From: Sinohyriopsis cumingii
Lineage: Eukaryota; Mollusca; Bivalvia; Unionida; Unionidae
Length of the DNA stretch: 64,000 nucleotides
NCBI GenBank assembly: GCA_028554795.2
Contig: CM068838.1
Coordinates: forward strand, 127,817,428-127,881,427
Direction: 5' to 3'
The notes under the pieces were generated by a model. It had not been told where the DNA came from, ran no database searches, and worked only from the letters and a program-made list of their open reading frames with translations. Within the stretch, counting starts at the first letter, position 1, and each line of letters begins with the position of its first letter. Below, piece by piece: positions 1 to 64,000 of this stretch. The position numbers and the translations under genes are program-made.

Positions 1-114
1 CAATATATATATTGAACATACAAGAACGAATTAAGAAATACAACGGATATTGGTCCAACCGACTATCCGTAATTATAGGTTACTGCATTTATATGGGAAA
101 TATGAACGAGTTTT

Positions 115-325
115 GGGATGGAATACTGCACGACCGTGGATCACTGCCATCTCACCTCTGTCTGCGTGGGTTCGCGTCTTGGATTCGGCCAATGTGCGTA
201 TGTTAGAAAACTTGCCAGTAGCTTCTCGACGGTCGAAGTTCTTCCTCCACCATTAATACTGGCCGCCATGTATAGCCTATCGTGTGCTGAAAATGGCGTT
301 AAACCCTACCACAACAACAACATAT
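115..325 (+). repeat. V-domain-like SINE tail with AAC-rich end
   Basis: The stretch containing a CTTCCTCCACCA core, a CTGAAAATGGCGTTAAACCC segment and a short CAACAACAAC tail recurs at 29690-29800. Two unrelated loci sharing the same 3' segment and simple tail indicate a retroposon end. The core resembles the conserved 3' domain of molluscan/deuterostome V-type SINEs; this family name is from memory. The head is not clear. Confidence 0.5.
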
Positions 326-848
326 ATTCTATGCGATTAAATGTAGCAGACGTTTGATACCCAACATGACTATAGTCTAAAGGGAGTGGCCTGTGAAATG
401 AGAACTAGTTCTATCCGCATGGTGATAGAGAGTTTTTAATGGGAACCCGCAGATCTCACCTCTAAAAAATACTGAAGAGGTATTTTGCAAAAACGAAACA
501 GTCAGACACCTAATATAACAAGACATTGAAACCACACATAGTTTGAATAGTTTTGCTATGTTTTGTTTTGATCTCAATGCGAGATCATTTGGAAATGTTC
601 AGACAAATATACTATAACATTGCAATGGTTTGTTTGGCGTATGGATATTTTATGTTAAATATGAAACTAAAGTTAACGTTCTACTTTGCAGACTATACAA
701 CCAACTTAAACAAATATCCCTGTTAGTGAATAAAACACTAATACCATTTTAATAATTTGCTTAGTGTTATTATTTTTAAGTGTAGGTACAATAGTGCAAT
801 TTTACTATACAAAACTACAGTCAAATTATAAGAATCTGTGGGTCGTTT

Positions 849-904
849 ATATACATACATACATACATACATACATACATACATACATACATACATACAT
901 ACAT
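849..904. repeat. (CATA)n microsatellite
   Basis: Perfect tetranucleotide array of about 14 units followed by an A-rich run. Confidence 0.95.
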
Positions 905-3756
905 TAAAAAAATATTATTATTATTATGACTTTGTAGATGCTTTCAGTTGTGATTTTGTCTCGTTTCTCCGCGATATTGTTCCATGTGAACGAATGCAGT
1001 TCAGTATAGAGTTTTCACTGGCGACCAATTGCAGCCAAGGTTTCTTTTTCGATTTAACCATAGTCCAGTTGGAACGTCCTCCGCCTTTCGTATGCCAACT
1101 AAAAGAACAAGATGGGCATATTGGTCATTTTGAACTGCCGTCGTGTCCATGGTTGTTTTTTGACGCGCTAATACTTCATTAACGTCACAATGACTGGAGT
1201 ACGTTTGACCAATAACAGGGACGTAAACAACAGGTTATTGAAAGCGAACAGTTTCTTTAATTTGTTAAAAATAAAGTTGCATGAATAACATTTAAAATTT
1301 AAAATTAGGCATTTATTAGATTTTTGAAAGGTCGTCGAGCGTTATTTTCAACATCCGTTTTTTGATAAAAATCGGTTCTTGTATGCTAATCGGAAGTTCG
1401 ATAGTCATAAGCTTACCAATTTGGGAAGTATCACTACCAATACCTATGAGTCTTTTTCAGAGTCTCGAGGTATTTCAACTCGCATCGGAAAGAGACGATG
1501 ATGTTTCGAATGAACCATACTCCTAGTCTAGCTCCCTGGCATCGCACCTCATAACGAAGAGTAACGGGGTGGAAAGAGGTCAGGGAACCAGACTTTCATA
1601 CTCCTCACATTGTGTTCCCTCCCTGGAAAAAAACACTGCCGCAGCGATGTAAATTTAGTGGTAAAATACCTCTTGGGGATAATGGTATGCTTTGATCGCT
1701 GCACCACGCTAAACTGATCCAGCAGTTTATGAGATCTTTATCTCTGCAATGCCTTTAGTCAGTAATGTGAAACTTTTATTTAATATATACTAGGAAAATG
1801 TCAGGGATTCTTTAATTGCAGAGATGGCGCAATGGGGATTACACCAATAACGTCATAATGCCACAATGAGGCGCATCTGAACCGCCTTCGTCTTATTGCT
1901 TTACACCCTGTTTTTTATTTAATTTTTTTTAAAGATTTCAGTAGTTTTAATGGATATAAGATAAGATCCAGTCAACTAGTGTATGAACCTGTAAATTGCA
2001 TACAAAAAGTCTTAGATTAACCTGTGGTCAAAGCAACCTTTTACGGCAATATTATGGGCATATCATGCCAAGGGAATGGGGTCCATGGACTTCCCAATAA
2101 CACACTTCGGCCCAGCCTGTCCCGTGTGGATTATACCGTCGTTTGAAATTTTCAAAAATTTAAAACGTATTATTGTTATAATTATTTTCTATTGCATGTG
2201 AAGTAATCTCATTTTGTTTTTTTTGTTGTTATTTATTTAAATATAAACATGGTGATTTATTTTCTTTCCGTTGAAATGACCAATATTGCTGTGTTCTAAT
2301 CTTTTGTTCAACTGTTCTGTATCTATTTAAAGGTCAGAACATTACGTTTGGGTAAACAAGCTATGTACATGACGTTTGGTTAAACAAGCTATGACATTAC
2401 AAATGAGAATTTGTTTTATGCGCCCAGTCAGAGCAACGATTCTATAGATACGTTACGGATGTACTCGGTCGGCACCGCTGTCAAGTAGACTACGCAGCGT
2501 ATTATGGATTTTTATAGTTGCAAAGTTTGACGATCGACCAATCAGAAAGAGTATCAGCTGGCAGATGTGTAAGAATCTCATCTGCATACATCTAGTGTGT
2601 GTATGTTTTGCAGACCTAAAGTTGATCACAAGAATTTTTTCCATATTTTATTGTTTTTTGGTTTTTTTAATTAAAAAGATAGTATGACTAAAACATTATA
2701 TGTGGACCCTATTTTCAAAGTTTTTATTCTGTTTGCCACCCAAGCTGCAATGTCGGTATATATTGAAATATATGGATGCAACCCCCCAACACATCAAAAA
2801 TGGTCACTGACAATTATTGTTTAGACTCACTTAACAAATTTAAATGAATGACCTATGACCTGGGGCATCTTTTGATGTCTCGATTTAAAATGCAGATTTT
2901 TCTGGTTGATGGTGTCAAATTGCTATTGTTTTGCCGTTAACTGGTACAAGAAAAAATGTATTGGAAGGCCCAAACATATAGAAACGGGTAGAAATCGTGA
3001 GTTTGAGGCTGGAGAACTATTAAAAAGTTTGAAAGAAAGATCATAATGACTGTATACTTGACGTTATCAATCATATGCGACCTTTATGTCACAGTCACAC
3101 CTGTGTATGTTTGACATAAAGTTAATGATACCCAATTTTCGTGCAAATCCTTAAAATATCTGTTTCACATTTTGGTCTTCACTTGTAATATTTAGGCAGG
3201 TAAAATATTACCGTAAATTAGTCAGATTAATATAGTTCCTGTTCCACACTCTTTGCATATATGATATTTTGTTCTTTTTCCATTTCGTCTATCAGTTTTC
3301 CGCTGTTGTGTTTGTAACATTTTACAACTGATATTGCTCTGCCTAAAGATGCAAAAGGAGACATCGTCACTGTCTGTTTGAGATAAGCCTTATTGTCATC
3401 ACGTTCGCGAGGCAACAACGTCGTGGTTACACATCTACTCCGAATATGACTGCAATATATATTCCATTAGTTTAATTGCAATACCCTCCAAAATTGATGG
3501 TGTAACAATTCTTCGCCTATCAGCTAATTCTGGTTACTATTTTTGTAGCACCGCTTTGAAACTGAAGTCGTTATGGATGAATTAAAATTGTGCATAGTAA
3601 AAGCTGTCTTCACAAGTATTTGCGTGAATCGCTGCTATAGCTTCTTTTAATAAAAAATTTATTTAAGTACTAATATACTTCTTATTAATTCAACATCTAT
3701 ATAAATGTACTTCTTTTCTTATCCAGTCAACATCTATATCAATGTACTTCTTATAC

Positions 3757-3873
<117 letters not shown>

Positions 3874-5104
3874 TTCTTCTTCAATCAATATCTATGACAT
3901 TTTCATTACCTTTCTTCATGTTAATAAGCTTTTAGACCAGCTGATTACCTTTAATACTGGATTTATTTTCACCGGTTTCGAAATGCAGATCTAATGAATT
4001 TCATATTTTGAATGGTACCTCATTTCATTTATTCATTGATGCCATTTATTATAATGAAAGGGCATTTCGCACACTGTAGTGTCATAATCACATTTTCAAG
4101 TGTACCTTTTTGTTGTTAAACTGTTATTTTATTGTGATCGGTTCAAGTTCAAATGACGTGCCTATATGAACTCGTTCATTTTCTAATACACGTTTGCTAC
4201 CCAGTTGGTTACACTATGTAAAATTTTTAACTTTTAAAATCTCAAAGTTGTCATGCTCTTAAATACTACTTCTATGTTCTGTGCTTAGTGTGTTGTTTCG
4301 GTGAAATGCTAATTTCTGCTGTCTATCAACAGTTAAATGATTCATCGTGTCCTTTCCATTTCACAAATACGTGTACATATATTGCGAATCTCATTATAAT
4401 GGTTTTTCCAAATATTTTCAAATTTGCCTATGTCATCTTGTTTATCGTATAGACATATCTCTTGTTTGTAAAACATACACCCAGTGTCATCTTTCGTTAA
4501 ATCTCCAGTTTGCAAATAACGCGATCATCTGATATTACTTGCCTCGTTTTTGTCATTATTTCAGTAAATTAGGGAAGGTATCCTTTTGCAAACATTGTTT
4601 TATGGTTTGAGATTTTGACTATTTGATGAATTTTAAATTAAGCAATTTCAGGTGTATCAGTTATTAAATAATCAAATAGATGGGAACACACTTCTGATTA
4701 GTTGGATGTCGCTGTTTTGTTGAATCGTTGTAGACTGATTTTGCAAAATTTACGACGCGAACGTCGAGTTAATGTTATTGGTTTGTATCGTTACTCATAT
4801 TAATACAGAATTCCCTTCTTCTTACCACCGTGTTTTAAGAAGATTTTAATTTGGATTGATGATGATTTTCTTTATTTTCTCGTCATTAAATATAATCAGC
4901 GAATCTTTGTCTGTCTAAAACATCGTAGGATATCATTTTTATGCTTTAAATCGACAATGTAACAATTTTGTTCTAGTGTATGCTCTTTTTTTAACATATC
5001 TGACTTTAACCACGCTATATGCCACTTTACGTATAAATAAATATACGTTATCTGCTACAGAGATTGTTGTTATTATGTTAAACTTATGTAATATGTATAT
5101 CATT

Positions 5105-5275
5105 ATCTTTACTTTCAAATTTATCAAGATGTAACATTGTACTATTATTTATATTCAAATTTATCACAATATAACATAGTACCGTAATTTATATTCATAT
5201 TTATCACGATATAACATAGTACCGTAATTTATATTAAAATTTATAACGATATAACATAGTACCATTTTTATATTG
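5105..5275. repeat. 40-bp AT-rich minisatellite
   Basis: About four imperfect copies of a unit containing TTTATCACGATATAACATAG. Neighbouring units differ at a few bases. Confidence 0.8.
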
Positions 5276-7172
5276 ATAAATAAGTTTCATTTTATTTTGC
5301 ACTATGCTGAATATCCATTAAAGACATTAGAATATAGTTCAGGAACTAGAGTGTCTTGAATGGTTAATACATTTAATATTGTGCTCATTGTGTTTTTGAA
5401 ATTTGCAAGTCTTTTGATTGTGTTATAGAAATTGCGTCAGTGTGTTTGTTGTTTTTTAGTTGCTTCGGTCGTTACGATCGTTACCTTGATACATCCTTAT
5501 TGCGCAGTCTACGCAAAAATTGTTGTTTAGCGACTTCCCTGTACATACACAAGAGGGTATTACACATTTAATAGAATGAGTCGTACTAGTGGACAAACTG
5601 ATAATTGTGAAAAACAGTACATGGCGTTCTCGTACTATTATTGTACCCCGTGATGGTCATGCAAATTATATAGACTACTGCAAGGTATGCTCATTGTATT
5701 TTAGTACACCCTAGACGCGATGGTAATAACAATTTTAGTACAGTAGTGCTCACGATCTCGCGTAGATATTACTGAAATACATATTGTAGTCAGATGGGTA
5801 TTTTAGGTCGCTTAATTCAGGATCTAATTATAGTGAAGGGCTGGAAAGTCCCTTTCTAAAACAGAGCGTGATATACGTGAAGAATAAACTGAAGAGGTTA
5901 TTTAGCCTGAAGCGCGGTGCAGGTAAGTACGAGTCCTAGCAGTTCTAGGTTATTACTTAATTAATAGATTAATTAATTTTTTAATTATCGAAATAGTCTG
6001 GTGCACCTTTAGGATTTAAAAAAAGAAAAGTTTATAAATGATCTCAATTAATGCAGAGAAATATATAACAACCAGAATTATGTGTCTGTAAAACAAGTAT
6101 CTCCGCGCTGTCCAGCTTTGACCTGAACAGCTTAGTTAAGAACTGTTCCAAGGGTAAATATGTTTTTCATGTCTAGTAAGTAATAAGTATATACACTGTT
6201 ATATTGCAATAATTTCCAAATTATGTCCAAGGTATTATGTTTCCTCGGCTTGGGGAAATGATGACCCCCCCCCCCCAGCCAAGGTGAGTAACTCGAATGC
6301 GTATCTAATTATTGCTTACGGAGTGAAAACCCCCTTATCTAAAAATAGCAAAGTTTTATTAAATAGATACATGTACATGAACTTTCATCGGTCTTACTTC
6401 TGGTAAGCACAAATCACAAACTTGAATTTCCTATTGTTTCTAAAATATACGATTACAGTTTAACCTGTATGTACCATTCTGATTGAAAAACACTGCTATA
6501 CTTCAATACCATTATGTATCTATAAAATAGTATGCGATATACTTCCAAAACGAGACAGAGTATATCTTCCAAAGTACGGAATACATTATATTATTTTTAA
6601 AATGTAATCAAGGCAGATTAAAGGTGTTGTTTTAATTCATTTTCTTCCTTTTATATACACGTTCAGAAATGAAGAAAACTGTTTTTTAAGTTTTTTTTGA
6701 CACATGGGTGACCTTTCTATGTGTCTTTCTAGGAAGAGTGAACACACACACACAGACAAAGACACACGCTCGTACGCTCAACCTCCCATCCGCTAAATGC
6801 ATACATTCATACAAATATTAATAACCAGATGTTCTGATCCAAGAGAAAACTATTCAAAGAGGACAAAATTCACACAGATTATCAAATCTGAATCTGGTTG
6901 TTTATATAAGATCCAAATAACCTCGTGTACGTACTCTTGCTAGGTCAACGAGTACTGACTTCATCTTTCTCAGTTTTATTGAGACGTTTGTATTTTACTG
7001 AATGCGTCTGCAGAGATATAACCAAGGACATTGATATATATTACCAAGGTTAAAACCTTTTGTTGTAAAATTTTGTTGCAAGGTTTAAATACATATGTTT
7101 TGATTGACAGATTATTATCCAGTGATGAACTGCTAGTCGACATTGAAAATGACATCATTACAGCATGTACCA

Positions 7173-8519
7173 ATGGCTTTGATTTTTACCCTGATTTTTA
7201 TTTTGCCAGGAGTTTCTACAGGTAAGCCGACTAAATTTTATATATTATATATATTATATTTATATTAATATGTAGATTAATCTAAACCTTATTCAATATA
7301 CGCATTTCTTATCTCTTCAGTCTATTAACACAGGTCAAACAGAACTCACACTCCAACATTCATATTCGTGCTGACACCGCGGACAGAAATAATAAATGGT
7401 AGAAAACATCCAAAAAAATGTCAACTTGTAGAAGCATTAATTTCCTCAAGATTTTCACTCCATGAAATAAATGATTCAATTTTATGAGCTAAATGAAACA
7501 ACTAATACATAGATTACACAAAAATTGTCTTTCCAATACTAAAGACGGAGTAAACGTAATTCATAACTGAGACAAGAATAAGTAGATTTTGTATTTGTTT
7601 GACAACTGATATTTTCCAAATTCGTCCTTTCATATATTTCATCGCGGAAGCGTTACAGCGTTGTATATAGCTGTAAATGTTTTAATTATCTGACAGGACA
7701 TATACTGTAATAGTTCCTAGAAATGTGTTAAATAATCTCATTTCTATTTTTCAGTCGCCTGTAAAAAAGATGAGTATTTTGACCCAAACACGGGCAACTG
7801 CGATCCATGTGCTCCTCTTTGTGCGGTCACAAATTGTTTTCGCTTCTGTCCGAGTAAGTTTTAAAACAACCATTATTTTAACGTATTTATCTCCATCATT
7901 TTTTCCAAATGATTGGTTTAGCTCTTCTGAAATTGTTCAGACATCGTGCCAACGATTGCTAATAATTTACAAATAGACCGACTGTGCTGCAATTGCGACA
8001 CAGTATCTAGTTAACGTACACATTTTGTACACTTAAAATATAACCCACTTAAAAATGTTGAATGCATCCGGACTCCCATTGGCAGACATGTTCTTTTGAT
8101 GACTGAAAAAAATTATTAGGACAGCTTCAGTTTTTGAAATAAACATGTCTTTTACAATCATATATTAACGTCTTGAAACACTTCTCCTCAAAGAAAAGAA
8201 TTTAATGTAATATTTGCGGCATTTTATCTTTCCAGATTATCAAATACCACCGGTGTCAAGTCTACAACCACCAGTTGGGTCAATTAAAAGTTCATCGTAT
8301 ATGAAAGACTATCTTTCGATTGTACTCCCCGTTATAACGTGTGCTGTTATAATTTCCGCTTTATCTGGATTTATATGTTACCAACATCATCAGAAAAGAC
8401 GTTGGTGTAAAGCGAATCGCCAGATTCCGGTGACGACTGACGCAGTCCAACCAACTGAGCTAGACACTGAAAGAGTTCCAATGAACACAAATACAGATGA
8501 AGCTTTTGAAATTTTGTAG
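7173..8519 (+). CDS. BCMA/TACI-like short TNF receptor, gene A (3 exons, 143 aa)
   Basis: Predicted single-pass type I receptor of the plasma membrane. Exons are 7173-7221, 7755-7853 and 8236-8519, all with GT/AG borders and phase-1 junctions. Exon 1 is a signal peptide (M1-T16, strongly hydrophobic). Exon 2 (residues 17-49) is one six-cysteine module, C-x12-C-x2-C-x3-C-x4-C-x3-C, with DEYFD then TGNCDPC. That spacing matches the TNFR module of BCMA except for a shorter C4-C5 loop. Exon 3 gives a stalk (50-77), a membrane span (about 78-98), a basic KRR stop-transfer and a 45-residue tail with AVQPT (119-123), a weak TRAF-binding-like motif. The start codon is the only ATG giving a signal peptide in frame with the donor. 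Closest in the window to gene D (shared tail pieces VTTD and PMNTN). Family membership is by motif; ligand and signalling are inferred. Confidence 0.82.
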
Positions 8520-8558
8520 AAGCAATTACCTACCTGTTTTTTTTTTTACCTTATTAAA

Positions 8559-8564
8559 AATAAA
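8559..8564 (+). terminator. Probable poly(A) signal of gene A
   Basis: AATAAA 40 bases after the stop codon of gene A, preceded by a T-run. It is the nearest such hexamer, giving a very short 3' untranslated region. Confidence 0.5.
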
Positions 8565-8569
8565 TCGGT

Positions 8570-11334
8570 TTATTTGTGTTAATATATGACACATGTCTTT
8601 GTCATCTTCGCGCATAGATTACATAATAGAGGACTAACATAAAATTGAGGCTGAACTTAATTACAAGCTTTTGTCATCATGATCTGGAAAAAATCAAACA
8701 GATTACAAGTGTCATTACTTATTTAGTTTTAGTAGGATAGAACGATCCTTTTTCTGACAGATACATACATATATGCATGCATACCTACCTACCGACCTAC
8801 CTACATACGTACATACGTACGCACGCACGCACACAAGGACACACGCATACATATACATAGATATATATATATAGATACATATATACATACATACTTTAAA
8901 CATGTCACAGTTTTGGGAATATGGGTGTGCTTATGAATGTTTCTTTGTGCATGTCATATTTCAGTAGAACAAGAAACACACATTGGTAACTAATATTATT
9001 ATTCTAGCATCAAAAGGTAGTTCAAATCCGTAGTATACAAATATGATTTAACATGTTTTGCAATACTATTCATACGAATCTTAAATACGCTGGCAAACAC
9101 CTGGTACGTTTGGACATTGTGTCGCTCCCATAAACAAGATGGCGTTCTATACGCGAAAGCAGTCACATCCATCACGTTATCGACACAGTGTGCACTGCAT
9201 TTTTCTGTGCTAAGGAGAGATTCCACGCAGAAGAGCACTATCCATGTTCTATTAAAATGGAATACAACAGATTATATTTAATGTAAGCCCTTTAAAATCT
9301 CTGACTCAAAATTATGTTAATGTATGTGAACATGTAATTCTCTCTGCAATTTTGGTGTCAAAATTGTTCAGTGAAGGTTTCCATAAATTATAGTGAAGCA
9401 GCAGTCAAAACGTCTTTATTTGCTAAATTAAAAACGACATCACTGTAGTTTAAAAAGGGACGTAATTTCTTCTGAAAATGGTACATGCGTAAAGGAAGGG
9501 CAAAGCTTGGAGCATTTTCTTATCAAAAATTGAAATCCTCTCAAAGTAAAACCCTTTAAACCTCCATTCAAAGCATAATCAAATAACGGAGCTAGTGCAG
9601 ATTTAATGTGGGGAAAAAAGGTTGCTTTTCTGGCAGACATGTTGGAAAGTCGTACCTGATGAGACATGGCTAGATCGAATAGATCCATATTACAAGTTGA
9701 CGTTTCCAAGCGGGTTACCACTGACAGTTGGTTTAACTAAATTACTACATTTTTTCTAATTTAGCAGACTATTGTGCCGCTTAAATGGCAGATTTCGATT
9801 GCATGATTTGTTTCTTATCCTGAATTTTAAACCGCTGAATGAGAACTAAGCTAATATGACCTATTAATTTCTTTTTTACATCGTCAAGATCGTCACAGAC
9901 ATCAGTCGCAAATAAAATATATGTACCATTTAACTCATCAACCAAAGATTCTCCTTACTTTACATCCATTCATTACACATCTAGCTGTGCTATCATTACA
10001 CATCTGGTTCTAATGTGTGTGAGTGTTGATCAGACAGGGTGAGTGTTGGTCAATAATGCTTATGTCAAATTCCGTTTGACTACAGATGGACACATTATGC
10101 TATACTTATGAACATTTTTAACATTGCGTTTCCTCTTCGGTCCAAAGTGCCACACTAATGTTAACCCTAAGGGATAAAGTTACATTCTTATGTAATGTTA
10201 ATTTCCACAATGCCAGAGTGCCATATTTTTAGGGCACAACGAATTACAAGTTTGGTACTGTACGGATACTAAAGGGACACACACATCAGGTAATACAAAG
10301 GGAATCTGTTTAAGATAAACTGCGTTTTTAGTCTGACAAAAGGATCTTCGACAAAATTTGTAAATATAAAAGAGTTTATATTAGTAATGGAAAAAAACAT
10401 ATAATGGATACGAGTTTCGACATAACAATATGTTCTTAAACCAACCCAGATAGCTAAACAAGCTCACCATGAGGATTCGAATGAAAACCACTGAATATGT
10501 GCTCCTCTTCTAATTTATAAATTTAAAATCTTACATTTGAAATCAAAGAGTGAATCCTCATGATGATGATGGCATTGATCATGACATTAAATTTATATTC
10601 CTAAAATGGACATTACTTGGGGTGAGACTGCTAAATATTTTGTAATATAATACCTACATGCTATTCTCCCAACTGAACTCAAACCATTATTACAAGGACA
10701 ATAGGATTCCTAGGAGTTACAGTACCATTATAGCACATTAAGACGCTAAACCTTGTCAGGTGTTACAATGCATTATTTTCCATGACAGTCGATCAAAGCC
10801 TACTGGGGCCATGATTCTATTTCCGGGTCAATGAAAACATAGTTCTTGACCATATTTCGTACTCACTTTACATTTACATCCACCACACTGATTCATAACC
10901 ACAATAAAACGCATCTCAAAATAAAGAATGACTCTTTCCCTATCATTCCATGGTAAAAATCAGTCCCTGTGATGAATAGTTGACAGTGAAAGGCACAGAC
11001 AAAAACATCTAAATTTAGATAGAACTACTTGACTCCACTCCGAACCGGAACCTTTTTATTGTGCTCTGACCCTACTTGTGCTCAGAACCTGTCTGAAAGA
11101 TAATTACTAATTTAGTGACATACAATTAAGAAATAATACTTAAAGAAAAAATGACACTCATTGAGACTGCGTCAAACACACTTTCGGTAACTTAAAGATA
11201 CATAATTTACGTCGATAAATGGAGGGCATAATTATTGTTCTAAACAAAGTTTGAAATAGGGGACTGACTTTTACTTTGCATGTAACGTGATATAATACAC
11301 CTAACTGTGTTCGAGCAAATTTACTGTATGTATG

Positions 11335-11381
<47 letters not shown>

Positions 11382-13190
11382 ATTTACTATCCAGGCTTAT
11401 TGATTCATTAGCAGTATATATGCGAACGAAGTAAGCGCAGTTAATCAATAAAACATATGTATGCAGAGGTCATACCATATTCTTGAAGGGGAACATAAGC
11501 CAGGCAGTGTTAAAATTATTCTTATCTATATTTAGCAAGTTGCGTTATTTTCTGTCTGCTATCTTTAGGACACATCAGTGCAATGAATAAGGGGTTTTCC
11601 CACCCTTTGCTATAAACAGTACAGTATTTCCACCCTAAAATTACTTATCCTTTCCTCTCCCCATCCATATGCCAGACTCGGGTCGGAGTAGGCACTATAT
11701 CAGAACATACGTGATTTTGTTTCATCGTTTCGTCGCCAATACGACAGCTAATTTAATTAACAACAGTCGTTTGCTGAACCAGTAATACTGCCTGCCAGCC
11801 ACTTGTCAACGATTTTAGAGGTAAGAGTTATTTATATTAAAAAAAATGAATTCGTAGTTAAAACTTTCAGTCACATACCACAAGAAAAGAATGTTCTGTA
11901 ATAGCTTGTAACATTTCAGACATGCATATCCGAAATAGATTAACAATGTTCTATAGAAAAGTACGAATATATTTACCATTGACAAAATCCAGATTTTCCT
12001 GCATAGGAATGACGCCTATTTTATCACCAGCAATATTACCCGCATCTAATTAACACGACTAATTGGACTAATATAGATAAAAGAAAAGTGTGAGCGATAT
12101 AAAGGACATATCTAACAATTATAGCTACTCTGCGTACTCTCTTAAAAGTTAAGTGCAACTTCAAACAAATTATACATCGCCCGGTCTGCCGTCGCATGAT
12201 GCGTATTTTATTGAGGATATTGATATTCGTTTTTGCTTGTATTGGATATTTTTGTACCGCTTGTATCCAACATGGAGATATTTCAAAACTAACAGTAGTC
12301 ACTATTTCATCTGACCCAGTACGTGCGTAAAATATAAAAACAAGTTTCCTCAAGTATTCCACTTCATAACATGTTTTGTCAATTTATCGCAGCTGTTATG
12401 AACAGTCTGATTGTTACAGTTTGCTAGGTAAAATATCCTGCATAACTTATTTTCCATCTCATGCTTTTCAATGCCGCTAAAACTAAATGTCACTCTAACA
12501 AACCGGCAACTGTTTTAACGCTGGCGTGAACAGAATAATCTTAAACAACTCGTTTTGTGATATGGATTACCGTAAACATATAATTGTTCCAACTCGTTTT
12601 CAGACGCATATTCTTTGCCACAAGTTAAATTATTTATATTCTGTATGGCATTTTTGCTCGGAACATAAATACGTTTTTGATTGAAGCTAAACCTCCACAA
12701 AGATTCATTTTATCTTAGTTCTTCTCAGCTATTTATAGAAGTGCGGGGGTCTACCGTGGACGTCTAAATTTATTACAAATGTTGCAGTGCTGCCAAGACC
12801 CTTTTGTTTAACAACTATCATGACATCCTAAAGCTGCCAAAGATCACGTGCTGCATACCTATACAATATATATACTCTTAGCAGAGGATAACCCCCAAAA
12901 TAGGTACATTTGCAGATAATGTATAAATTGGATAGTAATGAATTGATTGCTTTAATGGAGCGGTTCTTATCCATTTTGGTCGGCGATTCAAATTATTTGT
13001 GTGGTGTTAGCCTTATGAACCATTAGCTTAGACCCATCAAAGAGAGACAGACAGACAGAGACAGAGACACAGAGACAGAGAGATGCGTGGTCTAGCACTG
13101 ATGTCCCACGCATTGTAAATATCACGGCTTCACCTTGTACACGCATCTCTTGCTATTTTCTTTTTCATTGTTTAATTATTTTATTTTTAG
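8570..13190. other. Intergenic between receptor genes A and B
   Basis: No supported gene. It contains a compound CATA/CTAC/CGTA microsatellite at 8758-8895 and a (TA)n tract at 11340-11378. A short AGAC-rich simple repeat lies at 13040-13082. No diverged cysteine-module exon was found by eye on either strand. Confidence 0.6.
8758..8895. repeat. Compound CATA/CTAC/CGTA microsatellite
   Basis: Adjacent short arrays of CATA, CTAC, CGTA/CGCA and GATA units, consistent with slippage followed by point mutation. Confidence 0.9.
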
Positions 13191-13201
13191 ACAACCTCAG
13201 A

Positions 13202-16200
13202 ATGTCTTTTCTGGGAGTAAGAAATATTCATCCAGTGCAAGCTATGTCCACTCTGGTATTTTTAGGATTGGCTATGAACTGCATTGGTGTTCTTGCACGT
13301 AAGTACTCACTTATGATATGAAAATATAGACTTTGTCACGTGTTGTCTTGAATGATACATTTGTGTTGGAATGGCGATGTACTTCTTTTATACGAAAACC
13401 TTAAATAATCTCTCTTCCTATCGATATTTACCCTTGAACACAAGGTAGACACGAACGCACATTGCAAAACTAATACTTATTGATAGATAATATCACATAT
13501 TTTTGTATCAAGTTTATTCAAAAGTTTCTATTTTTATATTCATATTTTTGTTCGTGTTTAATAGAATACTCGCACAACATAATATCGAGTTTATAGACTA
13601 CTACACATGTGATTATAAAATAAAACAAACTGAAACTCATGTTTCCAAAACCGTTATATTACCACAAAACCATTCTTTGGAAAGTCATAAGCCTTATTTG
13701 TCACCAAGAATCGCAAATTTCTCCAAAATCTTGCCAAATTTGTTACTGTCATAATAAAAACAATAAACTTCCCGCTGTATCCATAATTTACAACAATATA
13801 ATTTGTTTTCTTCTTTTGTCTTTCTCGTGCAGCTTTTGTACACTCCACGAGAGACATTGTGATCTACGAAAACAATGTTACATTAGTGTAGCCAAATGAT
13901 CTGACATTACGTCCGAAAGTTTAGTCTTGCTATGATTGTAAATGTTGACCTGTGATGTGATTTGTATATCCATATGTTAGTGATATCACCCTACAATCTT
14001 GTAGCAGTTGTGGTATTCTCGTATGCCACCTATGCGTGGCCTGAGATTTGTTTTATTAATAAAAGTATTGTTCTGTTCTGTTCTGTTCTAAAACTCATTC
14101 AACTGGGATTAATACACAGTGGAGCATATATGTTTTTATACGAATTTTCTTTATACGATACGTTTATGTGAACACAGCGAACTAAACTACTAGTAGTTCT
14201 ATGGCTGGTGGTAAATTTTAGTATGCGATAATTATGTATATTAACTATTTCTAAATGATATGCACAAATATCTGAATAATATCTACTATTCATTCTAATC
14301 GCAACTGTCTTGGACATGCTTGGCGTAGTAGGATTATATTATGAATCCGTACGGTCAACGACCTAATTAAAATGATGTCAGATCACAGCCATGTTGGACA
14401 ACAAAGTTTACCGTTTATGCCATGACTTGTTCGTTGTCCAGATAAACTGCAAGGTCAGCTCCTGCAACTGTTTGATCTGGCCGACATTTCGCACAGTGGA
14501 CTTGTATGATCTATGGATACTATCTGGTTCAGGAGTCCTTATATTGGAAAATGTTTGAAGTAATGTTTTCTACAATTTGTTTAACACTGGAGTTACGATT
14601 TGCGGAACTCAAGAAGGACAAGAAAATAAACGACACTAGTTCATCTTACGCATACTACTGCAACGTCAGTAATGGTTGTGGCATTAGTCATAGAAAGAAC
14701 TAGAAGCATTTGCAGTGTTCTGAGCAAGACATTTTGCACGTTAATTGAAAGAAGAACAATTAAAACTTTGTTCAGTTTTGTTGCACTTTCACTTTTCACC
14801 AGCCCATGTTTACTGAGCTTGTAAAATTCATTCTTTTGTTTAGATCGATGCCAGAGAAATGAATATTTTGATCCACATACGGGGAACTGTGATCCCTGTG
14901 CCCCTTTGTGTGCGGTGATGAACTGTTCGAAGATTTGTCCAGGTAAATTCTCGACCTTTATATCTACTTACATATTTACCTAATTACCTACCAACTGAGA
15001 GTAAAACATATTCTACCTGAACAGCATACTAAGATAATTACGTGAGAAAACATTCCAAAATGTAGTCAATATTTTACAGAAAGAACAACATTATTAATGC
15101 ACATACAAGATATCAATTGCTGATTGCTGAAATAATCATTAAAATATATAACAGATAATGTTTGTTGAAGGTTTTAATTCCACGTTCAACAACATTATTA
15201 CTTCAGTCTATTCGTAACTGATTTGTAAAGGTTAAGCGAGGTAGGACCACATTGGGAATTTATATGGTCAACGACTTAAAAAAGATGACAAATATCATCC
15301 ATTTTGAATTAGAAAGTGTACTGTTTTCGCTATAACTTGTTCTTTGTTTCAATAAACAACTGGGTCAACCCCAACAACTCTCGTAGCTTGACGCCATTTT
15401 GCAGAATGGACTTATTTTAATTATGGATAATATCTCCTTCAGCGCTCGTTACAATCAAAATTACTCGAAATTAAGGTTTGTTCAGTTTGTTTCAAAACTG
15501 GAATGAGGATTATTTTTATAAAAATTGGAATAAAAGAAGAAAAAAAAATGAAATTAGATCATCTGGCGCGTCCTACTGTAAAATCAGTAGTTGTATCAGT
15601 AATAGTCGTGGTGGTGGTAGTACTAGTAGTGGTGACAGTAAACGCACCACAACAATAGCTTTCAAGGAAGCTGAAATTGCAGTAATGATTGCAATAGAAT
15701 CACTAGAAACATTTGAAGTATTCTAAGCAGAAAAAGTTACATGTATAATGAAAAATGAAAAAATATTACAACTGTTCAGTTTTGTTGTACTTTCATCATA
15801 CCCATTTGTTTTCTTTCCTTTTTAGATCTCTGCCAGAAGGATGAATATTTTGACCCACATACGGGAAACTGTGATCTCTGTGCACCTTTATGTGAGGTGA
15901 TGAATTGCTCGAAGATTTGTCCAGGTACCTTCTTGAATTAATATCTACTTACCTTTTTACCTACTTACCTACCTACTTGCATTAATACAGATTGCTTACA
16001 AAAAGCTAAACAACATTTCAAAATGTAGGCAATACTTCACAGAAAGAACCATACTAACACTACTGTTACACACACATACGCGCACGAATGCTAGTTCAAT
16101 ACTGTTTGTGTTTGTAGGTTTTGATGCCACTTCGAACACATTATTGGGTATAATGTGTATGAGTAAATTGGAGCTGAGAGCATTTCTCAAGGAGACACTG

Positions 16201-16835
16201 AGGTAGTTGACTCTGGCAGGACTGGGTGCGTATCGAACCCGCAACCCTTGGATTACTAGTCTGATGCTCTACCAACTGACATACCGCGGCTCTCGAAACA
16301 GAATAAAACAAATAAGCAATGCAGTCTTTGTACATGTTTATTTCTCATCTTTCATAATTAGATAATCACATGAGAAGTGACCAACAATCGATAATTACGA
16401 TGGTTATCAATACAAGTTCAGCACACTCTTTATAGAACGTATTTTAAATTTATATCTTTTTTCCTGAAATATATGCTTCAGGTACATCGAAGGAAATGTA
16501 GACTGTATATTATTGTAACTCATATTCTCTCTTGTATGTATATTTCAGATTTCGTAATCCACAATTCTTCTTCTGCTCCTGCTAAAGTATCGTCTTTTGG
16601 CCGAGGTTCAGTCATAGACAATTTCATCATAATCACAATAGCCTCGACCTGTTCGGCTTTAGTTTTGGCATTACTTGGCTTTCTTATCTTCAAAACGTTC
16701 TCCGGAAAGAGGATTAAACGGTGTTCATCGGGAATAACAGCAACGTTAATACAAGAGACAGAACAGAACAGAAAAGAAGATGACCCAGAAAAGGCGGTAT
16801 TAACCTCAAACCTTGATACCTGTGATATCCTCTGA
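13202..16835 (+). CDS. BCMA/TACI-like TNF receptor with two cysteine modules, gene B (4 exons, 193 aa)
   Basis: Predicted type I membrane receptor. Exons are 13202-13298 (signal peptide, residues 1-32), 14844-14942 (module 1), 15826-15924 (module 2) and 16549-16835 (stalk, membrane span about 124-146, 47-residue tail). Every junction is phase 1 with GT/AG borders. Both module exons are exactly 99 nt and keep C-x12-C-x2-C-x3-C-x4-C-x3-C. They are near-identical, ending in MNCSKICP, so one arose by recent duplication. Flanking intron sequence is duplicated too. Vertebrate TACI likewise has two such modules and BCMA one. The tail is basic near the membrane (KRIKRC) and has LIQET (165-169), a TRAF-binding-like segment, then an acidic stretch. 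No poly(A) signal lies close to the stop; the nearest AATAAA I see is at 17102-17107. A tRNA-derived SINE sits in the last intron. Confidence 0.82.
14340..15930 (+). repeat. Tandem segmental duplication of a module exon with flanking intron (gene B)
   Basis: Sequence around 14340-14990 and 15260-15930 aligns by eye in order: a NNATGTTGG/CATTTTGAA block, a CTTGTTCTTTG-like block, a GGACTTRTWWWATNNATGGATA block, a TGTTCAGTTTTGTTG block, then the 99-nt module exon and its donor. This is one duplication of about 0.9 kb carrying a complete symmetric exon. The intron copies have diverged more than the exons. Confidence 0.7.
16141..16300 (-). repeat. tRNA-Lys-like SINE head and body in the last intron of gene B
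   Basis: On the minus strand, a tRNA-like stretch has an A-box (GTCAGTTGGTAGAGCATC) and a B-box (GGGTTCGATACGC). A body rich in TCCTTGAGAAATG and ATTATACCCAATAATG follows. The acceptor stem does not pair, so it is a SINE rather than a working tRNA gene. Confidence 0.6.
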
Positions 16836-16839
16836 CGAT

Positions 16840-19285
16840 CTGGTGCATTTCCATAATGTGTACGTGCATCTTTCAGAGCAGGATCGAAATCAGGAGATAA
16901 GAAATGAGTGACTATTATATGATATGCATTTGAAAAAAAATTGAATGGATTATCTCAAGCAGTTGGAGACATAAAAAATATTAAAATTCTGGCAGAGTCC
17001 ATATAAGAACAAGGACTTTCTTAAATTAAAAAAATGTTAAAGGATTGTTATTGGTTTATTATATTAAACACTCTAATGTTATTCCTTTAATAACAATACA
17101 TAATAAATCAATAGATTCACTATGTAATATATAATGCATTTATCTAGTGGTAATATTGTTATGTATGATTTTAATATTTTATATCTTAGTTTTTGTGATA
17201 TATGCGTCCTTTTAAAGCTAGTGTATAGATGTTAGATGATAGGTTGGGACGTGATATATGTCTCCCTGTAGCGGCTAGTGCATAGATGCTAGGTGATATG
17301 TTGGGACGTGATATCTGTCTGCCTGTGACGGCTAGTGTCTCGATGTTAGGTGATATGTTGGGACGTGATATCTGTCTCCCTGTAAAGGCTAGTGTCTCGA
17401 TGTTAGGTGATAGGTTGGGACGTGATATCTGTCTCCCTGTAACGGCTAGTGTTTCTGTTTTGTGATATGCTGGAACCACAGGCACTTGTTTCTAAAAAAA
17501 GGGGAAAACTAGTAACACCCTCCAATCCCGATTAACACAAGGTAACTAACTATTTCGGTTCGAAATCTGACTCCTTGTTAATTTTCTTACACTGCCTGTA
17601 TATTTAATCGGTCATAACGTACACTACCGTAAATAAGACCTGACAAACCGTTATCTCATGTAAGCTTTAAGTACCTTACTGATTTTAACAGGCACTTTTA
17701 CTTTAAGTCCCTCCGTTGTTTCATGTCTTATCTAATTTTACACTGATTTGTGGATAATATTTCCGGTCTAATTCGGTGTGAATGCGTCTAGATCGTTCTT
17801 GCCTCATTGATTTCTTTTCCTCTACGCAAATGACTAAAAGATATGCACTCTACAAATAAATGAACAATACAGTAAATGAACAGATTACTTGAAATAATGT
17901 ACGAAGTGTTATTTCCAAATGTGTTTGAAGGACAATACATTTGATTTTCATTACAATTTTAACTGTTTTCTTTTGTGGGTATTCATTTTTATAAAAACGG
18001 TGACCCATAGTCACATTCACTCCGACGTAAACCTGAGGTGTTGTCCTTCAAACAGCGTTCAAGTATACAAGACACGAAGCAAAGGAGAAACTTCGAGTAA
18101 AAACGGCCACTGCAAAGTCAGTAAGGTGCTTAAATCGTACATGTGGAAAAGGTTTGCAATGTCTCATTTTACGGTGTTGATAGCTACGAGTGTCTAAAAA
18201 GTATAAAAAATGAACATGGTCTGTTGCCCTGTGTTAACTGGGAGTAGAGTAGGGCGATATCAATAGTTTCTCTTTTTATGTTGAAGGAACCAAGAACCTG
18301 TGATTTGGATGCGATGTATATATACTTCCTTTAAAAGTAAGCATTAACATATTACGTGATCTTTTCAACTGTTTATTGACGATTTGATAAAAACATTCTA
18401 TTATTTTTAACTATCGTATATATTGATTTCTGAATGCACTCTTGTCCAATTTCAGTCACGGTCATACATTTATTCATCTTTCTCTATCTTATTTATTTTA
18501 CCTGAATTGTGTATGTTTACATACAATTTTATAAAATCATATTAATTTTTACTTCCATTATTCCATGTAAATTTCTTACCGATTGTACTGAAAAGGTTTA
18601 TTCTAACTTTTGAGAATTTGTAGCCCTACCCCATTTGTTAATATTTATTGCATTAAAATATTTTTTTTAAACTAACAGGCCGATTGATTACTACTTAAGG
18701 ACAACCTGTACAATTTCATAACGCCATAAAGATGTAAAAGGAGAAAGAGGAAAGCCTTCATTTCACATGAGTGACAGTGACAGTGATTTCTATTACTATC
18801 ATGTTTGCTGGCTCATTGAATATTGGTAATCCGTGTTGCTAGATCTTTATCTTTTTGTGTGTTATTTCAGTTATTTATTTTATAAAGGTGACTATTTAGA
18901 CAACAACCGTTTCTCGTATGCGCGGCAAAATATTAAAGTAACTATAATGTATAACCATTTTGTATGCTTAATTTTTGTCCATGATTGTAGATTGTACTTT
19001 AAGATAATCATCATTTGTAAACATCATCTTTACGCAACTAACGTTTGTCTAAGGTTGTAAGTTGTGAATAAAATGTTTACATGGCTGTTAGAGTTCAGAA
19101 TATTCTAGAAACAGTTTGATGGAATTTTCCAATCAGAAATAATTCAAATCAAGGGTCTTAGGTCAAGTGAAATTTGTATATTATTTTTATTCCCCGATAT
19201 GTGTAGCAATTATCTCTCTTCACATGAGTAATCGTCAGTGTCACAATCCTTCATTTCGTTGTCGTTCGTGTCCTCATCGTTTTAA
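16840..19285. other. Intergenic, no supported gene
   Basis: AT-rich sequence downstream of gene B. Apart from the 57-bp minisatellite at 17190-17475 I see no coding region, RNA gene or cysteine-module exon. Confidence 0.6.
17190..17475. repeat. 57-bp minisatellite
   Basis: About five copies of a unit containing GGTTGGGACGTGATATCTG. Because 57 is divisible by three, an open frame of 99 codons persists on the minus strand with a 19-residue period. No signal peptide, splice site or domain supports coding. Confidence 0.85.
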
Positions 19286-19289
19286 AATC

Positions 19290-20400
19290 TTCTGTGAAAT
19301 GTATCTGCAGCATGAACAGGACCGCCTATCACGTCTTATTAACTTCAATAAGGCTTTCGACAAGGTATGCAATGCAACCTTTCGGGTCACCATGCAGATA
19401 CACAATAAAAACACAAAACTAATCAGCACCATAGAAGACCTGTATGACAAGGCGTCTAGAGCAGTGTTCATCAATGCAATATAGGAGACTGGTTCAGAAA
19501 CACAGTCGAAGTCAGTCAGGGGTGACTCCCCTCACCAACTCTCTTCAACCCTTACCTGGAAAGGATCATGTTGGATGCCCTGGACGACCACGATGGCATT
19601 GCCAATGTTGATTTCAGAATAATAACCAAACTACGCTTCGCTGATGATGTGGAAGGTTTAGCAGGGGATGAATAACTGGAAGAATTAGTAAACCGTTTCA
19701 ATCAAGCTTCATTCAAGTTTTTCATGGAGATCAGCGTTGAAAAGATCAAACTAATGACAAACAACCCGAGTGGCATCCAAAAGGAAATAAGAGCGAATGG
19801 ACAGAAGCTGGACACAGTGGTTAGCATCAAGTACACAGGTGCTATCGCCTCTGATAAAGGTTCAAAACCTGAGACTCTGTCCAGGATTGCACAGACAACA
19901 GCTGCACGGGATAAGCAGAAGCCTGTTTGGAAGGTCAGCAACATCATGCTTGGGTCCAAGATCAAGCTTATGCGCTCCCTCGTCATGTCCATATTCATGT
20001 AAACATGTGAGACATGGACCCTGACAAAAGGACTTGAGAGAATAATCCTTGCCTTAGAGATGAGCTGTTATGGAAGGATCCTGATCATTTCATACGTAGA
20101 CCACGTCTCTAATGAGGAGGTGCGTATTAGAATCCAAGGTGCAATTCGACCGTATGAGGATCTGCACATCAGTGTAAACAAACGCAAACTAAGATGGTAT
20201 AGTCACGTCTTACGCTCATCTGGCCTGTCACAGACAGTCCTAAAGAGCACAGTGAGAGCAAAGAGAAAACAAATTAGACAGAATAGACATGGGCTTTGCA
20301 AAGTCCTAAACAGCTGCGCAGAACAGGGACAAATGGAGAGAGATTCTCGCTAAATCACCAGTGGCGCCCCTACGACCAGCCTAGTTAAGGGAGAAATGAA
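19290..20400 (+). pseudogene. Decayed RTE-like non-LTR retrotransposon, reverse transcriptase and 3' end
   Basis: Three plus-strand frames read as consecutive pieces of one reverse transcriptase: a FNKAFDKV segment, then LRFADDVEGLAGDE (the catalytic FADD motif), an EISVEKIKLMTNN segment, a TCETWTL segment, and a C-terminal RKLRWYSHVLRSSGL segment. Stops and frame changes occur near 19484, 19675 and 20002, so it cannot be translated as one protein. It ends with a GAAATGAATGAATGAA-type short repeat, as expected for the 3' tail of RTE/CR1-like elements. The 5' endonuclease part is absent, as in typical 5'-truncated copies. Confidence 0.8.
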
Positions 20401-21285
20401 ATGAATGAATGAAAAACATCATCAGTGTCCTTACAAGTAATAGTGATGGCGATAAGATTAGAAGCAAAAGGGATGAAGTTTAGGTGATTACGAAAATTTG
20501 ATTATGTTTAAGACAATATGGAAGCAAACGAAATTCAAGATAAAGTTCTCTATGTTGCCGTCCCGTTTAATGCATCATTTAGATTATAATTTATATTCCA
20601 TCTTTCAAGAGACATTAAAGAGAATTAAAAATAGAGGGGTTGTGTGCTTTAAACTTTAAAAGAGGAGCATAGAGGTTCTATGGAATGGAGGGGTGATTGC
20701 TATACACTTTTAATACAACTATGTAATTAGTTGAGAACCCGTGTTGTAAACAGAGACACGTTATTAATCTTTTGAACATCCAAATAGTGCCACTTGATAA
20801 TATATGCTAAAAAACGTAAACGTACACTGAAGCGAATTGCGTATGAACCCTCTTGTTTTACAACATAAAAATAATCGCATGCTCAGTATATATATCAAAA
20901 AGATATCTAAGCGGTCAAGATTATCTCTTAACGGTTATTTCTGATCGGTATATATTTTTAGATTGATTTTGTCAGTTATCTTTTTCTGATTCTGACCTTC
21001 TATTATTGTTATTATTTTTTTTTACTTCAACCAATCAGTTTTATGGTATATACTGTTAAATCGTGTTGCTAAATAGGATGATTGTATGATCATTCTTCGT
21101 ATCACATGGTCATGATTTCAGTCTAACATTATATAGTTCGATTCAACGCGTCGTACAGTTAAAATGGCATTTGTACAATTGTAAAGCAAAATAAATTCTA
21201 CTTTTATTCTCTACATCATATAATAAAACGAATATAGAACTTTAGGTTTGATGAATATGACATTTTATGTGTAAAATGTGTAGGT
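20401..21285. other. Intergenic, nothing recognised
   Basis: AT-rich sequence with no domain, RNA gene or repeat family I could identify. Confidence 0.5.
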
Positions 21286-21289
21286 GTTA

Positions 21290-21680
21290 AATATCACGAT
21301 ATTCGAGTTATCTAACGTGAACAGGGGGTTCTTTACCTACAGTGAGTACTACATTGTCAAAATTCGACTCACATCTAGGGTATACAGTAATATCTCAGAC
21401 TTATCTGAAGTGTACAAGGGGACACGTTATGTCCAGTGAGTCACCCAAAACTAATGTCTTTGAGTTATTTGCAGTGTACAAGGGCAATCGTTACGCACAT
21501 TGAGTCCTACTTTTTCATAGCAAAGCTAATGTCTTCTGAGTTATTTGAAGTGTACAAGGGGAATCGGTACGCCCATTCAGTCATACTTTTTCATAGCAAA
21601 GCTAATATATGTTTAGTTATTTTGAAGTGTACTAGGGGAATCGTTACGCCAATGGAGTACTACACTGTCAAAGCGTGACT
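21290..21680. repeat. Imperfect 64-77 bp tandem repeat
   Basis: At least four copies share AGTGTACAAGGGGAATCGTT, a TTTTTCATAGCAAAGCTAAT segment and TGAGTTATTTG. Successive copies are spaced 64, 76 and 77 bp. Confidence 0.75.
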
Positions 21681-21974
21681 GACATCTATATATCCTGCAA
21701 GTCTTTGGCATCAGATACACAGACAGAAAACTACCCTGTATGGGCTTGTCAAGATTCACAGCAAACGATAGAACCAAGGATAATGCAACAGGAGCATGCA
21801 CTGTTAGGATACAAACATGAATCACCAGCTGCTTTTGAACATTTAGATATCATTACAACTATTGTTATTAAGAGTATTCTGAACGGAGCATTATATGCAC
21901 ACTCCATGTATAGTAGTCCTCTGTGTAACTACTAGTAAGGCATTGGTAACTCTGGAGATTGTTGATCAAGCGTC

Positions 21975-22905
21975 TCAATGACCTGGACCTTTGGTCAGGA
22001 TATGCTGTCTCGAACTAAACTTGCTGTTCAGAAACAACAATGTTCTTATTTTAGACTTACCATGACTACGACATCTGACTTTTAGACCAAGAATATATAG
22101 ATTTCTTTATTGTCCAAAGTCCACGCTATTCAAAACGTTTGGATAAAGAGCGTACCGCAGAACAAAATGTATTGTTTAAAACCTGTTTTTGTTTGGGCAC
22201 ACTGACTTTGCCTTTTGAACTTTGAACCCGAAGATCAAAGATTTCTTCCATATTTGATGGTTTTTGCCTCCACAAACGTTGGTCAAGATGAGCGGCCTAG
22301 AATACAAGTTACTGTGCAGAAAAAAATCTTCCACACTTTATCTTGTTGACCTTTTGAATGAAAGAACTCTTCAATGGGCTTCGTTTATTACAAACACTGT
22401 ATGTCATTACAAGCTGTGGAGAAAGTGCGTGCTCGTGAATCGATATTTGGCAGGAAACTTTATATTCTTTCAGATATAGTGACCTTCAACTTTGACCTTT
22501 TGACCCAAATCGTCATACCTCTTTGATAACCTCAAGTGCAACTATCTACGATGTTGGTCAAGGTTTTGTTAAGCAGTATTGATATTATTGCGCATAAACC
22601 ACTTTTCTCCCTTCGGTCACATTGACCTTGACATGTGGCCTTTCGACTCTCATATCAACCAGCGTTTTCCTTGCTACATGTGCAAACCATCCACAAACGT
22701 TTTGTGCAGGTATCCGAAATATAACTAATTTTGTTGCGCTAAAACCCTTTTCTTCTTATCTGCGTAACAATGACCATTGAACTTCGATCTTTTAACCCTG
22801 AAATAGACAAATATCTTCTTTTCCCAAAGTCCAAGCCATCTGCAAAGTTTGGTAAAACTATATGGCCGACACCTGAGTTATTGTGCGGAAACAACATTAG
22901 TAATA
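21975..22905. repeat. Diverged ~160-bp tandem repeats (TGACCTT...TTGACC type)
   Basis: About five or six diverged units. Each has a TGACCTTGACCTTTKGACC-like part, a CCAAAGTCCA part, a GTTTGGTCAA part and a GTTATTGTGCRGAAACAAC end. Repeats of this style are common in mollusc genomes (from memory). No coding signal. Confidence 0.65.
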
Positions 22906-24739
22906 TATATATAATATAATACGATCCGCTTTATGGCTGGCGTATACAGATCTAATACTACTGATATATTGAGTACATATTATTTCTATGAAGTGATTTA
23001 GAACCGTAAACACGGAACAACTCTGCGATTCGACTTCGTACAGCATAAACTATATTATCAGATGAATTCTAGACATTAAGAGGTTGCCCCTTTAATACCC
23101 AGGAAAAATATTTCAATGTACCTTTGTTTTTATTTTTGCAAAAAATTTAACGTCCTCGAACATTTCGAATAAGAACTGTGCTGATAATGTGCGAGTTTGA
23201 GAGAGACAGACAGACAGACACATAGAGTTTAGTAGTTGTATATGCGTGTATGCTACATTTTAACGTATCCTTGACGTAAATAGTTTTAAATTTTTGTAAG
23301 AACGTTTTATATACCTTTGCAATGACAGATTCTCTAGAACGATAGCAAAATCACCCAGATTGAAGCATTTATTGTTGTTCTTTTGAGGTAAATAGCAAAA
23401 TGGGAAAAACGTATCTATGTATATCTAATTATAGCAGTGGCTGGGTATTTATCAAGCTAATTATAAATCAAAGGTGACAGATGTTTTCTTGAATTAATGG
23501 AATTACTGGACACCAATTAAGTTTACACTTTCTTTCTAAAGTATCTTTTGATCTAGGAAAGTAAATCGTCACTTTTGTAGCGGGGATATCAGTCAAATGT
23601 GAAAGTATCTGATGAGTTATTGTTTGCTTCTTGAACAACAATAAAAACAAACATCATCATCATCAACAACAACAGGGAAAGAAACAGCAAGATATTTTTT
23701 GGATTCGAAGGGGTAAAAAAACAAAGATAGGTTCCTAAAATAACTCCTAAGGGAGTTTCCGACAGCCTTCTAAATTTAGAGAGATACAATCGTATTTTTG
23801 TGATTTATCTATCTTCCATTCGTTTTTCATAGTTGCCGGAAATCTTTGCTGGTTTGTTTTCTCTCCACACGACTAGTAATGATAATATACGACGTCTTCC
23901 TGCAGTCAACTTTGACACAGAAGACAAATCTTTCAGATACTGTTACTACAATGTTATGGTATTTCACTACAATGATATTTATCTAGGACAAAGATACTGG
24001 CTGACCAAATCGGATTCTCTAAAAAAAAAAAAAAAACAAGCCACGACTTCCCTGTATTGTCACGGTAAGGTTATCGATTAAATCCGTATTACTGTTCATC
24101 CAAACCAATATGTTATAATACACATTAAGTCAAAGATTTATTTTCATATAATTTCATTTTCGGTACATGCAAGAATTCGTGTATATTTCATATTGTATTC
24201 CATGCAGTTGTGTATGCTTACCTACACATATTCTGAAAAGTTTTACCTTTATAAATTATGTGTGTTTTAATAATTAATGTGTATGTTTGTCGATATAAGA
24301 TATCGGAGGAAAAAAAACAACATATAAATTGTTTATCTGATGTCGACAATTAACATGTGTGTGTGTTGGATATTCCTAAGGTAAGCTTTAGCCCTGCATT
24401 GTGGATTTGAAGATGTTCATTTACAGTTCTTGCCCATATTAATTACTTTATTGTGCATTTCTCGAGAACAATTCCTGTCTGCAGTTATCCTGCTGTCGAA
24501 TAACCGATCCTACAGCATTAAAGATAGGTTTTTTTTAAAAACACTTAGAGATGATTGTGGAACTGTATACATGCACAACAGGGGTGTTGGGGTGGGGTGA
24601 GGTGGTGGATGGGTGGGGTCCTCGTCAGACTAAAATAACTATTGAGTTTCCACTAATAAATATCTGAGGACTGGATAACACAAGTATAAACCAAAAAGAT
24701 TATGTCTTAAATGAGAAATATTAATCATGTCCTAGAATA

Positions 24740-24869
<130 letters not shown>

Positions 24870-26530
24870 TCATTTACTTGCCACGAACACACGAGCAAAT
24901 GCAGGATACTAAGATGTGAAATGCGTTATACAAAACCATTGTAGGTGTGATTTGATTGCTTGAATACTTTGATTACCTGTAATAGATCAATATTGAGTAT
25001 CTGTGTCAATCAAAATGGTAATTAAAATTCACATTTTAATTTTAAAAAATTCAATCTGTCGTTGTGAAAATATGATGTGTTAATATAATATGGTTAATCG
25101 ACAAGCTGTCACGAGCTTGAGCAAAAGACGCTACCCGGCACATTTCGTATGTTTTTAACACACTGATCATTCCAGACTAATTTTGTTTTCAAAAAGGTAA
25201 CAGCAGAATGTATTTACGACTTCACAGACTGATAGTATAATAGGATACGACTGCAAGTGTCTACACGATATGTATTAATAACCGAGTACCGCATGCATTG
25301 TAGATGTGTATCACAACATCCTTATCGGAAAAGACTACGTGACGCCCAATACTCTGTATCCTGGCAAAAGTCATAGATACCTGACAATGGCGGCCTCATC
25401 GACATTGATCAAACTTCTAAGTTCTGGTTTTTCAAAATTGATCACTTTTAAGTAGGCTTTATTGGATTGCGGACTACTAGTCCGATAAATCAGCCCCTCA
25501 GATCTGTGTTGATACTGATGCAAGATATGTGGGTCTGTTGTCACCTGTTCATTACAATATGCAATTTTGCTGCCTGCAGATCTTTCCGAAACAAATGTGC
25601 GTATTCTTTAGACACATACGGGTAATTGGTAGCAGCCATATCGAGCGCGAAATTCAAAATGGCCACCAAAAGAACCCTTCAGCCGACGGTAGCTCCATAG
25701 CCGCGAGAAATACTGGTAAGTGCATATTTATGTACACCGATGTGTGCATACAAAAGTGTATGCAGACTTTTGCATGTTTAAATGAATAGGTGATATCAGC
25801 CCTTAAACCGAAATCAATATCATCACGGAGAAGGTGCTGATTTATCGGCCAAGCAGACTGCCTGCAAGATTTACTTACCTCCGAAGCTGAGGTGTTTAAC
25901 AACGTGCAAAACTACGTACCTCCGAAAATGAAGATTTGACAACGGAAGTGCTCCAGTACGGATGGCCAACTTACGCTTTTCAAAAACACTTCGCATATTG
26001 TTTTACGAAAAGTTGTGCTTAGTTTAAATTACGATCGAGATAGATATAAGACTGACCGTAACAAGTCATGAAAATGAATAAAGTAATCTGGAACTAATTT
26101 GTTGCTCTTAGCCTACCGACGTGACCTACTGTTAGCTCTTAGCCTACTCCGTGTTGGTCGGCACAGGGTTAATATCCAGCGTCTATGTCGGAGAGTGCGA
26201 CATTAATGTCAGTTTCGAATTGCTAAATATAAGGCTTGCGTTACATACGTTTATCATAGCAATTGTGCTCGAGGAAATTCTATTCTACAGAGTTCTGTAT
26301 AATTTATTGGTTTGAAATCACTAACTGAGGTGCATGTGTAAAAGAGAAGTGATTGCCAGTTGCTACCATAACCAATAAAATGAATATGCAGTTTTATAAA
26401 ACAAAAACATTTTTAAAAAAAGATCTATTCCGACAGGGAAGCCCAGTATGTGGGTTTAGTAGGTTTAGGCACGCTATCTTACAATATATAAATACAGTAT
26501 GCAATATATGTAGGTATTCTGGCAGTCTCT

Positions 26531-26531
26531 C

Positions 26532-26585
<54 letters not shown>
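26531..26585. repeat. (TG)n(AG)n compound microsatellite
   Basis: A TG array passes directly into an AG array. Confidence 0.95.
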
Positions 26586-26588
<3 letters not shown>

Positions 26589-26759
26589 AGATGTGACAAA
26601 TCGGACGTAGAATATCTCTATTACTAAAAGGTACCTATAACTTTTATATCATGATTTACAAAGGGTACTTGAATATATTGCAATTATTGATAATATATGA
26701 CTTCTAAAATTATCGAGAATGCATACATGATATACCATACCGATAGGTTACAGATCATC

Positions 26760-26915
26760 CTTAACGAGACGGGGGGGGGGGGGGGGGGGCAACCGAGGAT
26801 ATATCAATATCACCGGGGCCTGGGCCGAACAACACTTTTTAAGTTCATAAAAGAATTTTTTTTTAACAAGAACTAGGAGAGGCCCGGGAGATTCTTACCT
26901 CAGGGCCCGTGATCG
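26760..26915. repeat. Dispersed repeat, copy 1 (GGGCCGAACAACACTTTTTAA type)
   Basis: Begins with a run of about 19 G, then CAACCGAGGATATATC, a TGGGCCGAACAACACTTTTT segment, an AAGAACTAGGAGAGGC segment and a CAGGGCCCGTGATCGCTCT end. A second copy with the same order lies at 37925-38100. Family unknown. Confidence 0.75.
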
Positions 26916-26960
26916 CTCTTTGCTATCACCCCGATCACACGTTCAACGTCACCAACGAAA

Positions 26961-27691
26961 ATGGAATCACAAAAGTGTCATATATGGAAACCATTTTTCT
27001 CTACTTCCATTTTGTTTGTTATCCATTATTTAAATGTATTTTTATATTTTGCAGTGGATGTTGATATATCATTTGAAGATTTGCAATACAGGTAAGCTTT
27101 GTGTTGATAAACCATTAAAAAAATATGTTCCAAAATTCTATCTACTTATTGTGCAGTACTTATTTTAGATAGAAAGCTATAAGTTACCAAAGTTCCGTCT
27201 AATACTAACTTTGGAGATAAAGCCTTTAGTTGTCAAAGTCCTGTGTAATTGTAATTTTTGATAGAAAGGCATAAGTTACTAAAGTCCTGTGTAATTTTAA
27301 TTTTTGATAGAAAGGCGTTAGTTGCCAAAGTCCTGTGTAATTCTAATTTTGGATAGAAAGTTATTAGTTGCCAACGCCCTGTGCAATAGTAATTTTTGGA
27401 TAGAAAGCCATTAGTTGCCAAAGTTCGCCTCTGATTCATTCTTGAATTAAACTGATGTCTCCCTTTAAAGACTATTTTTTTTTAATAGCTGATTGTGCTT
27501 CGCCATGTGTACAAGTTGTAATTTTAGTCTCATTTAGGGGTGGCATTGCAGAAACCTATAAACCACTGGGCACCATTTTCTCCTCTAAAATTAGAATTCA
27601 CTGGATTTTTTTTACTGCATATATTTTTAGATTTGAAGATATTGAATATTATGGCAGCCTTATCGATGTGAACACCAAGAAAGTTGAATAG
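26961..27691 (+). CDS. Doubtful two-exon small gene with N-terminal hydrophobic segment
   Basis: Exon 26961-27091 opens with ATG and gives a hydrophobic stretch (about residues 12-34), then an acidic segment VDVDISFEDLQY. It ends at a good donor (GTAAGC). A matching-phase acceptor at 27631 adds FEDIEYYGSLIDVNTKKVE and a stop at 27689-27691, for 63 residues in all. The FED-x-(Q/E)Y segment occurs once in each exon. Alternatively the acceptor at 27054/27055 makes the first part an internal exon of a longer gene, such as the tail of another receptor. No family recognised. It rests on splice signals and phase match only. Confidence 0.25.
27165..27430. repeat. ~46-bp minisatellite inside the 26961-27691 interval
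   Basis: Five imperfect copies with AAAGTCCTGTGTAATTNTAA, TTTTTGATAGAAAGGC and TTAGTTGCC parts. Confidence 0.8.
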
Positions 27692-28095
27692 TAAAAATAT
27701 CGATTTCAAAAAAGACTATGATGTACTTGAAAAAAAACAAAACAAACAACAATATAATACATTTGAAAAAATGTTTATAATTCTGGCCCACATGCAGTAT
27801 TCTCGTTTTTGCATCATTTTAACGTATTGGGATACCACGCAAGCACATTAGCACGCATGTCAAATATTAGAGTAAAAAAAAACACATTTAGTTATAATTT
27901 CGTACATAGTTGCAGCTAAAACGTATCTAAAAGTGAAGGAAACAAAATTAAAAACAACGTTATTCTTGTACTGGGAATCGGACGAAATGTTTCAGCTAAC
28001 ATCGTTATAGGTCATAAAAATAGTGCAAAAATGATGAAGGTCTGAGTCCATAATGGTGTATGCGCCACATATGTGGATCTTTGTGTAGCTACATC

Positions 28096-28154
28096 CATAC
28101 ATACATACATACATACATACATACATACATACATACATACATACATACATACAA
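28096..28154. repeat. (CATA)n microsatellite
   Basis: About 14 perfect CATA units. Confidence 0.95.
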
Positions 28155-29030
28155 TTTAGAAAGATAGATATATAGATGCATTTAAAATGTACAGCAGAGT
28201 TTGACACCGGTTTTTATATTTACTCAAAATGTGTCAGTTAAATGTATATGAGTGGAAACGTGTTCTAATTAATTTCCAATATTAGATTCTCTCCTTGTAT
28301 GTCCTGGTGTTAGTAATATTTCTTTGGGTTACCGCGACGGAGAAATTTTAAGAAGGTATTTGTCCTTTCAGTTATTCGATTTTAGTCACCGCTTGTTGTC
28401 TCCCTTTCTGCCTATCGTTCTTTGGAGTGTGTAGAGAGGAAATTCGATTCTTAAAATTCTGATTATTGTATCACTGAGGTGTGAAGTCGCATCGTCATTT
28501 AGAATTCAGATCCGTTGCTGTCATACATAGTCTATTATTAGAAGGCTCAAGGTTTTTCCCCTAGTAATTTTAGACTTAACGTCGTGCCAGAATGTTTATG
28601 AGAAATTTTGGATAAAGCAAGATAAAATGTTTTAGCACAGAAGTTACAAGTCAAATTTATACATATTTTACGCAAAACTATTACCTTTTAACTGTATTAC
28701 TGTGTCAGAATGGTTGTTTTACAGTCAAAAGATTTTTTTTTCTAAGTTTGCAAATATTTAAACAATACAGATCCATGTCAGCTGTTGCGTTTTACAGGTC
28801 AATATCAGTGCTTTTATCACACACACATACACACACACAAACACACACATGGTATTTGAGAATTATTTTTCACTGTAATATATGAGGCAATGATTTTGTT
28901 GAAGAAAGAGTTTAGATAAATGTGATATTTGTTATTTAACATGGTGTCACTTTACAGGATTACACAGCGCAAGGTACAGATCACATCTATTCACTCAGAT
29001 CGTTGCAACAAGAGAGAATGGATGTGGTCT

Positions 29031-29033
<3 letters not shown>

Positions 29034-29102
<69 letters not shown>
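29034..29102. repeat. (TA)n microsatellite
   Basis: About 34 TA units upstream of receptor gene C. Confidence 0.95.
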
Positions 29103-29105
<3 letters not shown>

Positions 29106-29614
29106 AGCTATAGTTTAGATATGTGACGATTTTTTTCTTCTTAGCTGTATAAAGGAGTGGCGTCGCAAGGTCTTATACTAGGTACAGGTCCTGTCTCGAT
29201 CATCTAAAATAAGAAATGTGCATGTAGTTATCAACTTTATTTATTTAGCTTTCTGAACTATTGTGTGTGTTAGCCGCGAACTTGACCACCTGACAAACAT
29301 ACAGCGGAATGATAAAATCTAGGATGCAATTTATATCATATATAAATTTTATTTTAAAGTATATTTTGCTCTGAGAACATATTTTTGTGCACGTTCAGGA
29401 AATCTTTCCATACATGCAAGTACGGTCAGAAGAAATCGTAGATCCTCAGAGAAGTTTTTCACGTTGTCACGTGGGGGATAAACGTTTTAGTAATCAGCTC
29501 CACACTTGGAATTTGGAAGTTAACATGTATTGATTATTTATTCGCAGGTTGTGATTGACTGTGATATTTTCTGAAGGCTGTGACTGACTGTGATATTTTC
29601 TAAAGCTGTTGATC

Positions 29615-30661
29615 ATGACTAAAATTTATTATATCCTGCTGTGCATTGTTTTCATCTGGAGAAAAATACTTGCAGGTGAGTTCAGTTTTCCAAGGCTCTT
29701 CCTCCACCAGTTATACTGCCCGCCATGCATAACCTATCTTGTGCTGAAAAATGGCGTTAAACCCAACAACAACAACAACAACAACAACAATAGCAACATT
29801 AATCTTATGTAGTTTTTTTCTAATTCTTTGAGGTTCGTAGTAGACATTGAATTTCACCAATTATTATACTATTTAAATGCTTTCACAGTAATTAAGCATA
29901 AAACATGTTTTTATTGAGTCATTATATATTAGTTTTTTATATTACTGTTTTATATTTTTAAGACATTCACAGTCCATTATTCAAAAGCCTATACATGCGT
30001 TTCTTTTTTTTAAAAAAAAAACAGCTGATTTAATTTGTTCGCTACTTGTGCATTTCAGAAGATGTAACAAAGTGCAAGAGCGACGAATACTTCGACGATA
30101 AAACTGGAAACTGTGACAAATGTAAACCTATATGTGATATATCTGACTGTTCGCATGTCTGTCCTTGTAAGTATTATACTTTTCGTTATGATATAGAAAT
30201 CATATAATACTTCTTAATAATAGAAATCGTCTTATATTTCACAATAATAGAAATCAAAGGATATTTCTCAATAATATAAATCATAGGATATTTTTCAATA
30301 CATTCCTCTCCTGAAATAAATGTACAAAATTTCCAAGTGATTCAAGACCTTATACATTCTGCTCCTTTTGAAATCTTGATATTATACCGTAAATTTGTCT
30401 CTACAGCCATCTCCCTTTTTTGCAGTTTATACATCAACTATACCCGGATCTACTTACCCCCAATACGACTCTAGAATTGTTGGACTAATTACTGGATGTC
30501 TTGTGGGATTGTTTGTCATTCTGGCTACTCTGCTCTGGTACTGCTTCTACAAACGTCATTGTAAAATAAGGAATATCCAAACCAAAAACCTACCGGAGTC
30601 GAAAGAACCAGTACAAGCTACAGAGGATGTTCAAGAGAGACAGCTGCTAAATCCGGTCTAG
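29615..30661 (+). CDS. BCMA/TACI-like short TNF receptor, gene C (3 exons, 134 aa)
   Basis: Type I receptor with exons 29615-29675, 30059-30166 and 30426-30661, phase 1 throughout. Exon 1 encodes a signal peptide (residues 1-20). Exon 2 (21-56) holds the C-x12-C-x2-C-x3-C-x4-C-x3-C module with DEYFDDKTGNC. It is the most diverged copy, with charged residues replacing the APL/AV parts of the others. Exon 3 gives a short stalk, a membrane span (about 74-98), basic KRHCK and a 36-residue tail. The tail contains PVQAT (118-122), matching the PxQxT TRAF2/3-binding consensus used by TACI- and CD40-type receptors. An AG at 30407-30408 precedes the chosen acceptor (30425) but is out of phase with the membrane-span frame. 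An AATAAA at 31402-31407 is a possible poly(A) signal. Function is inferred from family likeness. Confidence 0.82.
29690..29800 (+). repeat. V-domain-like SINE tail in intron 1 of gene C
   Basis: Carries the same CTCTTCCTCCACCA, CTGAAAAATGGCGTTAAACC and (AAC)n end seen at 115-325. It begins only about 15 bases after the splice donor. Confidence 0.55.
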
Positions 30662-31810
30662 TCTAGCCAATCATACATAGATTTAACCAACATGACTTAT
30701 GCGTGGACTTCAACTTAAACCAGCAATCTTATTGGCTAAAATTAAGTCTCTTCGATCGACAAATCAAATGTTTTATATCTAAACTTAACTTAAGGACTTG
30801 TGTTAGCGAAATCAGTGCAAACTTTAGCCTTTTAAATGCGTTCCTTTTATCAACTTGCAATATTATTGTCTTTGTTTTGTGTAACGTACATTGTACCATT
30901 ATAAGGAGAACAGGTCGGAAAGTTTCCCTTGGAAATCGATTTATAGTAAAAGTTGCTCAATAATCCCCATACGATATACCAGAATATTTAAATATTCACT
31001 GATGTTTAAAACTGTCTGTGATTCATGAGGATATATTAAGCTATCCAGCAGGTAAAAGCTGCCAGGGTCTGCAAACGTCGACGAGATTTGCGGAACGGAA
31101 TACATTTTACACGGATTACAAGTGGGACTGGGTATTTGTCTGTGTTACAAGGACTCCGAGCACACCATTACACCCTCCTTACAATTAAATCATGGTTGAA
31201 TACGCGTATCAATAAAACAAATCGATCATTGTCAAAGTTTTGTTTCCAAAAATTAGTTGAAGGGACATTGTAGATGAGCATGGTGTTGGATTCTTGGAGT
31301 TTCTCCCGAAAATGATCAATATTTCAAGGACGATAACTCTTACGGCACATAAACAATTGTACCTTCAGCTATTGTACAGCATTTCTTACGTGCCATTATA
31401 AAATAAACTTAATCTGCATTATGTACATGTGAAAGGTGGCACTACGTTATATCCCTTTATCTTTTCATATGCAAACTTTTCGTTCGTAATCTTAAAAAGC
31501 AGTAATGTTAATCCTTATGGAAATTCTATCATTTTAAGTGAATCAGACTGTACGCATTATGTTATTATTTATACAAATAATAAGAATGCATTATAACTAT
31601 GATTGAATTTTTACATTTTTAAAACGTACTGACTTTATTCACAGTGTGATAAATGCAGACTTAATTGTACGTAAGGTGTGCATTTTACTCGTTAACTACT
31701 TCTTTACAGTATTTATGACGTCACATAACCACCGTTTTATGCATCATTGTACATGTGTTTAAACTTTTAATGTGTGTTTTGTACTTCATATACTTGAATA
31801 TTGTGTGTAT

Positions 31811-31811
31811 G

Positions 31812-31860
<49 letters not shown>
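31811..31860. repeat. (AG)n microsatellite
   Basis: About 25 AG units. Confidence 0.95.
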
Positions 31861-31864
<4 letters not shown>

Positions 31865-32088
31865 CTATTGTGTTTACAACGAAGCATGGTAAATGAAATC
31901 GCTCGTCAAGTTTATCATTAAATAATGGGAGGCGACATTAATAAAATTTAATTAAAATGTCTAATTATTATTATCACCCTAGAAAAGGGATAGCTGCCTC
32001 TTCATTCAATGTCACTTTGATTTGTATTTCATACTTATAAATCTCAGGCATAATGCAAAACATTTATGGTTAAGTTACATCTTCAAAA

Positions 32089-32272
32089 AAAGCAGTGGCT
32101 AGTAACCGCCCGACCAATCACAGCAACTGCACTGGGCGGGTGGGGAGTTGGGGATGCAGACCCAGTATGGGGCCAACATTCTCATCAAACATATGTTTCT
32201 TTTTATTATGAGAGGGCCTCAGATTGAGTTTCTACGAGGGTGGGGGCCAGATATTTCGCAACGCCACTCTCA
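32089..32272. mobile_element. Possible hAT-like MITE
   Basis: The left end reads GCAGTGGCTAG and the right end, reversed, reads GAGAGTGGCGT, a weak terminal inverted repeat of the CAGTGGCG type. TCAAAA-rich sequence lies outside both ends. It is G-rich, unlike its surroundings. Weak evidence. Confidence 0.3.
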
Positions 32273-32639
32273 AAAGTGAATATAGTAGTTGTAATATGTG
32301 GTAGTTTTTAAATCTTGTATATGTGTCCATTATTTTTTCTCTTATTTGTTATATATTTATTCTAAATATCAATCTACTTATCCATATGATATAGTCAGAT
32401 TTTATTACAATTATGCGAGTTTTGTTTATTTGAGAAAGAGAACAGGTGAGTCTTGTTTATTAGAGAAAGTAAACAGGTAGTAATGGATTCAGTTCTACAG
32501 AATAATTAAAAATGTCTGAAAATGCAAGAAATCGATTTATTTACTCACCAATCTGTAGACATATTCTTGATGCACAGACGTTTATGACAATTAATTTTTT
32601 CCACAAAAATAATGTATCCGTATAATTTATATACTTAAA

Positions 32640-33040
32640 ATCCACATATGTATTCGTAGAACTATATATACTTAGAATCCACATATGTGTCCACAGAACT
32701 ATATATACTTAGAATCCACATATGTGTCCATAGAACTATATATACTCAGAATCAACACATGTATCCGTAGAACTATATATACTTTGAATCCACATATGTA
32801 TCCACAGAACTATATATACTTAGAATCCACATATGTGTCCATAGAACTATATATACTTAGAATCCGCACACGTATCCGTAGAACTATATGTACTTTGGAT
32901 CCACATATGTATCCACAGAACTATATATATTTAGAATCCACATATGTGTATGTAGAAATATATATACTTAGAATCCACATATGTATTCATATAACTATAT
33001 CTTGTATCCGCACAAGTATCTGCAAAACTATATATATTGT
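32640..33040. repeat. 38-bp minisatellite
   Basis: About ten copies of a unit with GAACTATATATACTTAGAAT and CCACATATGTGTCC. Some units vary (CACACG, ATTCAT). The 123-codon plus-strand open frame across it is read-through. Confidence 0.85.
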
Positions 33041-33785
33041 TACGAGTCTGTCTTAAAATAAACAATAGGAAGTGAAACTTGCAATTTAAGTAAAAACAAG
33101 TTGTTTATTTCTCTACAATACAAAGTGCACTTTCAATATTGTGAATTAAATTGCAAATAATCCTAAATGTCCTATCACAAGTCCAAATATACAGAACATT
33201 CCGAATGAATTCCAATAGACTTGAATGCCCTGATGCGCCACAAAAATGCAGTCCATAATGTCTTTGAATGAGTAACAATAATTCCAAAATAATGTGCTAC
33301 TCCAGACTAAATGGGTGGTTAATAATTCCAATGAATAATTGAAAAAAAAAGTCCCTCTTAAATTATATACCGAATATTACTCTATTATGGGCATATACAC
33401 AGAATAAAATAATCCACACCTTTGAATCAGTGGGATCCAAGCACACGAATTTTCAATTTGCTTGACCATTTGAATCCAAGACCCTGTAATATATAAAAAA
33501 TTGTAAATAAGTCACTTTAAAACTTTTTAATATGGTTTATTTCAGAATGTATACTTATAAGCGAATATTGTATTAAAGATGAGTGAATACATTTTAGGAA
33601 ATACAGTCACATGCGTATGTAAATCATACATGAATAAAAGTAATAGGACAACTAGTTCAGTGAAAAGTAATGATAATATTCTCTCTAGAACTTCAGTCAC
33701 GGAACGGACGTGCCATATTACATGGCTGAACATTGGTGCAACTAAAAGAACATGAATGGAACAATCAGTAACGAGTGTGTGTGTG
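33041..33785. other. Intergenic, nothing recognised
   Basis: AT-rich. Two overlapping minus-strand frames around 33105-33331 lack domains. Confidence 0.5.
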
Positions 33786-33786
33786 T

Positions 33787-34095
33787 GATTTGGATTTTTA
33801 ACGTAGCTTTAACGATCTTTTAGTCATATCACTACGATGTCTGCAATGTGGCAGTTTACAGTGATGTCTAGCACTGGGGCATCATGCCGCAGACATGTAG
33901 CATGATGTCCCACACAGTCACATTATCATGACACCAGGTCTACCAGTCCTAACACTAACCTCTTAATGCTGAGCGTCAAGCGAGGCAGCTGTTAGCACAA
34001 TTTTTGCAAGTCTTTGGTATGACTCGGCCGGGGATCAAACGCACGACCTCCCGCATCCGAAGCGGAGCTCTAACCACTAGGGCACCTGAGCGGTC
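33787..34095 (-). repeat. tRNA-derived SINE, near full length
   Basis: On the minus strand the tRNA-like head has an A-box (GCCCTAGTGGTTAGAGC) and a B-box region (GTGCGTTTGATCCCC). The body follows, with AGCTGCCTCGCTTGACGCTC, a GGTGTCATGATAATGTGAC segment and a terminal AGCTACGTTAAAAATCC. Related copies: 38768-39005, 40400-40665, 41101-41231, 51051-51355 and 57973-58276. Confidence 0.8.
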
Positions 34096-34099
34096 TATG

Positions 34100-35491
34100 T
34101 GTTGATCGTTTCTTTGACGATCTATTTGTGCTCAACATATTTAATACTATTGTCAGTTCAGAACGTCTTTGCCTTGTCTTTTCCTGTCTTTTTCTGTCTT
34201 TGTGCGTCTTTGTGTTGTACTCGAACCATAAAATATCACTGATATACATGATATACATAATATACATATTTCTTAACTTAATTTTTAAAAAAAATGAAAC
34301 TTAACAATAACAGGCATTTTTCAGAGAAGTAAAGTTTAAAACCTTCTTTGCGCGCTTCTCATTTCTCAATATTTACCACGTGTATTTTAAAATATTTGCC
34401 GCCACGGAATTTACTGCTTCAAAGTTCATTATTAAATGAGATTACACGTGTTAGAAATAATGATAAGAACATTCTATTTTTTTGACAAAAGACATTTTTG
34501 AATCCTTATAATAATTTATTACAACCGTGGGTGCAAAAAGACATTCAAAGTACAGAAAAAACAAACAGCAGTTGGACAATAGAAACATTAATATTTTATA
34601 AAATTGGAATCAATATTCAGTTCTTTCTCCTATTTACAGTTTAAAATTTCTATTTGTCGTCTTTGCCATGTCTTTGCCCTATTCCTGCGTGGTGTTTAGT
34701 AGGGCCATAGTTAAGGTGTAATGCCTTCGTGTCTTGCCGTTTAGAAGAGTTGTCATATTAAAGAGGGCAATATAAATAAAAACCTCAGTGCGCATTGCAG
34801 TTTAATCACGATTACTGAATGAAAGGCATCTAGTCCCAGATCCGTTAAGTGTAATACATAGTTGAGTTTCTTAGACGTTACTTTACGCTATGTTTACCTT
34901 GTGTTGCGTAACTGCTGCGTTCGGATGATTTGACGCTAAGGCCATGCTAGATATAGCCATGAGTTATGACCGTGTTTTGCAATACAACTGTTGCATTCCT
35001 TTACAACTATTGTAAATCACTGTGTCGTGATTCCTTGTGTTGCAAAAAAACATAACATCACCTGATAAACTGGCACCAACCAAAAATAAGTAAGGCCAAA
35101 ATAGCTGCAGAGTTTTGCCTAGGTCCTGAAACAAGGACTTGAATTCTTAAGTATAAGAAAATGGGACTCTCTTGCAGAAAGATACAGTGTAATTTTTGAA
35201 GAACGCATTAAATAAAAACTACAAGGATGTCGATTTAGTTAATTCTGATTGAAATTGGAAGTTTCTGGGGACTTGGGTTGCCAGTTAAACTCGAGAGATG
35301 GGAGAAGGCTTAAGCCGATAGTGAGAAAATGTATTAACATGTTACCGAATCAAAACCCAGAATTATCTGTCGCGACAATTAAGGGCAGGATATAATATAA
35401 GTTTCGTTTAATCGTTTTGAATAACTACAATTGTAGATTCAGAAAAGCCATATGACTACACACATGCAGATGCAAGGACAGTCAACTTACA

Positions 35492-35563
<72 letters not shown>

Positions 35564-35980
35564 GCAAGATTAGATATGTGAATTGATGCATTAAAGAAAC
35601 ACGAGAGTTTTCGAAATATTACTTCTGTAGATGCATTTAGCCTTATCGATCGAATGAATAATTTTACCTAATATCGATTATTCGTAAACGTGAGTTGGAC
35701 AGCAGGTTTATTTTTGCTGCCAGTGATGGTATTTGAGAAATGCAAGGAATATAAGGGTCAAATATGCATTTTTTTCTACGTAACATTACATATAGTTATT
35801 CTTTATTTAGTTCAAGTGAACTTTCGTTGCAAAATTACAATCTTATCACAACATCACCAATAACAGATTTTCATAAATTAACAAAATTCATTTGGAGCAC
35901 ATACTATTATTGAGTCTATGTGTAACAAGAATTCTAAGGTTTTAAAACTCGTATCACCGCGCTTAACATGTATGACCTCA
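34100..35980. other. Intergenic, no supported gene
   Basis: Contains a (CA)n array at 35496-35562. No coding region identified. Confidence 0.6.
35496..35562. repeat. (CA)n microsatellite
   Basis: About 33 CA units with one interruption (AA) near 35529. Confidence 0.95.
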
Positions 35981-35982
35981 CC

Positions 35983-36297
35983 CTGACGTTTGAGACTCTT
36001 CAGTACGCATATCATGGTAAGAACTGTCTGACGTTTGAGACTCTTCAGTACGCATATCATGGTAAGAACTGTCTGACGTTTGAGACTCTTCAGTACGCAT
36101 ATCATGGTAAGAACTGTCTGACGTTTGAGACTCTTCAGTACGCATATCATGGTAAGAACTGTCTGACGTTTGAGACTCTTCAGTACGCATATCATGGTAA
36201 GAACTGTCTGACGTTTGAGACTCTTCAGTACGCATATCATGGTAAGAACTGTCTGACGTTTGAGACTCTTCAGTACCTATATCATGGTAAGAACTGT
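35983..36297. repeat. 45-bp minisatellite, seven near-identical copies
   Basis: Units start at 35983, 36028, 36073, 36118, 36163, 36208 and 36253. Each contains TGACGTTTGAGACTCTTCAG and CATATCATGGTAAGAACTG. Only the last copy shows a clear difference (ACCTATATC). The period is a multiple of three, so frames stay open on both strands with a 15-residue repeat. No flanking coding evidence. Confidence 0.9.
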
Positions 36298-36439
36298 CAC
36301 ATGGGCATTTATGAGATAAATATATGCATTTTTTTCAAGCCCAATGAATTTGATCATGATTATATGGTGAGGATCTTAATGGATTTACAGACATGATCCT
36401 GGAGATAAGTCAAGTTGGGGGTAAAGATGGACCCAGAAC

Positions 36440-36545
36440 CAATAGTAATTTGGTAATTTGGCAGACATGTGCGGGTATCGATCCCGCAAACCTTCGATTA
36501 TGTTTCTGAAGCCCTACCAACTAAACTACCCGGCTACCCATTGAT
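36440..36545 (-). repeat. tRNA-like SINE head
   Basis: The minus strand has an A-box (TAGTTTAGTTGGTAGGGC) and a B-box (GGGATCGATACCC) in tRNA-like spacing. The acceptor arm does not pair with the sequence after the T-arm, so a SINE head is favoured over a tRNA gene. Confidence 0.5.
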
Positions 36546-36837
36546 GTTAATAATTTGAAATCACAACTAATTACAGTTCCAAATCATACATCATTCTTTT
36601 AAATTTGAATAGATGTATTTTACAATATATGGCGAAGACGAATAAGCCATATGATATATGGAATTTAATTATACAAATGAGTGTCTGCTGTAGCTTGAGT
36701 TGTGACCGATATTATGGAAGAGCCAACAAGGCAATCATTTATATGGTAAACTAAATTTCAGACTGTAAGATATTTCACTAGAAATCGGGTATACGCTACT
36801 TTAAAAGCCACATGACTAACCGTCTAATCAGAGTGAG

Positions 36838-37920
<1,083 letters not shown>

Positions 37921-37924
37921 GAGG

Positions 37925-38100
37925 AGGGGGGGGGCAACCGGGAATATATCCCCGGGGCCCGGGCCCTTAAGGGAGCTTGGGCCGAACAACACTTTTTAAT
38001 TTTATAAAAGAAATTTTTTGTTTAAACAAGAACGAGGAGAGGCTCGGGTGTTTCTTACCCCAGGGCCCGTGATCGCTCTCAACGGCCCTGGGTTGGCTGC
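37925..38100. repeat. Dispersed repeat, copy 2
   Basis: Second copy of the element at 26760-26915: a short G-run, CAACCGGGAATATATC, TTGGGCCGAACAACACTTTT, an AACGAGGAGAGGCTCGGG segment and a CAGGGCCCGTGATCGCTCT end. This copy has an extra CCCGGGCCCTTAAGGG-like piece. Confidence 0.75.
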
Positions 38101-38765
38101 GAATGTGGGAGGGGGATTTGAATTTAGTGGAGTTGGTATGGGGGTTTGGTGCCTACAGGCAAGGTGATGGGTGCGTAACTCGCTACAACGGGGTTAAATT
38201 CTCAGTAGGGGACGAATTATGATTCCCAAACCTGTATGTTAATATAATTTCTGTGTGTATATGAAATGATACTGAATGTTACACCAAAGCTTCATGTTTA
38301 TGTATTAACTGCAGATATCTATTATATAATAAATATTCTGTTTTAACAAAGTTCAAAAGGTGTATAGATGTAACAGATATTTCATATGAATCAGAATACG
38401 ATAATCAGAGGTCAGTAAAAAGAAAGGAAGAAAGAGGAACAATTGGATTATGAGTGAGAAGGTGTGGAGTCAGGACCGGCCATTACAGGCGGGAAACGTT
38501 TTCCTACAAACAGGATGCCACGATTATTGGCGCAGAATGCAAAGTTCGGTGGGGTGATTTCTGGTGGCATGGCGCCGCGGTTAAGGGGCGCGGAATTGGG
38601 GTGTCATTTTCCTTAGTTCGCACAGGGAGTCATTTCCCATAGGGACGACCCTGTGTGGATTATTCCCTTATTTCCGTAATTAAGTAAGTGGATAAATAAT
38701 TGAATAAATAATTTTAAAAAATGTGAATTTCAAAGTAGATTATAACAATAAGAAATTGTGCCTGA
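38101..38765. other. Intergenic with a GC-richer patch
   Basis: 38540-38690 is GC-richer (GGTGGCATGGCGCCGCGGTT and CCCTGTGTGGATTATTCCC). It shares a TGTGGATTAT piece with 2120-2140, suggesting an old repeat that I cannot classify. Confidence 0.4.
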
Positions 38766-38767
38766 GT

Positions 38768-39005
38768 GATTTGGATTTTTAACGTAGCTATAACAATTGT
38801 TCAGCCATAACGCTACGATGTCTGCACTGTCGTAGTTTATAGTTATGTCTGCCCAGTCACATTATCCTAATACACGGCCGTCCAGTCCTAACACTAACAT
38901 CTTAATGCTAAGCGCCAAGCGAGGCAGCTGCTAGTACCATTTATATAAGTCTTTGATATGACTCTTCCGAGGTTCGAACCCGAGACCTTCCGCATCCTAA
39001 TCGGC
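38768..39005 (-). repeat. tRNA-derived SINE, head-truncated
   Basis: Same family as 33787-34095. The body is intact from GATTTGGATTTTTAACGTAGC, and the tRNA-like head breaks off after GAACCCGAGACCTTCCGCAT. Confidence 0.75.
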
Positions 39006-39980
39006 ATAAAACGAAAATAACTACATCTGAGATAATCATAATTGTGATCACCATGCAAATAAGGGACCATTCATCGTGTAATTAAGATATATATTGGTAG
39101 AGATATTTTCCAAATTCAACATTTCTTTTAAACATGCTTGCAATCAGTCCTATCTTAAATCCTGTTTAGTCAATTTTAGAACTTCAGATAAAATTAAAAA
39201 TTAAAACCCCGCTTGAACTTCGAAAGATTACAGTTTTAACTTAAAAATTATTTAAATTAAAATAATATTTTATTAATCATTTACCTCTTTCCAAAAATTA
39301 CTGCATTTGTTGTTTGCTCTACTGATTACTGCTAACAAACTGCCCTGACCCAGACCTGCTGGTGCAATACGAGATAGCAGAACTTGGTCTTCGTATTTTG
39401 CAGTTGGACTTGACTTATAAGTGAGTTATGCGGTATCTTCGTCATCTTCTCCACATAATTCTGCATAAAGTTGCAATCAGTGAGATGAGATGGGATCCCC
39501 TCTTCTACGACCTCTATATAGGCTGGAAGAAAAACATCGACATATAACCCTTCCGTAAAATGCACGATTCTGATCCATTATAGTGTATTCTAACCTATCT
39601 ACCTAGTCAGACCAAATTAAAAGAAACTAAACACACATCCCTACATTTCCACGAAACAGTTTCGAAGTTAATAGACAATACAAAAAGATAGGATTTCTTG
39701 TTTTCTGGTTTCAAATGAGATATCATAATTTCTATTAAAAAAATCCAGGATCGGCGTTCCACTTATACATCCTTTTGATTCCCGGTGCGTTATATCACCT
39801 ATTGTGGTTTTGTTAATCTATTAGCTATAAATATGAATCCATTTTTTTATACAATACTTAATAAATACGATGGCCTGCAATTTTTAAAATATCGTTGTTT
39901 ATTGTTCAATTGGCTGTAACATACATCCGGAGGGGCTATTCCTCTTGAAATCTCATCTTTAAAATAAATACCGGGTTTGA
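39006..39980. other. Intergenic, nothing recognised
   Basis: AT-rich. One minus-strand frame (39332-39565) has no domain or splice support. Confidence 0.5.
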
Positions 39981-39982
39981 CA

Positions 39983-40253
39983 GTGCTAGTACGTCGTTAC
40001 ATTAATACACTAATCGGTGCTACTGTGTCGTTACATTAATACGCTAATCGGTGCTACTGTGTCGTTACATTAATACGCTAATCGGTGCTACTGTGTCGTT
40101 ACATTAATACGCTAATCGGTGCTACTGTGTCGTTACATTAATACGCTAATCGGTGCTACTGTGTTGTTACATTAATACGCTAATCGGTGCTACTGTGTCG
40201 TTACATTAATACGCTAATCGGTGATACTGGGTCGTTACATTAATACGCTAATC
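39983..40253. repeat. 34-bp minisatellite
   Basis: Eight copies of a unit with TCGTTACATTAATACGCTAA and TCGGTGCTACTG. Inner copies are almost identical. Confidence 0.9.
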
Positions 40254-40399
40254 AGGATCAATTAAAAGAGTAGACAGTGTACTATAAAAAAGTGATTTAA
40301 GTCTTTCATTTGTTTTTCTTTACCAAAAGCTTGGCTAAACTGACATGTCTGAAACATGTCCAAGCTATTTTGAAGTAACCACAAGAAATGCATGTTGAC

Positions 40400-40665
40400 C
40401 ACCCCGGTGGTCTAAGTTGGTAGAGCGTCCACCTCGTATGAGGGAGGTTCACACCCCTGTCGAGTCAATATAAAGACAAAAATGGTACCAGCAGCTGCTT
40501 CGCTTGGCGCCCAGCATTAAGAGGTTAGTGTTAGCACTGGTCGGTCTAGTGTCAGGATAAATGTGACCGGGTGGGACATGATGCTATATATCTGCGGCAT
40601 GAACTGCCACGCTGCAGACATCGTATCTATATAACAATAATTGTTAAAGCTACGCTAAAAATACA
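40400..40665 (+). repeat. tRNA-derived SINE, plus orientation
   Basis: Head with A-box GTGGTCTAAGTTGGTAGAGC and B-box region GAGGTTCACACCCC. The body has AGCAGCTGCTTCGCTTGGCG and ends at TAAAGCTACGCTAAAAATAC. Confidence 0.8.
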
Positions 40666-41100
40666 CCCGCACACACATACACACATGAATACGCGTGATA
40701 GCTCGCGTAGATAAATTCAAACAAATGATTACTGATGTTACTCACAAGTGTTGAATTACCTTAGCAATATCTTTATGGGGTCAATTTAAAACAAAATATG
40801 GTTCTTCTGGAAATTTGTGTGAAGTTTTGGACACTAATCATAATAAAGTTATTTTTCTAGTGGATAGCGAAAGCTGATTAAATATTTTTTTTTACATATA
40901 TGCATTTAATTACAACAATCTAACGTCGCTATTCGCATCAGTTAGAATTGTTTAAAGTGTTGAGTTTCTGATGCGTTCATTTGAAGTCTTACGGCTCAGT
41001 GTCATTATGCAATGATGAAAATGAGCGCATAAACTGAGAGGTAAATATTCTTTTGTATAACTCACATGTATATTCAAGAATAAAATTACCTGGGATTTAT

Positions 41101-41231
41101 CGCTCTGGTGGCCTAAGTGATTAGAGCGTCCGCATCGGATGCTGGTAGTCGCGGGCTCGACCCCGGCAGATTCATAACAAAGACTTTTAAAAATGGTACT
41201 AGCAGCTGCCTCGCTTGGCGCTCAGCATTCT
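41101..41231 (+). repeat. tRNA-derived SINE head, cut by a microsatellite
   Basis: The head (GTGGCCTAAGTGATTAGAGC) and first body part (CTGCCTCGCTTGGCGCTCAG) are present. The body stops where a TCTG/TC array begins, so the rest was lost or displaced. Confidence 0.75.
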
Positions 41232-41242
41232 ATCTCTGTGCC

Positions 41243-41391
<149 letters not shown>

Positions 41392-41486
41392 GATTCATAT
41401 TGTTTTATGTATTTTATGCAAACAAGAAACATCCATGTTTCTTCCTTTCTTTTGCTATCGTTGTTCTTTAAATGCAGAATTATTAT

Positions 41487-42610
41487 ATGCTGTGTCTGTG
41501 CTGTATATATTAGTTTTATTTTATGCTATATACGGACTGTATATATTAGTTTTATTTTATGCTATATATGGACTGTTTATATTAGTCTTACTTTATGCTA
41601 TATCCGGACTGTATATATTAGTCTTATTTTATGTTTGATCTGGACTGAATATATTGGTTTTATTGTATGCTGTATCTAGACTGTATATATTGGTTTTGCT
41701 GTATGCCGCATTTGGACTGTATATATTAGTCTTATTGTATGTTTGATCTGGATTGAATATATTGGTTTTATTGTATGCTGTATCTAGACTGTATATATTG
41801 GTTTTGCTGTATGCTGCATTTGGACTGTATATATTAGTCTTATTGTATGTTTGATCTGGATTGAATATATTGGTTTTATTGTACGCTGTATCTAGACTGT
41901 ATATATTGGTTTTGCTGTATGCCGCATTTGGACTGTATATATTAGTCTTATTGTATGTTTGATCTGGATTGAATATATTGGTTTTATTGTACGCTGTATC
42001 TAGACTGTATATATTGGTTTTGTTGTATGCCGCATTTGGACTGGATATATTAGTCTTATTGTATGTTTGATCTAGATTGTATATATTAGTCTTATTTATG
42101 CTATATCTGGACTGTATATATTGGTTGTATTGTATGCTGTTTCTGGACTGTATATATTAGTCTTATTCTTAGCTATACATGGACACTATATATTAGTCTT
42201 ATTTTATGTTATATCTGGACTGTATATATTAGTCTTATTTTATGTTATATCTGGACTGTATATATTAGTCTTATTTTATGTTATATCTAGACTGTATATA
42301 CTAGTCTTATTTTATGTTTGATCTGGATTGAATATATTGGTTTTATTGTATGCTATATCCGGACTGTATATGTTAGTCTTATTTATGCTATATCTGGACT
42401 GTATATATTGGTCTTATTTTATGTTATGTCTGTGCTGTATATATTAGTCTTATTCTATTCTATACATGGACAGTATATATTAGTCTTATTTTATGCTGTA
42501 TCTGGGCTGTATATATTAGTCCTATTTTATGCTATATCCGGACTGTATATGTTAGTCTTATTTATGATATATCTGGACTGTATATGTTAGTCTTTTTTAT
42601 GCTGCATCAG
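41487..42610. repeat. 36-bp minisatellite upstream of receptor gene D
   Basis: About 31 copies of a unit with CTGTATATATTAGTCTTATT and TTATGCTATATCTGGA. Higher-order variation is visible, for example a repeated three-unit block around 41640-42060. Open frames with a 12-residue hydrophobic period are read-through. It ends about 60 bases before the start codon of gene D. Confidence 0.9.
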
Positions 42611-42668
42611 GAATGTGCATAGTTTTATTCTTTGCATACATTTTCTATTGACAGGTTATGAATAAGTC

Positions 42669-44479
42669 ATGCATGGCTGGTTGCCTCTGGGAAAAATATC
42701 CTATTTTCAGCAAATAGCAGTGTCATTGGGTTTGATCATAATAATTGTTTTGCCAAATGTTATTGCAGGTAAGCTGATTAAACAGTTTAGCTGCCTGATT
42801 TATTCAAGCTAAATACAGATATAGCCACTGAAACTTTAAGAAAAATCGAACTGTCTTACTCCGGTCCCACTTTAGTTACACTCCACAATTGCACTTAAGA
42901 CATGAGTGAAACGGAGGCAATGTGCTTTCGAACAATTGAGTTAACAATGTTTAGTATGCTCTATTTGCTTCGTTAGCCAATTATATTTTATTAGCTGAAA
43001 AGAAATAATCAAATGAAGAGATAAATTAAAATTCTTTTGTATGAGAATATATATGTATATATAAAATCCAATTTATAAAGTACGCATCGGAAGAACAGCA
43101 ATGTGACCAATAACTCGTAAAACATTGAAAGAAACACCACTGGACTGTCTTTCTATCTGATTATTGAAGTATCGGACCAGTAATTATTGTACAGCCTGAG
43201 AATGAATCTACGGGTGGGAGAATAAAAACCTCAGTACTACATATTTTGAGATGTACCCAATGGCTTGTACTTGGATTTTTTTCTTCCGTAATACAGTTCA
43301 TAAACTTAAATTTATGTTCTATAAATGACAAAAAAATATTTACTTTCATTTTTATATGTTGTATTTAATTTCTTACTGACAAAATAGCATATATACTCTT
43401 AGTACGTGGCTATGTTAATGGGTATAGATCAGATAGTCCCTTTATATAGAGGAGCACAGGTTAAAAAATAATGCAGAGAAACACCTGTATTTCAAGGCTG
43501 AAAAAGTTCTCTAACCCTAATGAATGTACACATGTGTGATCTGTATGCCGCCCGATTACAGACACTTTATTAAGTTCTATGGGAACTGAATTTGCACTTC
43601 GACCCGTTGATGATACTTGTATGTTTGTAGATCATTTTTAACTCCCGAAAGCTTTGCACTACAGTATCATGGCTTTCTGTAAAGGTAACACCGTTCGTTC
43701 TATCTGACAACACACTCAGTTTACATACCATATAAGACTTACAGGATGGTGGTTTGCCGTAAACATTATACTTTACTGACCCACAACACATTCAGTTCAC
43801 AGAATATGCTACCGTATCCTGGCTTGCTGTAAACATTACACGTTTTTCTCTGACACATATCATATTCTGTGCACATAGCATGTTAAATAATCTCATTTCT
43901 TTTATTTTCAGCAGCCTGTAAAGAAGACCAGTATTTTGATTCAAATACGGGAAATTGTGATCCCTGCGCCCCTCTCTGTGCGGTCACAAGTTGTTCTCAT
44001 ATATGTCCTTGTAAGTGTTTGCTCCCCAAAAAGATGAACCAAAAAAAAAAAAAAAAAAAATTAAAAAAAAACAAAACAAAACAAAACAAACGAAACATTA
44101 ATGAAATGTTTGTGTTTAACTGCTCTCTCAGTAAGTGTTTTAGTCGGACTGTCGTTTCTCCGACATAGAATCATAGGTTCATATAATTTTGACAAATTGC
44201 CGATTTGCATCATGGGGGGTGGGGGTGGCGGCAAAACGTCAACACTATCTGATTTATTCTTGCAATTTAAACATATACCATCAGAAAGTTCCTTACTTTA
44301 ATTTTAAACGTTTAGTGCCATTATTACTAAAATGAAAACACATTGCAGTCACACCAACCCACCCACCACAGTTTTTATACGCATATCATTTTAGCGACTG
44401 GTAAATTCAATGGGGGAAGCTTCTGTAATGAGAAATATCATTTTGTTGAAAACCAGATATACTCCTTCGTCACCGACAA

Positions 44480-44528
<49 letters not shown>

Positions 44529-44862
44529 GCTTGTCTTGCATAGAATAGATGTAATATAATCTTTGAGATGTTTTGTCATTCCAGATTACCAGATACCACG
44601 TGTGTCAAGTCTAGTGCAATCCGATGCGTTGTATAGCAATTCCTCCCTAGGAAAAGGATATTTTGTGATGATAATAGCGATTTCTGTGATTGGTTCTGCA
44701 ATATTTGGATTTACATTGTACAAACTATATGATGAAAAGAAATGTTGTTTCAAAGAGATTTGCGAATTGGGGGTAACGACTGATCCGATGCAAATCGCAG
44801 AGCCGGGTATTGACCTTGAGGAGGAACAAATCCCGATGAACACAAATATAGAACACGTATGA
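42669..44862 (+). CDS. BCMA/TACI-like short TNF receptor, gene D (3 exons, 158 aa)
   Basis: Type I receptor with exons 42669-42768, 43912-44010 and 44585-44862, all phase 1. Exon 1 (residues 1-33) has a short N-terminal lead and then a hydrophobic signal core. The ATG at 42669 is the first in frame and lies soon after an acceptor-like TTGACAG, so an untranslated first exon is possible. Exon 2 (34-66) has the six-cysteine module with DQYFDSNTGNC and CAPLCAV, closest to gene A. The intron before it shares GTTAAATAATCTCATTTCT with gene A. Exon 3 gives a stalk, a membrane span (about 92-115), KK/CC near the membrane and an acidic tail. The tail holds VTTD, PMQIA (at the TRAF-motif position) and PMNTN, as in gene A. 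A long minisatellite abuts its 5' side. AATAAA at 45383-45388 may end the transcript. Confidence 0.82.
44486..44523. repeat. (TC)n microsatellite in the last intron of gene D
   Basis: About 19 TC units, 60 bases before the last exon. It may add to the polypyrimidine context. Confidence 0.95.
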
Positions 44863-44869
44863 TTGCTAG

Positions 44870-45574
44870 TGAAAACATTTGCTGCTCACCCCTCAAGGGA
44901 TAAATCTCTTCTCTGTTATATATTATCAATTGTTAGGTTGTCCACACACAGCCGTTATAGTTAAGATATTTTGCATAAAATTGAGTTAAGCATTACCAGA
45001 AGTACATGCAGCTGTATAGTCGACAAAAATCACATCGATTACAGATTTCATTGTACATACATACATACATACATACATACATACATACAGCATTTGTGGT
45101 TTTTGTGGTATTATTTAACGATTGAGCAGGGGTTGAAAATAACATATACAATCGTTGTGATTGCAAAGTCAAAACCCTAGCGAAGTCTTAGTACCTACTG
45201 TTTCGTCCACTGACGTGATCGTTTTTGATACAGCATTTGGTTATCGAAATAACATACACTACGTTGTCTGTTGTACGTTACAGAAATTCCACGTAAAATA
45301 GTATATCCCACGTTTCCATAAGTCTGATTTCATTGTGTCCATGATACAAACACCATTTCTTGTTCTCCATACGTAAAGTACAAATAAAAAGATACAAATT
45401 AAATACGTGTAGTGTTGTGTGGTTGTGCTAATATTATTCATACATCTAGATTTCTCTTGTGAGATGCTTGGTATGGATTTTTAGAACATTAAAGCGTTCC
45501 CATAACCATATTTGAATATATAAGTGTTGCTGTCTACAAAAGTGGAGCAATGACAGTTGGGTCTTATCACTGAT

Positions 45575-45614
<40 letters not shown>

Positions 45615-46779
45615 TAATCTAATATTTTACTTACCTTTCGTAGTCTAATAATTCCGTATCCTAATTCTTTGTTCCTGATATACAGTACTCATATGAATAA
45701 TGAATTAAATATGTGACAAAATAGGAAAGCTATATTAACTTCACCGAGTTTCCAAATTAGACCTATTTTCTCTTCTTCCGGCGTCCTTCCCAGAACCTTG
45801 GGGCCCTTGGAGGGAAGAGTGTGCAATACCTGTTATCATTTTGTACAAAATAGCTTTACTAAGAAATATTTATATATATATATATCGTAATATGAGATTG
45901 TACAAAATTACGTCAAACAGAAAAATGTACATAATTACGACATACAAAACACAAATGATATCAAGAAGGAAATTATTGCATATATACACTAAACAAAGCT
46001 CCTATTACCGGGCACAAACACCCAGGCACCGTTTATCGCTTTGTCATCTGAGAACCTTACTTTTGAATGGTTAGGTCGCTGTCATAAACAAATGCACTAA
46101 AAATTCACATAGCAAAATTACAATAAAATATATTAGCCGGGAATTAACCCGGGGTTTCCATGTGTGGAGCTATTTGTTTTGGTCTAGGGACATTCCCGGA
46201 AACTTGAGGCCCTTTTACGGAATAAAGTATTATCGTTTGGTGCAAAATAGCAGAAGTTTACAAATACGTTTTAATGTAATCTGTTATTGTACAAAATAAC
46301 AATGTCTGATTTCAAATTGATCATCGTTGTCTAAAGGGCAATTACTGCAAAGAATCCCCCACATATACATTATCACTGGGCACATACTCATGGGTATCGT
46401 TTATCGTTTGTGACATACATACAAGATAGCCTTACGTTTGAAGTTGAATTCGTTGTCATTAATACAAGCAGTAAAACCTGCATATATGGAAGATTGGCCC
46501 CACAGTGTTGGAACCTGTGCACTCGGAATCTTATCGTTCCGATGTTAATGACATACGGTTGAAAACGAAACGACAAAATATCGTAATCAAGAAAAATATA
46601 AAACAAATCAATTGCATTAAATGACATTGAAAAATAAACAAACTTAAACGTATTAGCTCCAAAAACTGTGAACTCGCGAAGTTGTTGGGAGTAAGCTGAG
46701 AATTCGGGTGGTGGTGGAGGGAATGTAGTCTTAACTGAATGGTACTCTGATTACAGATGATTCGTTTGGCATGTGAAGG

Positions 46780-46833
<54 letters not shown>

Positions 46834-47025
46834 GAAAATTCGAACCCTTTAGGAAGAAAAGCTCTTGTGAATACAAGTAAACATATTTTCCTTTAAGATA
46901 AAATAGAAAAGATTACAATGATGTCATCATTCTTTAAAAAGGTATAAAAATATATATAAAAATATGGTCTATCTTGGCATCCATTTTTCTACGGGAGACA
47001 GTGGTGTAGCTCCAGAGTAAGTTTT
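44870..47025. other. Intergenic, no supported gene
   Basis: Contains (CATA)n at 45053-45089, (CA)n at 45579-45613 and (CA)n at 46780-46828. A diffuse repeat lies at 45850-46400, with two related blocks sharing CAAAATAGC, GGGCACA and TATCGTTT pieces. No gene recognised. Confidence 0.6.
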
Positions 47026-47030
47026 TCTTT

Positions 47031-47570
47031 CTACTTCTTTTTAGCTCTCTTTTCAGCTTGCTTTATGTTTCTGTCTTCCTCGGCTTTTTGAACGCCTTGT
47101 CTGACAGCTAGGCGCGAGGGGAAACGGTCGTTAGCACAGCTCTCCCAGTCGTTGACAATGATGTTGGTCGTCTTCATGTAATTCTTGAAAACAGCCTCGG
47201 GTATGCGGCCTGGGTCCATTCTCTTGACATGGCCGAGCCAGCGAAGGCGCTTCTCGCTAGGAATGGAGAACATACTGTTCATTTTGGCGCGTTCCAGAAC
47301 CTCTGTGTTGGGTACTTTGTCCTGCCAATGGATGCGCAGAATGCGCCGCATGCATCTCAGGTGGAAGCTGTTGAGTTTCGTCTCGTGTGGTCCATGCTTA
47401 GCTGCCGTAAAGGAGTGAGCTGAGCACGCAGGCCTGGTAGACACGCAGTTTGGTCTTCTCAGTGAGGGTGGGATTGTTCCAGACCCTCTGATTAAGTCTG
47501 GCCATCATTGCCCGCTGCCTTGGAAATCCTACCGTTCACCTCAGAATCAATAGAGAGTGAGCTGGATATG
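47031..47570 (-). pseudogene. RTE-like non-LTR retrotransposon, C-terminal fragment
   Basis: The minus strand reads as the C-terminal end of a reverse transcriptase: TKLNSFHLRCMRRILRIHWQ, then KRLRWLGHVKRMDPGRIPEA. A few residues of the upstream part are readable in another frame (RVYQAC, around 47430-47450). The fragment is frame-broken and 5'-truncated. It is a different subfamily from the copy at 19290-20400. Confidence 0.8.
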
Positions 47571-48522
47571 GTGGACCCGAGATCCAGGATTATTTGGGAT
47601 TTAATTCGCAATGCCGTAAGTTCTATTCTATATTTTCACTGTCAATTCTCTGGAAATAAATTATGTGTTGCATTGTACAAACTTGGTTGCTTCTCCCTAT
47701 TTTCTATTATTTGTTTTAAGTGAAATTTCTTCAAATTTTATTTATGGCTGTAAGTTATAATGATTTTCGTAATTGACACGTGCATAAGTTTTATTTTAAG
47801 ATATTAAGATATTTAAAGCCTAAAATTGCATATGGTCTATAAATGGTTCCTCACCTACATCTTTATAGTTGTTAATAATCAAAATATTTGTAAATATGTT
47901 GACAAGTTCTGGGCTGCTATTGCATTCAACAGATCGGTAAGGTGGGTTCCTTGAAGAATTAAGTTATTTCCTGTTGGGTGGGTTAGATTATCAGGGTTGT
48001 TTTGCTATTTAGGAGATTTGCAATTGGTCATGATGTAGTAGTGACAATATGCGTGTTTTCGCCTTTCGCCTGTATATTAGTGGTCAGATTTCTTATTCAT
48101 ATTTCTTGTTTTCATGTTGTAACATCAAGTCTACAGTGGTATTTTTGTGTTGTATTTAAATATTGTTTGAGAGAAAACATTTGTTTAGCTTGTTCAGTGG
48201 AAAAAGACAGTGATCATAGGCCTTTGGTTTTATTTTGAGACTAATTTGAATTATTTAACGGAGTCCTGGACCGCTCCGTTATTACACGCCAGGACTGTTG
48301 GTGGACAAGTATACTTGTAGATCTGAAACTTTTACTGAACATTTCATTCTTCTGGGCATTAGTAAAAGTTTTGCAGGATTGCTTTGGATTCAGTTCATAC
48401 GCTCCTCTTAACTTTTCTTTGTTTAAACTTTGATAATTAAATAGTTTGCTAAGATTTACAAAACGTTTTGGCTTTGCTTCTTTCTGATTCTTAGTTCATG
48501 GCCACAGTGTCATAGCAGAAAG
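47571..48522 (+). other. Possible 5' LTR region
   Basis: Lies directly upstream of a primer-binding-site match at 48523-48540 and before gag remnants, so it should include the 5' LTR. No second LTR was seen to define its borders. I see no gene in it. Confidence 0.35.
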
Positions 48523-48540
48523 TGGGGGCTCGTCCGTGAT
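48523..48540 (+). other. tRNA-Pro-type primer binding site
   Basis: The 18 bases TGGGGGCTCGTCCGTGAT match the complement of a tRNA-Pro 3' end at 17 of 18 positions (expected GGGAT, here GTGAT). It lies in the right position between a possible LTR and gag. Confidence 0.6.
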
Positions 48541-48879
48541 AAGAATTTCTTCAAAGTATTTCAGTAAACTTCGTTTCTGAAATTTAAATTCATTTTCGTT
48601 CTGAAATTTATTTGTCTCTGGTTTTTCACTTTCTTGGTGAAACAAGCAAGCTTTCATATGGTCATCTAGGGTGGAACATATTGTTTCAGATCCGACCGAT
48701 GAAGGGTTTGAGTGTTAAGGAAAGATGAATTGTTGGAGCGTGCTAACCGCTATTCACTTTCGGACATACAATCGCCGTTGTTAACCTATCAAACTGAATA
48801 CATGTTGGTCAAGTATTTGGTGGAAAAGACAATATTTGATGGAAATTATTTAGGATTAATTAGTTTATATTTAGCTCTA

Positions 48880-50060
48880 AAATGAAATTAACAGAACTGA
48901 AACTGAAAAACCAGTGGGAAGGAAAATTAAGAAATCTTCAGCTTTAAGAAGTGGAGATGAAAATGTAAAATCCAAATGATGAAAGAGTAAGAGAAAGAGA
49001 ATTTCAAATTAGGAAGGAATAAAGAGAAAGTTGAAGCAGCAAATGCAAGCCCAATAAGAAGAAAAAAAGATGCAGATAAAATTGCAGATGCCAAGAGATG
49101 CAGTTGAAATTGCAAATGCACAAAGAGGAAAGAGAACTTGAGATGGAAGAGTGTAAAATGCAGATGAAGACACATAAGGAAGAAAGAATTCATATGAAAT
49201 TACAAACACAATAAGAAAAAAAAAGAGATGGAACAGTAAATGAAATTAAACGATTTAGAACTGACATACAATATACACCTCAAGAGCGTTCAGTTTCTGA
49301 TGTTACCAAAAATATAAAATTAGTACCCCATTTGAAAGAAAGAGATGTTGATCAATATTTTGCATATTTCGAAACATTAGCCGAGATTTTTAAATGGCCA
49401 AGAGAGCATTGTAATTTGTTAATACGAAATGTAGTTATTGGCAAAGCTCGTGAGATATATTCTTCACTGTCAGAAGAGGCAGCTGCTGATCAGGATGGTC
49501 AAGGAATGTATCTTGAGGGGTTAGGGTACATTGACAGTGGTTTGGGAATTGAAAAAAGAAAAGAAAATACCCAAACTCTTGTTGAATTTGTTATGGCAAT
49601 ATAAAAACTATATGACAGGTAGTGTACATCTAAAAAGACTGACACAGATTATGACAAACTTAGACTACTTATATTTATTAACAGTTCAAGAACTGTGTTA
49701 ATATAAAATCAAGATTTACCTTGATGAATGCTAGGTGGACACTTTAGAAAACACAGCTCGTACACCTTACGACTATTTCTTGACTCACTATGTTCAATTA
49801 AAATGTTTACCTCTCAGCAGATTATTAGAAAAAAGCAACCTCAGTCTCAAGCAAGTACTTGCAAATTTCGATCTGGCTCAACTTATAAGAATCAAATTTC
49901 TCATAAGACTGATCAGAAATTCTTATCTCTTCCACCGTGCGATTATTGCAAGAAAATAAGGCACGTTATTTATTATTGCATTAAACTAAAAAATAAGCAA
50001 GAGAGTAAGAACAGAGCTGTTTTTCGATGTTTTCCTGAAATCTGCTGTTGATGCAGAACT
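48880..50060 (+). pseudogene. LTR retrotransposon gag remnant
   Basis: The plus strand gives a K/E/M-rich coiled-coil stretch (48890-49210). A gag core follows with DVDQYFAYFETLAEIFKWPR and IGKAREIYSSLSEE (49340-49475). Shifted frames then give LVEFVMAI, and a zinc-knuckle-like segment starting CDYC at about 49938. Several stops and frame changes break it, and the second half of the knuckle has lost its pattern. No protease, reverse transcriptase or integrase follows. It belongs to a Ty3/Gypsy-like group judged by the gag core and tRNA-Pro primer site. Confidence 0.65.
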
Positions 50061-51050
50061 AGTAACTTACAGTCATGTTGTGTATATAAGTACACGACAG
50101 GTGGTGCTATTTAGAACAAATACCGAACACTTCTAATACTGCGAAACCATGGATATTGTATGATGCTACCATACATATTACCTTAATAAATATACATATA
50201 CGTTAGTATGTTATATAGAAACATTCAAATTTGTGTTCACAAAAAGAAAACACCATATAAGATAGGACCTTTATGTTGTGCTGTACGGTATAGATTTATG
50301 TGAAGCCATAGAGTTAATAAGAAATACAGTTCTGCAAGTCAGCTTCGGAGATTAAATTTTCGCCTATAATTTTTATCTTAGGCTGCATAATTTATTCTAC
50401 ATGGCTCAGGAAAACCACTTGACCGGGTAAAATTGGCTGGGCCAAGTAAGGCGTTAATAGATGGTGTGTATTCGCACCTTAAGATTAAATCTGAATCCAT
50501 AACAATCGCAGAAGTTTAATATCACTTAACGTTTGGCATGCGTCAGTTGCAAATAACATATGCCTAATTTGCTTAATTGTTGTCCAGGTTGATTAGGTTG
50601 CGACTTCGTTCTTTTTATGCACAGGTGCATAATTTACGCTTAAATCGTTGAACATCATGCACATATTATATTGCAGATTCACGCATATTTGGTTGTATTA
50701 AAAGGGGCACTTTTCAGAAATTTAGGCATTTTTAATTTGGTCAAGCAATATTACACCTGTCCCATGTGACCGGTATTTTCAGGACAGGAGATTTATTGAT
50801 ACATTGTCATTCTCAGGTGAATATTCCAGCATATATTTCTATAAGCATCTAATTACGTTCACTAGAAAATGTTGCCTTCTTACATTGCAAATGAGTATGT
50901 TAATGGTCTCGGCCGATTCCATCCAACCTTCACACAATACATGCTTATGTAATCTATTTGAAACAGAAAATATCGAAACCGAGAGGTCAAATTGTATTTG
51001 GGATAATGACCTAGTAATGTTCCAATTATTTTAGTGTATGTGCGTGTGTG
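50061..51050. other. Intergenic, nothing recognised
   Basis: No domain, RNA gene or clear repeat. Confidence 0.5.
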
Positions 51051-51355
51051 TAATTTGGATTTTTGACGTAGCTTTGAAAATGTTTTAGTCATATCGCTAT
51101 TATGTCGACAGTGTAGTAGTTTATAGTGATATCTAGCACTGGGGCATCATGCTGCAGACATGTAGCATCATGTCCTATCCAGTCACATTATCCTGACACC
51201 GGGCCGACCAGACCTAACCTCATAATGCTGAATTCCAAGCGAGTTAAATGCAAGCACCACTTTTAAGTTCTTTGGTATGACTCGCTCGTTGTTCAAACAC
51301 GCGACTTTCTGAATCCCAGGCGGACGCGCTAACATATTAGTCCACCGGAGCAGTC
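51051..51355 (-). repeat. tRNA-derived SINE, diverged copy
   Basis: Same family and order as 33787-34095, with more substitutions and a deletion in the AGCTGCCTCGCTTGGC region. Confidence 0.75.
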
Positions 51356-53860
51356 AGTTCTTTTGGTATATCAGGAATCTTCATTTTCATAACGCCGTTG
51401 TGCATCTATCTAACATGGTGGCTTGACCAAAATGGATAATTTAGTACAAAGGTTCATGAAATTTTAGACTATTGGATTTCTTCTTTCAGATATAAATCAC
51501 GGACATCTTTCTTGTGAAAAGTTATTACATTCTTGTATAAATGTCTGATGGCATCTTTACTTTGGCGTGACAATGTAACGTTAAAACTGCATAGACTTTA
51601 AATAAAATGTCGATGATCTGTTCAAGCTTAGCAATGTCATTAAGATGCTTGAACACCTCATTGAAAATGAAACTTACAACACCCAGATTACTGAAAGGTT
51701 TCACTATGAACGTGAATACCACCAACACAGCAAGGGCTATGTGTGTAACTGCAATTTCTCTTGTTACATTCCCAGTCTCTGGGTATATGTTTACATAACG
51801 AGCCATGTATTAGAACATACTATTTTCATGATTTTGACCCATTTTAGTATCAAGCTAGCATTGGGGACAGGTTGTTCTCTAGTGAAATAATAAGCAGTGC
51901 TGTGCGTTGAGTGTCATGAGGACAATGACAAGAAAACGCTTGAAACTCGCTCGTCCCGGGGACATGTGCTTGCGTTTGTTTGGTTTGTTTCAAGCCCTGC
52001 TCCTAGAGCTGATTGTTTGCGTTTATGGGTCTTTTTATTCTGAGTAATTTTACTGGAATTTGGTCCATTTTCCTCTTATTTAAATTACAATCTTCAAAGT
52101 AATTGTCAGCGCCCTATGTGTGAAGTATCTCTGATTTTGTTCAGTATATAATGTTGAAAATTGCAAGTTTTAAGGATTTCATTCTTTAGGAGAAGCATGA
52201 TTGGTTGGCTCTATTGTTACATAGACTTTTTACATAGCCGATGACTTGAAAAGTGTACTTTAATCTACCCAGGCCTTAGCCAAAGCTAATTTTAGTGCTA
52301 CCTCAATGAACATTTCGATATTGGTCATGATAACGTTCTTGGAGTTTGATTTCATGCATGAAACTGCTTGATGACTCTAATTCCTAAATTAAAACTGTCT
52401 CATCAGTAAAATTTTGCGAAAATCGCACGTTTTGGAGCTCGTAACCTTAGTTTGGTACAACGCAGAAAAGTAAATGATGGCTTGAAGAATAGAAAAATAT
52501 CTCAGCAGTAAACCAAGTCATATAATATGGTCGTGTGCTTTAAATACGGAAATAGCAGAAGGAAATCGAGGGTCATGGGTGGAACGAAGTATCTGGAAGT
52601 TACGTACCTTCTCTCTTATATATTATGATAGAGAGGGTCCTATGTCAGAACGGGTCGTGGGGGAAATCTAAAGTATTTTGTCACTCTTTGTGATTTTTTC
52701 ACTCAGATGACTGTTTTTTTTTTTTGTTTTTTTTTCTCAACATCAAGCTCAGCGGCGAGCACCTGTGATTAAACTTACTCTTCGGCACAACACGTTCACC
52801 TGCAACCCCTATTCGTAAATTCACCATATTTTCAATGGCTGATCATATAAGTAGCCTAAGAAACCGGTAGGATGGGGTTGACCTAATCTGCCACACTAAA
52901 TAATATTGTTGTCATTTTGTGAACTATCTGACCTCGTCTAAAAACAATGCGAGTCCGATTCAGCAATGCAATCGTAGCGGATTCATCGTTGTTGTCATGG
53001 AAATTAGGGGGAAATAACTCTAAAGAGATGTGACCGGAGTCTGGTCAAATTTCTTCGTCAAAGATTGTTTTCCATGTCTGTAATATGAGGTAGTTTCTTT
53101 TTAATTCCTCTAGCTCATAAAGTACTCGTTTTTATTTCTACAGGTACAAGTTTTGTGGGCACACATAATCAAGCGTCGCATGTCATAATGGGATATTTTA
53201 TATTTCCACATGTGAAAGTATTAGGATATATTTTTACAGTTGAAAATATACGAATGAAAAACTATGAAAATTATTTCGCCAATAAGTCTCTGTATTTGAC
53301 ACTTAAGTATATAATCAAGTCATTAACTCTTTCTCGTGAATCTGTAATCACTTTATAATTTGTTTCAAGACTTGTTCAATCCGCTTTGTATTGAGAATGT
53401 AATTTCACAGACTTTGTGTTCGACAGGATGAATAATATCCTACCATTAATAAAAATAAAGAATATTCGGGCAACAGTACCCATTATAATTCAGTGAATAA
53501 TTTATTAAATTTAGATAACAATGCCATTTTTCGGAAATACATTTTGGTCTTGATGCAACAATTACTGTATAACGTGCCCTGAAAAACATACTGCATGAAA
53601 GCAATAACATGATGTCTCTTAACAGTCAAAGCTGATAAAACAAATCCGCTAAAACTGGTAATTAATGGGTAACAAGTGAGACATTAGTTTCGTAAAGCCC
53701 TGCTGACTGACAATAAATTATTTTAGAAAACTGTATCACTCAAGTTTACTTCATCATCCATACTATGATAAGATAATAATCTATTACAAAAACAATGAAC
53801 GTAATTTCAATCTGCTGCCTTGTAGCGGCAAGACTTCTGACAAGACAGGAAACTGTGATC
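51356..53860. other. Intergenic, no supported gene
   Basis: A minus-strand open frame at 51525-51806 encodes a hydrophobic stretch (about residues 20-50) but has no recognised family, splice sites or promoter. A T-run at 52705-52733 is present. Nothing else supported. Confidence 0.5.
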
Positions 53861-53862
53861 GT

Positions 53863-55805
<1,943 letters not shown>

Positions 55806-56685
55806 CTGTAGAGAATGGAAGAAAGTATTTAAGTGATACAAAATTTGTATAAACACAGTATATAACTATATGAAGCCTTATTGTCCAAATCATTTGTAAT
55901 GTTTGCGGATATAAAGGAATTGTTCGACGTGGCCAATTGATTTTCATATTGCTAAGCATCCACAGATCAAAACGGGTTCGTCTACAAAAAACTAAAAATA
56001 TCCTTTCAGTGAAAACTAAAACCGACTCAACCATTCCTCAAAGCCCACGCACTTGAAAGATGACGTGGATGACGATGATAATAAAGCAGCCAACACATAA
56101 CCCACGTTGAACGTGAATTTAAGTAAACGTCAACGCTACCGAGGCTTACCAATCGAGACGAACTGACAAGTCTTGTTTTAGGTAAAAGCTAAATCTTCTC
56201 ACATTGGAGCCTTTGTGTTTCTTAGGTTTCAATTATTATACCAGGAGTTAAAAGCACGGAAACATTATCATTCTATCTCTCCTAATGTTTTCAGTGAAGC
56301 AGTACTTCCATTTCATTTCCGCTACCAATGCACACAGGTGCCATTAAACGTTAATTCCGAAAGCGAAAATACTTCATACGTATGTGAACGAAAAGACAAG
56401 CGGTGCAAAGAGTTGTAGGGTTCATATCTGACGATACATAAAGAGTTTCTTCATATATCTGTCACATTTTGGATTTATTAAACTCCCCACGGAAAAGAAA
56501 GAAACATTTAATTGCATATGAAGTGTCAATGACCAAATATTATTGTCTTGCCCATGCCTCCATTTGTATGTAGCTTTAACTACTATGCGAAAACAGTACA
56601 ACACAGCACTCATTCATGTCCTGAAACTAATTTGGAACTTTTCACCCAATGCACATGAAAGATTTTTTTAGTCTAACAGTATGTA

Positions 56686-56735
<50 letters not shown>

Positions 56736-57244
56736 CCCTTATGACTGTATTCAGATGAGTTTTAATAGCTTGATCAGCAAGCGAACGTGTCTGCTGCGCT
56801 CTAATGCCTATATTCACGACTAAGCTCCATCTTTTTTGGGGTGATGTGTCTTTAGTCGAGATGGTATGTGGAGTTGGTGAGTGAAGGCAAAGCGATGACC
56901 AAAATGTGATGTAAATCGCAGAGTCGGGTTAGATTCCCTGCATGAGGCGTGTTGTAACTCTCTACACTGGATGATAATAGCATTTTTGCATGCAAGTTTA
57001 CTACATACCATCACGCATCTTCATGTAGGATTCATGGAAAACACGTTCTGCTGTTAAGTGTATATTTGTAAAACTTAAAATAGTAACTTCTGTATGCCTC
57101 AGTTTCAGTACGAGGATTATGCAGTTCCCATGTATCCAATGGATAGTTAATTACTAGGTTTCTAAGCGAGTGTATCTAAGATGGTTGCAGAAGATCACAA
57201 AACCCAGGATCGATTCTCAGCGGTGTATGAAATATAATTCTCTA
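55806..57244. other. Upstream of the BTB gene, nothing recognised
   Basis: The missing first exon of the BTB gene should lie here or beyond on the minus strand, but no convincing start plus donor in the required phase was seen. Contains (CA)n at 56692-56734. Confidence 0.5.
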
Positions 57245-57252
57245 CCTAACCC

Positions 57253-57509
57253 CAGTGGCGTCACTAGGGTTGGTGTCACCCAGTGCAGTAACTCATGGTG
57301 TCACCACCATGGACCTCCTTCCTGCACAAAAATTCAAAAACTGTGCAGTCATGTGCGGTAACTCATGGTGTTAGCTCCATGGACCGCCTCCTCCACACAA
57401 ATTCAAAACTTTTATAGACAGTCGTGTTGGTGTCACCCGCTCTGATGGTGTCGCACGGTGCGGTCCTCACCCCCACCCCCACCCCCGCACACCCCCAGTG
57501 ACGCCGCTG
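57253..57509. mobile_element. hAT-like MITE with 8-bp target duplication
   Basis: The left end is CAGTGGCGTCACTAGGG. The right end, reversed, is CAGCGGCGTCACTGGGG. The flanks are CCTAACCC (57245-57252) and CCTAACTC (57510-57517), an 8-bp duplication with one mismatch. The inside is non-coding, with repeated AACTCATGGTGT and CCATGGACC pieces. The CAGTGGCG terminus and 8-bp duplication are hAT-superfamily traits. Confidence 0.75.
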
Positions 57510-57606
57510 CCTAACTCTTTCTCTGCGTAATTTCGTTTCATATTATTAAGCACTCTGTGTTAACACCTTCTGCTCTGTTTGTTGAATATCTGTAACTAAC
57601 AATAAC

Positions 57607-57613
57607 CACACAC

Positions 57614-57653
<40 letters not shown>
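57607..57653. repeat. (CA)n microsatellite
   Basis: About 23 CA units with one CG interruption. Confidence 0.95.
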
Positions 57654-57656
<3 letters not shown>

Positions 57657-57936
57657 TCCGCAGTGGCCATGTATTTAGATGCGTTACTAGTAATTACTGG
57701 GTTGCCATGCGAGTTCCCGCTCCCACCCCTCCTCCGCTCGCCTAAGAAAAATATAACCCTATTGGAAAATATAAATGACATTAAATATGTACGTACATTA
57801 GACGCATATTTTTTTCCTTTAATTGGTCTTTGAAGTTTTCAGAGATTATTTGGCTGTTAAAGTCATTCAGACGACAAATTATACTACACAGCAAAGTTTG
57901 GGAGTTGAAGGGGAGACTACTCTGATTTTATTTTCA

Positions 57937-57939
<3 letters not shown>

Positions 57940-57972
<33 letters not shown>
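57940..57972. repeat. (AG)n microsatellite at a SINE end
   Basis: About 16 AG units directly abutting the 3' end of the minus-strand SINE at 57973-58276. Confidence 0.9.
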
Positions 57973-57979
<7 letters not shown>

Positions 57980-58276
57980 ATTGTTATCGCAGCTGTAACA
58001 ATTTTTCAGTCATGTTGCTACGACGTCTGCAGTGTGGCAGTTTATAGTGATATCTAGCACTGGAGAATCATGCCGCACACATGTAGCATGATGTCCCACC
58101 CAGTCAAATTATCCTGACACCAGGTCGACCAGTCCTAACACTAACCTCTTAATGCTGAGCGCCAATCGCGCAGCTGTTAGTACCATTTTTATAAGTTTTT
58201 GGTATGACTCGGCCGGGTTCGAACCTGCGACCTCCCGCATCCGACCGATCTAACCACTTGCACCACCGGAGCGACC
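57973..58276 (-). repeat. tRNA-derived SINE, near full length
   Basis: Same family as 33787-34095. The minus-strand head has a clear B-box region (GCAGGTTCGAACCC) and the body ends in CAGCTGCGATAACAATCC. Confidence 0.8.
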
Positions 58277-58869
58277 TTCAATATCAGTAGTTCGTACGTA
58301 ATATATAGTATGTATATAATAACGTATGTATATATTGCCAGCGAATCTGCAAGGTCACGCACAAGTATTCGATTCTTTGTACAATAAAGTGAATATGTCT
58401 TTATAAAATGATAAATGCGAATAGAAAGACGGATAGAAAGCAAAGTAGTTAGACATACTACTTTCAAACACGCAGAAGTGCGTGATACATGCATGTATAT
58501 ATGCGATTAATTTGAACAAACATCATATATGTTTAATGGATAAAATACCTAGGTTTGATAAATTTATACCGACATCCAATACCCTACCTGTATTAAGACT
58601 TGACTGTCGCCCGTAGCTCGAACTTGGTAGCTGCCCCAAGCAGCACAATAAGCATACGGATCTCGGTAGAGGCCAACATTTAAATCAGAATTAGACTATG
58701 ATATGTAACCTGTCTACAAAGAAGTGCGGCTTAAAGAGAGGCTGTCCTGAGACGTTCAGTGTTCTTTCTTATTACATAAAACTTTGACTGTGGCATGTCG
58801 TATTTGATTATCAATAAAACATTAAATCCTAATATTTCTAAATACCTTGCAAGTTGTTACAAAAACGGT

Positions 58870-59012
58870 AGAGGCGTACTAAGGTAAATGGCTCCCGGGG
58901 CGACGATGATGGCCCAAAGGGGTTTTGGCGCCCCAAAATCTTTGGCATCCGAGTCAATCGCCCCGTCCCCGCACCCCCCCCCCCCCGGAAAAAACCTCAC
59001 GCCACTACGTAC
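58870..59012. mobile_element. Possible hAT-like MITE
   Basis: The left end GTAGAGGCGTACTAAGG and the reversed right end CGTAGTGGCGTGAGG form an imperfect terminal inverted repeat of the same general type as 57253-57509. It is GC-rich with a 14-C run near 58976. No convincing target duplication. Confidence 0.4.
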
Positions 59013-59019
59013 TGAAAAA

Positions 59020-61075
59020 AAGACACGTAAACGCTACTAAAATGTGATTATCCATCCAACGAAATCTATCATCATATAAAGATCAGAGTCAATCCGGAAA
59101 ATATCTTTAAAAATGAACGCTAAATAAATTCTTTGTTGTCCACGGGACCCATTTGTTTGATTAAGCGACTGTATCGTGAAGTCCACTACTTTCGATTTCA
59201 ATTAGGTAACATATATCGAAATGACTTCATACAAATTGTTTAAGCAGAGACATTTTGCTTTGTCAAAACCCGTTTCTATAGTTGAACACACATTACATTG
59301 GATATATATATGGTCAAATTGTTTTCCTCATCTAAGACTGACTCGTGATCTAACTGTAATACCTGCCGCCATTGTAACCGCTGAAGTGGAATGATGGGGC
59401 GTGTTTGATTCGATTCATCTCTGTATCGGAGTGTTCTTTGTAACCAGTGTCTCTGGATCAGAAACAGGATACACAAACTAGCAAAGGCGATTATTGAGAT
59501 GGTAGATGACAAAGATGCCGTTGAATGTAATTAATGTTTGAGTTAATGTGCAATTCTACTATTAATCAAATTCAACACGTACCTTTGGCAACTTCAAGGA
59601 TGTTACATACGCACAAATTGGTAATTAGATTGGTACGAATATATTGAAATTTATGTCATTCATAAATGAATCTTTTCTTTTATCACTTGATATGAATTAC
59701 AAAATATGGAATATATATTGGATTTGATGTGCTTTTACGAAATTCTTCTTCACACACTCGATGAAATAAAATGACGACAATTTCATTTTTAGTTGTGTGA
59801 CTTAATATGCCATATATTTTTAAGTACGTCCGAGATTTTGTATCATTGGGTGAGAATCGTTGCAGTAACAACGAACATTGGGCACTGGCAAAGTACACAG
59901 TATGGTCGATATTGACCTGACAGGTGATAAGCATGTACCTCCTATTGTGTTCTGCACGAAGCATGCCACTGTCCCATAATGGGTTTGATGTCAAGGAGAG
60001 TTTTTTGTGCAGTTTCATTCCACGTATATTGCAAATGATAACATATGCCCATTATTGTGCTAACTGATTTCATCTTATGGAATTTTGAAATCAGAAACAA
60101 TTTACTGCAGGGAGGTTTTAGCTTTTATATCTTCTCTTTCATTACCTTCAATGTTAATATAACTAGGCAAACAACAATGAAAGATACGTGTTTTCTGTAC
60201 AGTCCACTTACTCTAGGATTTAGGATATTATTTGACTTACAAATGTAAAGCTTTCCAATTTTTGCGGGGTTGGGGTTGGGTTTTTGTGTGTTTTGGGGGT
60301 GTTTTTTAATTATAAAAAAACGAAAAACGAAAGCAAAATCGACATGAAGCTGTATTCAATCCTGCTGGCCATAAGTATAAATATGGTAAAAATCCTGATT
60401 GTCGAGTGTTTTGTGTTTCTGTCAGAAACTATATTTTTCCCAGATTCCACAGCTGGAACGGTTTGCTTTCGATCAAGCTTGTTGCACACAGCAAAAGGTA
60501 TTTCTTTGGTGAACATCAGAATATTTCGCCAGTGTTATTAATGGAGTATTTTGCTAAACGTTTTTCATTTCACATCGGGAAAGCATATCTCCACATAAAA
60601 GATACATTATTCATTATACAATCGAAATCAGTTTGTACGTGGTTTTATTAAACCTTATGGTCCTACAGATCTATCAAGACCCTAAAAGTTTTCAGGATAG
60701 CTTTATTTGTCTGGTAATCTTTTGGTCAATTCTGAATAATAACATAAATAAAAATAACTCAGTTTACTACAGTGCGAATCTTAAGCCAACTGAAACATGA
60801 TATAGAGTGCAAATTTCAAACCCGTACTTTATTGTTTCACTTCGACTCTGTCTTTAATTAAGTTTACTTAACTTACGGTCTTTTGATTCATCCAAAATGT
60901 TTCTCCCTCCATTTTTCTTGTTTGCACTCTTTCATGGTTGTGTTGAATAAATGATTCAAGTAAAAATTAAATAAAAGGCACACATAATTTTTTTTTATAA
61001 AAAAGCCAGGCCACTGCATTTAAAGTTTACTTAAGATTTATGTTGAGTTGGTTTGTATGTAAATAATAGTAGTTA
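59020..61075. other. Intergenic, no supported gene
   Basis: A minus-strand open frame (59276-59530) encodes a possible membrane span followed by basic residues. It has a stop just upstream and no acceptor, so it is not called. A plus-strand frame at 60343-60541 begins with a signal-peptide-like stretch, without further support. Confidence 0.5.
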
Positions 61076-61079
61076 ATAG

Positions 61080-61310
61080 GGGCACCCTAGGGACAATGGG
61101 AATTACCATTACAGACACCCCTGGGCAAATCTGGGGACTATGTAAATTTAACATGGAGAAAAATCGTGGGCAACTCTAGGGACAAGGGGAATTAGCATTA
61201 CATGGGAATAGAGTTTGGGTCTGTCTAGGGACAAGGGAAATTGAACATGGTCAATAGAGTTTGGGTCTGTCTAGGGACAAGGGGAATTGAATATGGGATT
61301 TTTTTTTTTT
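61080..61310 (+). repeat. ~46-bp degenerate tandem repeats at the edge of the virus-like block
   Basis: About five units share AGGGACAAGGGGAATT and GAGTTTGGGTCTGTCT pieces. The array ends in a T-run about 60 bases before the first gene's 3' signals. It may be part of the terminal region of the element that follows; the other end is outside the window. Confidence 0.6.
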
Positions 61311-61348
61311 AAATATTTTTTTAATAAAAGGGGGTAGGCAATGGAAAG

Positions 61349-61390
61349 TCATTCTCTTTTCGAGAAATATGGGTGGCCCTGAAAAGGGCC
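61349..61390 (-). terminator. Histone-type 3' stem-loop and downstream element (minus strand)
   Basis: On the minus strand AAA precedes GGCCCTTTTCAGGGCC (61375-61390), then ACCCA. This is an exact fit to the metazoan histone mRNA stem-loop: a 6-bp stem, TTTC loop and AAA/ACCCA flanks. About 10 bases on is CTCGAAAAGAGA (61354-61365), resembling the purine-rich histone downstream element bound by U7 snRNA. It lies 25 bases after the stop of the 76-aa minus-strand gene. Confidence 0.85.
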
Positions 61391-61414
61391 TTTGGGTTTA
61401 TGTTAATGTATCCA

Positions 61415-61645
61415 TTAACATAAAGGGTATTTGTGGCATCTTCTTGTCCTCAAGCTGCGTCTTACTCGAGGGCCATAAATTAGTGTTCTCTTGAGGCAAC
61501 CTTGTCTTTCCACGTACACTCTTCGTATCCACAGACTTGTGTCTGACTTGTCGACAATGGTCCACTTGGACCGGACATACATGAGCATGTCCGTCCTAAA
61601 CATCATGGAAGACACAAGGGTGGATGATTCGACTGTGGTCCACAT
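61415..61645 (-). CDS. Small basic protein of the virus-like element (76 aa), unknown function
   Basis: The frame starts at ATG 61645, about 50 bases downstream of a minus-strand TATA box (61690-61697), and ends at 61415. A histone-type stem-loop follows within 25 bases. The product is rich in R/K, especially after residue 40 (RRVYVER and VRRSLRTRR). It has no recognisable domain, signal peptide or membrane span. It is not a histone by sequence. It is called because promoter, start, stop and 3' processing signals are all correctly spaced. It is divergent from the gene at 61865. It could be a DNA-binding or virion-associated protein, but that is a guess from charge only. Confidence 0.5.
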   Translation of the reverse strand: MWTTVESSTLVSSMMFRTDMLMYVRSKWTIVDKSDTSLWIRRVYVERQGCLKRTLIYGPRVRRSLRTRRCHKYPLC

Positions 61646-61864
61646 CTTGAAGCGACGAGAACAGGTGAATCAATGCAGTGAACTGCGCTTATTTATAGGT
61701 AGAGGAAGGATTGAAACGGATTGAGTTCATTCACCAATCCGAACACGCGTTACAAAATTCAGTCAGCCCGCATGCAATCCGAAGAGAGCAGTCTGTGACG
61801 TCACATAGTCTATATAGATTCGCTAGCGCTTGTGTGCAGTCAATCTATGCGACAGTGATTCAAC
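61646..61864. promoter_or_regulatory. Divergent promoter with two TATA boxes
   Basis: About 220 bases between two start codons. The minus-strand TATAAATA is at 61690-61697, and the plus-strand TATATAG at 61811-61817 is 54 bases before its ATG. Both distances fit short 5' untranslated regions. The block includes TGACGTCA (61796-61803), a perfect CRE/ATF palindrome. Confidence 0.65.
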
Positions 61865-62442
61865 ATGACGGAAACTCAGAAAACGATCCATTGGGGTGCA
61901 TCAGCAGGGGAGACTGCCCAAGGGAACCCGGACTTACTTTCAGAAGAGGTACATTGGGATTTTGTGGATTTTCTTACCTCGCAAGAATTTGTTCCGGAAC
62001 CTTCGTTACCGTCTTCATCACCGCAAGTGGAGAATTTTAGACAGAGACAGAAAGAAGAATTGGAGAAATTTATACAACGACAAAAGGAAGCGGAACAAGC
62101 TTTTCTCCTACAGCTGCAGCAAGAAGAAGAGGTAAGAAAAAAAAAAAACAACAGCAACAACAGCAAGAAGAAGTAGCAGCAAAGAAACAAGAGGGTGAAA
62201 ATCAAACGGTCACGGTACTGTTGGACATTTTAGCGGAGTTAAGAAGTCTGAAACAAATGTATCAGACTTCTTTATTACGACGGAAGAGAATACGACCTTC
62301 CCGAGCTAAACACGTTAACCCTGTGACTAAGCCTACCGTACCACCCTTAGTGATTTCAACCCAATCATCATCAACATTACGCAGTCCAGAAGTAGGCCTT
62401 GGTCGTGGCAAAGGCTTACGGCAGTTAAAGTTGATTGCTTGA
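61865..62442 (+). pseudogene. Q/E-rich coiled-coil protein of the virus-like element, frameshifted at an A-run
   Basis: ATG 61865 follows a TATA box by 54 bases. The first frame gives an acidic N-terminus and a coiled-coil-like stretch (FRQRQKEELEKF, QLQQEEE), and stops at 62176 just after a 12-A run (62137-62148). A second frame continues without stop from the run to 62442: more Gln/Glu, a LLDILAELRSLKQMY helix, a basic RRKRIRPSRAKH segment and a Pro/Ser-rich tail. A histone stem-loop follows 26 bases after that second stop, so the whole span looks like one gene of about 190 codons. The break could be a sequencing indel, true decay or programmed slippage. GAGGTAAG at the same spot also resembles a splice donor. 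Product unknown. Confidence 0.55.
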
Positions 62443-62459
62443 ACTCACCCCTGCACCAA

Positions 62460-62507
62460 AATAAAAAGGCCCTTTTCAGGGCCACCCACGTCTCTCGAAA
62501 AGAGATA
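62460..62507 (+). terminator. Histone-type 3' stem-loop and downstream element (plus strand)
   Basis: AATAAAAAGG leads into GGCCCTTTTCAGGGCC (62468-62483) and ACCCA (62484-62488), identical to the histone mRNA stem-loop consensus. CTCTCGAAAAGAGATAG (62491-62507) follows. Stem, loop and the CTCGAAAAGAGA core match the minus-strand copy at 61349-61390 exactly. Confidence 0.85.
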
Positions 62508-62654
62508 GCCTTTCAATTTGCCAAAAACTCAAAAAAACAAAAACAAAAAAACCAACGCATTTTACCCCCTATAGTACGTGTCTTTGTATGAGTGCGTGAG
62601 TGTACGTTCTTATTTTAAAATCAAAACTCAAAGACACTTACCTTATATAATTAA

Positions 62655-62660
62655 TTTATT
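62655..62660 (-). terminator. Poly(A) signal of the zinc-knuckle gene
   Basis: AATAAA on the minus strand, 85 bases after the stop at 62745. Unlike its two neighbours, this gene has no histone stem-loop. Confidence 0.55.
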
Positions 62661-62744
62661 CTTTTATCCATTGTTACAATCCAATTCACAATTCACAACA
62701 CAACACTTTAATAAAAAGTTCATTGACTTCTTCTTTCTCCTTGT

Positions 62745-63191
62745 TTAGTCTCTCTGTTTTTTGAATTTCTTCACCGTCACACTCTTTTCTTCTTCTTCCT
62801 CCTCGCTTTCTTCCCTTCTTTTCTTCTCCTGTTTCTTTTTCTTCACCTGTCTGCTTTCTTCCTCTGAAGAATCCCTCTCTTCTTCTGAAGAATTCCTCTT
62901 TTCTTCTGACTCCTCTTGTTTCCTTTTTGGGCAATCTGGAGACCAATGTCCTTTTTCTTGACAATAATAACAGGTATCTTTACTTTTGTCTTTTTTAGTC
63001 CCTGTTTTTTTTCTTTTTTGACGGTCTGGACACTCTGAAGACCAATGCCCTTTCTTCTGACAGATATAGCAAGTATCTTGACTTTTATCTCGAAAGGAAG
63101 GAGAGTAGTCCGTGGGCTGGTCTGAAGAGAATTTTCTAATGACTCCTCGCAAAGCCCTGACGAAACGTTCGATTTGGCTAGTCTCTTCCAT
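62745..63191 (-). CDS. Acidic protein with two CCHC zinc knuckles (148 aa), virus-like element
   Basis: ATG 63191 lies about 60 bases downstream of a strong TATA box (63245-63254). The frame stays open further upstream, but that would start before the promoter. Two zinc knuckles are complete: C41-x2-C44-x4-H49-x4-C54 and C74-x2-C77-x4-H82-x4-C87. Basic linkers (RQKRKK, KRK) follow each, and residues 88-148 are a highly charged Glu/Ser/Lys tail. Such knuckles bind single-stranded nucleic acid in retroviral Gag, CNBP and viral proteins. No gag core, protease or reverse transcriptase accompanies it. It is divergent from the polymerase-like gene at 63326 and convergent with the gene at 61865. Likely role: nucleic-acid packaging or regulation, inferred from the motif only. 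Confidence 0.7.
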   Translation of the reverse strand: MEETSQIERFVRALRGVIRKFSSDQPTDYSPSFRDKSQDTCYICQKKGHWSSECPDRQKRKKTGTKKDKSKDTCYYCQEKGHWSPDCPKRKQEESEEKRNSSEEERDSSEEESRQVKKKKQEKKRREESEEEEEEKSVTVKKFKKQRD

Positions 63192-63325
63192 CGTTGTGCT
63201 CAGCTTGAGAGTGAAATGAATAGTGAAAGGACAAGACATACACCCTTTTATATACACTGGTCTGCCATGACTATAAATTAGTCTATGGTGATTAAACTTG
63301 AGTCATTTGACGTTTTTCACTCAAG
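63192..63325. promoter_or_regulatory. Short divergent promoter with paired TATA boxes
   Basis: 134 bases between two start codons hold TATATAAAAG on the minus strand (63245-63254) and TATAAAT on the plus strand (63272-63278). The boxes are only 18 bases apart. The plus box is 54 bases before its ATG, the same distance as for the gene at 61865. Confidence 0.65.
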
Positions 63326-64000
63326 ATGAAACGATCCTATTCATTTGAGAAGAAAGAAGAAGAAGAAAGTAAGAGGCAGAAACGTGATCTATCGCCTCGT
63401 ACCAGGGCTGAAATCTTGGCACAAATTCATGCCAGTGATTTTGAAGAGGACATGAGTGAACCAGAATCCGAACCCTCTAAACCAAGTTCACCACCCTTAG
63501 TCAACCCTGAAAAATACTATTCCATTCGAGAGACGGAAAAGCGCTCCTCTAGAAAATTTAGAACCACGGCTTACAAATACACGGTGAAGTTTAAAGATTT
63601 CAAGGCTGAAGTGCCGTTAGAGAAAGCAGAAGTGTTTATCACTGGGGTGTGGGATTCTTTGCTCACCGCACTCAAGCGACAATGTCAACCCAAAGAAGAC
63701 GATCGCTTGAGACTTTCCATACAACACGACGGTTTGAAATCCCCTGTTTGGATCGAGTTTAGCAGACCCGCAGAACTAACCCCTTCCAAAGTCATGGACA
63801 AGATTCAACACGTACAACAATCTAATGATCAGTTTGACATCACCGATGGTAAAGCCACACTGGACATGACCCACGTCTCTCCTCCTCAAGGGACTGGACG
63901 CAAAAAGATGTTATTGGTGGACGACCTTCGCAACACCAAAACAAGTCTCGTCCGAATTAACAACCCTCAAGACCAGATGTGTTTAGCCCGTGTCATCGTG
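63326..64000 (+). CDS. N-terminal part of a Maverick/adintovirus-like DNA polymerase B protein (partial)
   Basis: Open for 225 codons from ATG 63326 and runs off the window. Residues 1-25 are charged with a KRQKR nuclear-localisation-like patch. An acidic, Pro/Ser-rich linker follows to about 60. A conserved-looking domain comes next (LRLSIQHDGLKSPVWIEF, SNDQF, MTHVSPPQGTGRK), then SLVRINNPQDQMCLARVIV. This series (LQH...L, QSNDQF, THV...P-G-GRK, then a hydrophobic-R-I-x-N-x-x-D-x-x-C-x-A-R-A/V-I-V segment) is what I know from the N-termini of protein-primed family B DNA polymerases in Maverick/Polinton and adintovirus-like elements. Exonuclease and polymerase motifs, if present, lie beyond 64000. 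It is an endogenous element copy and its integrity cannot be judged. Confidence 0.6.
   Translation, partial: MKRSYSFEKKEEEESKRQKRDLSPRTRAEILAQIHASDFEEDMSEPESEPSKPSSPPLVNPEKYYSIRETEKRSSRKFRTTAYKYTVKFKDFKAEVPLEKAEVFITGVWDSLLTALKRQCQPKEDDRLRLSIQHDGLKSPVWIEFSRPAELTPSKVMDKIQHVQQSNDQFDITDGKATLDMTHVSPPQGTGRKKMLLVDDLRNTKTSLVRINNPQDQMCLARVIV

Follow-up and report, generated by a model that had tools for sequence, protein, structure and literature searches.

The RNA hairpin described here is one that animals, to our knowledge, otherwise reserve for histone genes. Where histone genes stand as a divergent pair they follow a set plan, with back-to-back promoters that carry TATA and CCAAT boxes and a hairpin at each outer end. 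Histone transcripts are processed by SLBP, which sits on the hairpin, and by U7 snRNP, which pairs with a downstream element. Cleavage takes place between these two sites, and expression is linked to S phase, as described in the available text of PMC1924863 and PMC2781718.

The closest related statement that we found concerns polinton-like virus and virophage genomes, in which the available part of PMC12220804 counts six Rfam histone 3'UTR stem-loops without comment. These hairpins are of the same RF00032 type and belong to a related element class; however, that part of the paper gives a count alone, with no gene, host or mechanism, and reports none for cryptophyte elements. The original prediction that no such case had been described holds in that we found no account of one, and is qualified by this uncommented count; subscription papers lay mostly outside our search, so an earlier account may exist. 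Xeno-class adomaviruses are an animal DNA virus group tied to histones, in their case via a "Histoid" gene, but there, according to the available text of PMC11071296, it is the protein that is histone-like, whereas at the locus described below it is the 3' end of the mRNA and not the protein.

We analyzed a stretch of 64,000 nucleotides from the mussel Sinohyriopsis cumingii (the window), in which two non-histone genes each end in a hairpin of the histone type. We consider it likely that the locus represents the left-hand portion of a Maverick/polinton/adintovirus-like element whose paired genes are processed by SLBP and U7 in S phase. The arrangement of the sequence suggests that expression of the element is in part coupled to DNA replication.

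Histone-type signals at the two 3' ends

The hairpin GGCCCTTTTCAGGGCC lies at 61375..61390 (-) behind the minus-strand gene, with a 6-bp stem, the loop TTTC and the flanks CCAAA and ACCCA, and again at 62468..62483 (+) behind the plus-strand gene, where it is identified by an RF00032 match together with its fold. The original prediction had placed histone-mRNA stem-loops at these coordinates, which are correct at both sites, and had proposed a covariance search with the Rfam model RF00032. Over the 64-kb window a search with this model returned 61350-61395 (-) at 40.8 bits (E 1.4e-8) and 62463-62508 (+) at 37.1 bits (E 3.2e-7), both above the gathering score of 34, which is the curated Rfam cut-off. 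These are the only Rfam matches in the window to reach gathering score, and they present the features of an RF00032-type 3' end: a 6-bp stem, a 4-nt loop, an A-rich 5' flank and an ACCCA-type 3' flank. The 22-nt hairpin core AAAGGCCCTTTTCAGGGCCACC occurs in two copies in the 64 kb and in 0 of 100 shuffles, with up to three mismatches allowed, and a degenerate histone hairpin consensus finds no sites in the window beyond the two hairpins. In a control scan, AAMGGCYCTTTTMAGRGCCACC, a slightly degenerate form of the hairpin followed by ACC, had no match in a prokaryote genome collection of 257 billion bases. Folding of the two hairpins gives z scores of -3.17 and -2.94, with shuffles folding equally well in 0 of 200 and 1 of 200 cases, respectively.

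The downstream element had been predicted to be identical at the two ends, and CTCGAAAAGAGA is indeed present at both with no mismatch, at 61353..61364 (-) for the minus gene and 62494..62505 (+) for the plus gene. It is U7/HDE-like, and the distance from the stem to AAAAGAG is 14 nt in both genes. The window contains these two exact copies; when up to one mismatch is allowed, the mean expected by chance is 0.23, and two matches were obtained in 2 of 100 shuffles. We take the AAAAGAG elements to be complementary to the U7 core, which makes them candidate U7 sites. Folding places another small hairpin within the downstream element of each gene (62490-62506 and 61352-61366), and this modeled structure could either hide or present the U7 site. 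The two 3' ends together make up a 54-nt inverted pair that is 87% complementary (61340-61393 versus 62465-62518) and reaches past both the hairpin and the downstream element, as if one had been copied from the other. Between 60900 and 64000, Rfam detects neither a U7 gene nor any further known RNA gene; besides the two hairpins, it returns three chance-level matches there.

A divergent gene pair with non-histone products

The two gene ends had been described as converging, which proved incorrect: they point away from each other, with a promoter region that they share lying between them, and one hairpin lies at each outer end. The minus gene (61415..61645, -) runs from an ATG at 61643-61645 to a stop at 61415-61417, with a frame that is uninterrupted in the window, and the plus gene (61865..62442, +) runs from an ATG at 61865 to a stop at 62440-62442. 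The stop codons are followed by the hairpins after 24 and 25 nt, and no intron is seen in either gene. Between the genes, the minus TATA box (TATAAA, 61692..61697, -) lies within CCTATAAATAAG, a CCAAT box is found at 61734..61738 (+), and the plus TATA box (TATATAG, 61811..61817, +) is situated just after a perfect palindrome, TGACGTCA (61796..61803, +), which is presumably a CRE/ATF-type site.

The pair shares with replication-dependent animal histone genes the hairpin and its flanks, a putative U7-type downstream element and a very short 3' UTR. It also resembles them in having no visible intron and in its divergent arrangement with TATA and CCAAT boxes. It differs in that the mussel proteins are not histones, the genes sit in what is probably a virus-like element, and the 3'-end processing is predicted from sequence.

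The minus product, 76 aa long, is a basic protein (computed pI 10.65). The plus product, which measures 193-230 aa in those relatives whose sequence includes the N-terminus, contains a PKRKRPSR-type basic stretch and a conserved GLGRGKG-type C-terminus; the window copy has a frame shift at an A-run around 62137. Its closest relative, P0016, is a single continuous frame of 193 aa, unlike the frame-changing window copy, and is predicted to fold as one long helix (residues 53-136; mean pLDDT 67.1, pTM 0.27). In agreement with the earlier claim that the genes are not histones, Pfam finds no histone family in the frames scanned, and a tblastn search of the window with four core histones reaches an E value of 0.76 at best. 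For the frames of both genes and the relatives P0016, P0020, P0026, P0035 and P0036, Pfam reports no family at its curated cut-off. PHROGs and NCBIfam return only weak matches to unrelated families, none of them at the NCBIfam cut-off. With their basic stretches, the proteins of the pair probably serve as regulators in the nucleus or as DNA-binding factors that are needed during host DNA replication. Separately, an 81-aa frame at 61479-61724 (+) that appeared faintly H2B-like by eye was rejected as a histone candidate, with one unrelated weak match in Pfam (E 0.077) and no match among PDB sequences.

The 3' ends in relatives of the pair

The plus protein has 19 database relatives (E 1.5e-22 or better, 63-96% identical) and the minus protein has two, P0035 and P0036; both proteins fall in unnamed families. 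All 21 relatives come from short contigs (523-2286 nt) of several public sources. P0030, of the plus type, and P0035, of the minus type, are each on a 1455-nt contig with the same sources and probably share one contig.

In two of the 21, P0031 (plus) and P0036 (minus), the frame reads through the usual stop and the tail translates the 3' region, which allows the tail to be compared with the 3' ends in the window. With the best choice of codons, 91.7% of bases in the P0031 tail are compatible with the plus 3' end and 86.7% of those in the P0036 tail with the minus 3' end, values reached by 0 of 1000 shuffles in each case for tail pieces that were chosen by eye once the resemblance had been noticed. 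An unpicked scan of 36 proteins (P0001-P0036, made up of 15 of the polymerase type, the window included, and the 21 of the pair) finds at least 25 of 30 compatible bases in P0031 and P0036 alone, and in none of the reversed proteins. In P0031, all 30 of the 30 bases that span the 3' arm, ACCCA and the downstream element are compatible. This relative must nevertheless have lost the uppermost stem pair, and P0036 must have lost the lowermost one; P0036 also lacks the AAAAGAG core. Read back from their translations, the tails show a recognizable though imperfect hairpin following the plus gene in P0031 and the minus gene in P0036, and because it follows a different gene of the pair in each of the two relatives, the hairpin is not a chance feature of a single copy. 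The promoters can be followed in the same way: the plus TATA box is compatible with what P0026 translates upstream, and the minus TATA box with the corresponding part of P0035 (0 of 500 shuffles each), while a shorter piece of P0028 gives 1 of 500 shuffles in the same test.

These relatives also bear on the possibility that the mRNAs are cut and polyadenylated, that of the plus gene at AATAAA (62460-62465) and that of the minus gene at ATTAAA (61320-61325) or farther on, with the hairpin serving only to stabilize the RNA or to end transcription. The AATAAA is immediately 5' of the plus hairpin and the ATTAAA (-) is 3' of the minus hairpin, and the missing AAAAGAG core of P0036 would fit such a reading; however, the minus strand has no AATAAA from 61000 to the minus hairpin, and the plus AATAAA is lost in P0031, where it is impossible at that place. 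Because it cannot be present there, the hairpin is better kept in this relative than the poly(A) signal. AATAAA signals are found in C. elegans histone genes as well, yet most C. elegans histone mRNAs still end at the hairpin, according to the available text of PMC1924863. Taken with these points, polyadenylation of the pair's mRNAs seems unlikely to us, and we favor processing by SLBP and U7.

Neighboring frames and the identity of the element

Next to the pair is a zinc-knuckle frame with two CCHC motifs (62745..63302, -; Pfam zf-CCHC, 8.1e-14), which is without a hairpin and has an AATAAA of its own at 62655-62660 (-). It is followed by the N-terminal part of a polymerase-like frame (63311..64000, +), which contains a putative terminal-protein-like domain and then an MCLAR-type segment and is cut by the window edge. 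The layout is compact, with four frames in 2.6 kb. On the other side, outside the minus gene, 2.6 copies of a 46-bp tandem repeat (61175..61296) possibly belong to the terminal region of the element.

The polymerase-like frame has 14 relatives, of which three are annotated Sinanodonta woodiana proteins; because there are three of these, on contigs of two sizes, the frame is repeated in S. woodiana. Among the 50 matches listed by VIA-align for the polymerase-like model, seven are named Y-family polymerases (eta, kappa, PolIV/DinB), and a further three are, we presume, members of the same family. All ten align over their C-terminal part, the little-finger domain, in a fold alignment of weak support. 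The little-finger domain of Y-family polymerases is related to the polinton terminal-protein domain, as stated in the available text of PMC11071308. A fold search of the same model against viral models and the PDB returned nothing at E <= 0.001. The original prediction of a Maverick/adintovirus-like polymerase N-terminus as a neighbor stands in so far as the modeled frame has a putative resemblance to the N-terminus of a protein-primed PolB of that kind, and is tempered by the weakness of the fold match.

As in Mavericks/Polintons and adintoviruses, the locus has a polymerase-like protein, in which a candidate terminal-protein-like domain is followed by a Cys-containing segment, and small accessory genes lie close to the end. 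The Cys-containing segment may be the vOTU domain that the available text of PMC11071308 describes for these elements. The palm domain, a retrovirus-like (rve) integrase, capsid genes such as that for the double jelly-roll major capsid protein, and the second terminus of such an element would fall outside this window. Word searches of PMC11071296 and PMC8097293 gave no hit for "stem-loop".

The pair could instead consist of host mussel genes that lie outside any virus-like element, with the polymerase-like frame as an unrelated neighbor. This would be in keeping with a window that holds only the N-terminal part of that frame and with its weak fold match, but it sits poorly with the packing of four frames into 2.6 kb, the repetition of the polymerase-like frame among the annotated S. 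woodiana proteins, the 21 relatives of the pair on short contigs from several public sources, and the five scanned relatives, which stay below every Pfam cut-off. We therefore regard a host origin of the pair as quite improbable. A presumed host gene beside the element is seen at 54131-56037 (-), where two frames match BTB and BACK domains in Pfam.

Proposed mechanism and origin of the signals

In the reading that we prefer, processing of an element's own mRNAs by SLBP and U7, the element bears, close to its end, a histone-style divergent pair of non-histone genes that have no visible intron, back-to-back TATA promoters and very short 3' UTRs, and each gene of the pair would carry the full histone 3'-end signal. 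Both hairpins would be bound in the nucleus by host SLBP, U7 snRNP would pair with the AAAAGAG element, and CPSF-73 would cleave a few nucleotides 3' of the stem. The resulting mRNAs would lack poly(A), would be made and remain stable mainly in S phase, and would be translated together with SLBP, so that the pair would be expressed during host DNA replication, when the protein-primed polymerase of the element would act. In contrast, the poly(A) signal of the adjoining zinc-knuckle gene is of the ordinary kind. From the sequence, tail-less S-phase mRNAs produced in this way from a non-histone pair in a Maverick-like element are the likely outcome.

If this is true, a mobile or viral element that borrowed the histone signal would break the histone-only rule and reveal a new way in which viral genes can be timed to DNA replication in the host, and the absence of such transcripts from poly(A)-selected RNA libraries would be explained. 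The hairpin signal provides a search key for other elements, and the reading is open to direct test.

As to where the signals came from, we lean towards a complete histone-style cassette, perhaps derived from a host histone pair, in which the element's own genes have replaced the histones and yield S-phase, SLBP-dependent, non-polyadenylated mRNAs; this would be the first known non-histone use of the pathway. Processing by SLBP and U7 would also fit with a histone regulatory frame having been captured by the element long ago. A different proposal is that a host histone pair, such as a divergent H2A-H2B unit, once stood at or beside the insertion and left behind the hairpins, which are now inactive on the present genes. 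The divergent arrangement, the TATA and CCAAT boxes and the outer hairpins do give the layout of a histone pair, but tblastn with the four core histones shows no histone similarity in the window, and a histone-cluster remnant, which the original prediction had named as a possible refutation, was looked for there and not found. Furthermore, public assemblies contain relatives of the two genes that the hairpins enclose, the hairpin is found behind the plus gene in one relative and behind the minus gene in another, and both genes have a short stop-to-hairpin distance, all of which makes a remnant highly unlikely.

Hairpin scans of viral sequences

Chance or a bacterial-type terminator as the source of the hairpins was rejected. 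In hairpin-pattern scans of IMG/VR, the hairpin with a required AC(C/T)CA was found in one stretch, located within an open frame. Without the 3' flank the hairpin was found in nine stretches, of which none reaches the RF00032 cut-off and none continues with ACC; two of the nine share one contig, with frames that look phage-like by eye. The 3' arm combined with AAAGAG gave 27 stretches, and all six pairs are kept in 0 of 27 (first match per strand). No relatives of the element's proteins were found in IMG/VR, and because of this, absence of the signal from that database says little.

The scans also brought up two minor observations. At L002, L005 and L007, all in viral contigs, an almost unchanged GATCTT-TTTGGTTG stretch comes after GGCCCTTTTCAGGGCC. 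L002 and L005 lie on a single contig whose frames look phage-like, and the shared sequence is perhaps a terminator or a repeat of that phage group. One further viral contig carries two type II hammerhead ribozymes (RF02276), at L010:13-80 and L010:5897-5960, with scores of 43.6 and 50 bits.
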